NCBI GenBank assembly: GCA_022482495.1
Contig: JAKVPA010000003.1
Location: 62,001-126,000 of the forward strand
Reading direction: 5' to 3'
Origin: Sphaerochaeta sp.
Lineage (GTDB): Bacteria; Spirochaetota; Spirochaetia; Sphaerochaetales; Sphaerochaetaceae
DNA: 64,000 nucleotides
Part shown: positions 1-64,000 of the stretch, piece after piece
Position numbering within the stretch: position 1 is the stretch's first letter
Layout: the number at the start of each line of letters is the position of its first letter
Made by a program: the position numbers and the translations under genes
Notes under the pieces: generated by a model
The model's input: the letters and a program-made list of their open reading frames with translations, nothing else
Database searches by the model: none
Told to the model about the DNA's origin: nothing

Positions 1-2134
1 TATCCATCATATTCAGGTTTCCTTTCCCGTCATTAAAATCCGTAATATAGGGAAGCGCCACCATTGTGGAATAATGATTGACAAAAACGGAACCCAAAAC
101 GTTGAAATCAATCTCATGGTTCAACGCGTTGAGATATTCGCCTTTGTCATAGAGAGGCCAGCGAAGTACGAGCGGAGCTGCCTGGAATACCGCGTATCTG
201 ATCATATTGGAGGAAAGAATTTGGCCATACCCTACTTCACCTTCCTGGAAACGTGTATTCTTCCACCATTCGCTGTATCGCCCATTTATTCCTTTTGCGG
301 TGACATGTTCCATCCCGGCAAAAGGCCCTTCCACAAAATCCCATGAATAATCAGGATAGGGAGGATTCAACGTCACCACATCATACCCTTCTGATGAGAA
401 AATCTCAGGAAGCAACGTGATGGCTTCATTCTGTTTCTGCTGAAGGGTCTTGTCCGTCCGCTTCTGCATCTTGATCGGAGTATAATCATACCCCCCATAC
501 AGTGTTGGGGTCCCATAGAGGGTATGGCTGCCAAACGAAATCGCATTCGGATAATAGGTAAAACCGGTGAATTGCTGATACAGCAACGGGTCTTCCTGAA
601 AAATGTACGGAACATATCCGCTGATGGCCCGGTCCAACATGATTACCAGCACATTCTTCCCGGTACGGGAAAAATGGAACATCGGCTCAAACTTGGTATC
701 ATCACTGATGGCTGTCTCTGTCTCCTCTTGGTGGGATAACAACTCGCGGTACTTCTGAGAAATCCCATGCATCCGAACCACGGACTGGGCGGAAACTGCA
801 ATCATAAGAATCACGAGGACAAAAGAGATGGCCCGAGAAAACCTCCGATGGAACAGCCAGGAAAGCAGACAAAAAAGTCCCACAAGCAGTCCAAGATTCA
901 CATAATTCTTGATGCCTTGCATTTTCATCAAGTCACTATTCGCAAAGCCCAAATCCGTAAATACGGTCCCATAATTCCCGGGGAACAAGAAGGTATTCAT
1001 CAAGGCTCCAAGGAAAACAACCCCGGAAAACACGACAAAGAACGGCTGAATCTTTTTGGGAAAAAGAAAATACAAGCACACCGGCCAGATGATGAAGCAC
1101 CCCAACGCCTGGAGCATGGTGATCCCCACAAAATCCAACGGACTGGCATAGGGTCCCATGTTGGCGAATTCCGTGGGGGAAGTGGAGATCAGATTCAAGG
1201 GTATCAGCGCGCCAATCAGCAATGTTACGCCCAGCATGCCAAGGAAAAACAACAGGAACCGGAGTCTGTCATGATCACATAACCACCCTACACAAGTGGC
1301 CGAATACCACTTGGCAAGACGATACCAAAGGGGGATAAGAAAGATGATCAACGAAATCGCGTAGATGGCATAAATCTTCCATTTCTGACCGGTCCCATGC
1401 TTGGAATAATATCCACTGATCCCCAGACACACCACACAGAAAATCCCGTACAACATGCGAAGCGGATGCCGCATCTTGTAAAAAATGTTCTTTACCAGCG
1501 ACAGAATATTGTTCATCGCCCAGTAAAGGACCAATCCCGCGGGAGAGGCGTACAGTATCACCAGAAAGACGGCGGCAAGAGCGTAAATCTGCACCTTCTC
1601 TCTTACCGGATGTCCTTTGGAGTAGATCGCCCCGCTGATGCAGTTGGCGACTGTCATGATGATGGGAAGCAGATTGAACGTCCGGCCCGCGATGTTGATC
1701 ATCCCATCCGGCGCGCCGAGATCTTTGATGAACCAGAATGACAATCCTTTCAGATCAGGATGATTGGACAGGAACAGGTATGCGGCGAGGAAGAACGGAA
1801 TCTGGATCAAAATGGAGAACGAAGAGCGGAGGGCGTAAATTGGCTTATAATCACATTCCCGGTAATAGGCAGACAGGAGCATGAACCGTTCGTCCCCTTT
1901 GAACACCTTCCGGATCTTCTTCACTTCCGGCGCCATTTCTGCTACTTTGTTTCGTTCCACTTCCTGCCAATGCTCGGCAACCATATAAATGGGAAGCGTG
2001 CACAACGTGACGACGAAGCTCAAACCGATAATCGCGACTCCGAAATTATCAGAGACCCGATACAAGGCGGTGAACGCAAGCTCGATCACCTCGGCGATGG
2101 GGAAAATAAACAAGGTATATAAAACGCTTCCCAT
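1..2134 (-). CDS. YidC/Oxa1-like domain fused to an alkaline-phosphatase-superfamily (LTA synthase/EptA-like) domain; 3' end outside window
   Basis: The frame is open from ATG at 2134 to the window edge, about 711 residues. Residues 1 to about 230 read like the YidC core: a start in a membrane helix, a charged stretch with KKIRKVFKGDERF, then LIQIPFFLAAYLF and a helical hairpin ending SPAGLVLYWAMNNI. About six more hydrophobic segments follow. From about residue 495 comes an extracytoplasmic domain starting VLVIMLDR, with a likely metal-binding Asp501, and GSHTLYGTPTLYGGY, in which Thr538 sits where EptA-type phosphotransferases have their nucleophilic Thr. The rest of the metal site lies outside the window. 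The start is one base after the stop of the CDP-glycerol transferase gene, with a GGGGAGG ribosome site, so the two are translationally coupled. The job is inferred: transfer of a phospho-alcohol group onto a surface polymer. The YidC part may be structural, not an insertase. Confidence 0.8.
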   Translation of the reverse strand, partial: MGSVLYTLFIFPIAEVIELAFTALYRVSDNFGVAIIGLSFVVTLCTLPIYMVAEHWQEVERNKVAEMAPEVKKIRKVFKGDERFMLLSAYYRECDYKPIYALRSSFSILIQIPFFLAAYLFLSNHPDLKGLSFWFIKDLGAPDGMINIAGRTFNLLPIIMTVANCISGAIYSKGHPVREKVQIYALAAVFLVILYASPAGLVLYWAMNNILSLVKNIFYKMRHPLRMLYGIFCVVCLGISGYYSKHGTGQKWKIYAIYAISLIIFLIPLWYRLAKWYSATCVGWLCDHDRLRFLLFFLGMLGVTLLIGALIPLNLISTSPTEFANMGPYASPLDFVGITMLQALGCFIIWPVCLYFLFPKKIQPFFVVFSGVVFLGALMNTFLFPGNYGTVFTDLGFANSDLMKMQGIKNYVNLGLLVGLFCLLSWLFHRRFSRAISFVLVILMIAVSAQSVVRMHGISQKYRELLSHQEETETAISDDTKFEPMFHFSRTGKNVLVIMLDRAISGYVPYIFQEDPLLYQQFTGFTYYPNAISFGSHTLYGTPTLYGGYDYTPIKMQKRTDKTLQQKQNEAITLLPEIFSSEGYDVVTLNPPYPDYSWDFVEGPFAGMEHVTAKGINGRYSEWWKNTRFQEGEVGYGQILSSNMIRYAVFQAAPLVLRWPLYDKGEYLNALNHEIDFNVLGSVFVNHYSTMVALPYITDFNDGKGNLNMMD

Positions 2135-2135
2135 C

Positions 2136-3377
2136 TTACTTAGCCTCCCCACCTATAAGCTGAGACTCCACGCTCACCAGATAGTCAACAACCCGGTTTG
2201 CCGCTTCACCTGGGTACATCCATGCCTCTTGTTTCGCCGCATGCCGTGCGTTTCTCAATTCCACTCTGTCAGAAGCGTGTTGGATGACATCCTTGATATG
2301 GGGGAAATCGGAAGGTTTCACCTCGATTCCAAATCTGCGAACCGCCTCAAACTGCCACATTTCATCCTTCACGTCCCCGGCATCGTACGGCCGTTTGTCA
2401 AAATCCTGCGCTACATAGATTCACCGGTTTGTCGTACAGGAAAGTATAGTCAAAGATGATCCCTGAGAAGTCGCTGATCATGATATCCGCACCTGCTCAG
2501 CGCGCCACTGTTGTCACTTCAAAATCCCATCTGACGTTTGGTTTCCCCCTATATCGTTTCTGAAGCGTAGTCCAACAATGCGCTTTTCAACCAATCGGGA
2601 TTGGGGATGCGGACGGACAATGACATCCCAACCGCTTTTCGACAAAGGATCCAACAAGGAAATCCCGTAGAGGGAAAGCAACGCGGACGGTCCCCAGGAG
2701 GGAGAAACGAGGACGGTAAAGGGATGGGATTTCTTCTCCATAGCGTCCCGCTTTTTCGAGAGGACATCCAGATATGTACATCCGACCACCACCAAGTCTT
2801 TGGGAGGAAGATGCCGTTTCTGCTCCAGATACTGAATGTCCTTTTTCTGGTATTCCCCGGTAAGCAACACCGCATCAAAGAAATCCAATCCGAACAGACG
2901 GTATCCGGTGGCATCGCTCGGGGCGTGAAGAATATGCACGTATTTCTTCACATCCTTGGAACGTTTGAGCTGGTAGACATCCAACGAGGGCGTGGTCATC
3001 AACACCACGTCAGCCCTGAGAAAGTTCAGTTTGGCGTACGCTTTGTTCCCCACCCCGATGTATTCGGCATGGACATGGTTCCACGACTTCTTCAGGACAG
3101 GATCATCTTCACTCCCTGTATAGTAAGCAAGAGGAAGTCCCCTGCTCTCAAATTTCTCGACCACCTGAGAAAACTCATTGAAGTATTGGCGTCCCTCACA
3201 GTAGATGACATACGGGACTGCGGGACGATTCATCTCCGCTCTGGCCTCTTTGGAGGAAAAGGTCATTTTCAATTTGACAAACAACGCGCGAAAAGAAAAA
3301 TACGCCGTCGCGGCGATCCCCACCACCACTGAGAACAGCATACTCCCCGTTCCGGGATCAATATACCAAACAATCAT
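2136..3377 (-). pseudogene. CDP-glycerol:poly(glycerophosphate) glycerophosphotransferase family, with at least five frame breaks
   Basis: The start is ATG at 3377, beginning MIVWYIDPGTGSMLF with one membrane helix. The N-terminal 280 or so residues are in one frame (VILMTT-like core, HILHAPSDATGYRLFG, VVGCTYLDVL, VLVSPSWGPSALL, VRPHPQS). The C-terminal end is in another frame and finishes at 2136. Between about 2585 and 2420 the protein can be rebuilt only by changing frame five times. The rebuilt segments include VRWDFEV, DNSGALSR, the family motif ADIMISDFSGIIFDY, and YVAQDFDKRPYDAGD. The family polymerises or primes glycerol- or ribitol-phosphate from CDP-alcohols at the inner membrane face, best known from Gram-positive teichoic acids. 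Reading-frame content is kept between breaks, so this is either a recent pseudogene or a badly sequenced patch. It lies between the coupled YidC-like fusion gene and an Omp85-like gene. Confidence 0.75.
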
Positions 3378-3430
3378 TGAAGAATTACCTGCCTTCCGCT
3401 GACGAGCATGGAACAAACCTCTCTTTTGTC

Positions 3431-5170
3431 TCAGAAAAAGAAATATAAACCAATGTACAATTCGTACTCAACAGAACCAGTCCCGTTTCCGGTAAGTTTT
3501 CGGTATACGTCTTCCATATTGAACCCCAAAGACGCCCGGATGGGATAAGCGGGATAGCGGTCCAGAATCACCACGCCTTCCATGCCCGCGCCAACCAACC
3601 AGTTGTCATTTCCGTTGTTCAATCCATTGACATCATTGACCAACGCGATATCAACAAACGGAATCGCATACGAATGGGCAAAATTCCGAAGCGTGATGAA
3701 CGAGGTGGTGAAGTTGCAGTTCAGCACCAACGCTCTCTTCCAAGCCTCTCCCTTAACATAAACATAATCATTGTTATCCCGAATACCGCGAATGTATTCC
3801 GACACATAGTCGTCGGTGTTACTTGGGAGGAAATAATATTTCTTGGAAGAAAGGATGCCAGAGAGCCGGAACGAAGGATTGAACCATGAGGTGGCAAAGG
3901 GAAACCATGAGGTACGAATTTCCAGCCATTGGTAATCGATATCACCCGGACGATATGGCCGACCTTCAAATGTTCGTTTGGGGAAGATGGCCATGTTCCC
4001 ATGGATCTGAAAATCCAACCCGGTACGGAAATTCCCCTTCCAGTTGATGGAAGAACGGGAAAGCGTGCTGTTGAATTCCCAAAACAACTCATACAGCAGA
4101 GGATCATCCGGATACATCTTGTTATGCAAAGTTATTTCATTATACCAATTGAACCAGTCCCGAACGTTGAACCCTGTTCCTATCGTGCCACTGATATCCA
4201 TCCAATCAAGAATACCGTATGCTCCCTTTGTTTCCAGCGAAAGCCGCGTATCGATCTGTTGCGTTCCGATTTTGAATCCATGGTAGCGGAAATGGGACAG
4301 GGTATAGAAATAATAATCCGACGTATTGACGTCATACGCAATGGATTTGTTGTACAGGGAAAAGCCTCCGAGGCTCAGCGCAAACGGCCCCCAATTGAAC
4401 GAGTTCCCTATTTGGTTAAAATACCAATCGCCTTGCAAATCAGCAGTTTTTGGATGCAGGTACAACCACATATTCATGGAAAGCGCCTTGTGGTCGATCG
4501 TCATGTTCTGAGGATTAAAATTGAAATAAAAATATGAGGATGTGGGATCCTGCATATTGTAGGAATACTGGGTCGCCAGATTAAGCCGGACTTGCTTTCC
4601 CAATGCCAGTTGACTGAGATTCATTTCTCCGTAGTACGTCCCTTCCTTCCAACCATTTCCCACGTCATCCTGGAACGCGCTGTCGGGAATGGTGACGTTT
4701 CCCGCGAGATACAGATTGGAAAGCTGCCCAAAGAGATTCTTATTGTATAATTTCAGTCCCACACGCGTGCCAATATTGGAATCGTACTTTCCATACGGGA
4801 ACGGAAGGATGGAGGACGCATCCACAATGATAAATGTGACCTGATAGAACCGGATGCCACGAGACTCGTTGGTATACACAAGTGCGTACTCCACCTTGCT
4901 GAACACCCTGAGGTTGACCAACTTCTGGACTTTGGCATCCAATGCCGCCCGCATTGCTTCTTCCGAAGGAAAGATTTCATCACCGGCAGGAACGATCCGG
5001 GAACGAAGGGCGCTTTCCGTCGTTTTGCCGGTAATGGTGAACGAATAACCGGCGATCATGAATTTCTGACTGGATGGAGCGGAATCACCTACTGCGTTTT
5101 GTTCGTGAGCCCACATGGAGATGCTCACAAAAAGAAGCAAGAGCACAAGTATGATATGTCTTTTTCTCAT
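3431..5170 (-). CDS. Omp85-superfamily-like outer-membrane beta-barrel protein
   Basis: The start at ATG 5170 is preferred because AAGGAG lies six bases upstream and the protein then opens with a clean signal peptide (MRKRHIILVLLLLFVSISMWA). Residues about 40 to 130 look like a single POTRA-type module (KLVNLRVFSKVEYALVYT, then VTFIIVD). This is followed by the Omp85-style entry into the barrel (PFPYGKYDSNIG, KLYNKNLFG). The remaining 400 or so residues alternate short aromatic and polar strands and end in YIGLYFFF, a C-terminal aromatic insertion signal. BamA itself has five POTRAs, so this is a shorter relative, more like a TamA/TpsB-type or lineage-specific member. Its place between Wzi-like barrels and polymer-synthesis genes suggests a role in placing surface polymer or its proteins in the outer membrane. 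Confidence 0.7.
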   Translation of the reverse strand: MRKRHIILVLLLLFVSISMWAHEQNAVGDSAPSSQKFMIAGYSFTITGKTTESALRSRIVPAGDEIFPSEEAMRAALDAKVQKLVNLRVFSKVEYALVYTNESRGIRFYQVTFIIVDASSILPFPYGKYDSNIGTRVGLKLYNKNLFGQLSNLYLAGNVTIPDSAFQDDVGNGWKEGTYYGEMNLSQLALGKQVRLNLATQYSYNMQDPTSSYFYFNFNPQNMTIDHKALSMNMWLYLHPKTADLQGDWYFNQIGNSFNWGPFALSLGGFSLYNKSIAYDVNTSDYYFYTLSHFRYHGFKIGTQQIDTRLSLETKGAYGILDWMDISGTIGTGFNVRDWFNWYNEITLHNKMYPDDPLLYELFWEFNSTLSRSSINWKGNFRTGLDFQIHGNMAIFPKRTFEGRPYRPGDIDYQWLEIRTSWFPFATSWFNPSFRLSGILSSKKYYFLPSNTDDYVSEYIRGIRDNNDYVYVKGEAWKRALVLNCNFTTSFITLRNFAHSYAIPFVDIALVNDVNGLNNGNDNWLVGAGMEGVVILDRYPAYPIRASLGFNMEDVYRKLTGNGTGSVEYELYIGLYFFF

Positions 5171-5244
5171 CCTCTTCTCCTTGTACAAGACTTCGTCAGC
5201 CTATCCCACAGAAGAAAAACAGTCAATTCTGCACAAGGAAATGA

Positions 5245-6999
5245 TTACCAAGAATACCGGACACTTCCCACGAATTGCGCGTCAAACGAAAATCCATCCA
5301 AGGTCTGAGAATCCGCGACATAGGTGGTTTTCCCGATCAAATCCATCCTCCCGATCAAGGTAAGATGCCAGGGTTTCCACGTGTAGGTGGATTGGAAGGA
5401 AAGCATATTCGTCCAAAGCAGGTCATCGGAGAGGAACGTCGCGGCCTTTACCTCTTCCCAGGAAGAAAACATGTTGATCTCCCCATGCACCATGGAGAAC
5501 AGGGTCCCTTCCAGTTTCAGATTTCCCTTACTCCAGACATTACGCCATTGCAACGCCAACGCATCACCACCATAGGGGAAACCCAAGTAATCATATAAAT
5601 AGTAATACGCGTTCTCATCAACACCCCTCACCAATCTGATACGCCGTTGGGCAATGATAAAGTCAATCCCTTCCCGTCGATACAATGCGGGAAGCGTCCC
5701 AACCAGTTCCACGTCGGTGGTATAGAGGCCGCCTCCCAATTCCTTGGCATGCCGCGCTCCAAGGGAAAGCCCTCCGGCGGCAGGATCGTTGTTTCCACCT
5801 TCCTCATTAATGGCTGTCGCCTGATCCATACAGAATTGGGCATATAAGCTCCACCCAGGCGTGAACGTATAGTCCAATTCCACCGTAAGGAGGGAATTAA
5901 ACAGATTGGAATCGGAGAGATTATGGAAGATCAAGGAAGGATTGAGGTAACTGGCATTCAACGACCCATTGCTGTTGTAATACATCAACGCCTCGGATAT
6001 GGTGAATTTCACCTTTTCCCACCAAGTGAACTCCAACCGATGACTGAGCATCATACGGATACCCGTTTCAATTCCATTCCACGTTGTACCTGAATAATTC
6101 ATTGGGTACGGTGTATAAAATCCATAGACTGTATCAAATTTGAAGTTTTGGGAAAACAGGCTGAACCGGAGATAATCCATGAAATCCAGATGGTTGTCAT
6201 ACATGAAATTCCCGATCCGCGAGTTTCCCCAAGAGAGCTTGTCCCTGCTAAGATTGATGTTCCAGTGGTTTCCGCCGAACGAAAACACCGCCCGTTTTGG
6301 CCATGTGTACTCCCAGTCATTGGGACTGAGCATCACATTTGACTGGAACATATGCTGGTACAGGGAAATACGCAAACCAGGAAAGCTTGGAGTAATGGTT
6401 CCGACTAAATCCGTATTTTCTGTTGTGTAGGCCCCAACATTCTCCGTTGACGATGCGTTGAACGTATGAAATGCGGCATCCTCTCCATTTTGAGAATCGT
6501 ACGCCTGCCGTGCTGTCAGCCCATACCCATACTGTGCTTCCATTCCCAGATATACGTGATCAAAGAAACTGGCGTCCAATCGGGCGCGGAGCATTGGCTG
6601 ACGATCCGTATAGCTGTAGTTCCAATCCAAATACGACGTGTAATCTTCCGTATTGGTATGGAAATACCCTTCCAGATTGGCATCCAGATGCAAACTGAGA
6701 GAGGTGGAATCATCCAGCTTCCATTTGGGCTGCTCGTCAAGCGTCTGCATGACTCGGTCACGGATACGCTCAGCCTCAGGAGTCAATATCGCGGGGAGAC
6801 GATCCATGATCATCCGGGTTTCGGTGACCGTCCACGGCCGACTCCAGGAAGCGGCAGGGAGTCCTGTCAGGAGGTAGAGCGTGTCGACATCGTCATACAG
6901 GGGATTTGACAGCGGAATGATCTGCTGGGGCGTCGCGGCCCAAAGAACTGTGGCGGAGAGCAACGATATAACCAGACAGACCCGCACGATTCGTCTCAT
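5245..6999 (-). CDS. Wzi-like outer-membrane beta-barrel protein
   Basis: The protein has 584 residues with a signal peptide (MRRIVRVCLVISLLSATVLWA) and a strong GGGAGG ribosome site just before ATG 6999. After a short helical N-terminal part (PLYDDVDTLYLLTGL), it is a long beta-strand-rich region. Recurrent hallmarks shared with the proteins at 42443-44095 and 44092-45907 are SRDKLSWGNSRIGN, SHRLEFTWW, YLNPSLIFHN and YLGFPYGGDAL. It ends in VRYSW, an aromatic C-terminus suited to barrel insertion. The Wzi family are outer-membrane lectins that anchor group 1 capsule, so surface-glycan binding is the likely role, although this subfamily is divergent. It is about ten bases downstream of the next Wzi-like gene and so co-transcribed with it. 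Confidence 0.7.
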   Translation of the reverse strand: MRRIVRVCLVISLLSATVLWAATPQQIIPLSNPLYDDVDTLYLLTGLPAASWSRPWTVTETRMIMDRLPAILTPEAERIRDRVMQTLDEQPKWKLDDSTSLSLHLDANLEGYFHTNTEDYTSYLDWNYSYTDRQPMLRARLDASFFDHVYLGMEAQYGYGLTARQAYDSQNGEDAAFHTFNASSTENVGAYTTENTDLVGTITPSFPGLRISLYQHMFQSNVMLSPNDWEYTWPKRAVFSFGGNHWNINLSRDKLSWGNSRIGNFMYDNHLDFMDYLRFSLFSQNFKFDTVYGFYTPYPMNYSGTTWNGIETGIRMMLSHRLEFTWWEKVKFTISEALMYYNSNGSLNASYLNPSLIFHNLSDSNLFNSLLTVELDYTFTPGWSLYAQFCMDQATAINEEGGNNDPAAGGLSLGARHAKELGGGLYTTDVELVGTLPALYRREGIDFIIAQRRIRLVRGVDENAYYYLYDYLGFPYGGDALALQWRNVWSKGNLKLEGTLFSMVHGEINMFSSWEEVKAATFLSDDLLWTNMLSFQSTYTWKPWHLTLIGRMDLIGKTTYVADSQTLDGFSFDAQFVGSVRYSW

Positions 7000-7009
7000 A
7001 TTCCCTCCC

Positions 7010-8782
7010 CTAATAGTACAACTTCACCCCAATCGTTCCATACAGGCCGAATACAGGTGACGCCCAAGCCCCGAGTTCTGTGGTATATCCATATTTGTTC
7101 TGATCATTGCTCTCATTTGTAATCGGTCTGTCCCATTCCGACTGGAAACGAAGAGATCCACTAATTGTCAGGGGGAACGATGAGAACTGTTTCTCAAGCC
7201 CAAGCTCAAGAGAAAGCTTGTAGTTGCCAATGAAAGCGAAGAAATCCTCATAGGCATACAAATCGTCACTGTCGTAATCAAAATCCGTACTCAAATTTGA
7301 TTTTCCATACTGATAACTTCGCTGCTGCAACTTCACCGTCGTCTTACCGGTCAGCCCCTCAGCGAGGCTTGTCCTCAGGCCAAGCAGATACTCGATGGTA
7401 TTCTGGCTAAGCGAATAGCCGAGAGCCTGTCCTTTATTGATATATGTCGTGGAATAATCAGCATCGTCATCATCCTTGTTGAGATAGTGGGTATATACAA
7501 ATGGGGAAAGATAGGTTATTTGGGCGGTCAGTGTCGTAAAGGAACCCACATTCAGAGGAATATCCATCCCACCCTGTAGTCCAATCGCATTCCGTGGATT
7601 AACCAGGATCTTCCCGAATCCCCCATATGCGCTCACCTCAGTGGCGACAAAGGAACCGTACATCCTCGCAATCCCAGGAAGCGTATATTGGAAATCCATG
7701 GATGCGATGCAATTATCACGGTCGCCATCAGCACCCTGCACGATATAATAGACAGAAAACGGATTGAGGTACCCGAACAGCAACCGACGCCGATACACCA
7801 CCCCTTCACTTACCCCAAGGGTAAAATGTGGCGTGACATCCCATTCGACACGGTGTGCGGAATAATTATTCTGATAGGTAAGGGATTCCGACCTGGTATA
7901 ATCAACAACCGTCTCATTCCCATTATCCGTCATATTGAAAACGCCCAACGATCCTGTCACAAACCCCATCCGAAGATTCGGGGCAAAGGAGAAGATGGCA
8001 TCCACTCCATCAAAGGAACGGGCGGTTCCTGAGAGCAACAGGTTACCCAAACCAGGACCCCAGTCTCGCGGGATGGAGGCAAATCGGACGATCAAGCGGG
8101 AATCCAAGAAGCTTCCCACGAATTCGGGAGACATGGAATTGCTGTTGGCGAATCCCGCCATGGGCAATGATTGGGCGGTTCCTTCTTGTACCCATTTGAG
8201 GTACTGGTAAAATCCTTCGGCGGGAATGGAAAACTCACTGGGGAGGAACACGCTGTCATCCAGACGATCCACGCGGAAGGTAAAATCCATCGAATAGCTG
8301 AGGTGGGTGCCCAAATCACCTTTCAGGTAGGCAGTGACGGCATTGCGGCTGTCGTAGGCGAACGAGGGATTTTCCAACAAGGTGCCACCGGTTTCCTGAA
8401 CCGCGAAACGCGCGCCAATCGTTACGTTTGACTGAAATCGTTCGTCGTTGAACCGATAAAACCCCTGACGCCACACATTTTGGTTGGGAATTTCATTTGA
8501 ACCATACTGCCGTTCCAACTCATTGATCCAGAACCGGACATCACTCCGTTCTTTTTCCGTGATCAAATCTGACTGGGAGATCTCTTCAAGATATCTGATC
8601 GCGTCATTCGCCGTATAAGGACGTATATTGGGAATCTGAGAAATCACGCCTTTCGCGACGGCATTATCCATGATCTGGTACACGCGTGAATCGACCGGAA
8701 CGGAAACGTATCTCGCAGCGAAAAGCGTTTCAGCGCTTATGGCAAGCACGATACCACACAGAAATAAAAACGTTCGCTTCAT
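7010..8782 (-). CDS. Capsule assembly Wzi family protein
   Basis: The protein has 590 residues and is the first gene of the minus-strand surface block, about 70 bases downstream of the promoter at 8858-8887. It begins with a signal peptide (MKRTFLFLCGIVLAISAETLFA). An N-terminal helical part (VPVDSRVYQIMDNAVAKG, RPYTANDAIRYLEEI) resembles the start of Wzi proteins. The barrel contains the family signature around RDWGPGLGNLLLSG and FDGVDAIFSF, then HRVEWDVTPHFTLG and LFGYLNPFSVYY. It ends in GVKLYY. Wzi is a monomeric 18-stranded outer-membrane protein that binds nascent capsule at the cell surface. The assignment is firmer here than for the three relatives in the window because the WGPG-type motif is intact. 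Confidence 0.78.
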   Translation of the reverse strand: MKRTFLFLCGIVLAISAETLFAARYVSVPVDSRVYQIMDNAVAKGVISQIPNIRPYTANDAIRYLEEISQSDLITEKERSDVRFWINELERQYGSNEIPNQNVWRQGFYRFNDERFQSNVTIGARFAVQETGGTLLENPSFAYDSRNAVTAYLKGDLGTHLSYSMDFTFRVDRLDDSVFLPSEFSIPAEGFYQYLKWVQEGTAQSLPMAGFANSNSMSPEFVGSFLDSRLIVRFASIPRDWGPGLGNLLLSGTARSFDGVDAIFSFAPNLRMGFVTGSLGVFNMTDNGNETVVDYTRSESLTYQNNYSAHRVEWDVTPHFTLGVSEGVVYRRRLLFGYLNPFSVYYIVQGADGDRDNCIASMDFQYTLPGIARMYGSFVATEVSAYGGFGKILVNPRNAIGLQGGMDIPLNVGSFTTLTAQITYLSPFVYTHYLNKDDDDADYSTTYINKGQALGYSLSQNTIEYLLGLRTSLAEGLTGKTTVKLQQRSYQYGKSNLSTDFDYDSDDLYAYEDFFAFIGNYKLSLELGLEKQFSSFPLTISGSLRFQSEWDRPITNESNDQNKYGYTTELGAWASPVFGLYGTIGVKLYY

Positions 8783-8857
8783 ACGCTTCTCTTTTCCTCT
8801 CTGTCTTATCGTTCATAACGATGCTCATTTCCTAGGCACCAAACAAATTTCTTTGCC

Positions 8858-8887
8858 ATTATAGACTACTCTTGCAACATCTGTCGA
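8858..8887 (-). promoter_or_regulatory. Promoter of the surface-polymer block
   Basis: Reading the minus strand, TCGACA (8887-8882) and a perfect TATAAT (8863-8858) are 18 bases apart. A transcript would start near 8851 and have a leader of about 70 bases before the Wzi-family start at 8782. No other good promoter is visible in the closely spaced genes downstream, so the whole block may be one transcript. Confidence 0.6.
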
Positions 8888-8973
8888 TAAATCAGGAAAA
8901 ACTCCCTTTTCCCTTCGCCTTCTTGGGTTTTCGCTTTTTACAGAGCACCAAGTCATGGCAAGCCCTATTTCAA

Positions 8974-9003
8974 TTGACAGGTATCTCTCATTGATGGTAT
9001 TTT
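8974..9003 (+). promoter_or_regulatory. Promoter of the peptidyl-prolyl isomerase gene
   Basis: A consensus TTGACA at 8974-8979 is followed after 18 bases by TATTTT at 8998-9003. This is about 50 bases ahead of the ATG at 9053 and divergent from the surface-block promoter. Confidence 0.5.
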
Positions 9004-9052
9004 TCTCATTGTATGTCCGCAGAAGCGGTAACTTTACAACATAGAGGTCCAT

Positions 9053-10652
9053 ATGCCTTCCAATGACGAGAAAAAACCTGCGCAGGACGCAGAAAAGAAA
9101 GCAACAGCCACAAACCTGACGAAAACCAACGCGACGGGAAATACCGGCAAACAGGACAAAACAGGCAAGACGGTTGCGTTCGCAAAACCCAAACGGAAAC
9201 TTTCCATCGGATGGTGGTTCGGGCATCATCGTCCTGATCTTGATTTCCATATCCTTTGTCTTAGCCCCCACGATTGAAGCGGTCATGGGACCGAAACAAG
9301 GTGGCGGTTTGGTCTTCGGCACCTATGGCAAGGAAAAGATCGAATACGCCTATGGCAACTACTTCTATGAGCAGTACCAGAACTACGCCAACCAGTACAA
9401 GACCAGCGCGAACACCAGCGCCGAGCAGGTCGCCTACCAGATTTGGAAGAATGCCTATGACAGCACGGTGATCTACACCGCGTTGAACCAGATGGCCAAG
9501 AAAGCCGGCATCATCGCCAGCAACGCCGTTGTCAACCGCAGGATCATTGATTCGGGATACTATAACGTAGATGGCAAGTTTGACGCCGCGACATACAACA
9601 AAGCGACCACCGAGCAGAAGGCCAGCATCGAGAAGAGCGTCAGGGAGTCCTTGGCACCTTCCATCGTTTACAATGACATCAGCACCGTACTCACCTCGAA
9701 CGCCGAGCAGGATTATGTCGCCGCCATGGCGGACAACAGCCGGACGTTCCAGTATGCCACGTTTGACGCATCTCTCTACCCTGATGAAGAAGCAGCGGCG
9801 TACGCGTTGAAGAACCCTCAGCTGTTCTACACCCTTGACCTCTCCGTCATCACCACGGATTCCAAAGAGTCCGCCCAGGCCATTTTGGATTCCATCAACA
9901 ACGGAGACAAGACATTCGAAGAAGCGGCTCTTTCCGAGAGCAAGGATTCGTCCGCCGCCGCCAACGGGAAGATCGGGAACCTGTACTTCTTCCAGATCCA
10001 GTCCAATTTCAAGAATCCGGATGACGCCCAGCAGTTGTTCGCCGCTGAGGTTGGCAAGCCCATCGGACCGGTGGAAGGCACCAGTTCCTGGACGATTTAC
10101 CGGGTGAACGCAGCTCCCGTCCAACCGGATTACACCGATCCCACGTTGCTTGCCATGGTGAAGACCTACATGTCCCTGTATGACAGCCAGATCATCACCG
10201 ATTACCTGAAGACCAAAGCCGCCTCGTTTGTGGCGGACGCAAAAGCGAGTGACTTCGCCACCGCGGCTTCCAAAGACGGCGTGACGGTCACCGATGTGAC
10301 CACCACCCCGATGAATGTGGGAGCCAGCGGCTATCTCAGCTCGTTCAGCACCACCGATCCCAATGGAATGCTCACCTACGCGGACACCGATACCGTCAAG
10401 AAAATGTACACCTCAGAGACTGGTACCGTGCTGGATCCGTTTGAAGCGGGTTCTTCCACCGTGGTCGTCAAAGTGGGGGATGAGAGCAGCAGTGGCAATT
10501 CCTATCTGACGGCGCTGTACAAGTATTACGCTGCGATGTACGCCCAGCAGGATTTGATCGAATCCTTCATGCACAGTGACCAGTTCAAGGACAACTTCCT
10601 GACGGTCTTCCTGACGGACATTCTTGGGCAGGGCACCACATCTTCCACGTGA
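9053..10652 (+). CDS. Membrane-anchored SurA/PpiD-type peptidyl-prolyl isomerase (one frame break near 9215)
   Basis: ATG 9053 follows AGAGG. The first 50 or so residues are a hydrophilic Lys/Thr/Asn-rich cytoplasmic tail that runs to KPKRKLSIG. The frame then breaks: the downstream frame continues with GSGIIVLILISISFVLAP, an obvious single membrane anchor. Removing one base near 9215 joins the two. Next come a SurA-type N-terminal chaperone part (YAYGNYFYEQYQNYANQ through the IVYNDIST region) and a parvulin-like domain (AILDSINNGDKTFEEAA, GKIGNLYFFQIQ, FAAEVGKPIGPVEG, WTIYRV). Topology and domain order match PpiD/PrsA-like folding factors on the outer face of the inner membrane, which assist outer-membrane protein maturation. 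That fits the barrel genes next door. Whether the isomerase site is active cannot be judged by eye. Confidence 0.75.
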
Positions 10653-10672
10653 TTTTTCTCTTGGAAAGGTTC

Positions 10673-10703
10673 AGGCGGTCAGCAATGACCGCCTTTCTTT
10701 TTC
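10673..10703 (+). terminator. Rho-independent terminator
   Basis: AGGCGGTCA and TGACCGCCT form a perfect nine-base-pair stem with a GCAA loop, followed by TTTCTTTTT. It sits 20 bases after the isomerase stop codon. Confidence 0.9.
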
Positions 10704-10728
10704 CCTGCATGCATCGTAGAATACCTCC

Positions 10729-11772
10729 ATGCAGCATGAAGTGACGAAACCGGTGGATTTGTTGGATGTGAAAGGACGGGTCATTGAGGAAGGATGGGCC
10801 AGAAGGCCGGTATGGCGGTACGACCGTGGGCAAATCCACACCTCTTCCTGGCGTATCAAGGAATGGGAATACTACGCCATCACCAACCAACGGAAAGCAT
10901 ATTGCGTGACGGCGACAATGAGTGACATGGGATACTGCGGGATGTTCGCCATCGCCTATATTGATTACCAGACGGGCAAAGGAGCCCAGAGGAGCGCCGT
11001 TATTCCGTTCACCTTCGGAAAGTTGGGGTTCAAGAACAGTTCCCGGGAGGACCAGGATCTTTCCTGGTCCAACCATAACCTCCGCTTGGCGTTCATCACA
11101 AGGAAAGGCAAACGCCATCTGCTCTTCGCCTGTCCGTCCCTGGTCCTTCCCGATGGAAGCGTCGGGCTGGATTGCGACCTGACACTGGAACAACCCAACG
11201 GGTTGGAGTCGATGAACATCGTCACCAGCTGGAAAGAAAACCGCAAGGCCTTCTACCTGAATGAGAAGATCAACTGCATGGAAGCAAGTGGAACCATCCG
11301 AAGAGGCGGCGTTGCGGAGCAAATCGAACAGGATGGCAGCGCGTGGGGCGTGCTTGACTGGGGACGGGGTCGCTGGACGTACCAAAACCGGTGGTACTGG
11401 AGCTCCGCATCCGGCCTGGTCGACGGCATCCCGTTCGGCTTCAATCTGGGATACGGATTCTCAGACCGCACTCCGGCGTCGGAGAACGTGCTGATCCACA
11501 ACGGCATCATCCACAAACTCGGGGACGTGGCGTTCCACATCCCCTCCGATTCCTATCTCAAGCCATGGACGTTCACAAGCGACGACCAACGGTTGGAGCT
11601 GACCTTCACGCCCCGCTATGACCGGCAGAGCGACATCAACGCGCTGGTGGTCAAATCGGTCCAGCATCAAGTGTTCGGTTTCTTTGACGGACAAGCCATT
11701 CTGGATGACGGCAGAGTCATCACGCTGGAACAGTTCCCCGGTTTCGCCGAGGATGTGTTCAACCGATGGTAA
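10729..11772 (+). CDS. DUF2804 family protein
   Basis: The protein has 347 residues and no signal peptide or membrane segment. It is rich in Trp and Tyr in beta-strand-like blocks (RRPVWRYDRGQIHTSSWRIK, SWSNHNLRLAFITRKGKR, DWGRGRWTYQNRWYWSSASG, GFNLGYGFSD). This fits DUF2804, a family of unknown function with a predicted lipocalin-like or tocopherol-cyclase-like beta fold. It reads toward the GH112 gene, with only three bases between the two stop codons. There is no visible Shine-Dalgarno sequence before ATG 10729, and a TAGAAT hexamer ends only six bases upstream, so a leaderless transcript is possible. Its biochemical role is not known to me. Confidence 0.7.
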   Translation: MQHEVTKPVDLLDVKGRVIEEGWARRPVWRYDRGQIHTSSWRIKEWEYYAITNQRKAYCVTATMSDMGYCGMFAIAYIDYQTGKGAQRSAVIPFTFGKLGFKNSSREDQDLSWSNHNLRLAFITRKGKRHLLFACPSLVLPDGSVGLDCDLTLEQPNGLESMNIVTSWKENRKAFYLNEKINCMEASGTIRRGGVAEQIEQDGSAWGVLDWGRGRWTYQNRWYWSSASGLVDGIPFGFNLGYGFSDRTPASENVLIHNGIIHKLGDVAFHIPSDSYLKPWTFTSDDQRLELTFTPRYDRQSDINALVVKSVQHQVFGFFDGQAILDDGRVITLEQFPGFAEDVFNRW

Positions 11773-11775
11773 CCG

Positions 11776-13929
11776 TCAGATTTCAAACCAACGAATTCCG
11801 TTCTCCTCCAGATCCAACGGAAAGGAGGAGCCATCACCCCGGTACACCACGGTGTGCTGGCTCTGGTAGGTGTTGTTCACCACACTGTACTTCCCGTTTT
11901 TCACGTAGGCGTGCACCTCCACGTTGGGGTTCTCACTGAACCACGTGTGGAGCGCGCCTTCCCCATGGGATGCCCAGAGGATGGCGCGATGCAGCAACCG
12001 GTTGTTGGCAAATGAGTACGGCAGTCCGCTGAGATAGACACAACGTCCACAGCCGTATTCGTTGACGGCGAGTTGCACCTCTTTGCCCCGTTGCACGACG
12101 ATTTCGGTACCAGGAAGCGCGTAGATGTTTTTCTTCCCTTCCCCGAAATTGATGGGTTCCTGGATGTCTTCCGTAATAAAGTGGGGATGCTCCTCCCAGT
12201 TGTACTTGTCGTAGCCCAACGTGAATCCCGTCTCCTTCTCCACCCCAAGCGCATCGGAGAGCTGGAAGAACCGTCCCTGCCACGGGTGCCCGGTCGGTTC
12301 CCCCACCCCGATGAATCCCCCGCCGTTGGCGATAAAACCACGGATGGCGGAGATGACCAAAGGATCACACCAGGCGTCCCCGCCGGTGTGGGCGGTGTCG
12401 GCGTCCCCGACGTTGATGATCACATCGATATCCTTCAGCAGATCAGGGTTTTGGCGGATATCATCGAAGTTGATGAACCGCACATCAAACGGGGCGCCGG
12501 AAAGCGCTTCGATGATGCCGGCGTAACTGTAGTTCTGTTTCTGGTACAGGGCGTGGTGGACCATGTGGGCGGCCCAGGAACGCATTTTTCCCCAACAGTT
12601 CAGCACGGCGACCCGCTTGAAGCAGAACGGTGTGGTTCCTTTGATGTTGTCGTACAAGGTCCGGAACTCGTCGCAGATATCCTGGACGCAATCGATGAAG
12701 TCAGGGAATTCCAGGGCGAGTTTCAGATATCCCCCATAGCCGATACGGTCGACGGGTTTCCGAAGGATGGCGCGCCGGGCGGTGACCCAGTTCCGTTTTG
12801 CCTCCCCCACCGGGTCTCCCCCTTGATGGAACGTATCCGGGAAAAAGTACGGAAGGAAACGACCCTCGGTGTATTTCACACCTTGGATGTCGCTGATCAA
12901 CCGAAGGGTGCTGCCGTTGCCGACACTGCCTACCACGGCGTCCAACCCGATGGAGGCGAACCCGTCCATGTACGGCTCGATGCCGATCCAATGGTCCCCC
13001 AGGAACATCATCGCCTCTTTTCCTTCCTGATGGGTGATGTCCACCATCTCCTTGGCAAGGGCGCACACCTCTTTGTGCTGGAAGCGGACAAAATCCAAAT
13101 ATTCTCTGGAAGGGATCCGGTACTGGTTGTTGTAGTACCCCTGGTCGATCAGGTATTCCGGACGGAACGGATAGCCCACTTCCTTTTCGAATTTCGAGAG
13201 GATGTACGGACTGACTGAAGCGGTGTATCCACACCAATCCACGTACTTCTCCCGGGCCTTGTCATCGAAAACCAACGTGAACAGGTGGAAGAATGTGGTG
13301 AAACGGATCACATCGACGTAGGGATGTTCCTTGATGAACGTCCGGAGGCGTTCCATGGCGTGGGCCCGCGTCTTTGGCTGGCGCACATCGAACGTGATCT
13401 GCCGCTCCACCCCTTTCCATCCATTGACCACGGCGTTGTACATGTGCACCGGATCCCACATGATGAACGCCAGGAACGAGACGGTGTACTGGTGGTACGC
13501 TTCGGTGGCGATGACCACGTCCCCCGTCGACTCGTCATAGGACCATTTGTCCAAAGGCACCACCTCTCCGGTGGTCCGGTCGATGACTTCCCACCACTTC
13601 TTTCGATCGGTGGGATTGACCTTCAGCATGTCAGGATACAGCCCTTCCATCAAATGGATGCGGAGCTCCGACCCCTGGGAGGTCTTGTGCCCCGTCATCA
13701 GATACATCTGCTGGATTTCGTCCGGGTTGGCTTTGGCCCAGGCGTTGTCCTTGCGCGTCGTATAATAGGTGGCGTACACCTTCGCCTTGGTCTCCCTGAG
13801 TTGGGGAGGAAAGTCGGTTCCGTCACAGTCGCGGAGCGCGTCCGCGCCCCAGCGTTTCATGATTTCCATTGTCTGCGGCACAACGTCAACATCCGTCGGG
13901 ATGGTGACCCTTCCGTTTATTTTGCTCAC
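11776..13929 (-). CDS. GH112 beta-galactosyl-disaccharide phosphorylase (galacto-N-biose/lacto-N-biose or galactosyl-rhamnose type)
   Basis: About 717 residues from GTG 13929, chosen because GGGAG lies seven bases upstream; TTG at 13950 is the longer alternative. The family hallmarks are visible: an N-terminal RWGADALRDCDGTDFP, a TIM-barrel core with TFFHLFTLVFDD, MMFLGDHWIGIEPYMDGF, VGNGSTLRLISDI and YFFPDTFHQGGDP, then an amidotransferase-like part (VINVGDADTAHTGGDAW, FIGVGEPTGHPWQGRFFQL). GH112 enzymes split beta-1,3-galactosyl-HexNAc or beta-1,4-galactosyl-rhamnose with phosphate, giving galactose-1-phosphate. The sequence alone does not let me choose between them. It is the last gene of the sugar ABC operon that begins at 17115, so the disaccharide is probably imported intact and split in the cytoplasm. 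Confidence 0.9.
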   Translation of the reverse strand: MSKINGRVTIPTDVDVVPQTMEIMKRWGADALRDCDGTDFPPQLRETKAKVYATYYTTRKDNAWAKANPDEIQQMYLMTGHKTSQGSELRIHLMEGLYPDMLKVNPTDRKKWWEVIDRTTGEVVPLDKWSYDESTGDVVIATEAYHQYTVSFLAFIMWDPVHMYNAVVNGWKGVERQITFDVRQPKTRAHAMERLRTFIKEHPYVDVIRFTTFFHLFTLVFDDKAREKYVDWCGYTASVSPYILSKFEKEVGYPFRPEYLIDQGYYNNQYRIPSREYLDFVRFQHKEVCALAKEMVDITHQEGKEAMMFLGDHWIGIEPYMDGFASIGLDAVVGSVGNGSTLRLISDIQGVKYTEGRFLPYFFPDTFHQGGDPVGEAKRNWVTARRAILRKPVDRIGYGGYLKLALEFPDFIDCVQDICDEFRTLYDNIKGTTPFCFKRVAVLNCWGKMRSWAAHMVHHALYQKQNYSYAGIIEALSGAPFDVRFINFDDIRQNPDLLKDIDVIINVGDADTAHTGGDAWCDPLVISAIRGFIANGGGFIGVGEPTGHPWQGRFFQLSDALGVEKETGFTLGYDKYNWEEHPHFITEDIQEPINFGEGKKNIYALPGTEIVVQRGKEVQLAVNEYGCGRCVYLSGLPYSFANNRLLHRAILWASHGEGALHTWFSENPNVEVHAYVKNGKYSVVNNTYQSQHTVVYRGDGSSFPLDLEENGIRWFEI

Positions 13930-13992
13930 ACCAATACTCCCGCTGACCAAGTCAGCTTTCTTTTGTTCTGATAGATTGGGACGTTCGGAACG

Positions 13993-14853
13993 TTATCCCT
14001 TGATGCCACCCCCGGTCACCCCCTGGATGATCCGCTCGGAGAGGAACAGGTACAGGACGAACGTCGGGAGGAACACGATGATCACCGCGGCGAACAAGCC
14101 ACCGTAATCACCGGTATACTTCATCGCGTTGACGATCTGCAGCAATCCAACGCCGACCGGCGTCATCTTCTCCGTATTGGCGAAGATCAAGGCCATGAAG
14201 AACTCGTTCCACACCCCAAGGAAGTTGAAGATCGTCACGGTGACCAACGCCGGCTGGACCAGCGGCAGCATGATGATCCAGAACGTTTTCCCCGGAGGAC
14301 AGCCATCGATCGCCGCCGCTTCCTCGTAGGTTCGGGACAGCGTGGCGAAAAAGTTCAACAGATAAATCGTCGTGTACGGCACGTGGGAAAAGATGTACAA
14401 TGCGATCAGCAGGATGCGTCCTTTGATGCCCCAGCGGGTCGTCATGGAGAACAATGGCATGATGATCATCACCGCCGGAATGCTCATGGCGACGATCAGG
14501 CTGGAACGGATCATCTTGTTGGAGAAGAACTTGTACCGGGAAAGCACATAGGCAGCCGGAGCGGAGATGAAGATCACGACGACGCAGGTAACCACGGCGT
14601 ACAGCAATGAGTTGCCGAAGAAGCGGGAGACGTTCTGCTGTCTCCACGCCTTGGCGTAGTTTTCAAAATGGAGTCCTGTCTTGAACGCGAACACATTTCC
14701 CGAGAAAATCTCACGGGATGTGGACAGGCTTGCGGCGAGGATCCACAGGAGGAACGCCGCGGCGAACGCGATCCAGGCGATCAACACGATGTATCCGGGA
14801 AGAAAATGCAATTCCCGTTTCCAATTGATGCGGTCATAGGGTGATCGTTTCAT
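13993..14853 (-). CDS. Carbohydrate ABC transporter permease, MalG/UgpE type
   Basis: 286 residues with six predicted membrane helices. The EAA loop that contacts the ATPase is clear: EEAAAIDGCPPGKTFWIIML. An N-terminal cytoplasmic start (MKRSPYDRINWKRELHFLPG) precedes the first helix. It lies between the partner permease (ten bases upstream) and the GH112 gene, so it should import the disaccharide handled by that enzyme. No ATP-binding subunit is encoded in the operon; a shared MsmK/UgpC-type ATPase elsewhere is expected, as is common for such systems. Confidence 0.9.
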   Translation of the reverse strand: MKRSPYDRINWKRELHFLPGYIVLIAWIAFAAAFLLWILAASLSTSREIFSGNVFAFKTGLHFENYAKAWRQQNVSRFFGNSLLYAVVTCVVVIFISAPAAYVLSRYKFFSNKMIRSSLIVAMSIPAVMIIMPLFSMTTRWGIKGRILLIALYIFSHVPYTTIYLLNFFATLSRTYEEAAAIDGCPPGKTFWIIMLPLVQPALVTVTIFNFLGVWNEFFMALIFANTEKMTPVGVGLLQIVNAMKYTGDYGGLFAAVIIVFLPTFVLYLFLSERIIQGVTGGGIKG

Positions 14854-14862
14854 GGCTACCTC

Positions 14863-15758
14863 CTAGTATTCCACGTCGTCGTCTTTGAACAGACGGTTCA
14901 TGACGAAATAGATGGCGACGATGATCAGCGCCAACACGACACCTACCGCGGCGCCGGCACCGGCGTCACGTTGGGAGTTTCCTTTCGAACCAAATACCGT
15001 ATTGTACAGATAGACGACAGGGACGATGGTCGCCGCTTCGGTATCCACCGGAGAGAACATCATCGACCAGAGGAAGAACGTCGTGGTATGGATGCTCCAG
15101 AAGGTGATGTTGGTCTTCGTCACGCCCTTGAGCAAGCGGCATGGTGATCTTCATCGCCTGCTGGACTTTGCTCGCGCCATCGATCGGTCGCCGCCTCGTA
15201 GATGTCGGCGGGGATCTTCTCAATGCCACTGATGAAGATCAACATGTAGTACCCTACCGCGCCGAAAATGAACGAGAACAACATCGCCCAGAACTTCAGG
15301 TCGGTTCCGAGCCACTTGACTCCGGTCCCGCCGAAGAAACGGATCATCTGGTTGAGCATGCCGTAATCCTGGTTGAACACGTACTGGATCCACATGGTGG
15401 CCAGCGCGACGGCGCTGATGATGTTCGGCATGTAGATCGCCGCGCGGAAGAACTTCTTGAACCGGATGCCGCTGGTCAGGATCATGGCGAAGATCAACGC
15501 GAGGGACAGCGTCAGGATGCCACCGACCAGCCAGATGCGCACCATATTCCACATGGCGCTTTTGAACGAAGGACTATGGAAAATCTTCGCATAGTTCCCC
15601 AGTCCATAAAAACTCCAGGTTGACGTTGCCGCGGTGACGCTCTCAATTCTGAAGAAACTCATCACCAGTGTCCTGGCGACAGGATACAGGTACATGATGA
15701 ACAACGTCAGGATGCAAGGTGTCAGAAACCCGATGATCAGCTTTTTGTCGTTGCGCAT
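14863..15758 (-). CDS. Carbohydrate ABC transporter permease, MalF/UgpA type (two frame breaks)
   Basis: The first 190 or so residues (from MRNDKKLIIGFLTPCILTLF) are intact and carry the expected helices, up to IEKIPADIYEAAT. The frame then breaks: deleting one base near 15180 restores the EAA loop (IDGASKVQQAMKITMP), and deleting one T near 15133 restores LLKGVTKTNITFWSIH and the last two helices, ending RLFKDDDVEY at 14863. The repaired protein has the normal length for the family, about 297 residues. Both breaks are one-base insertions within about 60 bases, which suggests sequence error since the rest of the operon looks functional. It pairs with the MalG-type permease downstream. Confidence 0.85.
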
Positions 15759-15845
15759 GGCATTCCCTCAATCGGCCTGTCGGCCGTACTTCCGAAAACA
15801 AACGGAGGAAGGCCGCCGGATGGCGACCCTCCCCAATCAAACCTG

Positions 15846-17115
15846 TTATTTGTACAGAGCGTCCATCGCCTTGGCGAAATCAGCGCCGGTGGCGAATTTG
15901 CCCTCGAACAGCGCGATGATGTTCGTCTTGACGTTCGCCTTGATGTCCGGGTTGGCGTTCAGCCCCATGCTCCAGGAAAGCGGAGAAGAGGTGGCCTGCA
16001 GCGTCTCGATCGTCCCGTTCATGATGGCAGGGGGCGACGTTGCGCGGATCAGCCGGAATCTGGCTGGCGGCGTTGGCCATCTTCTGATCATACTCGCCGC
16101 TGGTCAGCAGCATCAGGAAGTCAAACGCGGCCTGCGGATTCTTGCTGTACTTGGTGATGGCCAACGAGTTGGCGCCGGCATAGGCGTTGGTGGAACCACT
16201 GCCCGCGGGAGCGGCAATCGTCGGATAGTTGAACATACCCCAGTCGATGTTGGCGCCGGTGGTGTTGTTCACCTCGGAGCAGACATAGTTGGCGCAGACG
16301 ATCATGGCGACCTTGCCGGTCAGACCAATCTTGTTCTGGCTGGAGGGGAACTCATCCGGAGCGCCCGCTGCAAGATAGCCGGCCTTGCGGTAGTCGATGA
16401 TATCCTGGGCGGCCGCGACGGCTCCGGCGTTCTTCGACCATCCTCCGTTCTTCACCAGTTCCGTGGTGACAGCCTGTCCGATGCGGCGGTCAAGATGGTA
16501 CCCAAAGAAGAAGTCGGCGTACGCGCTGTCCAGCGCCATCGGCTCATACCCTTTGTCCACCAGTTTCTGGTTGACGGCCAGGAACTCATCCCATGTGGTA
16601 GGAATGGTGATACCCGCGTTCTTGAAGATTTCCTTGTTGTAGAAGATGCCTCCGACCTGCGGCTGCTCGGTGATGGCCGCCAGGAAGCCGGCCCACTTGG
16701 TGATCTCTTCATTGAAGCACGCATAGCTCTGGGCATCGTAGTTGGCTGCCTTGGCCATGTCGGTCAGATCGTATACGTAATTCTTGTAGACGTTTCCGAT
16801 GCGGCGGTAATCCTCTTCGAAAACATCAATGTTCTCGCCCGCTTCAAGCGCCGTGGCGATGATCTTGTTGATGTCACGACCCTTCCATTCGATGTTGATC
16901 TTCGCGCCGGTCTTTTCCTCAAACGCCTTTGCGGCGGCGGCGACCACCTGCCCCTGCGGCTCATTCGAGTTCCACATCGACCAGAAATTCAGGGTGACTC
17001 CACTGTAGACACCTTCCGCTTTTTTCGTGGTAGTTTCGCTGGATCCCGCGGCGAACGCGAAGCACGCAGCAGCCATCAACAGCACCACAGTGACAACCAA
17101 TCGTTTCCTGTTCAT
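15846..17115 (-). CDS. Sugar ABC transporter substrate-binding lipoprotein or protein (one frame break)
   Basis: The start is ATG 17115, directly behind GGAGGTACT. A signal sequence (MNRKRLVVTVVLLMAAACFAFAAGSS) is followed by a family 1 solute-binding fold (LNFWSMWNSNEPQGQ, FEEKTGAKINIEW, GIFYNKEIFKNAGI, PTTWDEFLAVNQKLV, GKVAMIVCANYV, NSLAITKYSKNPQAAFDFLML). At about 16030 a run of five C residues breaks the frame. With one C removed, VAPAIMNGTIETLQATSSPL continues into an intact C-terminus ending MDALYK. The protein is the outer-face receptor of the disaccharide importer and the first gene of the operon, with a promoter at 17161-17189. Confidence 0.88.
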
Positions 17116-17160
17116 AGTACCTCCAATTACCCCCACTACGGGTTTTCACACTTTTTCCAT

Positions 17161-17189
17161 ATCGTAGGGGCCGTTCCCCACTTGAACAA
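17161..17189 (-). promoter_or_regulatory. Promoter of the disaccharide-utilisation operon
   Basis: On the minus strand TTGTTC (17189-17184) and TACGAT (17166-17161) are 17 bases apart, about 45 bases before the solute-binding protein start. A palindrome CAATTAATTG (17191-17200) sits immediately upstream and could be part of a binding site for the divergent AraC regulator. That last point is inference. Confidence 0.5.
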
Positions 17190-17254
17190 TCAATTAATTG
17201 CCCTCTTTTTTAGAATTATTGCGTTCACCATGTTGTTCTGCTATACTTCGCACC

Positions 17255-18133
17255 ATGAGTACGCATCGAATGATGATCAACTTCCACTACCTGCCTGTCA
17301 TGCCACAGGTATTGTACGTCACCCACTCGAAATATGAGAAGGACTGGGCGTCCAATCTCCACTCCCACGCATTCACCGAATTCATCTACATTGAAAGCGG
17401 GAAAGGAGAGATCTGCACCCAGACCCAATCGTTTCCGGTGGAGAAGCAGGATTTCATCGTGTTGCTCCCCAATCTGATGCACACGGAGAAATCATCGGCG
17501 GACCAGCCGTTGGAATACTACGTCCTTGGAGTCTCCAACATGTTGTTCAAAAATGATCCGGAAGACATCAGTTCGTATTGCCCGTTGTACGACTTGGGAA
17601 ACATCAATGACCGGATTCATTCCCTGATCGTCTCCATGTACCACGAGATGCATTCCCAGATCAACGGGTACGAACTGATGGTCGCCAGCCTGTTCCTGCA
17701 GATCATCGTGACGTTGACGAGGAAGATGCGGCTGGAGTTCAGTTTTGCTGAAAGCCACAACATGCGCAGAGAGATCGCCAACGCCAAGAACTTCATCGAC
17801 AACCACTACATGGAGAACCTGACGTTGGACCAGATCGCTACGAAGAGTTACCTGAGCAAGTACCATTTGATCAGGGAGTTCCACCATCACGTCGGAATGA
17901 CTCCGATGGAATACCTCTCGGAACGCCGTCTGGAAGAAGCGAAGATCCTGTTGGGCAGCACCAACATCAGCGTCTGGGAGATCGCCAATGAGATTGGGTT
18001 TTCCTCGTCAAGCTACTTCACTCAGCGGTTCAAGGAGACCTTCGGCATGACCCCGCTGTCCTACCGCAAGCGTTCCCTCCCCCAGGATATCAACCAGAAA
18101 GGTCCGCTTGCCAACGGCCTGGTCACCGGATAA
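17255..18133 (+). CDS. AraC-family transcriptional regulator of the disaccharide operon
   Basis: Start ATG 17255 (MSTHRMMINFHYLP), 292 residues. An upstream in-frame start at 17198 would add residues with no similarity to the family. The N-terminal half is a cupin-type sugar-sensing domain (WASNLHSHAFTEFIYIESGKG, FIVLLPNLMHTEKS). The C-terminal 100 residues hold the two helix-turn-helix motifs of AraC (LDQIATKSYLSKYHLIREF, VWEIANEIGFSSSSYFTQRF, FGMTPLSYRK). It is transcribed away from the sugar ABC/GH112 operon, sharing the 139-base gap with it, which is the usual arrangement for a local activator responding to the imported sugar. Confidence 0.88.
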   Translation: MSTHRMMINFHYLPVMPQVLYVTHSKYEKDWASNLHSHAFTEFIYIESGKGEICTQTQSFPVEKQDFIVLLPNLMHTEKSSADQPLEYYVLGVSNMLFKNDPEDISSYCPLYDLGNINDRIHSLIVSMYHEMHSQINGYELMVASLFLQIIVTLTRKMRLEFSFAESHNMRREIANAKNFIDNHYMENLTLDQIATKSYLSKYHLIREFHHHVGMTPMEYLSERRLEEAKILLGSTNISVWEIANEIGFSSSSYFTQRFKETFGMTPLSYRKRSLPQDINQKGPLANGLVTG

Positions 18134-18147
18134 GTGAAGTCCCCCAA

Positions 18148-18176
18148 TTGGCATTCCCCACCGTTTCCGTTATAGT
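18148..18176 (+). promoter_or_regulatory. Promoter of the DEAD-box helicase gene
   Basis: TTGGCA (18148-18153) and TATAGT (18171-18176) are separated by 17 bases. The predicted leader is about 110 bases before ATG 18292, long for this compact genome and reminiscent of the long leaders of cold-shock helicase mRNAs. Confidence 0.5.
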
Positions 18177-18291
18177 GAGCGTGCAACCATTTCTTGGGCG
18201 CATACACAGTTGCATCGCAATGGCCGGACGCATTCCCTCCGGATCCGACGCGTGGAGTGCCGCCTTACCACATTGGAGTAAATGAAACCAG

Positions 18292-20092
18292 ATGTCAGAT
18301 TTACAGAGTTTTGCCGATTTAGGATTGTCGGAACAGACCTTGCAGGCCCTCAAGGAAAAGGGCTTTGAGGAACCCACCAAAATACAGGCCGCCTGCATCC
18401 CCCTGCTGTTGAAGAACAAGGTGGATGTCATTGGGCAGGCACAGACCGGAACAGGAAAAACCGCGGCCTTCGGGCTTCCCATCCTGGAGATCGTCGATCC
18501 TTCCGACCACGATGTCCAGGCGTTGATCCTCGCCCCCACCAGGGAACTGGCCGTTCAGGACGCCGAGGAGATCAACAGCTTGAAGGGAGACCGCCACTTG
18601 GAAGTCGCCGCCATCTACGGCGGGGCGTCCATGGGATTGCAGTTCCGCATGCTGCAACGAGGCGTCCAGGTGGTCGTCGGGACCCCAGGGCGTGTATTGG
18701 ATCACCTGCGCCGGGGCACGCTTCGGCTGGACAAGCTGAAGTTCATGGTGCTTGATGAAGCGGATGAGATGCTGGACATGGGATTCATCGACGACATCGA
18801 GGAAGTGCTCAAACAGACTCCGGCTGAGAAGCGGATGCTCTGTTTCTCCGCCACAATGCCCGCACCCATCATGCGCCTTGCGGAGAAGTTCATGCATGAT
18901 CCGGAAATCGTACGGGTCAAACAGGAATCCATCACCCCGGTGCTGACCGACCAGGTCTATTTCGAAGTGCGGGAGTCAGACAAGTTCGAGGCCCTCACCC
19001 GGATCATCGACATGGAGGATAACTTCTACGGCATTGTTTTCTGCCGTACCAAGATCCAGTGCGATGAGATCGGACGGAAGCTGCAGGCCCGCGGGATATG
19101 ACGCCGAGGCGCTCCATGGAGATCTCTCCCAGCCGGCTCGTGAAGCGATCCTACGCAAAATGAAGGAGCATTTGATCTCCATCGTCGTGGCCACCGACGT
19201 CGCCGCCCGTGGCATCGACATCCAGAACCTCACCCATGTGATCAACTACTCGCTCCCGGAAGCCCCGGAGGAATACATCCACCGGATCGGACGTACCGGA
19301 CGAGCGGGAAAATCAGGAACCGCCATCACGTTCATCACCCCGAGGGAATTCCGCAAACTTTCCTTCATCCAGCGGGTCGCAAAAGCGGAGATCCGGCGTG
19401 AGGAAGTTCCCGATCCCTCTCAGGTGGTGACGGCCAAACGGGCACGAATCCTGTCAGAGATGATGAACCGTCTCTCCGACGAGCACGACTTCTCCGTCTA
19501 TGATGGCATCGCTGAACAGCTCCTTGCCGACCATGACCCCAAGGAAGTGGTCTCTTCGCTGTTGGAATACTGCTACAAAGACGCGCTGGATGAATCCAAG
19601 TACCATGATCTGGATACCGTCGACGCGCGCTTTGATCGTTCTGGGAGGTCGGACCGCAAGGACCACAGACGCAGACGCGACGACGACGAAGCCCCCAGTG
19701 AAGCGAATGACGGCTACACCCGGCTGTTCATCGCCCGTGGTGAGAAGGATGGCCTGGACAAGCAGACGCTGACGGATTACCTGACCGAACAGGTGGGCGC
19801 CAGAGAATCGGATTTCCAGGATGTCACCGTCCAGGACGAATTCAGTTTTGTCTCCGCCCCGCTTGATGTGGCGGAGCGTGTCCTGAAAGCGTTCGCCACC
19901 AAGGATCCCTCCCAACGACCCATCATCACCAAAGCGCGGCCGGACAACCCCAACGGCAGGCATCTTGCTCGTCGTGGTGGCGGCAGACGCAGGTTTGACG
20001 ATGAACCGTTCCGCCCCCGTTTTGGGAGCCGTGATGACCGCCGTTCCGGCGGGAAACGAAAAGGGAAAAGCAACGCCGAAGGAAAACGTTGA
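18292..20092 (+). CDS. deaD: DEAD-box ATP-dependent RNA helicase, DeaD/CsdA type (one frame break)
   Basis: The helicase motifs appear in order: Q motif region (FADLGLSEQTLQALKEKGF), AQTGTGKT, PTREL, GGAS, TPGRVLD, DEAD, SAT, then after the break VVATDVAARGIDI and HRIGRTGRAGKSG. At 19094-19096 an extra G in a GGG run stops the frame after LQARG; removing it gives LQARGYDAEALHGDL, the conserved helicase sequence. Downstream lies a DbpA-type RNA-binding domain (RLFIARGEKDGLDKQTL, FSFVSAPLDVAERVLKA) and a basic Arg/Gly-rich tail (RRGGGRRRF, KRKGKSN). The repaired length, about 600 residues, is normal for DeaD. The role is RNA unwinding in ribosome assembly and mRNA turnover. Confidence 0.93.
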
Positions 20093-20097
20093 AGCAT

Positions 20098-20125
20098 ACG
20101 AGCCGCTGGAAAGCGGCTCGTTCGT
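20098..20125 (+). terminator. Terminator between helicase and flippase genes
   Basis: ACGAGCCGCT and AGCGGCTCGT form a perfect ten-base-pair stem with a GGAA loop, six bases after the helicase stop. The T-rich tail is interrupted (TCGTTTAT). It lies between two convergent genes and may serve both. Confidence 0.75.
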
Positions 20126-21523
20126 TTATACCACCGACGATGTTTTGGCTTCGTGGAAAAACAAGCGGGCCTTGTGGTACGCGTTTTTCCTGAGGAGTCC
20201 ATACCCTGCCGCATAGCCGGTATACACCGCCATTCCCATCCACCCCTTGATGACAAGGCAGGAAACAAGGAAAACGGCTGCGGTGAGCAGACTGCACAGC
20301 ATTTCTCCCGGAGCCGTGATGGAGAGTCGCTTCTGGACGTACAGGTCGGAGAGCAGGCAACGGAGCGTTAGCAACGCCAAAGTGCTGAAAACCACCAACG
20401 TCAGATCATGCAGGGCGAAGACAGACAGATAGGTCAACCCTACGGCGGCGAGCGCCATGATGATGTTGATGACCAGCATGTCCGTCTCCCTGCGGAGCGT
20501 CTTGAGCAACGTGTACAACAACAGCGTGTTGCGCCCTTCAAACAGAATCATCGGAACGATGATGCCCAAAAACAGGATGCCGGTCTGGTATTCCGGAAGC
20601 ATCCACTGGAGTATCGCTTCCAAGGGGAAAAACAGCACCAGGAGGAACGTGCACAAGCTGGTGATGTAACACCCGGTACGATGGAACACCAGCGGGTAGC
20701 GGTCGGGACTGCTCGCCTTCAGGATGGGAAACAGCACCACGGAAATCTGGGCGAGAAACGCCAGTATCCCCTGTACGCACACCAAAGCGAAGCTCACCAT
20801 GCCAAACACTTCGATGGACCATTTGAGCTCAACCATGAACTGCAACAGGCCGATCAACAGCATGCCGCTGATCGTCGAGAAGGTCAGTTTGCTTCCTGCG
20901 CGGAAATCTTCTCCGGTTTCCGCGAGCGCCTTTTTCGTCGGTCCCGGCGTGCCGAACGCGATATCCTTGCAGGTGACAAGGATCAGGATCAACGTCACCG
21001 ACTTCGCCACCAGATCAGAGGCGATCATCGCCGTATAGCCTCGATGACCCGTCGAAAGCGCGATCACCTGCAGGACGGCGCAGATGATCCGCTCCCACAC
21101 CAGATTGTCGGCGTATTCCTTCACTCTGCCGCTTGCCTGCAGGAGGTATTGGAAAAACAGACGGGGGAGAAGAATCACCGCGGCGATGGCGGCGAACCGC
21201 ATCACGTGGCGCTCTCCTCCGGAAAACGCGTATCCCAAGGCCAAGATACCCACGGCAACAAGGACATCAAACAGCCAATACAGACGGAACTGGGCGGAAA
21301 GGCCTCGCTTGTCCAATTGATCGTATGGGAGGCCACCTTCCCTGAGATACATGCCATCCACCCACCCAAAGTGGAAATAGGGAATATAGGTGATGTACAG
21401 CACATACAACTGCCAATAGCCGTACTGCGTCGCCCCCATCAGCTTGGGGATCAATAATCCAGTGAGCGTGGAGATGGATACATTGAATATATTGGCGAAA
21501 AGAGATGCGGAAAACTTCCCCAT
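20126..21523 (-). CDS. Polysaccharide flippase (Wzx/MOP superfamily)
   Basis: 465 residues from ATG 21523; an in-frame GTG at 21547 would add eight residues, and neither start has a clear ribosome site. About twelve to fourteen membrane helices fill the protein. The N-terminus (NIFNVSISTLTGLLIPKLMG, TQYGYWQLYVLYITYIPYFH) is typical of Wzx-like exporters of the MATE/MOP superfamily, which flip lipid-linked oligosaccharides to the outer face of the inner membrane. It stands alone between convergent and divergent neighbours. With the Wzi-like barrels elsewhere in the window it suggests Wzx-dependent surface-glycan export, though no Wzy or Wza is seen here. Confidence 0.82.
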   Translation of the reverse strand: MGKFSASLFANIFNVSISTLTGLLIPKLMGATQYGYWQLYVLYITYIPYFHFGWVDGMYLREGGLPYDQLDKRGLSAQFRLYWLFDVLVAVGILALGYAFSGGERHVMRFAAIAAVILLPRLFFQYLLQASGRVKEYADNLVWERIICAVLQVIALSTGHRGYTAMIASDLVAKSVTLILILVTCKDIAFGTPGPTKKALAETGEDFRAGSKLTFSTISGMLLIGLLQFMVELKWSIEVFGMVSFALVCVQGILAFLAQISVVLFPILKASSPDRYPLVFHRTGCYITSLCTFLLVLFFPLEAILQWMLPEYQTGILFLGIIVPMILFEGRNTLLLYTLLKTLRRETDMLVINIIMALAAVGLTYLSVFALHDLTLVVFSTLALLTLRCLLSDLYVQKRLSITAPGEMLCSLLTAAVFLVSCLVIKGWMGMAVYTGYAAGYGLLRKNAYHKARLFFHEAKTSSVV

Positions 21524-21651
21524 CGCCGAATCTTTCTTCTGGGTCACACTGCATTTTGGTGACGCGTCTTGATGAAAGTCAACGGGATGCTGGCAGGTCG
21601 CTCATCGTTTTTTCGCTTGACGCGACTCCCGTTCGGTGGTTTGATGAAATT

Positions 21652-23082
21652 ATGAACGTATTGATGCTTTCCAGCGAGGCGGTGCCTTTTTGCAAATCAG
21701 GGGGGCTCGCCGACGTGGTGGGGGCCCTCAGTCCCGCGCTCCATCAGCTTGGCGCCGATGTGCGGATTCTGCTCCCTCTGTATGGATCGATCGATACGGA
21801 CGGAATGCGGGATGCCGGCGTCTCCTGTGACATTCCGGTCAATGGGCAGACGGAAACCGTCCGCTTCCGCACAAAAACCGTCAAAGATGTACCCTACTAC
21901 TTCATCGACCATCCATGGTTCACCCAGCGGAAGGGAATCTACGGAGATACGTCGTTCCTTCCCTACGAGGATAACCTGGAGCGATACACGCTCCTGGACA
22001 AGGGGGCGTTGGCACTGTGCAAAGCGTTGCAGTGGAAGCCGGATGTGCTCCATTGCCATGACTGGACGACCGGGTTCGCCCCCTATCTGCTGAAGAACTC
22101 CCACGATCCCTTCTTCGTGGCGACCAAAAGTTTCTTCACCATCCATAATCTCGCTTACCAAGGGGACTTTTCCCGTCTGGATTTCCTGAAGACGGACATC
22201 CCATCCGACCCAAAGCTTTTTCTCGGTATGGGACGGAACGCGCGGTGCAACATGCTGAAGGCGGGATTGGAATTCGCTGACAGGATCACCACGGTAAGTC
22301 CGACCTACGCAGAGGAAATCTGCACCGAACCGTATGGATGCGGACTCGACGGCCTTCTCAGACAGCGACAGACCGTATTGAGCGGCATCATCAACGGCAT
22401 CGATTACCAGGATTGGAATCCCGAAACAGATTCCAATCTCCCCGCGCACTTTGACGCGAACGATTTGAAAGGGAAAACCATCAACAAAGCGGCAGCGCAG
22501 AAGGAGTTCGGCCTTCCTCTCGCCCCTGATATCCCGCTGGTTGCGATGATCAGCAGAATCGCAGACCAGAAAGGCTTTCGCGAGTTGTTGGACGGCAGCC
22601 CCTGCGCTCTGGAGCGTATCGTGCGGGACCACCACCTCCAGATGGTGATCATCGGGACGGGAGACAATCAGATGGAAGACAAGATGGTGGAGATCGCATC
22701 ACGCTACCCCAACCTCTCCGTCAACATCCTGTTCTCCAACCGCCTGGCCCACTTGGTGGAAGCGGGAGCAGATTACTTCCTGATGCCAAGCCGTTTTGAA
22801 CCGTGCGGCCTCAACCAGCTGTACTCCCTCCGGTATGGCACGATCCCCGTCGCGCGACGGACCGGAGGACTGGCGGACAGTATCGTCGACATGGGCGAAC
22901 ACCCTGACCAAGGTGATGGATTCCTGTACACCGAACAACGAGGTGAAGAAATCGAGAAGGCGTTGGAGCGAGCGCTTTCGTTCTATGGACAATTGGACAA
23001 ATTACGGACGCGCGCCATGACACGCGATTTTTCATGGGAGCGATCTGCTCATTCCTATTTTGCCTTGTATGAGGTATCATAG
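21652..23082 (+). CDS. glgA: Glycogen synthase (ADP-glucose type)
   Basis: 476 residues from ATG 21652, the canonical start: MNVLMLSSEAVPFCKSGGLA contains the KxGGL ADP-glucose motif. Further GT5 landmarks are LHCHDWTTGFAPYLLK, FTIHNLAYQGDF, TTVSPTYAEEI, SGIINGIDYQDWNP, and the C-terminal PSRFEPCGLNQLYSLRYGT with RTGGLADSI. The enzyme elongates alpha-1,4-glucan from ADP-glucose. It is 32 bases upstream of glgC on the same strand, so both steps of glycogen synthesis form one operon. Confidence 0.95.
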   Translation: MNVLMLSSEAVPFCKSGGLADVVGALSPALHQLGADVRILLPLYGSIDTDGMRDAGVSCDIPVNGQTETVRFRTKTVKDVPYYFIDHPWFTQRKGIYGDTSFLPYEDNLERYTLLDKGALALCKALQWKPDVLHCHDWTTGFAPYLLKNSHDPFFVATKSFFTIHNLAYQGDFSRLDFLKTDIPSDPKLFLGMGRNARCNMLKAGLEFADRITTVSPTYAEEICTEPYGCGLDGLLRQRQTVLSGIINGIDYQDWNPETDSNLPAHFDANDLKGKTINKAAAQKEFGLPLAPDIPLVAMISRIADQKGFRELLDGSPCALERIVRDHHLQMVIIGTGDNQMEDKMVEIASRYPNLSVNILFSNRLAHLVEAGADYFLMPSRFEPCGLNQLYSLRYGTIPVARRTGGLADSIVDMGEHPDQGDGFLYTEQRGEEIEKALERALSFYGQLDKLRTRAMTRDFSWERSAHSYFALYEVS

Positions 23083-23114
23083 GAAATAGGGAAACGAAAG
23101 AAGGAGGAGCATCA

Positions 23115-24410
23115 ATGAGCAACAAACAAAGGGTCGTGGCGATTGTTCTGGGAGGTGGGAAAGGCACACGCCTGTACCCATTGACGATGGATCGATCCAA
23201 ACCAGCCGTTCCGTTCGCCGGCAAGTACCGGTTGGTGGACATTCCGATCTCCAACTGCATCAACAGTGACATCAAGCAGATTTATATTCTGACGCAGTTC
23301 AACTCAGCGTCACTCCACAACCATATCGCAAACACGTACATCTTCGATACGTTCACCAATGGATTCGTTGAGATCCTGGCGGCGGAGCAGACGTATCACA
23401 GCGAAAGCTGGTATCAGGGCACGGCAGACGCGGTACGGAAGAACATGGTCCACTTCCATGACCAGAAAGCGGACTACTATCTGATCCTCTCCGGAGACCA
23501 GTTGTACCGGATGGATTTCAGGGAAATGTTGCAACGCCACATCGAAAGCGGCGCCGAGCTGACCATCGCAGCCAAGCCGATTTCCCGTTCCCAGGCGACC
23601 GGACTGGGCATCATCGGAGCGGACAAGGATGGATTCATCACCAAGTTCTACGAGAAACCGGCGATCGATCTGGACATCACCGACTACAAGACGCCGCCGG
23701 AGCTGATGCAGAACGCCCTTCACAAGAACGTGGACAGCTCCAATGAGTATCTCGCCAGCATGGGCATCTACATCTTCAACGCCAAGACGATGGAGGAAGT
23801 GCTGAACAACGACAAGACGGACTTCGGAAAGGAAATCATCCCGGATGTGATCAAAACCCGGAAAGTCGCAGCGTTCCTGTTCGACGGCTTCTGGGAAGAC
23901 ATCGGGACGATCAAGGCGTTCTATGAGACCAACCTGGATCTGGCGTCCATCAACCCGCAGTTCAACTTCTACGACGAGGAGATGCCGATCTACACCCATC
24001 GCCGTCATCTGCCGGCGACCAAGATGAACTTCTGCAACATCAGCTGTTCATTGGCTTCCGAAGGGTCGATCATCACCAACGCCTACATCGTCAACTCCAT
24101 CATCGGTGTACGAACGATCATTGAATCGGGAGCAAGCCTGGATGGCGTGTACTGCATGGGCGCCCAGTACTACGAGACGGAAGGACAGAAAGCGGAGAAT
24201 GCCCGAAACGGAATCCCCAACATCGGAATTGGCAAAGGGACGATCATCCGCAAAGCGATCATCGACCAGAACGTCCGAATCGGTGACGGGTGCCGCATCG
24301 GCATCGACGATATTCCACGACAGGAAGGGGATTTCGAGATGTACTCCATCCATGACGGAATCATCGTCATCAACAAGAACGCCGTCATCAAGAACGGGAC
24401 GGTGATGTAA
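23115..24410 (+). CDS. glgC: Glucose-1-phosphate adenylyltransferase
   Basis: 431 residues, start behind AAGGAGGAGC. The nucleotidyltransferase core is clear: VLGGGKGTRLYPLTMDRSKP, then IPISNCINSDIKQIYILTQF, SWYQGTADAVRKN and LSGDQLYRMDF. A left-handed beta-helix C-terminal domain follows (hexapeptide-like repeats, for example GKGTIIRKAIIDQNVRIGDG). It makes ADP-glucose from glucose-1-phosphate and ATP, the controlled step of bacterial glycogen synthesis. The C-terminal domain normally binds allosteric sugar phosphates. A strong terminator follows at 24432-24467. Confidence 0.96.
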   Translation: MSNKQRVVAIVLGGGKGTRLYPLTMDRSKPAVPFAGKYRLVDIPISNCINSDIKQIYILTQFNSASLHNHIANTYIFDTFTNGFVEILAAEQTYHSESWYQGTADAVRKNMVHFHDQKADYYLILSGDQLYRMDFREMLQRHIESGAELTIAAKPISRSQATGLGIIGADKDGFITKFYEKPAIDLDITDYKTPPELMQNALHKNVDSSNEYLASMGIYIFNAKTMEEVLNNDKTDFGKEIIPDVIKTRKVAAFLFDGFWEDIGTIKAFYETNLDLASINPQFNFYDEEMPIYTHRRHLPATKMNFCNISCSLASEGSIITNAYIVNSIIGVRTIIESGASLDGVYCMGAQYYETEGQKAENARNGIPNIGIGKGTIIRKAIIDQNVRIGDGCRIGIDDIPRQEGDFEMYSIHDGIIVINKNAVIKNGTVM

Positions 24411-24431
24411 CTCTTTCCTTCTTGTTTCCTG

Positions 24432-24467
24432 ACGTCCTTGCCAGCAGGCAAGGACGTTTTCTTTTTT
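24432..24467 (+). terminator. Terminator of glgA-glgC
   Basis: ACGTCCTTGCC and GGCAAGGACGT make a perfect eleven-base-pair stem with a four-base loop, followed by TTTCTTTTTT. It overlaps the stop of the convergent glycosyltransferase gene. Confidence 0.93.
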
Positions 24468-25644
24468 ATCTTTGGTGTTCCTGGATGATCTGTTGATACG
24501 CGGACCTGACAATTCCCCCAACCTCCGTCCAGCTGCGATACAGGCTTTTTTGGGCTTGCTTTCCCACTCGGTCATGTTCTTCCGGATTGAGGATTGCCCG
24601 TTTGATGGCTCCACCGAATGACTCTGGGGTGTTCTCCGCCAAGTATCCGTTCTCGCCATCCACGATGCCTTCCGAAGTGCACGCCCCCCGGATAAACACC
24701 ACAGGGACCTGGAAACAAGCGGCTTCACGCATCACCAGACAGGAAGTGTCATACAAGGAAGGAAACAGGAACAACGTGGAGATGGCATACAGGGAAGCGA
24801 CCAAGGAACGGTCACTGATCCTGCCAAGGAAATGCACACAGGATGCAAGATCATGTTCCTGTACATACTTTTGGTATGCTTCCATCTGGGGGCCAACCCC
24901 GACGAACAACATCTGGAACGAAACACCTTGTTGGTGCAAGAGATCCAACGAATCAAGGATCAACGGAATGTTCTTGCAGTCCTTATGTTGGCCGATGTAC
25001 AGGAAAATGGGGGCTTCATCCGTAACATGGGCATAGGAAAACGCACGGGAGCGCATCGCTTCCAGCTCTTGCGGTGTCGGAATGACCATGTCACAGGCGT
25101 TTTCCATCACCGTTACGGGGCGATGGCAATAATACGAGGAAAGAAGCACTCTCCGTGTCGCGTCGCTTGGCGTCCATACCGCGTCACACGCCTGATACAC
25201 CTTCATCTCAAACCGGACAACCATCTCGGTCAACGGTTTGAAATCATGCACGTACCCATTGATATCATCGCGGAACTGGGTATGAAACGTCCCGACCAAC
25301 GGAATATGCTTCGCTTTGGCGATCTCCATTCCCAAACGTCCCGAATAAAATGGGCAATGGACGTGGATCAGATCAAACGGAATGTCCATCAGTCGTTTGC
25401 GAAGCTCATGAGGCGTCTTCAGGATGCCGTACGGCTTGAGGCGTTCGACCACTTTCCCCGGCATGCGGAACACCCGGTCCCCCCACCCCATCTTTTCGTC
25501 GTACGCGGCGGCATCGGCATACCCACCCGTCACGACATATACGGTATCTCCTAACGCAGTCAGTTCCTTCCGATAATTGTTGACAACGTTGCCCACACCA
25601 TCCATCAACGGCGGGAAAGAATCGTTGAACTCACCAATAATCAC
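24466..25644 (-). CDS. Glycosyltransferase family 4
   Basis: About 392 residues from GTG 25644, chosen because AAAGGAG stands five bases upstream; TTG 25668 would be a poor start. It has a GT-B fold: N-terminal NDSFPPLMDGVGNVVNNY, HVHCPFYSGRLGMEIAK and VGTFHTQFRDD, and C-terminal FLYIGQHKDCKNIPLIL, LFLFPSLYDTSCLVMREA and EGIVDGENGYLAE, in place of the usual EGFGLVxxEA. The N-terminal pattern resembles lipid or mannosyl transferases of the GT4 family. It is the last gene of the nnrE-nnrD-membrane protein-Nudix run. Donor and acceptor are unknown; a glycolipid is a reasonable guess. Confidence 0.85.
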   Translation of the reverse strand: MIIGEFNDSFPPLMDGVGNVVNNYRKELTALGDTVYVVTGGYADAAAYDEKMGWGDRVFRMPGKVVERLKPYGILKTPHELRKRLMDIPFDLIHVHCPFYSGRLGMEIAKAKHIPLVGTFHTQFRDDINGYVHDFKPLTEMVVRFEMKVYQACDAVWTPSDATRRVLLSSYYCHRPVTVMENACDMVIPTPQELEAMRSRAFSYAHVTDEAPIFLYIGQHKDCKNIPLILDSLDLLHQQGVSFQMLFVGVGPQMEAYQKYVQEHDLASCVHFLGRISDRSLVASLYAISTLFLFPSLYDTSCLVMREAACFQVPVVFIRGACTSEGIVDGENGYLAENTPESFGGAIKRAILNPEEHDRVGKQAQKSLYRSWTEVGGIVRSAYQQIIQEHQR

Positions 25645-25690
25645 AGGTACTCCTTTGGGTCTCCCCAAACCGCTTCACAATACCAGAAGG

Positions 25691-26101
25691 TCACGCCTTT
25701 GGCAATGAACCCTTGGCCTCTGCAAGCGCAGCGATGATGGTTCGGTCACTGGGTGCGAACGGCAGGTTTTCCATCTCCTCGAGGGAAAGGAACCGCGTTT
25801 CGGTATGAAAATGAAGTGTCATGGGAGAGAGGTCATTACAGAAAACAACGTAGGCCCTGAGATGATACAACATTTCCTTGTTCACAAAATCGGAAGCGGT
25901 GACCAGTTCACCCACGGTGATGGCCAGATTGAGCTCTTCCATCCATTCCCTCCGGAGGGTATCCGCTTCCGTCTCGCCCCACCGGTTCTTTCCTCCGGGA
26001 AATTCCCATCGCCCCCCGATGGCCCCGCCTTTGATCCGGAGCCCGACCAGATATCTGCCGTCCTTCTCCAACACCCCGGCAGTCGTGATACGCTCTTCCA
26101 T
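25691..26101 (-). CDS. Nudix hydrolase, MutT/8-oxo-dGTPase-like
   Basis: 136 residues with GGAGG ahead of ATG 26101. The Nudix box is complete: GGKNRWGETEADTLRREWMEEL fits Gx5Ex7REUxEE and so should bind Mg2+ for pyrophosphate cleavage. The short length and the WEFPGGK lead-in match the (deoxy)nucleoside-triphosphate cleaning branch of the family. It lies eight bases downstream of a small membrane-protein gene and is part of the nnrE-led run, a setting in which metabolite or nucleotide repair would make sense. Confidence 0.88.
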   Translation of the reverse strand: MEERITTAGVLEKDGRYLVGLRIKGGAIGGRWEFPGGKNRWGETEADTLRREWMEELNLAITVGELVTASDFVNKEMLYHLRAYVVFCNDLSPMTLHFHTETRFLSLEEMENLPFAPSDRTIIAALAEAKGSLPKA

Positions 26102-26109
26102 GTTCCCTC

Positions 26110-26527
26110 CTACAGCAACACCAGCATCGGCACGCAGAAATGCACCACCGCCACGATGATCACCGCCAGACCAAAGAAATCCTTGTTCCGTTCGATATAG
26201 GTGGTAGCCTCATCCAACACCGTCTTCTCTTCCCCGGTGCGCACCGGATGCGTCGCCATGGCGATGTACCACACCGTCAGGATGAAAATGGTGATGGTCA
26301 CCAAAAGGTCTCCCAGGAACATTGGGCCAGGATCATACGGGACCACCGCGGAAAGAACAGTCAGCAGCGCACCCCATGGTGATCAACAGGACACGCAGCC
26401 ACCGTTTGTTCCGAAATCCATACCGGAGGGACAAAAGCAACGGATATTTCACCCCATGGGAGTCAGAGAGGAGCAACAACGCCCCGAACACCAAGAAAAT
26501 GATTTCCAGGAAGTACACCTGGCTCAT
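26110..26527 (-). CDS. Small three-to-four-helix membrane protein (one frame break)
   Basis: The upstream frame starts MSQVYFLEIIFLVFGALLLL at 26527 and would stop after LITMGCAADC. Removing one G from the GGGG run at about 26375 gives LITMGALLTVLSAVVPYDPG, which runs straight into GDLLVTITIFILTVWYIAMA and the end at 26110. The repaired protein is about 138 residues with four hydrophobic segments and no known signature that I recognise. Its ATG overlaps the nnrD stop by four bases, so translation is coupled. Function is unknown. Confidence 0.65.
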
Positions 26528-27306
26528 CGCTCCGCCTCCCGCACCACCTGTCCCAATAGGGCGATCAACGCTTCACTGTCATAATATCCTTCCGCCTCCG
26601 ATGCGCGCCTGCCTGCTTTCTGGTGGAGCGCCGTACCTGTCAACGCGGCGTCCTTGACGGACATGCCGCCGGCGAGCAACGCGCCGATGACCCCGGAGAG
26701 CACATCCCCGCTTCCCGCCACCCCGAGGGAAGGATTGCCGCCATCAAAAACGGTGACATCCGTCGCCGTGGCGACGTCCACCACGCTGCCTTTGACGACC
26801 AGCACGCTCTTTGTCTTCCGTGCGATCTCCTGGATCCCTTCCAAGAACTCCCGGATACTTCCATGGGAGACATCCAGGCCAAGCACCGCTTTGGAAAGTA
26901 CGGCAAGCTCCCCCAGATGAGGGGTCATCACCAGAAGGCCTTGCGTCGGCGCTTGTTCTTTCCACACCGCGGCATAGGCGCGGATGCCATCGGCATCCAG
27001 CACGGTGGGACGTCCTGCCTTCAGGATCTGAAGGAGCAAATCCCCCCTTCCCTCGCCCCACCCCGGACCGGCCAGCACCGCGTCAGCTGGGGCAAGGTCA
27101 AATCCATCGGAAAGACGGCGGACCATCACCGACGGGCTTTCCGACGCGGCTATGGGGAGACAATCATCATCCACATACCAAGTGATCAGTCCGGCACGGC
27201 TATGGAACGCGGCGCGACAGGAAAGCCGCGCGGCTCCGGGGAAGCGGGAACTTCCGCCAAACACGTACAAATGACCCCGTGTTTTCTTATAGGCGTCGGA
27301 AGGCAA
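26524..27306 (-). CDS. nnrD: ADP/ATP-dependent NAD(P)H-hydrate dehydratase
   Basis: 260 residues with a ribokinase-like fold. The family features are the start HLYVFGGSSRFPGAARLS, a central AVLAGPGWGEGR, PTVLDADG, VMTPHLGELAVLS, LVVKGSVVDVAT and the catalytic loop GVAGSGDVLSGVIGALLAGG. The enzyme repairs S-NAD(P)HX to NAD(P)H at the cost of a nucleoside triphosphate or ADP. It overlaps nnrE upstream by 20 bases. In many bacteria the epimerase and dehydratase are fused in one protein; here they are separate but overlapping genes. Confidence 0.92.
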   Translation of the reverse strand: MPSDAYKKTRGHLYVFGGSSRFPGAARLSCRAAFHSRAGLITWYVDDDCLPIAASESPSVMVRRLSDGFDLAPADAVLAGPGWGEGRGDLLLQILKAGRPTVLDADGIRAYAAVWKEQAPTQGLLVMTPHLGELAVLSKAVLGLDVSHGSIREFLEGIQEIARKTKSVLVVKGSVVDVATATDVTVFDGGNPSLGVAGSGDVLSGVIGALLAGGMSVKDAALTGTALHQKAGRRASEAEGYYDSEALIALLGQVVREAER

Positions 27307-28006
27307 CGCCCTTCAAGGGGAACACATCCCAGTCATCCGCCTCAAAGAACGAAGTGTCGCATGCCTCAAGACGAGCGAGCGGGAAACAGGGATTTACCAC
27401 GTCGATGCGTCCGCATATTGCCCGCAGAAGCGGATGGGTGAACACCACTTTCTCCAATCCCATCGTCACGGTGAGGTCGGCATGGAAGACCGTGGCATCC
27501 GAACAGGGGAGCTCATCCGCCAACCCCGCGGGGACGTCAATGGCGATCTTCCGCGCGTGGTGGTTTTCATTGGCTTCATCCACCAGTACTTTTGCCATTC
27601 CTCCCAACGCGTTCTTCAAGCCGGTGCCGCACAACCCTTCGAAGATGAAATCGGCATCCCGCACCACCGGAACAGCTTCTTCCGGATGCACCAGTTTCAC
27701 CGGATAGGTTTCAAGGAAAAACTGTTCCATTTGGTGAAGCTCGTTGCCCCGTGGCAACACAATGCAGGTGATGTCGCGATACCCTTCGCACGCGGCGCAC
27801 CGCGCCGCCGCCAACGCGTCGCTTCCATTGTTCCCCCCACCGCAGAGGAACACCAGCTTGCTGTCCGCATCCAATTCTGGAAAGACTTCCCTGGCGCGCG
27901 TCCATAGACGGAGTGCGGCCTGCTCGATCAACAGGATGGGGAGCATTGTCTTCTGTGTCTCACGGTCGATGGCTTCCATTTGGGAGCAGTACACCAGCTT
28001 CTTCAT
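27287..28006 (-). CDS. nnrE: NAD(P)H-hydrate epimerase (YjeF N-terminal domain)
   Basis: 239 residues from ATG 28006 (MKKLVYCSQMEAIDRETQKT). The longer frame to 28165 would read into the divergent TPP riboswitch and is rejected. YjeF_N features are ILLIEQAALRLW, VFLCGGGNNGSDALAAARC, the ALGG region and IAIDVPAGL. It interconverts R- and S-NAD(P)HX so the neighbour NnrD can repair both. It is the first gene of a five-gene minus-strand run. The start lies 44 bases from the -35 box of the divergent thiamine promoter, so the two promoters share a small region. Confidence 0.92.
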   Translation of the reverse strand: MKKLVYCSQMEAIDRETQKTMLPILLIEQAALRLWTRAREVFPELDADSKLVFLCGGGNNGSDALAAARCAACEGYRDITCIVLPRGNELHQMEQFFLETYPVKLVHPEEAVPVVRDADFIFEGLCGTGLKNALGGMAKVLVDEANENHHARKIAIDVPAGLADELPCSDATVFHADLTVTMGLEKVVFTHPLLRAICGRIDVVNPCFPLARLEACDTSFFEADDWDVFPLKGVAFRRL

Positions 28007-28049
28007 GCCCCAACTGTACCCCACGCCCAATGGGGGGTCAACTGCTTTG

Positions 28050-28078
28050 TTGACACGATGGGCCCTCCGCGCTAGGCT
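28050..28078 (+). promoter_or_regulatory. Promoter of the thiamine transporter operon
   Basis: A consensus TTGACA at 28050-28055 is followed after 17 bases by TAGGCT at 28073-28078. Transcription would start just before the riboswitch aptamer, as expected. Confidence 0.6.
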
Positions 28079-28085
28079 TGAAGTG

Positions 28086-28157
28086 TCCTGGGGGTGGCCT
28101 GAAAGGCCTGAGATTATACCCGATAACCTGATCTGGATCATACCAGCGTAGGGAGTG
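28086..28157 (+). promoter_or_regulatory. TPP riboswitch (THI element)
   Basis: The conserved core is read directly: GGGGGTGGCC, GGCCTGAGATTATACCC, then AACCTGATCTGGATCATACC and AGCGTAGGGAGTGG. These are the thi-box signature segments that bind the pyrimidine and pyrophosphate of thiamine pyrophosphate. It lies about 45 bases before the thiB start and 10 bases after the predicted -10 box. I see no strong terminator hairpin between aptamer and start codon, so control of translation initiation is more likely than attenuation. It is known to repress thiamine uptake when TPP is plentiful. Confidence 0.96.
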
Positions 28158-28204
28158 GAGAACAATCAACAATACAGTCCCCGGCAAAACTACAGGAGGT
28201 GCTT

Positions 28205-29248
28205 ATGCAAAAGCATCATGGTTTCTTTGCGGTTCTTGCCATCATGGTTTGCTTCGCGGCGGTTCTGTCCGCGCAACCCGCGCAAGAAGAGGGAGCCAAA
28301 GGGAATGTTCTGACGGTGTACTCGTCCAGTTCATTCTGTGGAGAATGGGGTGCCGGCCCATCATTGGCGAAAGCGTTCCAAGAGAAGACGGGGTACACCG
28401 TCAATCTGGTCGACTGCGGCAGCACCGGTGAAATGGTCACCAAGCTGATCAGCGAAAAAGACAATCCCAAAGCGGATGTCGTCGTCGGCATTCCGACCAC
28501 CATGGCCGAGAAGATTTATCAGGCTGACCTGCTTGCCACGTACGAAAGCCCGATGTTGAAGGACATCCCGACGTTCCTCCAGTTCGACCCGGTCCATCGT
28601 CTGCTTCCCTACGACTACGGCAACTTCGCCTTCGTCTATGATACGGAAAAGATCACCGGGGACATGGTCCCGCATTCCCTGCAGGATCTGACCGACCCGA
28701 AATACAAGGGCAAGGTGATCTTGATCGATCCCCGTACCAGCAGCGTCGGCCAGGGTCTGTTGCTCTGGACCATCGAGGTGTTTGGAGAAGACCACTTCAT
28801 GGATTGGTGGAAAGCGATGCAGAACGTCGCGTTGACCATCGCCGACGGCTGGTCCAGCGCCTATGGCCTGTTCACCAGCGGTGAGGCGCCGATCGTCATC
28901 TCCTACACCACCAGCCCGGTGTACCACGTGACGTACGAGAACACCACCCGCTATCAGGCGTTGATCTTCCCGGAAGGCCATGACACCACCATCGAAGGCG
29001 TGGGTATCCTGAAGAGCTCCCGCCATCTTGAGGCGGCAAAGTCGTTCATCGATTACATGCTCTCCGATGGGCAGATCGACATCGCCATGACCAACTCAAT
29101 GTATCCGACCAATAGTTCGGTAAAGCTTCCCGACGCGTTTACCTACGCTCCGAAACCGCCGAAAGATCTGTACACCGATCCCGCGACGCTTGCCAAAAAG
29201 ATGGATACATGGCTAACCTTGTGGGAACAGGGGATGAGTACCAAATAA
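28205..29248 (+). CDS. thiB: Thiamine ABC transporter substrate-binding protein
   Basis: 347 residues from ATG 28205, six bases after AGGAGG; a GTG two codons earlier overlaps the ribosome site and is unlikely. A signal peptide (FFAVLAIMVCFAAVLSA) leads to a family 6-type binding fold very close to ThiB: LTVYSSSSFCGEWGAGPSLA, KADVVVGIPTTMAEK, LLPYDYGNFAFVYDTEKI, SSVGQGLLLWTIEVFG, YTTSPVYHVTYE and GVGILKSSRHLEAAK. It captures thiamine or its phosphates outside the inner membrane. It is the first gene behind the TPP riboswitch, with permease and ATPase following almost without gaps. Confidence 0.92.
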   Translation: MQKHHGFFAVLAIMVCFAAVLSAQPAQEEGAKGNVLTVYSSSSFCGEWGAGPSLAKAFQEKTGYTVNLVDCGSTGEMVTKLISEKDNPKADVVVGIPTTMAEKIYQADLLATYESPMLKDIPTFLQFDPVHRLLPYDYGNFAFVYDTEKITGDMVPHSLQDLTDPKYKGKVILIDPRTSSVGQGLLLWTIEVFGEDHFMDWWKAMQNVALTIADGWSSAYGLFTSGEAPIVISYTTSPVYHVTYENTTRYQALIFPEGHDTTIEGVGILKSSRHLEAAKSFIDYMLSDGQIDIAMTNSMYPTNSSVKLPDAFTYAPKPPKDLYTDPATLAKKMDTWLTLWEQGMSTK

Positions 29249-29249
29249 C

Positions 29250-30929
29250 ATGGCCAACACACACGGCAAGACCAAGACAGCAGAGCTCGCATGGATGGGA
29301 ATCCCTGCGTTTCTCCTCCTCGCGTTCCTGTTCTTGGTCCCGTTGTGCGCCACGCTCGCGAAAGCGTTCACTGATGGGGAGGGACACCTGTCCCTCTCCA
29401 CCTTACGGACGACCTTTTCCCAGCCGTACACCCTCAGGGTGTTGGGCTTCACCCTCCGGCAGGCACTGTATTCCACCCTTGCTTCCACCGCCATCGGTCT
29501 CCCCGGCGCGTATCTCCTTGCCAATTACCGGTTTCCCGGCAAAAAAATCGTCACGGCGGTCGCCACGGTTCCGTTTGTGCTTCCCTCCATCCTGGTGGTG
29601 CTTGGATTTGTCATTTTCTATGGAAACAATGGAATCCTCAATCGCGCCCTGATGGTGCTCTTCCACACCGATGAGCCGCCACTCCATATCCTGTATTCCC
29701 TCCGGGCGATCATCCTTGCCCACGCGTTTTACAACTTCCCTGTCATCATGAACCTTGTCTCCACCTACTGGGAGCAGATGGACCGGCATCCGGAACAGGC
29801 GGCGCTGACCTTGGGGGCGTCCCGCGGCACGGTTTTCCGCACCATCACGCTGCCCCGTCTGCTTCCCGCCCTTTTTTCGGCAAGCACCTTGGTGTTCCTG
29901 TTCTGCTACAACAGCTTCGCCATCATTCTGGTGTTGGGCGGAGGCCCCGCCTACACCACCATGGAAACGGAAATCTACCGCAAGGCGAGGATGAGCCTGG
30001 ACGGTCCCGGCGCAGCAGCTCTTGCCTTGATGTCCCTGATCGTCACCATCACGTTGCTGGTCATCTACCTCGCGTTGCAGAAACGTTTGAAAACCCAGGA
30101 GGAATACACCCATTCCGTCGTCCAGCAACAGCCTACCAGCCCCCTGGGGAAAACCTTGATCATCTTGTATTCCGTATTGACGGCGGTCTTCGTCCTCGGC
30201 CCGATCATCAGCGTCGTGGCCCGTTCCTTCACCATGACGGCAAGCCGTAGCGCGCCGTCCCAATGGAGTCTTGTCTGGTACCGGCAACTGTTCGGCATCA
30301 TCGCAGGCAAAGACAACATGAAGAGCGCATGGATCGCCTTGCAGAACAGCCTTTCCATCGCCGTGGTGGTCGCTTTGGCGACCATCCCTGCCAGCCTCTC
30401 TCTGGCAGCGGCGGCGAAAGGAAAAGGATGGCTTCCTTCCAGTCTGGAACTGCTTGGCATGCTGCCCATGGCGGTCAGTTCGGTGATCATCGGACTGGGC
30501 TACTATTTCATTGCCCGACACATCCACACCAAAGGGTATCTGTTGGTGGTGCTGGCCCATCTGGTCATTGTCATCCCGTTCGCGCTCCGGAGCGTCATTC
30601 CTGAAGCGCGGAAGATCCCCATCCAGTATGTGGCGGCCGCCCGTACGTTGGGAGCCAGCAGGCTGTATACGTTCTGGACGATCGAGGCTCCGCTGTTGAA
30701 GAACAGTTTGATCACCGGAGCGATGTTCGCCTTCGCGCTGAGTCTTGGAGAGTTGAACGCTACACTGACGCTGTCGGACAGCACCATCGTGACCCTCCCC
30801 ATCGTCATGTACCAGTTGATCGGCTCGTATAATTATCAGGGGGCTTGCGCCCTCGGCACCATTTTGATCATCGCGTCCCTCCTGGTGTTTCTTCTCACCG
30901 AGGGATTGAAAGGAAACCGCCATGCCTGA
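29250..30929 (+). CDS. thiP: Thiamine ABC transporter permease (fused two-half type)
   Basis: 559 residues starting two bases after the thiB stop. The protein is an internal duplication of two six-helix permease halves, each with an EAA loop: EQAALTLGASRGTVFRTITL in the first half and AARTLGASRLYTFWTIEAPL in the second. This matches ThiP/FbpB-type permeases. The TPP riboswitch and ThiB give the substrate. The end overlaps the ATPase start by eight bases. Confidence 0.9.
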   Translation: MANTHGKTKTAELAWMGIPAFLLLAFLFLVPLCATLAKAFTDGEGHLSLSTLRTTFSQPYTLRVLGFTLRQALYSTLASTAIGLPGAYLLANYRFPGKKIVTAVATVPFVLPSILVVLGFVIFYGNNGILNRALMVLFHTDEPPLHILYSLRAIILAHAFYNFPVIMNLVSTYWEQMDRHPEQAALTLGASRGTVFRTITLPRLLPALFSASTLVFLFCYNSFAIILVLGGGPAYTTMETEIYRKARMSLDGPGAAALALMSLIVTITLLVIYLALQKRLKTQEEYTHSVVQQQPTSPLGKTLIILYSVLTAVFVLGPIISVVARSFTMTASRSAPSQWSLVWYRQLFGIIAGKDNMKSAWIALQNSLSIAVVVALATIPASLSLAAAAKGKGWLPSSLELLGMLPMAVSSVIIGLGYYFIARHIHTKGYLLVVLAHLVIVIPFALRSVIPEARKIPIQYVAAARTLGASRLYTFWTIEAPLLKNSLITGAMFAFALSLGELNATLTLSDSTIVTLPIVMYQLIGSYNYQGACALGTILIIASLLVFLLTEGLKGNRHA

Positions 30930-31986
30930 AACCCGTGGTCTCGACTGTACGCTGAAAGCATCTTATCCTGACTTCACGTTGGACGTCTCGTTCTCCGTCA
31001 AGCGCGGTGAACTTGCCTGCATCATCGGACCGTCCGGATGCGGAAAAACCACCACGTTGCAACTCCTCAGTGGGTTGATCAAACCGGGAAATGGTTCATC
31101 CATCACGCTGGAAGGGGCGGACATCCTCCACCTTCCGACGGAACAGCGTCAGGTTGCGTTGGTGTTCCAGGATTACGCTTTGTTCCCCCAGATGACGGTG
31201 GAGGACAACATCGCCTACCCGATGAAGCTGAGAAAAATCCCCAAGATGGAGCGCACGCGCAAGGTAAGCGCGCTGTTGGATCTCGTCTCCCTTCCAGGAT
31301 TTCAGAAACGCAAACCCGGCCAGCTTTCCGGCGGGGAACGGCAACGCGTCGCATTGGCGCGCGCATTGGCGAGCGAACCGAAACTGCTGCTTTTGGATGA
31401 ACCATTGTCCGCGCTGGACACCAAACTGCGCAAACACCTCAGGGAGGAGATCCGTCGCATCCACGATGAGACGGGAGTGACGATGCTGTACGTCACCCAT
31501 GACCAGAACGAAGCGATGGCCATCGCTGATTCCATCATCGTGATGAACCACGGAAGCATCGAGCAGATCGCGTCTCCGGAGGAGTTGTACGCCCATCCCA
31601 AGACGCTGTTCGCCGCCACCTTCATGGGAGAAGGCAACACGCTCCCCTACAGCATCATCACCCAGACACTGGCAAGCGAGGGAAACGACTATGTGGTGTT
31701 CAGCCCGAAAAGCGGGGAACAGACCATATTCTTCCGTCCCGAACAGGTGACGCTCCAGTCAGACGCGCTCCTTCCCCTTCCGGAATTTCTTCCCCATCTG
31801 GAATTCAAGGACGCCACGCTGGCTTCCTGTGTGTTCCAGGGAAGCTTCTACCAACTGGTGTATCATTGGAACGAGTATCAGATCATGGCGATCTCAGACA
31901 GACGCCCCAAGGGGCGTACCGCCACCCTTGGGGTTCGATTGCTTGACATCCACCAGTTTCTTGACGGTCAAGCCGTCATGTTGTGA
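30922..31986 (+). CDS. thiQ: Thiamine ABC transporter ATP-binding protein
   Basis: 354 residues. ABC motifs are Walker A GPSGCGKTT, Q loop FQDYALFPQMTVEDN, signature LSGGERQRVALARALA, Walker B LLLLDEPLSALD and switch His in YVTHDQNEAMA. Classical ThiQ is about 230 residues; this one has an extra 120-residue C-terminal region of the TOBE type (FRPEQVTLQSDAL and following), as in CysA/PotA-like ATPases. The third gene of the riboswitch operon, overlapping thiP, so it drives the same importer. Only the symbol choice is uncertain because of the C-terminal domain. Confidence 0.87.
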   Translation: MPETRGLDCTLKASYPDFTLDVSFSVKRGELACIIGPSGCGKTTTLQLLSGLIKPGNGSSITLEGADILHLPTEQRQVALVFQDYALFPQMTVEDNIAYPMKLRKIPKMERTRKVSALLDLVSLPGFQKRKPGQLSGGERQRVALARALASEPKLLLLDEPLSALDTKLRKHLREEIRRIHDETGVTMLYVTHDQNEAMAIADSIIVMNHGSIEQIASPEELYAHPKTLFAATFMGEGNTLPYSIITQTLASEGNDYVVFSPKSGEQTIFFRPEQVTLQSDALLPLPEFLPHLEFKDATLASCVFQGSFYQLVYHWNEYQIMAISDRRPKGRTATLGVRLLDIHQFLDGQAVML

Positions 31987-32425
31987 TCACGCGCCAAGTC
32001 CGCAGATATCCTCGACGTCGTCCTCATTCATCCCTTCCTCATGGATGCCATGATACAGGCGCTCCGCCTGATCAAAGCAGACATCCACGCCTTGGGCGTG
32101 AAGATCGACGACGACTTGCTGGGGATTACGCATCTTGGCAAGATAGGACAACAAATTATTCTCGTTGAGTTTATGAAAAAATGCGGCAAACATGATGACA
32201 CCTTCTGTGCGGAAACGTTTCCCTTGGCTCAAGCCAAGGAGTCTTTCGACCAACGCTGAATTCATGCAGACGGAAGTGTCATTGCGGAGGCTCGTGGTAT
32301 GCCCCGCTGTTGATCCAGGCTTTGGATTTCTTGTCGTTCAGCCCTTCATATTCGCGGTCGAGAACAAACAAGGATAGGGCCAGCATTGCTTCAATGCTGC
32401 GCGTTCGTAAATCTATCCTTGGCAT
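31987..32425 (-). CDS. Unrecognised protein of about 146 residues (one frame break)
   Basis: I do not recognise the family. The first frame runs from ATG 32425 (MPRIDLRTRSIEAMLALSLF) to AWINSGAY. Removing one C near 32300 gives SGAYTSLRNDTSVCMNSALV and continues in frame to the stop at 31987. The repaired protein is soluble, mixed charge, with an acidic end (HEEGMNEDDVEDICGLGA). Support for a real gene: a good promoter at 32450-32478, GGGAG ten bases before the ATG, and a stop directly abutting the thiQ end. In-frame sequence upstream of 32425 overlaps the promoter and was dropped. Function unknown. Confidence 0.5.
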
Positions 32426-32449
32426 ATTCCACGCTCTCCCTTGCATCCA

Positions 32450-32478
32450 ATAGTACTGCAAGAATGTTCTTTTGTAAA
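32450..32478 (-). promoter_or_regulatory. Promoter of the unrecognised gene
   Basis: On the minus strand TTTACA (32478-32473) and TACTAT (32455-32450) are 17 bases apart. The predicted start of transcription is about 18 bases before ATG 32425, which decides that start codon. The whole gap to 32684 is markedly AT-rich against its neighbours and presumably also holds the divergent promoter of the barrel gene. Confidence 0.55.
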
Positions 32479-32684
32479 TAGGACCTATTTCATTCTTATA
32501 TAACAACGATACCACTGAAGCATATTTCAAAGATTTTTCACACGGCGCTCCTTTCCGTATGAAATCCCTAAATAAGACGCATTTTATCAGTGAAAATCAT
32601 ATTTATTCATTACTATATAAACAATTAGAAAAATACTGCTCAAAGAGCTTACCAAGCGAAACCAAATCGAGTACAGTGGATGCC

Positions 32685-33257
32685 ATGTCAAAGCGGTTAT
32701 TCTGGTGCCTTATCGCCCTCACGCTTTCCTTCACGCCTCTGTTTGGGACGGCGCGCATGTTCACGTCCATCCAGAGTGGCACATCCTGGTATGCAGGATT
32801 CGCCCGCTATCAAGACAGCATCCCATTCCGCTCCAGCTATACCATTGACGTCGACACCGCAATGGGCGTCCGTGATGGACGCTGGGAAATCTCCGCCATC
32901 GCGCCGTTCCGCTACACTTCCGCTTCCCCGGTATTTGACAATCTTTCTCGCAGAGAGTTCTATTCACTTGGCATCGGTATGGATTTCCGGATGCTGGCAA
33001 CCAACAAATTCGGCTGGTTTGGCTCCGGCTTCGTCTCTTACAACTGGTATCTCGTCGACCAGGCATTCCTGTCATTCGGAGCAAAAACAGGCCCGTTCTG
33101 GGAACTCGTCTCCCGCAATCTTTGGCGCGTTTCCGTTGCCATCCCCCTGGGCTTTGATTTCCGCAAGGACATTATCGGCGTTTCTGTCGGTATCGTCCTC
33201 CGGCTCTCCTACGACCAGAACGAAGCAGAGGTGAGGAACCTTTCCTATGGCTATTAA
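32685..33257 (+). CDS. Small predicted outer-membrane beta-barrel protein
   Basis: 190 residues from ATG 32685 (MSKRLFWCLIALTLSFTPLFGTA), which gives a clear signal peptide; the longer frame from 32559 covers AT-rich promoter-like sequence. The mature part alternates aromatic strands (SGTSWYAGFARYQ, FRSSYTIDVDTAMG, GRWEISAIAPFRYTS, FGWFGSGFVSYNWYLVD, LRLSYDQ). Its size would fit an eight-stranded barrel. No named family is recognised. Its end overlaps the first caspase-like gene by eleven bases, so the three genes 32685-35062 form one unit. Confidence 0.6.
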   Translation: MSKRLFWCLIALTLSFTPLFGTARMFTSIQSGTSWYAGFARYQDSIPFRSSYTIDVDTAMGVRDGRWEISAIAPFRYTSASPVFDNLSRREFYSLGIGMDFRMLATNKFGWFGSGFVSYNWYLVDQAFLSFGAKTGPFWELVSRNLWRVSVAIPLGFDFRKDIIGVSVGIVLRLSYDQNEAEVRNLSYGY

Positions 33258-34104
33258 ACACATCCTTGGTCTCCTTGCCTGCTCGCTGCTTCTGGCAAGC
33301 TGTGAGTTCCTCACCCAGGAACCCACGGAGGGGAAGATCAACTACGTGGTGGTGGGGATCACGTACACAGGAACCAATGATAATCTGGACACACTCACCT
33401 ATACGGATGACGATGCCGTTTCATTGGCGAAGGCCTTCGCCCTGTGGGGCAGTCATTCCGGACGTACTCCATCCGGCAAAATACTGACCTCCGAACCAAG
33501 CAAGGTTGATTTTGTATTACAACTTCAGGCACTCCAGTCTTCAGCATCTTCACACGACCTTACCATCATCACCTATAGCGGGCATGGATTCGAGGATGGT
33601 TCCTTGGCGTTTCCGGATACATCAGGATATCAGACCATGACACCGAAGAAACTGCTGGATCTGGTCAGCCCGATCCCTGGGAGGAAGCTCCTTGTGCTTG
33701 ACTCCTGTTACAGCGGCGCGTTTGCCGACACCTATGGACTAACCTCCAATACCAACGTATGGGGAAGCAACCCTTGGAGCGTTTTCTTCAGCGACGCTTC
33801 CTACGGTCTCTCTGACTTGTTCATCCTCTCCTCTTCCACCAGCGAGACCACCTCCATCGAAACAGACAGCCTCCAGCATGGGGTCTTCACCTACTACTTG
33901 CTGAAAGGCCTTGGATGGACGAGTGATAGTGATGCCACGCTCTCCACCCCGGGGGCGTTGGATGAAGACGGAAACGTCACGGTGGATTCCCTGTACGCCT
34001 ACATTCTTCCCAAAGCGTTGGAATTTGAGGATACCAAGCACGATACCCGACAGCGGGTGACGGTCAACGGAACGGCGGACGATCTTGTCTTGTTCTCATA
34101 TTGA
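33247..34104 (+). CDS. Caspase-like (peptidase C14) lipoprotein 1
   Basis: 285 residues. The signal ends in LLLASC, a lipobox with Cys19 as the lipid site. The caspase fold follows: INYVVVGITYTGT, TDDDAVSLAKAF, then the catalytic His113 in ITYSGHGFEDGS and Cys154 in LLVLDSCYSGAF, the two dyad residues of the C14 family in the proper order and spacing. The rest (LFILSSSTSETTSIETDS, HGVFTYYLLKGLGW) matches the p10-like part. Such prokaryotic metacaspase relatives cut after basic or acidic residues; the target here is unknown. Being a lipoprotein it acts in the periplasm or at the outer membrane, not in the cytoplasm like defence caspases. Confidence 0.85.
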   Translation: MAIKHILGLLACSLLLASCEFLTQEPTEGKINYVVVGITYTGTNDNLDTLTYTDDDAVSLAKAFALWGSHSGRTPSGKILTSEPSKVDFVLQLQALQSSASSHDLTIITYSGHGFEDGSLAFPDTSGYQTMTPKKLLDLVSPIPGRKLLVLDSCYSGAFADTYGLTSNTNVWGSNPWSVFFSDASYGLSDLFILSSSTSETTSIETDSLQHGVFTYYLLKGLGWTSDSDATLSTPGALDEDGNVTVDSLYAYILPKALEFEDTKHDTRQRVTVNGTADDLVLFSY

Positions 34105-34170
34105 CCCTCTTTTCCCATCTCCCCTGTTTATGGAATGGACAACGGGAAAAGAGTCCGGGATAGTAGGATC

Positions 34171-35062
34171 ATGAACCTGCCAGAGGGAACACCGTTACGA
34201 CGAATCCTCTCATCGCTGTCCCGATGCATCATCGGGATGCTGCTCTGCGCGGTGCTTGTTTCCTGCGAATTCATCCAGAGTCCGCAGACCCAGCGGGTGA
34301 ACCTGCTTTCCATCGGGCTGTCCTATTCAGGCACCAACGCGAACACACTGGGAGGGACGATCAACGACGCGACGGAAGTGTATGAGGCCTTTGCGCAACT
34401 GTACGGAACGGCAATCGTATCATCTGCTCTTCTTACAGACGACAAAGCGACAAAGGCCGCCGTACTGCAGCAATTGTCCTCCCTTCCCCAAGCCGATCTT
34501 ACCATTGTGTACTACAGTGGTCATGGTGTGGAAGATGGTTCGTTGGTGCTTTACGCAAACCCGATTCTCAGGGAGGATGAAACGATCAACCCAGAGAGTC
34601 TGCTTGGCGTGGACGAATTGCTCGCGGCGTTGGAAGCGATTCCCGGGACCAAACTCTTCATCAATGATTCCTGCTACAGTGGCGCGTTCGTGCAAGGAAA
34701 ACGGATCAACCGTTTCGTTGGTGGGCGAGGATGACCCGTTTGGGGAAGTGTTCCGCGCGTTCTTTACCCGGCATTCCTACCAGAACGATCTTTTCGTCCT
34801 CTCTTGCACCACGGCGGACAACACGGGAAAAGAAAGCAGGCTGTGGAGCCACAAGCACGGATACTTCACCCAGGCGCTCCTGGACGCCATGGGATGGAAT
34901 CACCAAGGAAACCTCGATCCACCGGACACGCTTACATTGGATGGGTTGTACCGGACCATCAAACAAACACAGCAGATATCACTTTCTGGAACCTATGGGC
35001 AACACCCCATGGTGTTCCAGGGTACGGAAAACCTGGTGTTGTATCAGGCGAACGGGAACTGA
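34171..35062 (+). CDS. Caspase-like (peptidase C14) lipoprotein 2 (one frame break)
   Basis: A paralogue of the gene upstream. From ATG 34171 the signal ends in AVLVSC (lipid Cys32); an earlier ATG at 34135 is possible. The dyad is His118 in VYYSGHGVEDGS and Cys168 in FINDSCYSGAF. The frame breaks at the AAAA run at 34697-34700; removing one A gives VQGNGSTVSLVGEDDPF and continues through LFVLSCTTADNTG and HGYFTQALLDAMGW to the end. The repaired length is about 297 residues, equal to its neighbour, so sequence error is likely. Its last 19 bases overlap uvrB tail to tail. Confidence 0.82.
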
Positions 35063-37152
35063 TAGGAATCATCCATCTGCGTCCCGTTCAGCTCCCCTTT
35101 GGTGATCCGATCAATCTCATCACGGATGGCGGCAGCCTGTTCGTACTGAAGGTTCTTGGCGCATTCCAGCATCTGCTTCTCCAATGCCTTGACGTACTTC
35201 TTCCGGCCCTCTTTCTCCAGCAGATTGTACCCGGCCCGTTCGATCTTCAGGTTTTCCTTGAAGCTTTCCTTCGCCTCGGTGTTCTCCCTCTGGATGATGT
35301 CCTGCACCTTCTTGACGATGGTCTTCGGTGTGATGTGATGCTCCTCGTTGAACGCCATCTGGACGGCACGGCGATGCCGCGTCTCATCGATGGCTTCCTT
35401 CATGGCGTCGGAGATGTGGTCGGCGTACATGATCACATGGCCGTCGGCGTTGCGGGCCGCCCGTCCGATGGTCTGCACCAAACTGGTGGCTGAGCGGAGG
35501 AACCCGATCTTGTCGGCATCCAGAATGGCCACCAGGGAGACTTCCGGAAGGTCCAACCCTTCCCGAAGCAGGTTGATGCCAACCAGCACATCGAATTTTC
35601 CAAGCCGAAGATCCCGGAGGATCTCGACTCGCTCCACCGTCTCCACCTCGCTGTGCAGGTACCGGACCTTCAATCCCATGTTGGCGAAGTAATCGGTGAG
35701 GTCTTCCGACATCTTCTTGGTCAACGTGGTGACCAACACCCGTTCATGCTTGGCGATGACCTTTCGTATCTCACCGTACAGGTCTTCCATCTGCCCTTCG
35801 GTGGGCTTGACGACAATCTCCGGATCCAACAACCCGGTGGGCCTGATCAACTGCTCCACCACCTGGGAGGAATGCTCCAGCTCGATCTTCCCCGGCGTTG
35901 CGGAACAACAGATCCGCTGGCCGACGATCTGGTCAAACTCGTCATACTTCAACGGGCGGTTGTCCAATGCCGACGGAAGACGGAATCCGTAGTTGACCAG
36001 ATTGAGCTTGCGGGAGCGGTCCCCTTCGTACATCGCCCCCACCTGGGGCAACGTCACGTGGCTCTCATCGATGAACGTAAGGAAATCCGGTGGGAAATAA
36101 TCCAACAATACGGCCGGTCGTTCCCCTTCCTTGCGGTCGGAAAGCGGACGGGAGTAGTTCTCGATGCCGGAGCAGTACCCGATCTCCTCAAGCATCTCCA
36201 AGTCATACTCCACCCGCGTCTTGATCCGCTCCGCCTCCAACGGTTTGCCGTTGGAAAGGAAGTACTGGTACTGGTCCTCCATCTCGCTGCGGATCCTTCC
36301 GATGGCAGCCTTGACCTGCTCTGGTGGCATGACGAACTGTTTGGCAGGGTACAGCGTAAAACTTTGCACCGTATCCTGCTTCTCCCCGCTTACCGGATCA
36401 AACCACTGGATTCGGGCGATGGTGTCCCAGTCAATGTCGATCCTGATGGCGTTCTCCAGATAGGACGGACAGATTTCAATCGTGTCCCCCCGCACCCGGA
36501 ACGCGCCGCGCTGCAGCACCATGTCGTTCCGCTCGTACTGCATCCGGACCAGCTGGTCCAGCATCTTGTGATGGTCGAATGGTTGTCCTACGGAGAACGT
36601 GCACACCATGTCCCGGATGGAGACTGGGTTGGCCAAGCCGTAGATGCAGCTGACCGTGGCGACGACGATGATGTCCCTGCGTTCCATCAGAGAGAATGAG
36701 GCGGAGAGCCGGAGACGATCGATCTCGGCGTTGATGTCCGCGTCTTTTTCGATGTACAGGTCTTTGCCTGGGACGTACGCCTCAGGCTGGTAGTAATCGT
36801 ATGTGGAAACGAAATACTCGACGGCGTTGTCCGGAAAGAACGTCTTGAACTCCCGGTACAGCTGGGCGGAGAGCGTCTTGTTGTGGGACAGGATGAGTGT
36901 GGGGCGTTGGATCTGCTCGATGACCTTGGCCATCGTGTAGGTCTTCCCGCTTCCAGTGACCCCTTTGAGCGTCTGCCAACGGTCTCCGGCACGGATTCCT
37001 TCCACCAGCTCGTCGATGGCCTGCTGCTGGTCTCCCGCCGGTTCGAACGGCGCGACCACGCGGAACCGTTTCTGGCCACCGATGGCCTGCTCCCCATGGA
37101 TGTTGGTGATCTCCTGTCCGCCCCACGAACCGTCGACCTTGATCTCTTCCAT
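35044..37152 (-). CDS. uvrB: Excinuclease ABC subunit B
   Basis: 702 residues. Helicase motifs are GVTGSGKTYTMA (Walker A), LSHNKTLSAQLY, the beta-hairpin segment YDYYQPEAYVPGKDLYIEKD, IDESHVTLPQ, the ATPGKIE motif and a QTIGRAARN arginine finger. A UVR domain for UvrC contact ends the protein (QMLECAKNLQYEQAAAIRDEI). It is about 30 residues longer than usual at the N-terminus; a shorter start beyond residue 20 cannot be excluded. It loads onto damaged DNA after UvrA. It begins just after the htrA stop and ends an operon with HD, PfkB-like and HtrA genes. Confidence 0.97.
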   Translation of the reverse strand: MEEIKVDGSWGGQEITNIHGEQAIGGQKRFRVVAPFEPAGDQQQAIDELVEGIRAGDRWQTLKGVTGSGKTYTMAKVIEQIQRPTLILSHNKTLSAQLYREFKTFFPDNAVEYFVSTYDYYQPEAYVPGKDLYIEKDADINAEIDRLRLSASFSLMERRDIIVVATVSCIYGLANPVSIRDMVCTFSVGQPFDHHKMLDQLVRMQYERNDMVLQRGAFRVRGDTIEICPSYLENAIRIDIDWDTIARIQWFDPVSGEKQDTVQSFTLYPAKQFVMPPEQVKAAIGRIRSEMEDQYQYFLSNGKPLEAERIKTRVEYDLEMLEEIGYCSGIENYSRPLSDRKEGERPAVLLDYFPPDFLTFIDESHVTLPQVGAMYEGDRSRKLNLVNYGFRLPSALDNRPLKYDEFDQIVGQRICCSATPGKIELEHSSQVVEQLIRPTGLLDPEIVVKPTEGQMEDLYGEIRKVIAKHERVLVTTLTKKMSEDLTDYFANMGLKVRYLHSEVETVERVEILRDLRLGKFDVLVGINLLREGLDLPEVSLVAILDADKIGFLRSATSLVQTIGRAARNADGHVIMYADHISDAMKEAIDETRHRRAVQMAFNEEHHITPKTIVKKVQDIIQRENTEAKESFKENLKIERAGYNLLEKEGRKKYVKALEKQMLECAKNLQYEQAAAIRDEIDRITKGELNGTQMDDSYQFPFA

Positions 37153-37155
37153 ACC

Positions 37156-38451
37156 CTATTTCACCAACGAACTGACATCCTCGCCGGTACGAGCCCGGAG
37201 CGTGACGGTAAGTACTTTGGTCTCCCCCTTCCTGTTGATGGTGACCTTTACCTTATCACCTTCACGCGTGTTAAGCAACGCCAGGTAGAAATCGTTCAGG
37301 CCGGTGATCTGCATGTCGCCAATGGCGGTGATCACATCGCCACCCAGGTACATGACGGAAGAACCGTACTTCACCTGCTCCTTGCCACCGAGAATCCCCG
37401 CCTTCTCCGCTTCCCCGCCACGTTGCACCTGGCTGACCAGAACTCCCTGGGTGACGGTGAGATTGGCGTAGTCCGCCAACGCTTTGGTCAGCTGGACCGG
37501 TACGATGTCCATCCAGCCCCGACGGACGGCGCCGTATTTGATCAAATCAGGGATCAAGGAGACGGCCGTGTCGATCGGAATGGCGAAGCTGATGCCTTGG
37601 CTTGACCCGGTAACCGAATAAATCGAGCTGGAAATGCCAATGACCTCTCCTTTTCCGTTGAGCAGCGGTCCGCCGCTGTTGCCCGGATTGATGGACGCGT
37701 CCGTCTGAATGGCGTTCATGATGATCCGTCCCGCTTCCGTCTTTACCGGCCGGTTCAGCCCGCTGACCACCCCGGTGGTCATGGCGCGTTCATACCCGAA
37801 CGGATTGCCGATGGCGATAACCTTCTGCCCCACCTTGAGGTCTTCACTGGTCCCCAGTTTCACCGGCTTCAACGGGGTGTTCTTGTCTACGTTGATCTTG
37901 ATCACCGCAAGGTCATCCTCTTTATCCAATCCCACCAGTTTCCCGTTGAACTGCTTCTGGTCGGAAAGCCCGACGATGACATTGGTGGCGCCTTCCACCA
38001 CGTGGGCGTTGGTCAGAATGTATCCATCCCGCGAGATGACAAATCCGCTTCCCGTTCCTTGGGATGGCAGTACTTCCATGTAGGCGCTTGCCGACGGGAC
38101 GGCTGCGGTCGTGGTGATGTATACCACACTGGGGCTGACATCCTGGTACACCCGGATGTTCTGCATCTCATCAAAACTGTACTGCCAGTCGGCGTTGTCC
38201 CCGGCAAGGACGGTCAGGCCATCGTCTCCGTACAGGATCTGGTTGACATGCAGGTCGGCGAGATCGAACAACGCCTGTTCGCCTTCCGTATCCACCACGG
38301 TTTTCAAGGTCTTTTTCAGTTCCTCACGTTGCTTGTCCCGCGCGATGGACCGTGTCCATCGCACCAACAACGAGGCGACAACGATGGCAGCCACCACCAC
38401 GAGGAACTCCACCAACAGGCGTCGTATCCTACGTTTTGTCGCTTTCAGCAT
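37156..38451 (-). CDS. HtrA/DegQ-type serine protease with one PDZ domain
   Basis: 431 residues from ATG 38451 (MLKATKRRIRRLLVEF), giving an N-terminal membrane anchor; the longer frame overlaps the upstream gene. The trypsin-like triad is His in LTNAHVVEG, Asp in DDLAVIKIN and Ser in NPGNSGGPLL. A single PDZ domain follows (VLVSQVQRGGEAEKAGI through LNDFYLALLNTREG), where classical DegP has two. This matches the membrane-anchored DegS or DegQ-short type that handles misfolded envelope proteins. Its start overlaps the PfkB-like gene by 23 bases, and uvrB follows three bases after its stop. Confidence 0.92.
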   Translation of the reverse strand: MLKATKRRIRRLLVEFLVVVAAIVVASLLVRWTRSIARDKQREELKKTLKTVVDTEGEQALFDLADLHVNQILYGDDGLTVLAGDNADWQYSFDEMQNIRVYQDVSPSVVYITTTAAVPSASAYMEVLPSQGTGSGFVISRDGYILTNAHVVEGATNVIVGLSDQKQFNGKLVGLDKEDDLAVIKINVDKNTPLKPVKLGTSEDLKVGQKVIAIGNPFGYERAMTTGVVSGLNRPVKTEAGRIIMNAIQTDASINPGNSGGPLLNGKGEVIGISSSIYSVTGSSQGISFAIPIDTAVSLIPDLIKYGAVRRGWMDIVPVQLTKALADYANLTVTQGVLVSQVQRGGEAEKAGILGGKEQVKYGSSVMYLGGDVITAIGDMQITGLNDFYLALLNTREGDKVKVTINRKGETKVLTVTLRARTGEDVSSLVK

Positions 38452-39202
38452 GGGCGGCCTCCGACAACGCCTGGGCGATGACCCGTTCGTCCCAGAAGAA
38501 CGACGGCTCCTGACCATCACCCCCGAACACACCAGCCTGATGCAACGCGGCAAGCAAGGCCCCCGCATAGGCGTGACGATCACGCGGGGCCTCAGAGGTC
38601 ACGACGGTGCCATCAGGGGCGTGCCAGATTCCGTTGAGGATCACATGGGCGCCACACTGGCGCTGGATATCCTGCCACCCCATGCCCCAAACCTCCGAAT
38701 CCTCATCCCAGAGGATCAAGGCATCCGCCTCCTCGGCGGCTTGGGACAGGCACGTTCTTACCCACACGGGGTCATCCACGCCACCAGCAGGCAGATTCGG
38801 TTCCAACACCACCGACGGATGGGGAGCGTAGCGACGGACGGCCGAGAGCATCGGCTTCGCGGAGGATTCCGTCCAAAGCGGAACGCCTCCCATCAAAATC
38901 ACACGGACATCCGTGTTCACCCGTAACGCGGAAAGCAATTTCTCCTCGTCAATACAGAGTGGCGCCGTTCCTTCCACATGCCCAGGAGTCATGGAAGGAG
39001 CCGGATTATCGCACAGGTCTGGGTCAAACAGGATGCACAGATCCACCAGTTTTTCCAACATGGCCTGTCCTTGCGGATCAAAGGAAATGGGAGAAAACAA
39101 CGCCACGGGCGCACCAGCATTCACCGCGGAAACGGCTGTCTCCCAGCCCACGCCGGAAAACCCATTTGGTTCTGCAATCACTTCACCCATCGCGACAATC
39201 AT
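38429..39202 (-). CDS. PfkB/ribokinase-fold protein, probably catalytically degenerate
   Basis: 257 residues behind GAGGAGAGG. The sequence order resembles a PfkB sugar kinase: GEVIAEPNGFSGVGWETAVSA near the start (in place of GELLIDF...GGAPANVA), SFDPQGQAMLEKL, VILMGGVPLWT, SVVLEPNLPAGG (cf. DPNLR) and LILWDEDSEVWGM. The catalytic GAGD motif near the end is missing: the corresponding stretch reads PRDRHAYAGALLAALHQAG. The lid region also appears shortened, as the protein is about 50 residues below the usual size. I infer a pseudo-kinase or a sugar-binding regulator. It overlaps htrA by 23 bases and follows the HD gene by ten. Confidence 0.6.
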   Translation of the reverse strand: MIVAMGEVIAEPNGFSGVGWETAVSAVNAGAPVALFSPISFDPQGQAMLEKLVDLCILFDPDLCDNPAPSMTPGHVEGTAPLCIDEEKLLSALRVNTDVRVILMGGVPLWTESSAKPMLSAVRRYAPHPSVVLEPNLPAGGVDDPVWVRTCLSQAAEEADALILWDEDSEVWGMGWQDIQRQCGAHVILNGIWHAPDGTVVTSEAPRDRHAYAGALLAALHQAGVFGGDGQEPSFFWDERVIAQALSEAAHAESDKT

Positions 39203-39212
39203 GTTCCTCTCC

Positions 39213-40019
39213 TCACAGATACTGCTTCTTCGGTTGTCCCGTCACCCAGGCGTACACCTCCACCAACCCTTTGTCAGGGCTCATGGCGATCTTCTGCAGC
39301 AACACTTCCTCGATCTGGAAGAACCCCACGTCACTGGACATCTCCACCTCGATCTTGATGGGATGCGACTCCCCTTTGCCGATGGTCACCCGCTCGATGG
39401 CCTTGGAACTGTACTTGTGGATATCGCCCACTTTCGCCTCGGTGTTGAGGATCAACGGGATGCGGGCACGCCCCTTCTCCATATCGCAGCCGTCGGCAAT
39501 GAGGATCAGGCCGGCTTCCACGCTGTGGATCTTCTTGGAAGCCATGTGGCCGAGGATTCCCTCCGTCGCGATGGAAAGGATTGCAATCTTTTCCTGTGGG
39601 TTGGAAGGGATCAAACCATCCAGAATCCGCTGCATGATGGGCCGGGCGATCATGCAACTCATCGTCTCATGATCCGTCCGGGAGACGGTCATTCCCAGGT
39701 CGTGAAGGAACGAAGCAAGCAACACGCCGCAGACGGAATCATCAAACGTCCCGCCTTCTTCTTTTTCCAAACTGGTTTTCACACCACTCTCGTGAAGGAT
39801 CTTCAGCATCACCAGGCTGTTGATGGCAACCTGGCGCATGTGCACCGGGCCATGGTCGTTGTATCCCAGCCGTTTGATGGAGACTTCGTTGGCGTACTCC
39901 TGCAGATACTGGATCTCTTGATCGGCGATCAACGCCAACCCTATCGTATGGCTCAGTTCCTTGGGATCGAGCATGGACATCAAATGCTGTTCAAGTGTGA
40001 TTTCTTTTGGTGATTTCAT
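39213..40019 (-). CDS. HD-domain phosphohydrolase
   Basis: 268 residues from ATG 40019 (MKSPKEITLEQHLMSMLDPK). The metal ligands of an HD domain are visible: His in YNDHGPVHMRQVAINS, the HD doublet in LLASFLHDLGMTVSR, a further His in DHETMSC, and Asp in LILIADGCDMEKGRAR. The family hydrolyses phosphomonoesters or cyclic nucleotides; the substrate is not evident. A C-terminal domain of about 100 residues (GESHPIKIEVEMSSDVG, EEVLLQKIAMSPDKG) has no name I recognise. It heads the minus-strand operon that runs through PfkB-like, htrA and uvrB. Confidence 0.85.
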   Translation of the reverse strand: MKSPKEITLEQHLMSMLDPKELSHTIGLALIADQEIQYLQEYANEVSIKRLGYNDHGPVHMRQVAINSLVMLKILHESGVKTSLEKEEGGTFDDSVCGVLLASFLHDLGMTVSRTDHETMSCMIARPIMQRILDGLIPSNPQEKIAILSIATEGILGHMASKKIHSVEAGLILIADGCDMEKGRARIPLILNTEAKVGDIHKYSSKAIERVTIGKGESHPIKIEVEMSSDVGFFQIEEVLLQKIAMSPDKGLVEVYAWVTGQPKKQYL

Positions 40020-40098
40020 ATACCCATACAATACACAGGAATGGCGCAACAGGAAAGAGGCAGTAGCACTGCGGGAAAGAAACCGTTACAATACGCGT

Positions 40099-40626
40099 AT
40101 GGCAAAACTGACAATGCGCAGTCTGAAGTGGCTGGGAAAACCGGAAACATGGCACAAGGATTACCGTTCCCTGTCCCTGACCGTCGATCCCGGCACCACC
40201 TACCCCGGGCGGAACGCAAGCATCCTTGCCGTTTCTGACCAGAATCTGGCGGCCACGGTGCTTCTTTCCATCGCCCCCTCGGGTGGGGAATGCGGGATGC
40301 TGGTGTTCCAGACGGACCAAAGCCAGATTGCCGCGGGAGCTCATCAGAATGGCTTTCTCATCCATTCCATGGTGATGGGATATCTTACCGAAACACACGT
40401 ATCCTGCCCGATGAATGGACGAAAGGATATCTGGATGCGCCTGGAACGAAACGAAGACCAATTCAAGATCAGCTACAGCTTTTCAGGAGAGACGTTCATC
40501 CCCCTCGTGACCTCCCGCCTTCCCGGAGCGGAGAGCAGCTTCAGCTTCGGGTTTTACTTCGCCAACGCGACAAAGGTCCCTTTCTCCGCGGAATGCGGTG
40601 AATTCCACGTTGTGCCGCTTTCGTAA
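40099..40626 (+). CDS. DUF1349 family (concanavalin-like fold) protein
   Basis: 175 residues from ATG 40099 (MAKLTMRSLKWLGKPETW). The pattern of beta-strands matches DUF1349: SLSLTVDPGTTYPG, SGGECGMLVFQ, HSMVMGYLTETHVSC, IWMRLERNEDQFKISYSF and SFSFGFYFANATK. The family has a jelly-roll fold related to laminin-G or concanavalin lectins and is often linked to sugar metabolism. There is no signal peptide, so it is cytoplasmic. It stands alone, divergent from the HD gene and 73 bases before glnS. Confidence 0.75.
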   Translation: MAKLTMRSLKWLGKPETWHKDYRSLSLTVDPGTTYPGRNASILAVSDQNLAATVLLSIAPSGGECGMLVFQTDQSQIAAGAHQNGFLIHSMVMGYLTETHVSCPMNGRKDIWMRLERNEDQFKISYSFSGETFIPLVTSRLPGAESSFSFGFYFANATKVPFSAECGEFHVVPLS

Positions 40627-40699
40627 AGCGCAACATCGTGGTACTATCAATGCATCTTTTTCGAACGTCCCTTTGGAAGGACGAAAGGAAGGTTTTGGT

Positions 40700-42412
40700 A
40701 TGGATGAAACGACGCTGAAGAAAGACGAGGGAGCGCCCGCGAATTTTTTGGAGAAGATCATCGAGGATGATCTGGCCAACGGGAGGGTACCGAACAACAC
40801 CATTGTCACCCGTTTCCCTCCGGAGCCCAACGGATATCTGCACATCGGGCACATCAAGTCGATCTGCATCAACTTCGGACTGGCGGAGAAGTACCATGGG
40901 ATCTGCCACCTCCGGCTGGATGACACCAACCCGGAGAAAGAGAACATGGAGTACATCGAGTCCATCAAAAAGGACATCCACTGGCTGGGGTTCGATTGGG
41001 GAAAACACGAGTACTACGCGTCGGATTACTACCAACAGCTGTATGAGATCGCTCTTCGGTTGATCAAGGAAGGCAAAGCGTACGTGGACAGCCTCAGCCC
41101 GGAGCTGGTCAAGGAATACCGCGGCACACTCACTGAACCGGGCAAGAACAGCCCGGACCGTGACCGCCCGATCGAAGAGAACCTCCGTTTGTTCCAGGAA
41201 ATGAAGGACGGCAAATATCCCGAGGGGAAATACATCCTTCGGGCGAAGATCGACATGGCCAGCCCGAACATCAATCTCCGAGACCCGACGCTGTACCGGA
41301 TCAAATATGCCACCCATCCCAGGACGGGCAACACGTGGTGCGTCTATCCGATGTACGACTTCACCCATCCGATCAGTGACGCCATCGAAGGCATCACCCA
41401 TTCGATCTGCACGCTGGAGTTCGAGGATCATCGTCCCGCTTATGACTGGGCGACTTCCATCGACGGCATCGAGAACACCCCGCACCAGTACGAGTTCGCC
41501 CGCTTGAACGTCAGCTACCTGTTGATGAGCAAGCGGCGGTTGCTCAACCTGGTCAACCTGAAGATCGTCGACGGATGGGACGATCCACGGATGCCCACCA
41601 TCAGTGGAATCCGCAGACGTGGCTACAGCCCGGAGTCGATGAAGGATTTCATCGCCCGTGTGGGTGTGGCCAAAGTCGAGTCAATGGTAGACTATTCCTT
41701 GATGGAATTCTGTGTCCGTGAGGATCTGAACAAGCGCGCCAAGCGTCTGATGGTCGTCCTTGATCCGCTGAAACTGGTCATCGACAACTATCCGGAAGAC
41801 AAGACGGAGTACTTCGACGCGGAAAACAACCCGGAAGTGGAAAACAGCGGGATCCATCCGATTCCGTTCGGCAAGGAACTGTACATCGAGAAGGAAGACT
41901 TCATGGAGCATCCCATCAAAGGGTATCATCGGTTGTATCCCGGCAATGAGATCCGCCTGAAGTACGCCTACTACATCACGGCGACCTCCGTGGAGAAGGA
42001 CAAAGACGGCAACATCGTCTGCGTCCACTGCACCTACGACCCAGAGAGCAGAGGCGGTTCCACGCCGGATGGACGCAAGGTGCGCGGCACTTCCCATTGG
42101 GTTTCGGCAAAGGATGCCGCGGACATCGAGGTCCGTCTGTATGACAAGTTGTTCCTCACCGAATATCCCGGCGAGAAAACAGGCAACTACATGGATGACC
42201 TGAATCCTGACTCCCTGAAGGTCATCCAGTCCAAGGGCGAACCGGAGGTGAAGAATGCCAAAGTCGGTGATTACCTCCAGTTTGTCCGCAACGGGTATTT
42301 CTGCGTGGACTGCAAGGACAGCACTCCGGAACACATGGTGTTCAACCGCACCGTGACGCTGAAGGACAGCTGGGCCAAGCTGAAAGACAAGATGCAGAAC
42401 CAGAACGCGTAA
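40700..42412 (+). CDS. glnS: Glutaminyl-tRNA synthetase
   Basis: 570 residues from ATG 40700, behind AAGGAAGG. The class I signature HIGH is read in FPPEPNGYLHIGHIKSIC, and the KMSKS equivalent in YLLMSKRRLLNLV. Other family blocks are RLDDTNPEKENMEYIESIK, TLEFEDHRPAYDW, GWDDPRMPTISGIRRRGY and the C-terminal anticodon-binding beta-barrels (HPIPFGKELYIEKEDF). The extended C-terminal domains distinguish it from GluRS. It charges tRNA-Gln directly, so this lineage need not use the amidotransferase route for Gln. Confidence 0.97.
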   Translation: MDETTLKKDEGAPANFLEKIIEDDLANGRVPNNTIVTRFPPEPNGYLHIGHIKSICINFGLAEKYHGICHLRLDDTNPEKENMEYIESIKKDIHWLGFDWGKHEYYASDYYQQLYEIALRLIKEGKAYVDSLSPELVKEYRGTLTEPGKNSPDRDRPIEENLRLFQEMKDGKYPEGKYILRAKIDMASPNINLRDPTLYRIKYATHPRTGNTWCVYPMYDFTHPISDAIEGITHSICTLEFEDHRPAYDWATSIDGIENTPHQYEFARLNVSYLLMSKRRLLNLVNLKIVDGWDDPRMPTISGIRRRGYSPESMKDFIARVGVAKVESMVDYSLMEFCVREDLNKRAKRLMVVLDPLKLVIDNYPEDKTEYFDAENNPEVENSGIHPIPFGKELYIEKEDFMEHPIKGYHRLYPGNEIRLKYAYYITATSVEKDKDGNIVCVHCTYDPESRGGSTPDGRKVRGTSHWVSAKDAADIEVRLYDKLFLTEYPGEKTGNYMDDLNPDSLKVIQSKGEPEVKNAKVGDYLQFVRNGYFCVDCKDSTPEHMVFNRTVTLKDSWAKLKDKMQNQNA

Positions 42413-42417
42413 CACTG

Positions 42418-42444
42418 ACGGCGCCCATCACGGGCGCCGTTCTT
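42418..42444. terminator. Terminator between glnS and convergent barrel gene
   Basis: ACGGCGCCC and GGGCGCCGT form a perfect nine-base-pair stem with loop ATCAC, then TTCTTAT. It lies six bases past the glnS stop and may also serve the convergent gene. Confidence 0.8.
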
Positions 42445-44095
42445 ATGTCCGGAACTGTATTTCTCCTCCGACCATCCCCTGGACATCCCACATTCCTTGA
42501 TACGAGACCACGGCAAGATCGGTACGAAACCGCATAGTTCCCCACTTTTTCTCAAACGGGTAGGATGCACCGATCTCCCCGTACCCGGCATACCACGGAT
42601 CCCCTGTCGGAGTTTTGTCCGCACTTTTGTTGGGGGCATATTGGTTTCCCCTGTCATTATGGGCGGAAAACAGAGAAACCTCCCCATGCACCAGGTACAA
42701 TCCTTTCAAAGAAATCTCCCATCCTTCAAACGATTTCCAGGAGAGATCAGCCTCGCCGACAATGGCGTCTCCCCCATAGGGAAACCCAAGATAGGTGAAC
42801 AGAGGGATTTTCTTGTAGTTCACATTCGTCGCGTACCGATGGAAGATCAGGAAATCAACGTTTTGCCTTCGGTACAACCATGGGGTGGTATATGCCCCTT
42901 CCAAGGAAGCGGTCATTACGCCATTCCCCCACCGCGCCGCGTGCCGCACCCCACCAGAGAGCCCCCAAGAGGTGGGTTGCTTCTCGTTTTCCGTAATGGC
43001 TTTCGCCTGGTCAAGACAGAACTGAGTGAACAGTTTCCATCCCGCCACAGGAACCACCTCCAGTTCCAAATGCGCGATTGCGTTGAACACATCCGAAGCG
43101 TTCAGGTTGTGATAGATGAACGCTGGGTTCAGGTACTGCAGTTTCACCTGATCCGTACAATACATGATATTTTCGGAAAGAGCAAAGGAAAACCATCTGA
43201 CCGGTTTCCAATCAAGACGATGGGCGAGAAACAACCGTGTGGGGACCGTGCTGTCCACACTGTTTGCATTGCTGTAGTCCATATCCAACGGCATCAGCAC
43301 AAACGTCATCCCCACCTGATTCCCAAACACGCTGAGTCTCAGGTAATCGGCGCGATCCACATGAGCGTCGAAAATGAAATTTCCGATATGGGACGTTCCC
43401 CATGAAATCTGATCACGGCTGACGGATATCGCAAGATATGGCAGGGCGAACGAAAAGGTGGTGCGTCGTGGCGTATCAATCTCAAGCATGGTGACATTAG
43501 GGAAATTTCCCACGATCTGTTGCTGATACACATACGAGTTTCCTACGGTAAGAATGGATCCATCTGATGCCGGAACCAGCGCACCGATACCGACCCATGG
43601 GGAAGCCAAGGAATCCAAACGCACAAGATCATCTTTGTAGGTCACACGACCCCAACCGTACTCCAGGCCCGTTGACAGGGAGAATCCACCGACCGACACC
43701 CGCAGGAACAAGCTGGCGAATGGCTTACGGCGCGTCCACCCATACACCCACATGCTGTCCGTAGTAAAATCGGTGTTCTGGTGGACGTACAGTTCAGGAG
43801 CGATGGTCAACCCAAGCTGGAATTCTGACGTTGCCTGCTGAAACCGTCGCGCGACCTTTTCATATAAGGGTTTCACCTCGCCAGGGATTTCCTGTTCATC
43901 CAAACGGAGGAACTCATGCTCCGCCTCAACCATCGACCACGGACGCGCTGTAGATGGTCCTGCGGTTCCCACAAGAAGGAACAACCGGTCCATCTGGTCG
44001 TACAAGTCATCCTGCAACGGGATGATGTCACCTGGCGCGGCCCAAAGGGCCGAGGCCAGGAAAAGCATCACCCATACCAATCGCCATCTTTTCAC
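42443..44095 (-). CDS. Wzi-like outer-membrane beta-barrel protein
   Basis: 550 residues starting with GTG at 44095, which overlaps the stop of the upstream gene (ATGTGA). It has a signal peptide (RWRLVWVMLFLASALWA) and then PGDIIPLQDDLYDQMDRLFLL, equivalent to the start of the protein at 5245-6999. Shared landmarks are SRDQISWGTSHIGNFIFDAH, AHRLDWKPVRWF, LQYLNPAFIYHN, DQAKAITENE and YLGFPYGGDAIVG. The C-terminus is GGEIQFRT, less aromatic than its relatives. It is likely a surface-glycan-binding barrel of the Wzi superfamily; the two genes here duplicate the pair near 5-8.8 kb. Confidence 0.68.
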   Translation of the reverse strand: MKRWRLVWVMLFLASALWAAPGDIIPLQDDLYDQMDRLFLLVGTAGPSTARPWSMVEAEHEFLRLDEQEIPGEVKPLYEKVARRFQQATSEFQLGLTIAPELYVHQNTDFTTDSMWVYGWTRRKPFASLFLRVSVGGFSLSTGLEYGWGRVTYKDDLVRLDSLASPWVGIGALVPASDGSILTVGNSYVYQQQIVGNFPNVTMLEIDTPRRTTFSFALPYLAISVSRDQISWGTSHIGNFIFDAHVDRADYLRLSVFGNQVGMTFVLMPLDMDYSNANSVDSTVPTRLFLAHRLDWKPVRWFSFALSENIMYCTDQVKLQYLNPAFIYHNLNASDVFNAIAHLELEVVPVAGWKLFTQFCLDQAKAITENEKQPTSWGLSGGVRHAARWGNGVMTASLEGAYTTPWLYRRQNVDFLIFHRYATNVNYKKIPLFTYLGFPYGGDAIVGEADLSWKSFEGWEISLKGLYLVHGEVSLFSAHNDRGNQYAPNKSADKTPTGDPWYAGYGEIGASYPFEKKWGTMRFRTDLAVVSYQGMWDVQGMVGGEIQFRT

Positions 44096-45907
44096 ATTGA
44101 ATACGACACTCCCAAAGTTATCTGGACATCCTGGATCAACCCATTCGCCGCGATATTCCCAGGATTGACCATCATGATGTAGTCCGTCTGCAGGAATCCG
44201 CTGAAGCCATGTCCGAATTTCATCGCCCCATTGACCCCGGCGACGAACGTATGCCAGACACTATCTCGCGTGGTCGTGGCGCTGGAGTCCTTTTGGTTCC
44301 CCGTCTGGTGATGCGTGGTGGGCGTCGTCTGGTTGACCATTCCCTCCGTATTCACCTGGGTCCACACGGTCCACTTGTCGTGGGTTCCGTGGGCCATGTA
44401 GAACAGGTTCCCGCTTACCGACCAGCGGAACGGAACGGCATACTTGACGTTCAGGTTCCCCACGATGGCATCTCCACCGTACTTGTATCCAAGGAACTGC
44501 TCGTCGTAGTATTCCGTCCCTCCTGCTCCGATCATTTCCCGTACGGCCTACCACGTAGTTGATACCGTATTGTCCCACCTCTTGGTTACGTCCTGTTCCT
44601 CCATTGGATTGCGCGTCGCCATCACGGAGATACAGGTACGGATCGGTGTACGCCCCTTCCAGGTTGAACGACAACGCGCCGTCCCCTACTGTCGTGGTGT
44701 ACGTGCTACCCAGCATGTATCCCATCGCCCCCGGTTCAGCTGCTCGGGTATCGTTTCCGGGAATGGCTTCCCCTGGCAACACCGACTCGTCGATGACCCA
44801 CTGTCCATACAAGTTCCATCCCGGAATCGGGGTGTAATCCATTTCCAGCCCGAGAATCGAATTGGAAAGGGAACGGGTATAGTTGTTATGGTACAGCATG
44901 GCAGGATTCAGTACGGCAAGGTCGATGCGGTTGTCCGCACTCATGTACATCACCCCTTCAGTCAGCGCGATCCCCACATGGTCCCAGAACGTCCTCCACT
45001 CCAAGCGATGGGCGATGAACATGCTGATGCCGTTGAGGAGATGGGACTGTCCATATCCTACTCCCCCCGTTCCATTGGTATACACCCCATTGGCTGAAGT
45101 ATCCGTAGAATCATATTTATAATAATTCTGCGGATGGGGGAACGCCGATACCAGGAAGGTATATTTGAAGTTGTCGTCAAAAGCGGCGATCCGGGCCATG
45201 TTGTGGTATTTGATATGGTCACCTATGATGAAATTACCGGTAGTGCCATTTCCCCAGGAAAGACGGTCACGACCCATTTGGAACGACCAGTGATTCCCGC
45301 CCGCAGAAACAAACGCCCGGAGTGGCATGTTGAAATCAAGCTGCTTCATATCATTCTGGTCAGGCAGAAGAAACGGTGTGTTCGACCAGAACAGGCTGTC
45401 TCCGAATTCTCTTCCATTGGAAAGATGTTTGGTCACACCAAAGGAGAAATCGAAGTATCCATAGAAATTGTTTCCGATATGCTCTTCGGAGATCAACTGG
45501 AGGAATGGCTTCTCATTCGCCCATCCTCGTATCCAATTGTCTCTTCCTTGGAAGTAAGACGAATCAGAATTGGTATTGAGATACATCTCTTCGTTCACCG
45601 CAAGATGGCCGGAGAACACCGGAGAGGACGCATCACCCGTGATGGTGTTCCGAACCTGGGTATACCATTCCTTTTCCGTGGAGTTCAACGACGCCTCATT
45701 GATGCGTTCCAGCATTGCCATCAGTTCCGATCCGCTATACGGACCGGAAGATGAAGGCAAAGCAAGACCTTGGATACGGTACAAATCCACGATTACCTTG
45801 TAGGAAGGATCATCGATGGGATAGATTTTCTCAAAGTTTGACCTTGCTCCAAGGGCCAACGTCAAGGACAAGACGACACATATACCCAATGCACACTTTT
45901 TCCTCAT
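44092..45907 (-). CDS. Wzi-like outer-membrane beta-barrel protein (one frame break)
   Basis: From ATG 45907 (MRKKCALGICVVLSLTLALGA, signal peptide). It has the same architecture as the neighbour: YPIDDPSYKVIVDLYRIQGL, NHWSFQMGRDRLSWGNGTTG, AHRLEWRTFWDHVG, LAVLNPAMLYHNNYT and FNLEGAYTDPYLYL. The frame breaks near 44535 at an AAA run; removing one A gives NYVVGRTGMIGAGGTEYYD and continues through GYKYGGDAIVGN to the barrel end GVSYSM. The repaired length is about 605 residues. The stop overlaps the start of the next Wzi-like gene, so the pair is coupled. Confidence 0.68.
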
Positions 45908-45938
45908 ACAAACCACCATCTTTGTTTTTGTAATCCTG

Positions 45939-45967
45939 AGTATACAGTATACACCTTTTCAGGAAAA
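45939..45967 (-). promoter_or_regulatory. Candidate promoter of the Wzi-like pair
   Basis: On the minus strand TTTTCC (45967-45962) and TATACT (45944-45939) are 17 bases apart. The -10 lies in a short direct/inverted repeat GTATACAGTATAC, which could be an operator. The -35 is weak. Confidence 0.35.
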
Positions 45968-46020
45968 CTCGTATTCTCTTTACCCTTGCCGTCCCCCATT
46001 CTCTCCGGTATCATGTCGGC

Positions 46021-47277
46021 ATGAGGTATTTCTTCGACCCCCATTGTCACGTGATGACGTTGCAGCACCCCAATCTGGTAAGTTTCATCAACTCCATCGA
46101 TTCCAGTCTCCCCGACTTCATCCGAAGCGGGGCGCTCTCACCTTCCTATATCCTCACCGGCAGGAACCTGAACGTCAGCAACATGTTCTCTTCGTTGATG
46201 AACACGCTCCGCGCGTTTGACGGGCCCATCGCCCGCATCTTCGCCCTGATGGAAGACGATCTTGCAGGCGTGTACACACATCGTAATCCGACGCTTCCCT
46301 ACCCCAAAGAACCATTCTTCAGGGATGGGAAGTTCCATTTCCGTGGCATGGAGTTCGACCGTGTCGGCCTCTGTCCGCTTCTGATGGATTTCTCCATCCT
46401 TGAATCGGAGAACCAGAAGATGTACTACACACGTACCGGAGAGAACAAGATCACCGAATACGCCGAAGAGACCGTCCAAGGCATCGAGGAATACTATGCC
46501 CAACGCCCAAACCACCTGTTTGACATCTTCCCGCTCCTTGGCATCAATCCAAAAGCGCATACGCTCCAAGACATCGAACATCTTCTGGACACCTATGTAG
46601 TCACCGATCACGCCATCGTGCGGGAAGAACATACAAGGAAACGGTTCTTCGGCGTAAAGTTCTACCCACCCCTTGGATTCGACGCCTGGCCGAAAGACAA
46701 GGAAGAACGGAAAAAGGTGGAAGCCATTTATACGTTCTGCACCACGTATGACCTTCCCATCATCACCCACTGCGACGACCAGGGCTTCCGAACCTACCCG
46801 ACGAAATACTCATGGGAATGGACCAGTCCAAACCATTATATACCCGCTTTGGAACAATATCCTGAATTGCGGATTGATTTCGCCCATTTTGGAACCCAAT
46901 ACAATGGGTTGTCCAAGGCAAATCTCAACTCCCTGGCAGCCACCGTCGCCGGCCAACCACGATCCCCGTGGTTCTACCAGATCATCGACCTGATGAAGAT
47001 CTATCCTCATGTGATGAGCGACTTCTCGTTCTCCGGAACCATCGAGACATTTTATGCCGAGGTGCTTTCCTTCCTGAATGCCCAGGATGATGAGACACGG
47101 GAACACCTCAAGGGACGGATGATGTTCGGAAGTGATTTTTCCATCAACCTGCTGAAAGTGGAGTCCTATCTGGAATACTACGAACTGTTCGCCCGAAGCG
47201 GTTTCTCCGACCAGGATGTGATCCGCTTCGCCCAGGCCAATCCGATGGCGTTCCTCGGACTGAAGGAGCACGAATGA
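46021..47277 (+). CDS. Amidohydrolase-superfamily metal-dependent hydrolase
   Basis: 418 residues. The start MRYFFDPHCHVMTLQHPNL gives the HxH metal pair of the first beta-strand. Further ligand candidates occur in order: Lys in RKRFFGVKFYPPLGFDAW, His in PIITHCDDQGF, His in RIDFAHFG and Asp in RMMFGSDFSINLL. This is the TIM-barrel hydrolase pattern, close to the amidohydrolase 2 branch (decarboxylases and lactonases). No signal peptide. The substrate cannot be named. A small acidic gene overlaps its stop by four bases. Confidence 0.82.
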   Translation: MRYFFDPHCHVMTLQHPNLVSFINSIDSSLPDFIRSGALSPSYILTGRNLNVSNMFSSLMNTLRAFDGPIARIFALMEDDLAGVYTHRNPTLPYPKEPFFRDGKFHFRGMEFDRVGLCPLLMDFSILESENQKMYYTRTGENKITEYAEETVQGIEEYYAQRPNHLFDIFPLLGINPKAHTLQDIEHLLDTYVVTDHAIVREEHTRKRFFGVKFYPPLGFDAWPKDKEERKKVEAIYTFCTTYDLPIITHCDDQGFRTYPTKYSWEWTSPNHYIPALEQYPELRIDFAHFGTQYNGLSKANLNSLAATVAGQPRSPWFYQIIDLMKIYPHVMSDFSFSGTIETFYAEVLSFLNAQDDETREHLKGRMMFGSDFSINLLKVESYLEYYELFARSGFSDQDVIRFAQANPMAFLGLKEHE

Positions 47278-47477
47278 AACCAAGTGAACTGTTCACACCA
47301 GAAGAGATCACCTTTCTCTCCCGTATCCCCCGTCTGTTTTTGTTGGATTTTGAAGGGGATGAAGAGCTGGATGACGATGATCTGGATGAGATATTCGACG
47401 CCGTGATGGAAACCGAGCAGTCGGCTTCGGACACTGCCATCCAGGAGCGGATTCTTGACGCCATCCAGAAGGCATGA
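47274..47477 (+). CDS. Small acidic protein of unknown function
   Basis: 67 residues beginning in the ATGA overlap with the amidohydrolase stop, which supports coupled translation. The middle is very acidic (DFEGDEELDDDDLDEIFD), flanked by short amphipathic helices. No family is recognised. Possible partner or regulator of the upstream enzyme, by context only. Confidence 0.6.
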   Translation: MKPSELFTPEEITFLSRIPRLFLLDFEGDEELDDDDLDEIFDAVMETEQSASDTAIQERILDAIQKA

Positions 47478-47504
47478 AAAAACCGGAGACGACATCGCCT
47501 CCGG
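47475..47504 (-). terminator. Terminator of perR-rubrerythrin
   Basis: On the minus strand CCGGAG and CTCCGG (with further inner pairing GCGA/TCGT) form a hairpin followed by TTTTTT. It lies about 20 bases after the rubrerythrin stop and overlaps the end of the convergent small gene. Confidence 0.75.
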
Positions 47505-47524
47505 CATACCGAGTTTTCCAGAAC

Positions 47525-48067
47525 CTAGTAGTTCTTGGCAACCAGCTCGAAATAGGCCTGCGGATGACCACAAACCGGGCAGACGCCAGGGGCTTTCTTG
47601 CCGATGACGATGTGTCCACAGTTGGAGCATCTCCAGATCTGCTCGCCGTCGCGGCTGAACACCAGACCATCCTGGACGTTCTTCAGCAGGGCGAGATAGC
47701 GTTCCTCGTGGGTCTTCTCAATGGCGGCAACCATCTCGAACAACGTCGCGATCTTGGTGAACCCTTCCTCATGGGCAACCTTGGCGAACCCTTTGTACAT
47801 GTCGGTCCACTCGTAGTTCTCACCAGCGGCAGCGGCCTTCAGGTTGGAAGCGGTATCCGCGATATCACCAGATTCCTGCAGGAGTTTGAACCAGATCTTT
47901 GCATGCTCCTTCTCGTTGTTGGCGGTCTCCTCGAAAATGTTTCCGATCTGCACATACCCTTCCTTGCGGGCTTTCGAAGCAAAGTAGGTATACTTGTTCC
48001 GAGCCTGAGACTCACCGGCAAACGCCGTCTGCAAATTCTTTTCCGTCTGCGATCCTTTCAGTTCCAT
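47525..48067 (-). CDS. rbr: Rubrerythrin (non-haem di-iron peroxidase)
   Basis: 180 residues behind AAGGAG. The ferritin-like domain carries the di-iron Glu residues ([70 protein letters not shown]). The C-terminal rubredoxin domain has both CxxC pairs ([20 protein letters not shown]). It reduces hydrogen peroxide in anaerobes, with electrons from rubredoxin or NADH donors. It lies three bases downstream of the PerR-type repressor gene, a classic oxidative-stress pair. Confidence 0.96.
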
Positions 48068-48070
48068 ACC

Positions 48071-48478
48071 TTACACTCCTTCACAATGATGGAATTTATG
48101 TTGACAATCGGGACAAACCCCCCGGTAGATGACATCTTTGCCCTCCACCAGGTATCCGGAAGCATCAACGATGGTTTCCAGACTTTCGCCCGAAGTTACG
48201 CACAAATCACTAACCCGCCCACAAACCGTACACTGGATATGATAGTGTGAGGAAAGCGTTCTGTCAAAATGTTCAGGCCCGTCTGTGACACGAACCGCAC
48301 GGATCTTTTTCTCATCGACAAGATTGTGGAGGTTCCGATACACCGTGGACCTGCTGATGGACGGATGCTTCCGTGCCACCCGCTGATACACTTCATCAGC
48401 ATTGGGATGATCATCGGACGCAAGCACCGCTTCCAGAACCAATTCCTTTTGTATGGTCTGCCGTTTTTCAGTAATCAT
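48071..48478 (-). CDS. perR: Fur-family peroxide-responsive repressor (PerR type)
   Basis: 135 residues. A winged-helix N-terminal domain (VLASDDHPNADEVYQRVARK, ISRSTVYRNLHNLVDE) precedes the dimerisation domain with regulatory metal ligands in HFDRTLSSHYHIQC and two structural zinc pairs (CTVC, CPDC). PerR senses peroxide by iron-catalysed oxidation of metal-bound His. Linkage to rubrerythrin favours PerR over Fur or Zur. It probably represses its own operon. Confidence 0.9.
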   Translation of the reverse strand: MITEKRQTIQKELVLEAVLASDDHPNADEVYQRVARKHPSISRSTVYRNLHNLVDEKKIRAVRVTDGPEHFDRTLSSHYHIQCTVCGRVSDLCVTSGESLETIVDASGYLVEGKDVIYRGVCPDCQHKFHHCEGV

Positions 48479-48495
48479 ATTTGATTCTTATTAGT

Positions 48496-48524
48496 ACTTT
48501 ATTCTATCAAGGAGAATGTGTCAA
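48496..48524 (-). promoter_or_regulatory. Promoter of perR-rubrerythrin
   Basis: On the minus strand a consensus TTGACA (48524-48519) and TAAAGT (48501-48496) are 17 bases apart. The surrounding AT-rich sequence has an imperfect dyad (TTGAT...ATCAA, 48481-48510) that covers the -10 region and could be a Per-box-like operator; the match to the consensus is weak. Confidence 0.55.
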
Positions 48525-48574
48525 TATTTTTTAGAAAAAGATGGTCCCTTTCGCTGACCATTCTCATCCCAAAC

Positions 48575-48604
48575 AAAAAAGGGACTCCTCTTTCGAGGAA
48601 TCCC
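48575..48604 (-). terminator. Terminator of the repeat-tailed methyltransferase gene
   Basis: On the minus strand GGGATTCCTC and GAGGAGTCCC pair over ten bases (one G-T wobble) with a GAAA loop, followed by TTTTTT. It lies just after the stop at 48628. Confidence 0.9.
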
Positions 48605-48627
48605 CTGTATCGGACACTAAATGAAAC

Positions 48628-51021
48628 TTACGTGTCGTCTTTCTTATTCTTCTTGTCGTCATCAAGCCAGAAGAAATTATCGTTCTCGTTCTCTCCTCTG
48701 GTCTTGGTGTCACGGAACTTGTCGAATCCATACGGCTTCGGCTTGCGGTCCGGGCGATCCTTTCCAAATCCACCACGGCGATCATCGCTGTAGCGGTCAG
48801 GACGTGAGAATCCACGGTCTCCGCCGAATCCACCACGACGGTTGTCATCACGGCGGCCGAAACCACCACGATCACCATAGCCGCCACGGCTGTCATCACG
48901 ACGCCCATAGCCACCACGATCACCATAGCCTCCACGGCTGTCATCACGACGCCCATAGCCACCACGATCACCATAGCTTCCACGGCTGTCATCACGACGC
49001 CCATAGCCACCACGATCACCATAGCCGCCACGGCGGTCGTCATCACGACGTCCATAGCCGCCACGATCACCATAGCTTCCACGGCTGTCATCACGACGCC
49101 CATAGCCGCCACGATCACCATAGCTTCCACGGCTGTCATCACGACGCCCATAGCCACCACGATCACCATAGCCGCCACGGCGGTCGTCATCACGACGTCC
49201 ATAGCCGCCACGATCACCATAGCTTCCACGGCTGTCATCACGACGCCCATAGCCACCACGATCACCATAGCCGCCACGGCGGTCGTCATCACGACGTCCA
49301 TAGCCGCCACGGTCACCATAGCTTCCACGGCTGTCATCACGACGTCCATAGCCGCCACGGTCGCCATAGCCGCCACGGCGGTCGTCATCACGACGTCCAT
49401 AGCCACCACGATCACCGTATCCACCACGGCGGTCATCATCGCGGCGTCCATAGCCGCCACGGTCACCTCCCCGGCGATCAGAATCTTCGTCTCCGGCATC
49501 AGAAGATTCCGCGTCAGCATCCTCTTCTTCCTCACCTTCGGCATCTTCATCCTGGTCATCATGGTCCTTGCGGCCCTGGCCGTACGGACGAGGCTGGAAC
49601 GCTTTCTTGGCGATGGCCATCCGGTCTTCTTCCGTCTCCGGCTCCGCATCCTCGGACGCATCCGCTTCGGACTCATCCTCAGCATTCTTTGCCGTCTTCG
49701 GCTCGTCATCAGACCAATGGAGCGTCAATACATCGTCATCCGCCTTCTCCTCAGCTTCCGGCTGGGAATCAGCAGACGGTTCGACCGTCTCAGAAGCAGG
49801 AGCTTCCGCTTCCGGCTGGGTTGGAGTCTCGGCATCCGTCTTCACTTCGTCTTCCGGAGCTTCCGTTTTCTTGGAAGCGGACTTCGTCGTTTTGGTGCTC
49901 TTCTTGGTTGTCTTCTTCGCCTTCGGCGCCTCTTGTTCGACATGCTGGTCGGTTTCCGTCACCGCCGCTTCATCCAAACCTTCTTGTTTCTTTTCTTCTT
50001 CACTCATTTGTGGTACATCCTGCTGCACTTCCGCAGCTTCATTCATCGGTGGGAACACCAGTTCATCCTGGTGGAGCCTCACCGTCTCAGTCTTGGCTAA
50101 CAGCCAAGTTCGCGCGGTCCCTTTCTTATGGGCAAATCCTGGTGCTGCGACCTCCCAGGTGATCTCCCTCACATCAAAACCGCTGATCAAGCGCTTGTCC
50201 AACTGGAAACTTCCCAGATTATTCGAGAACAAGAGCAGGCCGTCATCGGCCAACAACACATTCAGCACCCTCAGCCAACGCGCGTAATCGCGCTGTACAT
50301 CAAAGTCCGAATCCATCTTGTGGCTGTTGGAGAACGCCGGAGGATCGAAGATGATCAAATCAAACTTCTTTCCATCCCGAACCGCTCCCCCCACGTATTT
50401 CCATGCGTCCATAGCCACACACGGGCACGCTTCCCCAGAAAACCCATTGTCCTGGAGGTTTTTCCTCGCCCAATCCGTATACGTCGCGGATAAATCGACC
50501 GACACCACCGAACGGGCACCCCCGCCCATCGCGTATACGGAAAACGCGCCCGTATAGGAGAACAGGTTCAGCACCCTCAGCCCTTGGCTATGCTCCCTGA
50601 CCATCTGCCGGGTTACGGCATGGTCCAGGAACAGGCCTGTGTCGATTCGTTTGGTAAGGTCCACGGTGAAGGTCAAACCATTCTCCTTGACCGTGGTGAC
50701 CACCGATGTATCGCTGAGGATTCCATGCTGCTCCCGCCCTTCGCGTTTTTCGCGATGGTAGAAGATCACATGATCCTTCTCGATGTACAGCATGCGTCCA
50801 GCGATGTCGCAGCACGTCTCTCTCGCCGGGTCATCCATTCCGTCCCTGCTGTAATCGGTGATCCTCGCATATTTCCCATAGAGATCCACCGTAACGGGAA
50901 ATTCCTCCAGGTTCCGGTCATACACCCGCATGCAGTCCGTATCATACTTCAGCATCAGGCGGCGTTGCTTCAACGCGTTCGCTTTCAAAATCTTCCCGAA
51001 ATCCTTCTCGAAATATTCCAT
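48628..51021 (-). CDS. Class I SAM-dependent RNA methyltransferase with long disordered tail and RGG/YG repeats
   Basis: 797 residues from ATG 51021 ([20 protein letters not shown]). Residues 1 to about 310 are an RlmI/RlmK-like enzyme: [36 protein letters not shown] (SAM motif I), [30 protein letters not shown] (motif IV DPPAF) and [11 protein letters not shown]. No PUA domain is evident. Residues about 330 to 530 are a Glu/Ala/Lys-rich disordered linker. After that come 13 near-identical units of 16-17 residues, [16 protein letters not shown] or [17 protein letters not shown], then a basic end with [18 protein letters not shown] repeats bind RNA and can drive condensate formation in eukaryotic proteins. 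I infer rRNA binding and tethering; no bacterial precedent is claimed. Confidence 0.88.
48815..49480 (-). repeat. In-frame tandem repeats of 48 or 51 bases, about 13 copies
   Basis: The repeats encode alternating units containing [15 protein letters not shown] (48 bases) and [16 protein letters not shown] (51 bases). Copies differ by few bases, mostly silent or Ser/Gly changes, and the two unit types alternate in part, which points to recent duplication or recombination. All lengths are multiples of three, so the frame is kept. Confidence 0.92.
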
Positions 51022-51040
51022 GGTCTCTCTATTGGTTCTT

Positions 51041-51068
51041 TTGCAACGTGCATCATATATGATAGAAT
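51041..51068 (+). promoter_or_regulatory. Promoter of the phosphohexomutase-galE operon
   Basis: TTGCAA (51041-51046) and TAGAAT (51063-51068) are 16 bases apart, 26 bases before the ATG at 51095, in the short gap divergent from the methyltransferase gene. Confidence 0.5.
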
Positions 51069-51094
51069 AAAAAAAAGCTAGATGGGGGTCGAAG

Positions 51095-51565
51095 ATGGAA
51101 GACGACGCGCGGAAATTCATCCAGGAACTGGAAGAAAAGCGAGGGTCGAAGATACGTTGGAAGACCTATTCCACGTGGTACGCCAACTCGGACGGGGTCC
51201 AAAGGGAATACGGCGTGTTCCTGTATCGCGCCGGCGATTCGTTCTGGTTTGAGGATTTCGAGCGGATTCCGACGTTTCTGGGCTTCCCCATCAAACAGAA
51301 GAAGGACGCCCCGAAGTACATCAAGTATGAAGCCTCGTTCCCTATGGAACAGGTGAAGGATACCAAACCCGTCACACGGGCGACCGCCGAACGGGTGGCT
51401 GCCGGCAGACTGGAACCCAAATTCGCCAAAACAGCAAACGGCTGGCAGCGCGTCTTCTCCCAGATCGTGGAGATGGTGACGCTTTCCGACGGCACCGTCC
51501 ATTTCTTTGAGTTGATGGACCGCAAGCAATTCCTCGCCCAACTGGCAAGCAAAGGAGAACAGTGA
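51095..51565 (+). CDS. Unrecognised cytoplasmic protein upstream of phosphohexomutase
   Basis: 156 residues with no signal peptide. Visible blocks are [52 protein letters not shown] and [18 protein letters not shown]. The pattern is strand-rich in the middle with a charged C-terminal helix. I do not recognise the family. One base separates its stop from the ATG of the phosphohexomutase gene, so the two are probably translated together, and galE follows. A link to sugar-phosphate metabolism is inferred from position only. Confidence 0.6.
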
Positions 51566-51566
51566 C

Positions 51567-52898
51567 ATGGGTGCATTCAAAGCGTATGACATCCGCGGCG
51601 TGTATGGCCAGGATTTCACCAAAGACACCGTTTATCGGATCGGGACGTTTCTTCCCGGCCTGCTTCAGGCCTCGTTCGTCGTGGTAGGCCGCGACGTACG
51701 CACATCCAGCCCGGAAATCTTCCAGGCGCTCTGCGACGGCATCACCGACGCGGGATGTGATGTATGGGACATCGGGCTGGCCACTACCCCGATGGTCTAC
51801 TATTCCACCGTGCACTTCAACGCGGAAGCCTCGGTGCAGATCACGGCAAGCCACAACCCGCCGCAGTACAACGGGTTGAAGATCTCCCGCAAAGGGGCCA
51901 TTCCGGTCGGCTACGACACGGGGCTGAAGGAACTGGAACACTTGGTGACCACCCAAGAGGTGAAGAAAGCCGCCGTCAAAGGCAAGGTAATCAAAAAAGA
52001 CGCCCTCACCCCGTACATCGCGTTCCAGAAACAGTACGTGCCGGATGTCTCAAACCTTGACATCAGCATCGACTGCTCCAACGGCATGTCCTCCATTCTG
52101 ATCCACGACCTGCTGGGAGAACGTCCCCACTACCTGTATGACACGCTGGACGGCACCTTCCCCCACCACGAGCCCAACCCGCTTGAGGAGAAGAACTGCA
52201 AAGACCTCGAGGCGGCCGTGCTTGCCAACCACAGTGATGTCGGCGTCATCTACGACGGGGATGCCGACCGGGTGATGTTCATCGATGAACGGGGCCGGTT
52301 CATCCAACCGGACTACATCACCGCCGTCATCGGCAGCGAACTGCTTTCCAAGGAAAAGGGAAATACGCTGGTGGACATCCGCACCAGCCGGTCCACGACG
52401 GAATACCTGGCAAGCCTGGGCTCCAACGTCACCATCTGGAAGGTAGGGCACGCGTTCGCCAAGATGAAGATCCGTGAGATCCACGGCATCTTCGGCGGAG
52501 AACTCGCCGGCCACTATTACTTCCGTGACTTCTTCAACTGCGACAGCGGTATTCTCGCCTCGATGATCGTCCTGAAGGTCGTCGCGCGCCTGAAGAAGGA
52601 AGGAAAGACATTCAGTTCGTTCGTCGACTCCATCGTCAAGTACGCCAACAGCGGAGAGAACAACTTCAAGCTGGTGCACAAGGATGAAGCGATGAAGGCG
52701 TTGTATGACGCGTACGCGCCCAATGCCGACCGTGTGCTGGATTTCGACGGCTACCGCATCGAATACAAAACCTGGTGGTTCAACGTGCGCAAGAGCAACA
52801 CCGAACCCTACCTCAGGCTTGTGGTAGAAGCGAAGGACAAGGCGCTGCTCGACGAGAAATTCGCCGAACTTTCCGCCATCATCAAGCGATTTGATTGA
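51567..52898 (+). CDS. manB: Phosphomannomutase/phosphoglucomutase
   Basis: 443 residues. Alpha-D-phosphohexomutase motifs in order: FKAYDIRGVYGQDF at the start, catalytic phosphoserine in ITASHNPPQYNGLKIS, metal-binding DGDADRVMF, sugar-binding FGGELAGHYYFRDF and phosphate-binding RKSNTEPYLRLVVEA. The bacterial PMM/PGM group acts on both mannose and glucose phosphates, so it could feed glucose-1-phosphate to GlgC or mannose-1-phosphate to GDP-mannose. It lies between the unknown gene and galE, all closely spaced. Confidence 0.93.
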   Translation: MGAFKAYDIRGVYGQDFTKDTVYRIGTFLPGLLQASFVVVGRDVRTSSPEIFQALCDGITDAGCDVWDIGLATTPMVYYSTVHFNAEASVQITASHNPPQYNGLKISRKGAIPVGYDTGLKELEHLVTTQEVKKAAVKGKVIKKDALTPYIAFQKQYVPDVSNLDISIDCSNGMSSILIHDLLGERPHYLYDTLDGTFPHHEPNPLEEKNCKDLEAAVLANHSDVGVIYDGDADRVMFIDERGRFIQPDYITAVIGSELLSKEKGNTLVDIRTSRSTTEYLASLGSNVTIWKVGHAFAKMKIREIHGIFGGELAGHYYFRDFFNCDSGILASMIVLKVVARLKKEGKTFSSFVDSIVKYANSGENNFKLVHKDEAMKALYDAYAPNADRVLDFDGYRIEYKTWWFNVRKSNTEPYLRLVVEAKDKALLDEKFAELSAIIKRFD

Positions 52899-52912
52899 AG
52901 GAGTAACAACCT

Positions 52913-53902
52913 ATGAAAGTACTGCTTTTCGGAGGCGCCGGATACATCGGCACGCACGTCGCCATGGCGTTTTTGGATCGGGGGGATGAAGTCGGCATCT
53001 ACGACAATCTCTCCAGCGGGCTGAAGAGCAACATCAGCCCCAACGCGAAATTCTACGAAGGCGACATCATGGATGCCGAGCACGTGGGAAAGGTGTTGTC
53101 CGAGGGATGGGATGCCGTGGTTCACCTTGCCGCGTTCAAGGCGGCAGGAGAATCGATGCTGAAGCCGGAGAAGTACTCTCTGAACAACATCACCGGTTCC
53201 CTGAATCTGATCACCGAGTGCGTCAAGCACAATGTGATGAACTTCATCCTCTCCTCTTCCGCCGCGGTATACGGGGAACCTGCCTACCTCCCGGTCGATG
53301 AGAAGCATCCCAAGAACCCGACCAACTACTACGGATACACCAAGTACTGCATCGAGCAGAATCTGGAATGGTACTCCAAACTGAAGGGACTCAGGTACGC
53401 GGCGCTCCGGTATTTCAATGCCGCAGGCTATGACTGTGACCTCCGGATGACCGGTCTGGAACGGAACCCCGCCAATTTGATCCCCGTCGTGATGGAAGTC
53501 GCCGAGGGCAAACGCCCCAATCTGCTGGTATACGGCAACGACTATCCCACCGAGGATGGCACCGGAGTACGTGATTACGTGCACGTCAGCGACCTTGCCG
53601 ACGCCCATGTGATGGCGGCGGACTACCTGCTGAAGAACGGAGAGAACCTGGTGGTGAACCTCGGCTCGGAGACCGGACTTTCCGTCCAGCAGATTCTGGA
53701 CGCCGCCCGTCGCATCACCGGTCGCCCGATCCCGGCCCAGTACGTCGCCCGTCGCGCCGGCGATCCTGCCAAACTGGTGGCCACCAGCAAACTGGCCCAC
53801 AAACTGCTCGGATGGGAAGCGGGCCGCAGCGACCTGAACACCATCATCAGCTCCACCTGGGCGGTATATGAGGAGAACATGCGCAAGTTCGGAAAAATCT
53901 GA
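52913..53902 (+). CDS. galE: UDP-glucose 4-epimerase
   Basis: 329 residues with GAAGGAG ahead. Extended SDR features: NAD-binding GGAGYIGTHVAMAF, DNLSSG, Ser-Tyr-Lys catalytic triad (LSSSAAVYG, NYYGYTKYC), LRYFNAAGYD and DGTGVRDYVHVSDLADAH. It interconverts UDP-glucose and UDP-galactose, connecting galactose released by the GH112 enzyme to glucose metabolism or supplying UDP-galactose for surface glycans. Last gene of its operon; a terminator follows. Confidence 0.95.
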   Translation: MKVLLFGGAGYIGTHVAMAFLDRGDEVGIYDNLSSGLKSNISPNAKFYEGDIMDAEHVGKVLSEGWDAVVHLAAFKAAGESMLKPEKYSLNNITGSLNLITECVKHNVMNFILSSSAAVYGEPAYLPVDEKHPKNPTNYYGYTKYCIEQNLEWYSKLKGLRYAALRYFNAAGYDCDLRMTGLERNPANLIPVVMEVAEGKRPNLLVYGNDYPTEDGTGVRDYVHVSDLADAHVMAADYLLKNGENLVVNLGSETGLSVQQILDAARRITGRPIPAQYVARRAGDPAKLVATSKLAHKLLGWEAGRSDLNTIISSTWAVYEENMRKFGKI

Positions 53903-53919
53903 GCCTTTTGTTTTCCCTG

Positions 53920-53959
53920 TCCCCTTCCCCGCTCTTACGGACGAAGGGGAATTTTTTTT
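53920..53959 (+). terminator. Terminator after galE
   Basis: TCCCCTTC and GAAGGGGA pair over eight bases around a 15-base loop, followed by a run of eight T residues. Confidence 0.85.
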
Positions 53960-53988
53960 GAGAAATAAACGCTATTATACATATGTTA

Positions 53989-54006
53989 TTGTGAAGTCAT
54001 TCATAA
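53989..54006 (+). promoter_or_regulatory. Candidate Rex (redox repressor) operator
   Basis: The 18-base site TTGTGAAGTCATTCATAA matches the Rex consensus TTGTGAAnnnnTTCACAA at 13 of 14 defined positions, with correct spacing. It lies about 80 bases ahead of a D-lactate-dehydrogenase-type gene, a standard Rex target in other bacteria. No Rex gene is in the window. Confidence 0.6.
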
Positions 54007-54083
54007 TATTCTTCCAATACTTGAGGAGTACTTTTCGATAACACGTTTCTTCTGTATATTATCAAGCGAGAGGAGAAACGATA

Positions 54084-55109
54084 ATGACACGTATGTTATT
54101 CTACGATACGAAATCATATGACAAGCTGTATTTCGACCAACTGAAAAAAGCGTTTGATGTGGACATCACCTACGTCAGCGTGGAATTGAACGAGCAGACG
54201 GTGACCATGGCAAACGGATACGAGGTGGTGTGCGCGTTCGTCAACGCCACGGTGAACAAACCGGTCATTGGCAAGCTGGTCGCGGGAGGTACCAAGCTGC
54301 TCGCCATGCGGTGCGCCGGATACAACAACGTGGACATCCAGGAGACCTGCGGCAAACTCCATGTGGTGCGGGTTCCCGCGTATTCGCCGTATGCCATCGC
54401 AGAGCACGCCATGGCGCTCCTGCTTACGCTGGTCCGCAAAACCAACCACGCCTATGTACGGACAAGGGAATTCAACTTCTCCCTGGAAGGGCTTGTCGGC
54501 TTTGACTTGCACGGCAAGACGATTGGTGTGGTGGGGACCGGGAAGATCGGAGGGGTGTTCGCCACGATCGCTGGCGGCTTCGGCATGCGGGTGCTTGCCT
54601 ACGACGCCTACCCGAGGAAAGATCTGAACGTTACTTATGTGACGCTGGATCAATTGCTCAAGGAAAGTGACATCATCAGCCTGCACTGCCCGTTGACCCC
54701 GGAAACCCGCCATTTGATCAACGCCCAGCGTATCGGACAGATGAAGGATGGCGCGATCATCATCAACACCAGCCGCGGAGCCTTGGTGGACAGTCAGGCG
54801 CTCTTGGACGCGCTCCGGTCGAAGAAGCTCGGAGGTGCCGCGCTGGATGTATATGAAGAGGAAAAGGACCTGTTCTACCAGGACAACTCCACCAAAATCA
54901 TGGAAGACGCCACCCTGGCGCTTTTGATCAGCATGCCCAACGTCCTGGTCACCAGCCATCAGGCGTTCCTGACCAATGACGCGTTGGAGAACATCGCCAG
55001 AACCACGTTGCAGAACGTCAAGGACTGGAAGGATGGCAAAGACTTGGTCAATGAGGTGTGTGTGGATTGCAAGGAACAGGGAATGCCGCTGAAGCATCCA
55101 TCCAAGTAA
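54084..55109 (+). CDS. ldhA: D-lactate dehydrogenase-type 2-hydroxyacid dehydrogenase
   Basis: 341 residues behind AGAGGAG. The fold is the D-specific 2-hydroxyacid dehydrogenase type: NAD site TIGVVGTGKIGGVFATIAGG, substrate Arg in INTSRGALVDS, catalytic pair with Glu in LDVYEEEKDLFYQD and His in LVTSHQAFLT. The N-terminal KLLAMRCAGYNNVD and YSPYAIAEHAMALLL are typical of LdhA. It reduces pyruvate to D-lactate, re-oxidising NADH in fermentation, which suits the Rex-like site upstream. Confidence 0.93.
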   Translation: MTRMLFYDTKSYDKLYFDQLKKAFDVDITYVSVELNEQTVTMANGYEVVCAFVNATVNKPVIGKLVAGGTKLLAMRCAGYNNVDIQETCGKLHVVRVPAYSPYAIAEHAMALLLTLVRKTNHAYVRTREFNFSLEGLVGFDLHGKTIGVVGTGKIGGVFATIAGGFGMRVLAYDAYPRKDLNVTYVTLDQLLKESDIISLHCPLTPETRHLINAQRIGQMKDGAIIINTSRGALVDSQALLDALRSKKLGGAALDVYEEEKDLFYQDNSTKIMEDATLALLISMPNVLVTSHQAFLTNDALENIARTTLQNVKDWKDGKDLVNEVCVDCKEQGMPLKHPSK

Positions 55110-55121
55110 TCGAAAGAAAAC

Positions 55122-55151
55122 AGAAGGCGGTCCCTCACGGAACCGCCTTCT
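55122..55151. terminator. Bidirectional terminator between ldhA and tRNA-Asn
   Basis: AGAAGGCGGT and ACCGCCTTCT form a ten-base-pair stem. The T-rich tail is on the minus strand (GTTTTCTTTC), so it serves the tRNA better than ldhA. Confidence 0.75.
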
Positions 55152-55156
55152 CGTCG

Positions 55157-55229
<73 letters not shown>

Positions 55230-55242
55230 ATGAACATTAGGT

Positions 55243-55272
55243 AAGATACCGTTTTTCTTGCGTACCTGTCAA
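55243..55272 (-). promoter_or_regulatory. Promoter of tRNA-Asn
   Basis: On the minus strand TTGACA (55272-55267) and TATCTT (55248-55243) are 18 bases apart, about 14 bases before the tRNA 5' end. The remaining gap to 55372 shows nothing else I can name. Confidence 0.6.
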
Positions 55273-55372
55273 TATCAAAAAAGAGGAACAACCAACGGTT
55301 TTTTCGAGAGTTTTCCGATGGCATCTTCTTTCCTCACACTGAGAGGTTTATTCTCATATCCAGTTACAATTG

Positions 55373-55400
55373 AAAAGGGGTTGCCGTCTCCGGCAACCCC
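55373..55400 (-). terminator. Terminator of the double metallophosphatase gene
   Basis: GGGGTTGCCG and CGGCAACCCC make a perfect ten-base-pair stem with a TCTC loop (plus-strand order), followed on the minus strand by TTTTC. Confidence 0.8.
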
Positions 55401-55423
55401 TCGGTTTTCAGATCACGAGCCGG

Positions 55424-58192
55424 TTATTTCACCGGGAAGTGCTTGGTCAGATAGTCCATGAAGACATCGCTGAGCAGCGAGCCCTCGGAGAGCTTCTTTC
55501 CGAACATCGTGTATCCATCACCACCGGCGGCCATGAAGTCATTGGTGGCTACCTTATAGGTCGCGTTCTTGTCAATGAGCTTGCCATTGAGCAGGACGCG
55601 GAGGATACGCTTGCCCGGTTGAGCGAAGCGGTTGTACACCACCTGCAGATCACTCTGCGCGTAGCGGCCATCCGTGACGGGGAGTTTCTCATATCCATGC
55701 TCAAGGGCGGCATAGACATCGGAACCCTTCATCTCACAGACGGTGATGATGTTGGTGAACGGCAGGACGTTGATCACATCACCCTTGGTGACGTTGCCGG
55801 CCTTCAGAGAGGCACGGATGCCACCGCCATTGGTGATGGTGAAATCAGCACCGCTGCTCTCCGTCATTGCGGCGGTGATCAGCTTGGACAGGTTGGTCTG
55901 TCTGGTGCGCACATGCTCCCGTTGACCGTCGAGATCCGTCGGGATCGTGGCGATCACCTGGTTCATCTGCTCGGCCAGCTTGTCATTGACGCTCTTGACG
56001 TAGGCGGTCACTTCCGGATCATCAGGAATGGAGGTGATACCGTACTTCTTGGCGAGATCACTCTTAGCAGGATCAAGCACATCCTTGGCAGGAACCAGCA
56101 TGGCGGTCTTGGAATCCACCTTGCCATCCTTCACCAGGACATCCACGACTCCGACATTCTTCAGATACTCGCCGGTCTGGACGATCAACGTGTCTCCGAC
56201 CTGCTTGCCCTGAGGAAGTTCGGTGTGGCTGTGACCATCCACGAAGAGGTCAATGCCCTTGACGTTCTGGGCGATCTTGATGGAAGTGATGCCGTTGGCA
56301 CCCGTCTCATCCACGCCGATGTGGCCAAGGACGATGACGAAGTCAGCGTACTTCTTCACGATGTTCACCATCTTCTGCGTCCGCTCATACAGCGTGTCCG
56401 GATTGAAGCTGTACCCTTCCGTATTCTTCGGATGGCTCATCGTCTTGGTATCCGGGGTGGTAAGCCCGATGACACCGACCTTGAAGCCGTTGAAGTCATA
56501 CAGCTGGTACGGCTGCAGGACGAGCTGTCCATCATCCGTGGTGAAGTTGGCGGAAAGCACCCGTACGTTGGAATACTTCTCGGCGAGCTTCGCCTCTTCG
56601 ATCAGACGAGCGGAACCATAGTTGAAGTCGTGGTTGCCCGGAGCGACGGCATCATAGCCGAGCATGTCGAGCAGCACGCCGACCGGCTCACCCTGGAACA
56701 GGTTGGCCAGGTTGGTTCCATGGGAGACATCACCGGCATCAAGCACCAGGATGTTGTCCGTAATGGAACGACCCATCTTCAGCAACGTGGCGAGTTTGGC
56801 ATAGCCCATGCCACCATCGGCGGGGACGATGCGGGCGTGCACATCGTTGGTATGGACGACGATCAGATCGAACGTCTTGGTACCAGCGGTGTTCTTCTCC
56901 ACCATCTTCACACCGTACGGATACGGCAGCAACGCGGAAACCGCGGGATCCTCAGGAACAGGGGCCGTAGCGCTGTAGCCATAGGCGGTGATGTACGAAG
57001 CATACTGCTTGACCAGCTTGCTGTCGGCAGGATCCGTCACCGCGTCAGCGGGAACGGTCATCGGATAGGTCGCCGTGACCTTTCCGTCCTTCACATGCAA
57101 CTGGACAACACCGATGCTGCGAAGCTTGGAATCCGCACGGACAATCTTCGCGCCGTTGACGGTTTTCGCTTCCGCGTCACCACCCGCAGCGACGAACAGG
57201 TCAATTCCATTGAGGTTCTTGCAGATGTACTCGCTGGAGAACTGACCCTCATCACCAGTATCGGCGATGACGATCACATAATCGACCAGTTTGCGGGCCA
57301 TATCGATGGCTGCCTGAGCATTGGCAAGAATAATGTCACTGGTGAAGGAGACACCCGGCACGTCTTTCGGCGCGGTCAGGCCGACAACGGCAACCTTGAA
57401 TCCGTTGAAGGAGTACACCTGGTACGGAGTCTCCAGCAGGTATCCATTGGCGTCAAGCGCATTGGCGCTCAGCGCGACGGCCTTGGAAGTTCCGGTAACA
57501 CCAGAAGCAAGTTGTATAGATTGAGGAGTATAGGCGCTGTATCCGATCTCATCGAACGCCTTGGCGACTTGCAACGCGGTCGTGTCATCCAGATCACCAA
57601 TGGATCCGGTATTGAACAGCAACCAGTTGTCCGTCACGCCGGCACCGATTTTTGCGAGCGTCGCCAGCTGGGCCAGACTCATACCACCAGCCTCACCGGA
57701 GAACGCGCCGTCGATATCATTGGTATGAACGACGAACAGATCAAATTCTTTGTCTCCACGAGCGTTTTTCACCGTGGTGTTGACACCATAGGGATACTCG
57801 CTCTTCGGAGCAGCCGCAACCGTTTTGGCAGGAGCTGTTGCTTCCACCTTGGCAGGTGCGGTTTCCGCTACTTTCGCTGGCGCAGGCGTCGCTTCCACGA
57901 CTTTGGCTGGCGCAGTCTCCGCTACCGCGGCAGGAGCCGCAGTCTCAGCCTTGGCAGGTGCCTCAACGACAGCGGCAGGCGCGGGCGCTTCAACCTTGGC
58001 AGGCGCCTCAACGACAGCGGCAGGCGCAACAGTCTCCGCCTTTGCGGGAGCTGCGGGTGCCGGGGCAACTTCAATGACTGGAGCCGGCGGAATAGCCTCC
58101 GCTTTCTTCGCGGTGGTCTGGCAACCAACCAACGCGACGGCCAACATGACAGCGACAATTACTGTCAAAACAGATTCCGACAGACGTTTCAC
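55424..58192 (-). CDS. Lipoprotein with two calcineurin-like/5'-nucleotidase modules, the first degenerate
   Basis: 922 residues from GTG 58192, chosen because AGGAGG stands six bases upstream and the protein then opens MKRLSESVLTVIVAVMLAVA with lipobox ALVGC. An Ala/Pro/Glu/Lys repeat linker of about 120 residues (units like VVEAPAKVEAPAPA) follows. Module 1 keeps the fold but has lost metal ligands: HTNDIDGAF, FNTGSIGDL, ADTGDEG and AAGGDAE replace the canonical residues. Module 2 has them all: HTNDVHARI, DAGDVSHG, APGNHDFNYG, GHIGVDE and DGHSHTE, then a 5'-nucleotidase C-terminal domain (TNGGGIRASLKAG, NVLPFTNIITV, NDFMAAGGDGY). Likely role: periplasmic nucleotide or sugar-nucleotide hydrolysis (UshA family). 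The terminator at 55373 ends the gene. Confidence 0.9.
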   Translation of the reverse strand: MKRLSESVLTVIVAVMLAVALVGCQTTAKKAEAIPPAPVIEVAPAPAAPAKAETVAPAAVVEAPAKVEAPAPAAVVEAPAKAETAAPAAVAETAPAKVVEATPAPAKVAETAPAKVEATAPAKTVAAAPKSEYPYGVNTTVKNARGDKEFDLFVVHTNDIDGAFSGEAGGMSLAQLATLAKIGAGVTDNWLLFNTGSIGDLDDTTALQVAKAFDEIGYSAYTPQSIQLASGVTGTSKAVALSANALDANGYLLETPYQVYSFNGFKVAVVGLTAPKDVPGVSFTSDIILANAQAAIDMARKLVDYVIVIADTGDEGQFSSEYICKNLNGIDLFVAAGGDAEAKTVNGAKIVRADSKLRSIGVVQLHVKDGKVTATYPMTVPADAVTDPADSKLVKQYASYITAYGYSATAPVPEDPAVSALLPYPYGVKMVEKNTAGTKTFDLIVVHTNDVHARIVPADGGMGYAKLATLLKMGRSITDNILVLDAGDVSHGTNLANLFQGEPVGVLLDMLGYDAVAPGNHDFNYGSARLIEEAKLAEKYSNVRVLSANFTTDDGQLVLQPYQLYDFNGFKVGVIGLTTPDTKTMSHPKNTEGYSFNPDTLYERTQKMVNIVKKYADFVIVLGHIGVDETGANGITSIKIAQNVKGIDLFVDGHSHTELPQGKQVGDTLIVQTGEYLKNVGVVDVLVKDGKVDSKTAMLVPAKDVLDPAKSDLAKKYGITSIPDDPEVTAYVKSVNDKLAEQMNQVIATIPTDLDGQREHVRTRQTNLSKLITAAMTESSGADFTITNGGGIRASLKAGNVTKGDVINVLPFTNIITVCEMKGSDVYAALEHGYEKLPVTDGRYAQSDLQVVYNRFAQPGKRILRVLLNGKLIDKNATYKVATNDFMAAGGDGYTMFGKKLSEGSLLSDVFMDYLTKHFPVK

Positions 58193-58343
58193 GTTCATCC
58201 TCCTCATAATTTCCCAAACGTTCGCACTCACTATAACACAAAGAGGCAGTCCATGGATACAAAAAAGCACATGGTTTTGACACAAAAAGAGAGCCTATAG
58301 TACGCAACTACAGGCTCCATTTACCGTTTTTCACGGAAAACGA

Positions 58344-58514
58344 TTACATCAGATCTTTGGGCTTGCGCGCCGTATTACCCGTCTTCTCGCAATACGCGAC
58401 CTGATGCAGTTTGCCATTCTCGAAAACCGTCTTCATCTTGATGGCACCGCCCCATCGGCTCATCAGGACCTTCGCGTTGCCATGGTGCGCGTTTTTGGAA
58501 ACTCCTCCAGCCAT
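58344..58514 (-). CDS. 56-residue basic protein of unknown function
   Basis: ATG 58514 has GGAGG eight bases upstream. The product is small and basic: it starts MAGGVSKNAHHGNAKVLMSR, has a middle WGGAIKMKTVFENGKLHQVA and ends GNTARKPKDLM. One Cys and several His are present but no CxxC pair. It is too short to stand out in ordinary gene calling, yet has a proper ribosome site, no overlap with neighbours and low chance of arising randomly with this composition. No family recognised. Confidence 0.6.
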   Translation of the reverse strand: MAGGVSKNAHHGNAKVLMSRWGGAIKMKTVFENGKLHQVAYCEKTGNTARKPKDLM

Positions 58515-58632
58515 ATTGTTAACCCTCCATACAGGTATAAGATTCGTCGAAACATGACTACTATAGCGGATTCAAGCCGGAAAAGTCAAACCCCTCTGGC
58601 ATTTTTTAATTTTCCGGGGGTACAATACGGAT

Positions 58633-58908
58633 ATGCGTATCCTCAGAGAACTGTTTTTGCTTCCCGTCCATCTGTATCGGACCGTGCTGGCTCCGCTGTT
58701 CTCCCATGGGGTATGCCTGTACCAACCCACCTGCTCAACCTATTTTCTGACAGCGGTGCGCCGCTTTGGCATCGGCAAAGGAACCATCATGGGACTGGCC
58801 CGGGTGTTCCGGTGCAACCGCTGGTTCATGGGCGGCCCCGACCCCGTCCCGGAGACCTGGTCGTGGAAACAGATCAAGGAAGGCTACACGATCTTCAAGA
58901 GGCGCTGA
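58633..58908 (+). CDS. yidD: Membrane protein insertion efficiency factor
   Basis: 91 residues. The YidD signature is present: CLYQPTCSTYFLTAVRRFG, GLARVFRCNRWFMGGPDPVP. YidD is a small inner-membrane-associated protein that helps YidC-dependent insertion; usually it lies in the rpmH-rnpA-yidD-yidC cluster. Here it is isolated, between a small unknown gene and udk (its 3' end overlaps the udk stop by 14 bases). Confidence 0.94.
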   Translation: MRILRELFLLPVHLYRTVLAPLFSHGVCLYQPTCSTYFLTAVRRFGIGKGTIMGLARVFRCNRWFMGGPDPVPETWSWKQIKEGYTIFKRR

Positions 58909-59509
58909 GTTCCTTGACGAAGGAGATCAACACGGAGAGGGCGCTCTCGTTGTACCCGCCTTCCGGGATGATCAAATCGGCGTATTTCTTCGTTGGCTCA
59001 ATGAAATTCATATGCCCCGGACGGACAACCTCAAGATACTGGGTGATGACGCTGTCCACCGTCCTTCCCCGCTCATTGATGTCCCGTTTCAGACGCCGGA
59101 TGAACCGGATGTCACTGGGAGTGTCCACGTACAGCTTCAGGTCCAGCAGATCACGGATACGTTTGTCGTACAGGACCATCAAGCCCTCAATGATGACCAG
59201 CGGCTTAGGCTCGATGTGCACCGTCTGGGGCAACCGGACACTGTGGACGAAGTCATACTGGGGCATATCAATGGGTTTCCCCGCTTTGAGGTCTGCCAAA
59301 TGCTTGTACAACAATGTCGTATCGAACGCGTCCGGATGATCGAAATTGAACGCCGTGATGTTGTCGTTGTTGAAATAGGAAGCCGACCGATAATAGTTGT
59401 CCTGGGGAATGAAGACAAAATCACTGCACACTTCCCCGATCTTCCGGACAATCGTCGACTTTCCAGATCCGGAACCTCCGGTGATGCCAATGATCCGCAC
59501 CTCCTTCAT
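58895..59509 (-). CDS. udk: Uridine kinase
   Basis: 204 residues from ATG 59509 (MKEVRIIGITGGSGSGKSTI, with the Walker A motif GGSGSGKST). Family landmarks are FIPQDNYYRSASYFN, NFDHPDAFDTTLLYKHL, LVIIEGLMVLYDKRI and RFIRRLKRDINERGR. It phosphorylates uridine and cytidine in pyrimidine salvage. Its start is four bases after the galM stop, so the two are co-transcribed. Confidence 0.93.
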   Translation of the reverse strand: MKEVRIIGITGGSGSGKSTIVRKIGEVCSDFVFIPQDNYYRSASYFNNDNITAFNFDHPDAFDTTLLYKHLADLKAGKPIDMPQYDFVHSVRLPQTVHIEPKPLVIIEGLMVLYDKRIRDLLDLKLYVDTPSDIRFIRRLKRDINERGRTVDSVITQYLEVVRPGHMNFIEPTKKYADLIIPEGGYNESALSVLISFVKELSAS

Positions 59510-59513
59510 CAGT

Positions 59514-60530
59514 TCAGCGGACTCCAAACGCATAGACGGTCGTGCTGTGGAACGTATCACCCGCTTTCAGGATGCAGGACGGAAAATCGGCATGGTTGGG
59601 ACTGTCCGGATAGAACTGCGTCTCGAAGCACATTCCCTCATGCCGACCGAACCCATTGCATTTGACCGAACCATCCAGAAAATTCCCCGTATAGAACTGG
59701 ACGGCGGGAAGCGTGGTGGACATCCGCATCATGATACCGCTCTTCGGGTCATACACTTCGCCGAACGGTTTCAGGTTTCGGGAGGCATCAGCCAGAATAT
59801 AGCAGTGGTCATACCCCATGCCCACCGATCCGATATCGGCGCCGACCCGTTTCTCCGTGGAGAAATCGAACGGTCCCCCCGCCACGGCGATGCGCCGTCC
59901 GGTGGGGATCAACAGGTCGTCGACCTCCAGGATGTACGGACAATCCAACCGGACCAGATGATTCTCGATCGTTCCACTCCCAGAGAAATTGAAATAGGTG
60001 TGATTGGTGAGGTTCAGCGGCGTATCCTTGTCCGAGGTGGCGCGATACTCCAGGGAAAGCGCGCCTGCTTCGGTAAGCGTGTAGGTGACCGTCACCTCCA
60101 AGTTCCCAGGCATGCCGCCATCCCCGTCCGGGCTGTGGTAGGCCAACGTCACCGCGTTCCCCGTCGGGGAAGCATGACGGAACGTCCACTGGTGCAGACC
60201 GAAATCACTTGCCCCGTTATGCAAAGCGTTGACCCCATGGTCGTTCTTTTCCATCTGGTACGTCTTTCCATGCAGGGTGAACTTGCCATCGGTAATCCGG
60301 TTGGCGAATCGCCCGATCACCTGCCCGTAATGAGGGCTGGTCAGATTGGCAAGCACATCATCCATCCGGGCGATGACCCGTTGGGGCTTTCCGTTGCCGT
60401 CCGGCACCTGAAGATCGGAAAGAATCGCGCCCAACGAAAGGATTTTTGCCTGATACTTTCCACTCTTGATGGTCGCTTCCTCAACCGGTTTGCCTTCAAA
60501 CGAAACATCCAACACCTTGCGCTCAACCAT
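59514..60530 (-). CDS. galM: Aldose 1-epimerase (galactose mutarotase)
   Basis: 338 residues from ATG 60530; the longer frame overlaps the lepA end. GalM signatures: IGRFANRITDGKFTLHGKTY, NHGVNALHNGASDFGLHQW, catalytic His and Glu regions in LTNHTYFNFSG and FYTGNFLDGS with a C-terminal GMCFETQFYPDSPNH. It equilibrates alpha- and beta-galactose. Together with galE, the GH112 operon and manB it supports galactose use, although galK and galT are not in this window. Confidence 0.93.
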   Translation of the reverse strand: MVERKVLDVSFEGKPVEEATIKSGKYQAKILSLGAILSDLQVPDGNGKPQRVIARMDDVLANLTSPHYGQVIGRFANRITDGKFTLHGKTYQMEKNDHGVNALHNGASDFGLHQWTFRHASPTGNAVTLAYHSPDGDGGMPGNLEVTVTYTLTEAGALSLEYRATSDKDTPLNLTNHTYFNFSGSGTIENHLVRLDCPYILEVDDLLIPTGRRIAVAGGPFDFSTEKRVGADIGSVGMGYDHCYILADASRNLKPFGEVYDPKSGIMMRMSTTLPAVQFYTGNFLDGSVKCNGFGRHEGMCFETQFYPDSPNHADFPSCILKAGDTFHSTTVYAFGVR

Positions 60531-60541
60531 ACTCCCCTCCC

Positions 60542-62359
60542 TTAGTTGTCCGACTCCTTGGTCTTCAACACGGCAAGATAGGCATGCTGGGGAATCTCTA
60601 CGTTCCCCACCATCTGCATCCGTTTCTTGCCTTCCTTTTGTTTTTCCAGTAGTTTCCGTTTCCTGCTGATGTCGCCGCCATAGCATTTGGCGATGACATC
60701 CTTGCGGTACGGACTGACCGTCTCACGGGCGATGATCGTGCTGCCCAACGCAGCCTGAATGGCGATCTTGAACTGCTGGCGGGGCAGTTCGTCCTTCAGC
60801 CGTTCACAGATCTGCCGTCCTCTGCTCTGGGCGTTCGCCTTGAACACCAGCTGGGAAAGCGCGTCCACCGGCTCGCCGTTGACCAGAATATCCATTCTGA
60901 CCAGTTCGGTCGGCTTGTACTCCTCCACCTCGTAATCGAAGGAGGCGTATCCTCTGCTGATCGACTTCAACCGATCATAAAAATCAAACAGGACTTCGGA
61001 GAGCGGCATGGAATAGACAAGCTCCACCCGCTTCTCATCCAGATAGTTCATCCCCGTCTGGGAGCCCCGCTTCTCCATGCAAAGCGTCATCACGGGTCCG
61101 ACATACTGGGTCGGTGTGATGATGTTGGCGCGGATGTATGGTTCTTCGGCGCTTTCGATGCGCGACGGATCAGGATACTCCATCGGGTTGTCCACCTCAA
61201 GCTCCTCGCCGTTCTTCATATGGAGGTGGTATCGGACGGATGGGCTGGTGAACACCAGCGAAAGCCCGTATTCCGTCTCCAACCGTTCCTGCACCACTTC
61301 CAGATGCAGCATGCCAAGGAAGCCACACCGGAATCCGAAGCCAAGGGCGGCGGAACTGTCCTTCTCGTAGATCAGGGAGGCATCGTTCAGCTTCAGCCGC
61401 TCGATGGACTCCTGCAACTCTTCGTAATCGTTGGAATCCACCGGGTAGATGGAGGAAAAAACCACAGGCTTGAGTGGTTTGAATCCTGAAAGCGCTTGTT
61501 TCGCAGGGTTCTCCGGATGGGTGACGGTATCCCCGACCCGGATGTCGCTGATCGTCTTGATGCCGGCAATCACATACCCCACATCCCCATCATGCAACTC
61601 TTCCTGTTTTTTCAGCTCCAGCTGAAAGATGCCCACTTCTTCCACCTTGTAGACGGCGCCGCTGTGCATGAATTTGATGGAATCCCCCGCTTTGATCACT
61701 CCGTCAAACAGGCGGACATGGACGATGACGCCCCGGTAGGCATCGTAGTGGGAATCAAAGATCAACGCGGCAAGCGGCTCTTCGTCGGAGCCGGAGGGAG
61801 CGGGAATTTTCTCCACGATGGCGTCATACAGGGCATCGACGTTCTCCCCCGTCTTGGCGCTGACCTTGATGGTTTCTTTGGAATCCAGCCCCAGTTCGTG
61901 GTCGATCTGTTCCAGACACATCGGAATATCCGCCGAAGGCAAGTCGATCTTGTTGATCACCGGAATGATCGTCAGGTTGTGTTCCATGGCAAGATACAGG
62001 TTGGCGATGGTCTGCGCCTCCACACCTTGGGACGCGTCGATCAACAGGAGAGCCCCTTCACAGCTGGAGATGGCGCGGGAGACCTCGTAGGAAAAATCCA
62101 CGTGGCCCGGGGTATCAACCAGATTCAGGTTGTAGGTTTTCCCATCCTTTGCCGTGTAGGGAATGGTCACCGCCTGGCTTTTGATGGTGATGCCCCGTTC
62201 CCGCTCGATGTCCATGTTGTCCATGATCTGCGTCTGCATCTGCCCACGGGTCGTCACCAGACGGGCTTTTTCAATAAACCGGTCGGCCAGTGTCGACTTG
62301 CCGTGGTCGATGTGGGCGATGATGCAGAAGTTCCTGGTCAGTTCGGAATGACGATCCAT
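60542..62359 (-). CDS. lepA: Elongation factor 4 (back-translocating GTPase)
   Basis: 605 residues. GTPase motifs are IAHIDHGKSTLADRF (G1), ERGITIKSQAV (G2), VDTPGHVDFSYEV (G3) and VINKIDLPSA (G4). The LepA-specific C-terminal domain is present (SPYRKDVIAKCYGGDISRKRKLLEKQKEGKKRM). It acts on stalled or mispositioned ribosomes. It lies about 30 bases downstream of ftsH on the same strand. Confidence 0.97.
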   Translation of the reverse strand: MDRHSELTRNFCIIAHIDHGKSTLADRFIEKARLVTTRGQMQTQIMDNMDIERERGITIKSQAVTIPYTAKDGKTYNLNLVDTPGHVDFSYEVSRAISSCEGALLLIDASQGVEAQTIANLYLAMEHNLTIIPVINKIDLPSADIPMCLEQIDHELGLDSKETIKVSAKTGENVDALYDAIVEKIPAPSGSDEEPLAALIFDSHYDAYRGVIVHVRLFDGVIKAGDSIKFMHSGAVYKVEEVGIFQLELKKQEELHDGDVGYVIAGIKTISDIRVGDTVTHPENPAKQALSGFKPLKPVVFSSIYPVDSNDYEELQESIERLKLNDASLIYEKDSSAALGFGFRCGFLGMLHLEVVQERLETEYGLSLVFTSPSVRYHLHMKNGEELEVDNPMEYPDPSRIESAEEPYIRANIITPTQYVGPVMTLCMEKRGSQTGMNYLDEKRVELVYSMPLSEVLFDFYDRLKSISRGYASFDYEVEEYKPTELVRMDILVNGEPVDALSQLVFKANAQSRGRQICERLKDELPRQQFKIAIQAALGSTIIARETVSPYRKDVIAKCYGGDISRKRKLLEKQKEGKKRMQMVGNVEIPQHAYLAVLKTKESDN

Positions 62360-62390
62360 CGGTCACTTCCCTTCCTGGGGAGCGGTCGGT

Positions 62391-64000
62391 TCAGCGGCAG
62401 AGCCTTCGGTCTGGCGCATCCGCTTGCGGCATTTCCGCTTTGGCGGCATTGCCTTCTTCAGCGGCCTTCTCGTCATCCGGTTCCTGGTCAAGCGTCGGGA
62501 AGCCCAACAGCTGGCGGACCTGAGCGTCATCCAGCGTTTCCTTCTCCGTCAACGCCAGAGCCAGCTTGTCCAACTGGTCGCGGTGCTCGGTGAGGATCTT
62601 CCGCGTCTCATCCAGGCAATCGTCCAGAATCTTCTCCACCGCTTCGTCGATCCGTTTGGCCGTCGCCTCACTGTAATCCTTGTGCTGGGTGATCTCCCTG
62701 CCCAGGAACAGCGGTTCGTCCTCATCTGCCAGATTCATGAAGCCCAGTTCGCTCATGCCCCATTCCGTGACCATTCTGCGGGCCAAGTCAGTGGCCTGCT
62801 TGATATCGTTGCTGGTCCCGGTGGTCGTTTCCCCGTAGATCAACTCTTCGGCGACATAGCCACCCATGCAAACTTTGATCCAATCAGTCAGCATCGACCG
62901 ATTCTTGGTATACGGATCCCGCTCAGGGAGCGAGACGGTAAGCCCCAACGCCCGGCCATGCGGAATGATGGTCACCTTGTGCAGCGGATCCAGGTTCTTC
63001 AGATAATAGTGCAGCAGTGTATGTCCCGATTCATGGTACGCCGTCGCCTTCTTCTCATCGTCCGTCATCACATGGCTCTTGCGCGCCACACCAAGGAGCA
63101 CCTTGTCGCGCGCCTGTTCCATGTCATCCATGTTGACGGTCAGCTTGTTGGCTCGGGCCGCGAACAACGCAGCTTCGTTGACCAGGTTGGCCAGATCGGC
63201 GCCACTGGTTCCCGCCGTGCCGCGGGCTAGCCGTTTCAGGTCAACATCCGGCGCCAGTTTCAACGGTTTGCAGTGAATTCTCAGGATCGCCTCACGTTCT
63301 TCGATGTCTGGCAGATCCACCACCACCTGGCGGTCGAACCGACCCGGACGAAGCAACGCGGGATCCAGGACGTCCGGACGGTTGGTCGCAGCCATGACGA
63401 TGACGCCATTGGTCGTTTCAAACCCATCCATCTCCACCAGAATCTGGTTGAGCGTCTGTTCCCGTTCGTCGTTTCCACCGCCAAGCCCACCACCACGGGT
63501 CCGGCCTACGGCATCCAGCTCATCGATGAACAAAATGCAGGGAGCGTGTTTGCGCGCTTGATCGAACAGGTCACGCACCCGCGCTGCGCCCATACCGACG
63601 AACATCTCGACAAAATCAGAACCACTGGTATGGAAGAACGAAACGCCACTTTCCCCGGCCACCGCTTTGGCAAGCAGGGTTTTTCCCGTTCCCGGAGGAC
63701 CGACAAGCAGCACGCCACGAGGAATCTTCGCGCCGACCTTGGTGAAGTGCTCCGGATGTTTGAGAAACTCTACCACCTCCTGGAGCTCGTACTTCGCCTC
63801 CGCTTGTCCGGCGACGTCAGCGAACGTGATATGTACGTCGCTGTCCATGTATTCCTTCGCCCGGCTCTTGCCCAGATTGCTCATCATCTTGTTGTTCAGT
63901 CCGCTGGACTGTCGGTACAGCATGATGGTGAACACGATGAAAATGATCCAAGGAACCAGCTGGAGGATTACCTGCAACGCGGATATCTCCTGTACCGAAC
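62391..64000 (-). CDS. ftsH: ATP-dependent zinc metalloprotease FtsH; 5' end outside window
   Basis: The frame is open to the right edge; the N-terminal helix and most of the periplasmic domain are outside. Visible in order: second membrane helix ([15 protein letters not shown]), AAA Walker A GPPGTGKT, Walker [32 protein letters not shown], zinc site HESGH and further protease-domain sequence ([20 protein letters not shown]). The last 15 or so residues in this frame (DAPDRRLCR) look odd; in the next frame the tail would be [16 protein letters not shown] and stop just before lepA, so a one-base error near 62400 is possible. FtsH degrades short-lived and misassembled membrane proteins. Confidence 0.96.

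Follow-up and report, generated by a model that had tools for sequence, protein, structure and literature searches.

Several described systems resemble parts of the locus reported here. The YidC/Oxa1/Alb3 insertases score above the cut-off for PF02096 and have a five-helix fold with a cytoplasmic hairpin. The positive residue in the groove of YidC has been called strictly conserved, and S. mutans YidC2, which carries W234, cannot do without the arginine unless this Trp is replaced (PMC8920935). LtaS, EptA, MCR-1, and PbgA, which are mostly phosphotransferases, have an outward catalytic domain after their membrane helices, with a single-metal pattern of Asp, Thr, Asp, and His, plus one more conserved His. 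Members of the EptA subfamily have conserved disulfide cysteines. The TagF/TarF-type CDP-glycerol glycerophosphotransferases belong to the fold family PF04464. Finally, T. denticola has a Pnt cluster (Ppm-Ppd-PntC/AEPT), for which the steps after cytidylyl activation by PntC were stated to be unknown (Rice et al., PMC6697681); the main text of that paper makes no mention of YidC, sulfatase, or CDP-glycerol genes.

We analysed a stretch of 64,000 nucleotides from Sphaerochaeta sp. (contig JAKVPA010000003.1), referred to as the window. At its left edge, a gene that joins a YidC-like part to an LtaS/EptA-like part (the fusion) lies next to a CDP-glycerol-transferase-like gene (the partner). The features are as follows (positions in the window unless a contig is named).

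1..2134, minus strand: YidC-LtaS/EptA-like fusion gene; the window covers residues 1-711 of 911 and lacks the 3' end
G000:C3:61399-64134: complete fusion gene, 911 aa (the window is C3:62001-126000)
1478..2044, minus strand: YidC/Oxa1 core, residues 31-219 (PF02096 at 4e-24, AlphaFold2 model, and Foldseek)
2006..2008, minus strand: codon of Thr43, the groove-arginine position of true insertases (alignment to E. coli YidC)
716..1465, minus strand: about seven further transmembrane helices, residues 224-473 (homologue model; placement in the window inferred by alignment)
1..682, minus strand: N-terminal part of the LtaS/EptA-like (alkaline-phosphatase-superfamily) catalytic domain (PF00884, Foldseek)
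632..634, minus strand: codon of Asp501, predicted metal ligand (invariant, 140/140)
521..523, minus strand: codon of Thr538, predicted nucleophile (invariant, 140/140)
2136..3377, minus strand: partner, a membrane-anchored CDP-glycerol:glycerophosphotransferase-like protein (tblastn; intact homologues as queries gave up to 57% identity)

A first-pass annotation, made from the window alone, had read a YidC core and an EptA/LTA-synthase-like domain in one frame. This reading was confirmed when the missing 3' end was obtained. The minus-strand frame runs from the ATG at 2134 across the window edge into the genome continuation, ending at G000:C3 61399, and its 911 residues contain no stop. No frame break occurs between residues 230 and 500; the frame is open there and conserved in many genomes. 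PF02096 (60KD_IMP) scored 85.9 bits on residues 31-219 (cut-off 35), and PF00884 (Sulfatase) matched residues 756-804 at 5.7e-06 (26.3 bits, cut-off 25), the latter in the full-length protein only. The NCBIfam domain model yidC_oxa1_cterm also scored above its cut-off on the fusion protein, which flags a likely misannotation.

The fusion was found in 23 of the 139 genomes of the same family; most copies are full length, and most share 32-45% identity. In a scan of named genomes, at least 563 relatives were confirmed; the best 80 of these are full-length or nearly so and come from Treponema, other spirochaetes, and Clostridia (Lachnospiraceae, Oscillospiraceae, Butyrivibrio). At the phylum level, a best E of 1e-40 or lower was called a fusion (canonical YidC matches at ~1e-15 to 1e-26), and 117 of 392 Spirochaetota genomes had such a match. 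The fusion also occurs in a Brachyspira-like family (f30; the family label is a guess). An assembly artefact or a chance frame was rejected, since the full-length fusion recurs in many independent genomes. Viral copies were not found in one scan (viral_contigs) with P0002-specific peptides. The fusion is widespread and apparently undescribed: the annotation had known of no described function for the combination, and searches of open-access literature turned up neither a function nor a description. Tandem copies are common, with a maximum of six at one locus. That locus (L110, Clostridiales) has the six copies arranged around one partner gene, which suggests copy-specific acceptors.

Homologues of the partner matched PF04464 at 5e-10 and 1.2e-15. 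The partner has an N-terminal hydrophobic anchor and a YIDPGTGS-type motif; it differs from TagF/TarF, of the same fold family, in having this anchor and in travelling with the YidC fusion and CMP-phosphonate genes. Its stop codon (TAA, 2138-2136) is separated by one base from the ATG of the fusion at 2134. Hence, the translational coupling claimed in the annotation holds at the sequence level, but the transferase is frameshifted as assembled (~2420-2540, with three in-frame TGA codons). The cytidylyltransferase-CobD gene of the window's genome, described below, is also frameshifted in this assembly (L003:9203-9230). As a neighbouring sugar transferase (L003:6971-7341) and a helicase elsewhere in the window (18292-20092) also look frameshifted, these frameshifts are probably assembly indels rather than decay.

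When the linkage was surveyed across genomes, as the annotation had proposed, it proved strong and lineage-wide. A PF04464 protein lay within five genes of the fusion at 71 loci (70 of 92 loci after removal of repeats). For the 71 adjacent same-strand fusion-partner pairs the median gap was 0 bp, and 59 of them had a gap of 30 bp or less. With the homologous partner protein as query, the family genomes (n = 139) comprised 22 with both genes, 1 with the fusion only, 1 with the partner only, and 115 with neither, and the Spirochaetota genomes (n = 392) comprised 112, 5, 0, and 275, respectively; these genomes are phylogenetically correlated rather than independent samples, so that Fisher values overstate independence, although within genera the two genes are distributed patchily. 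The two genes co-occur in the Brachyspira-like family even with several fusion copies far from the partner. The fusion-partner pairing is near-obligate.

The YidC-like part (residues 1-235) was modelled alone by AlphaFold2 (pLDDT 86.6), because a Foldseek search with the whole model gave only catalytic-domain matches among the 50 listed. The model has a five-TM fold, with a long TM helix carrying a cytoplasmic helical hairpin and four more TM helices. Its sole strong Foldseek matches were the YidC proteins of B. halodurans and E. coli (for B. halodurans YidC, 3wo7, TM 0.71 and rmsd 3.6). The hairpin fold expected from the annotation is thus predicted by AlphaFold2 and matched by Foldseek.

The groove position (Thr43, equivalent to R366 of E. 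coli and R73 of S. mutans in the alignment to E. coli YidC) was compared among 140 proteins, each 840 residues or longer, encoded at the collected loci, a few of which are the same contig twice. Neither Lys nor Arg was present at this position in any of the 140; the residues were T (56), S (42), N (35), Q (4), and G (2), with one gap. The position of E. coli Y517 and S. mutans W234 was Trp in all 140. By the logic of S. mutans YidC2, a domain that lacks the groove charge and keeps the Trp should not work as an insertase. The YidC-like domain is therefore probably not an insertase, judging from its sequence, as the annotation had supposed, and the idea that the fusion is a second insertase is disfavoured by the loss of the charge. 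Compared with the YidC/Oxa1/Alb3 proteins, the fusion also lacks the first TM and the periplasmic P1 domain and belongs to a phosphotransferase system. A long branch separates its YidC-like part from canonical YidC in the tree. The window's genome has a separate canonical YidC of 601 residues, with Lys at the groove position.

Two genomes (G401 and G491) encode the YidC-like part on its own, in a gene of 229 aa that overlaps the CDP-glycerol-transferase-like partner gene by one base.

L140:11216-11905: stand-alone YidC-like gene, 229 aa, overlapping the partner gene
L144:913-1602: stand-alone YidC-like gene, 229 aa, overlapping the partner gene

The G401 protein has Asn at the groove position, and its locus also encodes a multi-helix protein of 721 residues that includes a sulfatase-fold domain. 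In the tree the G401 protein groups among the fused copies (98/92), which suggests that the stand-alone gene is the product of a later fission; the split gene as the ancestral state was rejected on the same grounds. Since the YidC-like part is retained as a gene of its own next to the partner, it probably has a role, and perhaps the stand-alone protein works with the partner. A further locus (L153) that looked split has a single copy interrupted by a frameshift, and was excluded as evidence.

Could the YidC-like part still act as an insertase or a chaperone that holds nascent membrane proteins or lipoproteins, while the catalytic domain adds phospho-alcohols to them? PptA, which modifies pilin with a phospho-alcohol, offers an analogy. 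The YidC fold is intact, including the cytoplasmic hairpin, and the polar positions N164, N208, N209, and Q111 of the YidC-like part are conserved among the 140 homologues, both of which speak for such a role. We nevertheless consider it quite improbable, as the groove charge is absent from all 140 proteins, a canonical YidC is also present, the genes linked to the fusion are those for glycans and CDP-alcohol transferases, and the YidC-like part, where it stands alone, is coupled to the partner and not to a protein substrate.

The full-length structural model is that of a T. bryantii B25 homologue, 39% identical to the window protein (pLDDT 88.8, pTM 0.80). In it, seven helices (5 + 7 in all) separate the catalytic domain from the YidC core, and not the six further membrane segments of the annotation. 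Shorter homologues (846-860 aa, 40-60 residues fewer) lack the first two of the seven; as two helices are lost, the catalytic domain stays on the same side. Both the helix count and this loss agree with a catalytic domain outside the membrane. The best PDB matches of the model in Foldseek include PbgA, LtaS, phosphonate monoester hydrolase, EptA, and MCR-1.

Asp501, Thr538, His716, and Asp779 are present in 140 of 140 full-length homologues, and His780 in 139. The annotation had therefore numbered its candidate metal ligand (Asp501) and nucleophile (Thr538) correctly. By the LtaS/EptA motif, we take the five residues to form a single-metal site with a Thr nucleophile and a substrate-binding His. 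By helix count, the fusion is a YidC core followed by an LtaS/EptA-like enzyme, and it shares with LtaS, EptA, MCR-1, and PbgA both the order of helices and a probably outward domain and the pattern of catalytic residues. In contrast to them, the fusion alone has a complete YidC core in front, its metal ligand 1 is Asp and not Glu, and it has a near-obligate CDP-alcohol-transferase partner. No conserved Cys was found in the catalytic domain among 21 aligned homologues, so the conserved cysteine pairs of EptA are missing. From sequence and model, the catalytic domain is predicted to be a phosphotransferase that uses Thr538 and one metal. The Pfam name Sulfatase, and the phosphonate monoester hydrolases among the fold matches, would also fit a hydrolase (a sulfatase or phosphodiesterase) that strips surface polymers, with the YidC part as a mere anchor. 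This we find very improbable: the Asp/Thr/Asp/His pattern with His716 is that of LtaS and EptA, the helices are placed as in membrane phosphotransferases, and the pairing with a biosynthetic transferase is near-obligate.

Genes for activated donors were found near the pair. In some genomes these encoded a PEP mutase that carries a fused cytidylyltransferase-like domain, a phosphonopyruvate decarboxylase, and a PntC-AEPT fusion, a representative of which matched the crystal structure 6PD1 at 5e-267. Other genomes have a CobD/HisC-like PLP enzyme joined to a MobA-like nucleotidyltransferase; others again have an iron alcohol dehydrogenase, or a LicC-like nucleotidyltransferase that stands alone. 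The partner was present in 43 of the 44 loci with a cytidylyl module, and of the 49 genomes with both PEP mutase and fusion, 26 have PEP mutase no more than 5 kb from the partner. The PntC-AEPT of one genome (G295) is identical to the crystallised Tde1415 (6PD1), which identifies this genome as T. denticola. Its partner-fusion pair lies ~20 kb downstream of PntC-AEPT in the same polysaccharide region, and the distance from Ppm to the partner is ~22 kb. Thus, the activation genes of the Pnt clusters flank many fusion-partner pairs; unlike the Pnt clusters, the pair also occurs with non-phosphonate modules. PEP mutase was found without the fusion in 21 of 70 genomes, and the fusion without PEP mutase in 68 of 117. 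Because of these mismatches, phosphonate cannot be the sole cargo.

In the window's genome, PEP mutase is absent and a CobD-type cytidylyltransferase module lies directly downstream of the fusion.

L003:7554-9384: nucleotidyltransferase-CobD/HisC-like PLP enzyme fusion (TIGR01140 is best in a homologue, below cut-off)

From its sequence, this protein is a candidate one-protein route to a CDP-amino-alcohol. With no PEP mutase and this module downstream, a phospho-amino-alcohol is the likelier cargo here. The group that is moved is probably aminoethylphosphonate in T. denticola and others, and a phospho-amino-alcohol in the window's genome. Some loci have LicD genes, and LicD could do some of the transfer.

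The annotation had proposed that a lipid-linked polymer is presented to the catalytic domain; the neighbourhoods point instead to a small phospho- or phosphono-alcohol. In a teichoic-acid-like version of the polymer idea, the partner would make poly(glycerol phosphate) from CDP-glycerol and the fusion would extend or transfer it outside, like LtaS. Such a system would suit a partner in PF04464 and a fusion with LtaS among its best fold matches, yet the visible activating modules make, by homology, phosphonate, amino-alcohol, and LicC-like donors, and polymer export genes are not consistently beside the pair. We judge it unlikely.

We consider it fairly probable that the fusion and its partner form a two-protein machine that decorates surface glycans with cytidylyl-activated phospho- or phosphono-alcohols. 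In the first step, assigned from homology, the cytidylyltransferase module beside the pair would make the activated donor. This would be CMP-aminoethylphosphonate, made by Ppm, Ppd, and PntC-AEPT, in T. denticola and many others, and probably a CDP-amino-alcohol, made by the cytidylyltransferase-CobD-like PLP fusion, in the window's genome. At the inner face, the partner may then transfer the phospho- or phosphono-alcohol to a membrane lipid. Next, the YidC-like domain, with a polar and uncharged groove and with no insertion of protein, may dock the partner, receive the lipid product, or both, and help the polar head group outward. Lastly, as predicted from its active site and fold, the outer LtaS/EptA-like domain would transfer the group to an exported glycan by means of Thr538 and one metal. 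In this scheme we infer that a lipid is the acceptor of the partner and the donor for the fusion, as well as the direction of transfer and the glycan as final acceptor. The YidC fold would serve as a lipid conduit or a dock, a role as plausible as the membrane scaffold of the annotation.

A bolder version of the two-protein machine, which we put forward only tentatively, is that the YidC fold, once a protein insertase, has become a lipid-handling or head-group-flipping module, and that the pair is the missing attachment machinery for phosphonoglycans in spirochaetes and clostridia. The module would receive the lipid-linked phospho- or phosphono-alcohol that the CDP-alcohol transferase makes at the inner face, and pass it to the phosphotransferase fused to it. 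If true, a YidC fold would be in use outside protein insertion. The pair is a two-gene candidate for the phosphonate steps after activation; being nearly always paired, present in T. denticola and T. bryantii, and a combination of transferase with membrane folds, it is directly testable.

Some other neighbours were recorded. Genes similar to GmhA, HddA, and HddC/GmhB (heptose activation) lie beside the fusion at ~14 loci (L062, L071, L074, L138, and others), and heptose-containing glycans are possible acceptors. In one group of loci (L083, L091, L098, and L116), genes for FtsX-like permeases and a LolA-like protein come after the pair, and this neighbourhood resembles lipoprotein sorting. Upstream of the pair, positions 3431-8782 of the window encode three proteins in a row, of 584-590 aa, which have signal-peptide-like starts and no Pfam match, and are probably outer-membrane barrels. 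Relatives of one of them (5245-6999) are encoded near the fusion in some other spirochaetes.

Follow-up and report, generated by a model that had tools for sequence, protein, structure and literature searches.

The CMP-2-aminoethylphosphonate (CMP-AEP) pathway of Treponema denticola is among the closest described systems to the locus analyzed here. The pathway is composed of PepM, Ppd and PntC/AEPT. Others have demonstrated activity of its cytidylyltransferase, Tde1415, on AEP, and residues E104 and E196 of this Tde-PntC are the glutamates that hold the AEP amine (PMC6697681). Rice et al. 2019 followed the pathway to CMP-AEP and called the steps after CMP-phosphonate activation undescribed (PMC6697681). 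Further points of comparison are the TagF/TagB family (PF04464), the membrane-bound transferases EptA/MCR and LtaS/LtaP/PbgA, and the YidC/Oxa1 insertases. CDP-glycerol polymerases were regarded in an earlier note on this DNA as Gram-positive enzymes, a premise that is dated, as TagF-like polymerases build teichoic-acid-like capsules in Gram-negatives (PMC5974469, PMC8262930). The outer-membrane glycolipid anchor of treponemes is described as nearer to lipoteichoic acid (LTA) than to lipid A (PMC4818014).

The window is a 64,000-nucleotide stretch of a Sphaerochaeta sp. genome that is 95.8% complete. Positions 1 to 8782 hold five co-directional genes on the minus strand, the single block that the earlier note had placed there with correct coordinates and strand. 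When the locus is extended leftwards, as that note proposed, the block goes on for approximately 18 kb beyond the window as a surface-glycan cluster, which includes a clear PF14052 Wzi gene (L001:606-1874, E = 1.9e-9). Comparison of neighborhoods finds the block arrangement again in relatives. The idea that a diderm, here a spirochaete, has a locus for surface-glycan export with a CDP-dependent phosphotransferase and outer-membrane barrels is upheld. The glycerol-phosphate polymer proposed for it is not supported here: the adjoining activation gene is of the PntC/LicC type with a CobD-like part, and in relatives the same gene pair lies beside CMP-aminoethylphosphonate genes.

The pair consists of a PF04464-like CDP/CMP-donor phosphotransferase (GPT) and a fusion of a YidC-like domain to an alkaline-phosphatase-superfamily domain (YidC-AP). 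Our main reading, with a probability of roughly 55%, is that GPT and YidC-AP work in two successive steps to decorate a surface glycan or glycolipid with a small phospho or phosphono group that bears an amine. The group would most likely be phosphoethanolamine in the source genome and 2-aminoethylphosphonate in relatives. The locus as a whole is best read as a zwitterionic decoration system of the CDP-ethanolamine/CMP-AEP type that feeds a glycan locus with Wzi/Omp85-like barrels; its acceptor, its donor and the role of YidC are parts that we infer. A fused nucleotidyltransferase (NT-CobD), encoded just left of the window, would decarboxylate O-phosphoserine to phosphoethanolamine and then activate the product to CDP-ethanolamine. 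GPT, anchored in the inner membrane through its YIDPGTGS segment, would move the group from the CDP or CMP donor to a membrane acceptor. The fold and conserved residues of YidC-AP suggest that, in the manner of EptA/MCR/LtaS, its periplasmic Thr-544 could then accept the group and hand it on to the glycan or glycolipid that finally carries it. The WcaJ/GT/Wzx genes would make the glycan itself, and its route to the outer membrane would involve the Wzi/Omp85-like barrels.

GPT lies at 2136..3377 on the minus strand and had been called a CDP-glycerol glycerophosphotransferase. The family part of this assignment holds for intact homologues, four of which exceed the PF04464 cut-off (30.7-40.2 bits vs 22.1). 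The copy in the window is frame-broken, and its 300-aa ORF (2514-3416), which covers the N-terminal two thirds of the protein, gives no hit in Pfam at a threshold as loose as E = 1 and no useful match in a direct NCBIfam search. The PF04464 profile finds nothing in the whole source genome because indels break the C-terminal third of GPT; in the assembly, stops interrupt the segment at ~2415-2580, which holds the ISDFSG motif and is shifted in frame. Assembly noise is a likelier cause than gene decay, since several further conserved genes near GPT are split by frame breaks in the same manner. GPT is, by its sequence, a divergent PF04464-like enzyme that is intact in relatives. The TagF/TagB likeness extends to conserved HxxH and RPHP motifs, whose histidines (H149 in 93/93 and H256 in 92/93) we take to be the two catalytic histidines of the TagF type. 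A search of the GPT profile against the PDB gave no true match; a TagF fold is putative for GPT. Unlike TagF/TagB proteins, GPT has an N-terminal membrane anchor of its own (YIDPGTGSMLFS, the YIDPGTGS segment), and its donor neighborhood is mostly amino-alkyl phosphate or phosphonate rather than glycerol.

YidC-AP occupies window positions 1..2152 on the minus strand and runs leftwards beyond the window edge (full gene -601..2152, or L002:1400-4153). The YidC-like/phosphotransferase fusion claimed from the partial gene proves to be a complete protein of 917 aa, with matches to 60KD_IMP (4e-24) and Sulfatase (6e-6) and a predicted fold that joins YidC to an alkaline-phosphatase (AP) superfamily domain. 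The model has a YidC fold at residues ~1-222, an EptA/PbgA-type membrane bundle at ~283-470, and a periplasmic AP-superfamily transferase domain at ~487-917. The nucleophile T544, H722 and the metal ligands D507, D785 and H786 are kept in 97/97 sequences. On the strength of the model and these residues, the AP half is a predicted transferase of the EptA/LtaS type with an intact catalytic set. Its membrane bundle, Thr nucleophile and metal ligands are shared with EptA/MCR and LtaS/LtaP/PbgA; unlike them, the domain is fused behind a YidC fold and is the obligate partner of a CDP/CMP-dependent transferase.

The YidC half superposes on Bacillus halodurans YidC with Z 18.3 and an rmsd of 2.8 Å over 208 residues. 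YidC-AP thus shares the fold and the 60KD_IMP match of the YidC/Oxa1 insertases, and differs from them in the insertase groove. The charged position there is R366 in E. coli and Lys in spirochaete housekeeping YidC; all 96 fusions that have a residue at this position carry Ser, Thr, Asn or Gln. A separate housekeeping YidC is also encoded in the source genome (G000:C2). The protein is a case of a YidC fold joined to an EptA/LtaS-type enzyme with loss of the insertase charge. The YidC-like half probably helps to present or move a lipid-linked group rather than insert proteins, a suggestion that is speculative. A bolder and rather unlikely version makes YidC-AP a lipid-headgroup conduit of the YidC family: GPT would load phosphoethanolamine or aminoethylphosphonate on a membrane lipid, the charge-free groove would let the headgroup cross the inner membrane, and delivery would fall to the EptA-like domain. 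If true, this would supply the missing phosphonyl-transfer step and give the Oxa1/YidC superfamily a new job.

GPT and YidC-AP are co-inherited. Of 109 genomes in the class, 21 have GPT, and exactly those 21, from 12 genera, have YidC-AP (p = 6.6e-23 for the co-occurrence, in a test blind to phylogeny). In a set of relatives, both are found in the same 7 of 31 genomes. Treponema putidum, a relative of T. denticola, carries GPT and YidC-AP as well as PepM. As many as three YidC-AP copies can stand beside one GPT. The pair, whose strict co-inheritance spans 12 genera and whose supply modules alternate between CMP-AEP and CDP-amino-alcohol types, is a concrete and strong candidate for the step after CMP-AEP that installs phosphonates on bacterial surfaces. 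It also opens the unusual, LPS-free outer-membrane glycolipids of treponemes to genetic study. Literature searches on YidC-AP-type fusions, 6OUX and CDP-ethanolamine glycan routes returned no description of the pair.

An activation module lies within 200 bp of GPT for 46 of the 93 GPT genes. These modules are PepM-Ppd-PntC/AEPT, NT-CobD, wHTH-LicC-HisC, or a nucleotidyltransferase (NT) alone, and from their sequences most would make amino-bearing headgroups. The GPT tree groups by module type (30 changes vs 54.4 when shuffled). The PepM-Ppd-PntC/AEPT module, which consists of CMP-aminoethylphosphonate genes, adjoins the pair in G004 as well as in many Treponema and is orthologous to the T. denticola pathway; the PntC-AEPT of L013 matches Tde1415 (6PD1) at E = 7e-259. 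The source genome shares with that pathway the chemical logic of a CMP/CDP-activated amino headgroup, and differs from it in having NT-CobD in place of PepM. PepM, TagD and LicD were all not found in the source genome.

NT-CobD joins a cytidylyltransferase of the PntC/LicC type to a PLP domain that resembles CobD; an intact fusion of this kind is encoded at L041:11247-13073. The best PDB match of the CobD domain is 6OUX (8.7e-45), ahead of Salmonella CobD 1LC5 (1.3e-30). It matches TIGR01140 at 1.6e-51, yet stays under the equivalog cut-off (175 vs 290 bits), and its sequence points to a serine-phosphate-decarboxylase-like domain. The Tde1415 amine-binding residues E104 and E196 are kept in 13/13 AEPT fusions, in 11/11 NT-CobD fusions and in the source genome. 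In L053, an NT-CobD fusion occurs with PepM and Ppd and without AEPT, and there the PLP part might act as a transaminase. Genomes with the pair carry NT-CobD more often (7 of 21) than those without it (4 of 88; p = 8e-4). A genome-wide association of PepM with the pair was also considered and dropped, as the difference is not significant (4/21 vs 9/88, p = 0.27). Among named genomes, four that have no local module carry PepM elsewhere, and three that have one are without PepM.

The alternatives differ in the donor or in the role of YidC-AP. GPT could be a TagF-like polymerase that uses CDP-glycerol (or makes a ribitol-phosphate polymer), with YidC-AP acting like LtaS, so that the outer membrane would carry a teichoic-like polymer. 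The PF04464 scores of GPT homologues, the LtaS/LtaP likeness of the AP domain and the description of treponeme glycolipids as LTA-like (PMC4818014) are in keeping with this proposal, as are IspD/TarI-like genes beside some pairs. One divergent pair (L014) even adjoins a TagD-like gene and YfhO, and such a minority may still use CDP-glycerol. Against the proposal stand the PntC/LicC and CobD-like nature of the adjoining activation gene and the scarcity of TagD-like neighbors, which adjoin GPT in only 2 of 93 cases, one of them a doubtful 443-aa match. The search for tagD suggested by the earlier note gave no TIGR01518 match in the source genome. We consider a glycerol-phosphate polymer improbable for this locus. 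Other donors are nonetheless possible for some pairs, given the IspD/LicD neighborhoods (L015, L069, L070 and L095) and the TagD-like one. The least probable alternative is that NT-CobD makes CDP-ethanolamine for the phospholipid PE and is clustered only incidentally with the pair, which would use another donor. Surface-polysaccharide islands do collect unrelated nucleotidyltransferases, and two genomes have NT-CobD but not the pair: G014, where it adjoins housekeeping genes, and G017, which also has LicD. However, its direct operonic adjacency recurs in many lineages, its enrichment with the pair is significant, and the same position is filled by PepM modules, whose product is not PE.

A further alternative places the decoration in the cytoplasm through GPT alone and has YidC-AP trim or recycle phospho or phosphono groups as a periplasmic hydrolase, or else serve GPT as its own insertase. 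On structural realignment, AP-superfamily sulfatases and phosphonate monoester hydrolases are level with EptA/LtaS, all at Z 18-20, and the fold therefore does not decide between transferase and hydrolase. The best Foldseek matches of the YidC-AP model, however, are EptA, PbgA, MCR-1, LtaP and LtaS; EptA, PbgA and MCR-1 exemplify membrane-bound phosphoethanolamine/phosphoglycerol transferases with the same membrane bundle and catalytic domain, and PbgA aligns across residues 283-912. Several YidC-AP copies per GPT would fit acceptor-specific transferases, and the loss of the groove charge in all copies speaks against an insertase. A hydrolase or insertase thus has a low probability, and transfer of an amino-bearing group by YidC-AP is preferred.

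The three remaining genes of the block, all on the minus strand, encode putative outer-membrane proteins, whose two barrel alignments gave nothing when searched as profiles against the PDB. Barrel2 (5245..6999) and Barrel3 (7010..8782) had been described as Wzi-like. They are putative Wzi-like proteins by their homologues: PF14052 is matched by 2 of the 12 proteins aligned, and Barrel2 and Barrel3 themselves are without a Pfam match. For Barrel1 (3431..5188), called Omp85-like, the evidence is consistent with the claim and falls short of proof. Its model has a beta-alpha-alpha-beta-beta (POTRA-type) unit at residues 42-123, with mean pLDDT of ~59-85 in 10-residue blocks. The beta-rich remainder is of very low confidence (barrel pLDDT ~30; whole model 39). 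The top 11 Foldseek matches are all BamA, obtained with this poor model as the query, and a PHROGs search with Barrel1 gave nothing. Barrel1 is probably an Omp85-like outer-membrane protein, and its homologues adjoin WcaJ in Treponema clusters.

Positions 1-8782 of the window are filled by five genes, all on the minus strand, as the earlier note had placed them. These are a PF04464-like predicted CDP/CMP-donor phosphotransferase (GPT; 2136-3377, broken C-terminal part included), a YidC-like domain fused to an EptA/LtaS-type alkaline-phosphatase-superfamily domain (YidC-AP; from 2152 leftwards past the window edge, 917 amino acids at full length), and three probable outer-membrane proteins. The block extends left of the window (locus L001, C3:44001-62500). 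Adjoining YidC-AP is a cytidylyltransferase fused to a CobD-like PLP domain (NT-CobD; L001:15554 to about 17385, one frameshift). Beyond it lie a WcaJ initiating transferase, DUF6675, glycosyltransferases, ManC, a Wzx flippase, and a true Wzi (PF14052). At L001:3756-5855 (window about -14240 to -12140) are a NeuB-family synthase and a fusion of CMP-nonulosonate cytidylyltransferase to a KDN-9-phosphate-phosphatase-like domain. Judged by this gene content, the block is a surface-glycan locus that includes nonulosonic acid, which bears out the suspicion of such a locus, and Kdn or another nonulosonic acid is probably part of the glycan. Next to NeuB, the 412-residue product of L001:6273-7511 has no Pfam or NCBIfam match. 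Its QHPR motif recalls GT-B polysialyl/CDP-glycerol transferases, making it a possible nonulosonate transferase.

The window ORF at 2514-3416 had no Pfam match because the C-terminal third of GPT is broken. Alignment of an intact relative by tblastn places the gene in frame -3 to about 2600, in frame -2 over 2565-2401, and then again in -3, with stops in the out-of-frame segment. Intact homologues (L011, L013, L014, and L015) exceed the PF04464 cut-off. The YIDPGTGS, HxxH, and RPHPQ motifs hardly vary among 93 homologues, and SDFS is strongly conserved. Assembly indels are the simpler explanation for the frameshift since several other genes in the same 38 kb are apparently split: Wzi (L001:606-2484), WcaJ (L001:14127-15528), NT-CobD (L001:15554-17385) and, by ORF pattern and with names judged by eye, an ABC permease (window 14863-15758), a solute-binding protein (15846-17136), and a DEAD-box helicase (18292-20092).

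GPT and YidC-AP are found in the same 7 of 31 genomes of the relatives set and in the same 21 of 109 sampled genomes of the class, covering 12 genera; the other 88 have neither gene. What the analysis demonstrates directly is gene complement, co-inheritance, adjacency, conserved residues, and fold. Three YidC-AP copies stand beside a single GPT in each of two loci (L091 and L105), an arrangement that would fit multiple acceptors sharing one loaded lipid. The pair also occurs on short contigs of MAGs labelled Coriobacteriales, Myxococcales, and Clostridia (L101, L106, and L108), which may be mis-binned spirochaete DNA or may reflect transfer.

The structure of a Treponema YidC-AP homologue (912 amino acids) was modelled with a pLDDT of 89.7. 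The model has a YidC fold, a membrane bundle, and an alkaline-phosphatase-superfamily domain, and its YidC part aligns to B. halodurans YidC over 208 residues (Z 18.3, 2.8 Å). EptA, PbgA, MCR-1, LtaP, and LtaS are among the first Foldseek matches. Upon structural realignment, sulfatases, phosphonate monoester hydrolases, and LtaP/LtaS tie at Z values of 18-20, and therefore transfer and hydrolysis cannot be told apart by fold alone. The Thr nucleophile, metal ligands, and conserved His are kept in 97/97 sequences. At the groove position, where E. coli YidC has Arg and the housekeeping YidC of spirochaetes has Lys, all fusions have S, T, N, or Q. Because this charge is lost and a separate housekeeping YidC is present, the YidC half is unlikely to be an ordinary insertase.

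The 93 GPT genes come from 80 public-genome loci and the loci of relatives, and a CTP-activation module lies within 200 bp of 46 of them. These modules are mainly of three kinds. The first is PepM-Ppd-PntC/AEPT, a route to CMP-aminoethylphosphonate (CMP-AEP); the PntC/AEPT of L013 matches T. denticola Tde1415 (6PD1/6PD2; E=7e-259), which is biochemically characterised (PMC6697681). The second is NT-CobD, the kind adjacent to the pair in this Sphaerochaeta. In its NT domain, the two glutamates by which Tde1415 contacts the AEP amine are both conserved. The nearest structure to its PLP domain is 6OUX ("threonine phosphate decarboxylase-like enzyme"), presumably SMUL_1544 of Sulfurospirillum; CobD-like/HisC-like structures including Salmonella CobD come next. 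SMUL_1544 is a proposed supplier of ethanolamine phosphate (PMC4585668). The third is a wHTH-LicC-HisC fusion, which joins a wHTH-like N-terminus to a LicC-like cytidylyltransferase and a HisC-like aminotransferase and is found between YidC-AP and GPT at L094:8013-10001 and in twelve similar Treponema loci; its NT domain matches LicC (1JYK, 1e-24) and differs from Tde1415 at both amine-pocket positions, which are C/D. All three kinds suggest amino-bearing headgroups. At L053:3715-9300, PepM and Ppd accompany NT-CobD without AEPT, and here the PLP domain may act as an AEP transaminase.

The supply module varies among relatives. A congener (G002) has PepM-Ppd-PntC/AEPT instead, next to a homologue of the Wzi described here. 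PepM lies elsewhere in the genome, with no local module, in T. putidum, Breznakiella, Treponema Marseille-Q4130, and T. socranskii, whereas T. saccharophilum, T. parvum, and T. bryantii have a local module and lack PepM. Across the 109 genomes of the class, NT-CobD is commoner with the pair (7/21 versus 4/88, p=8e-4), and PepM is not significantly enriched (p=0.27). The GPT tree is grouped by module (30 changes versus 54.4 in shuffles), though swaps occur and near relatives add to the grouping. In G017, which has no GPT or YidC-AP, two LicD genes lie near NT-CobD (L122:3782-10772), and LicD may be an alternative transferase for the same donor.

The earlier note had proposed a glycerol-phosphate, teichoic-like polymer. 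Its general concept of a diderm that pairs CDP-dependent phospho-decoration with outer-membrane barrels stands, but glycerol does not for this genome (2.25 Mb, 95.8% complete), in which searches for TagD, PepM, and LicD found none and the adjacent activation module is NT-CobD. Nor is the teichoic-like theme new in diderms, as teichoic-like capsules of Gram-negatives (PMC5974469, PMC8262930) and LTA-like glycolipid anchors of treponemes (PMC4818014) are already published. Minority GPT neighbourhoods are TagD-like or IspD/LicD. At L014:2949-10140 (G028), TagD-like, YidC-AP, GPT, and YfhO genes are consecutive, and in this divergent branch the system may truly be of an LTA-like, polyol-phosphate type.

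What is new is a strictly co-inherited pair with an interchangeable supply of amino-headgroup. The most likely route is predicted to run from NT-CobD or PepM-PntC/AEPT, which would make and activate the headgroup, to GPT, which would move it from CDP/CMP to a membrane acceptor, and then to the EptA/LtaS-like YidC-AP, which would deliver it to a periplasmic glycan or glycolipid. The pair is thus a candidate for the step left open by Rice et al. (PMC6697681).

Elsewhere in the window, a TPP riboswitch lies on the plus strand at 28080-28172 (Rfam RF00059, 61.7 bits). A large ORF at 11776-13950 adjoins sugar ABC transporter genes and presumably resembles galacto-N-biose/lacto-N-biose phosphorylase.
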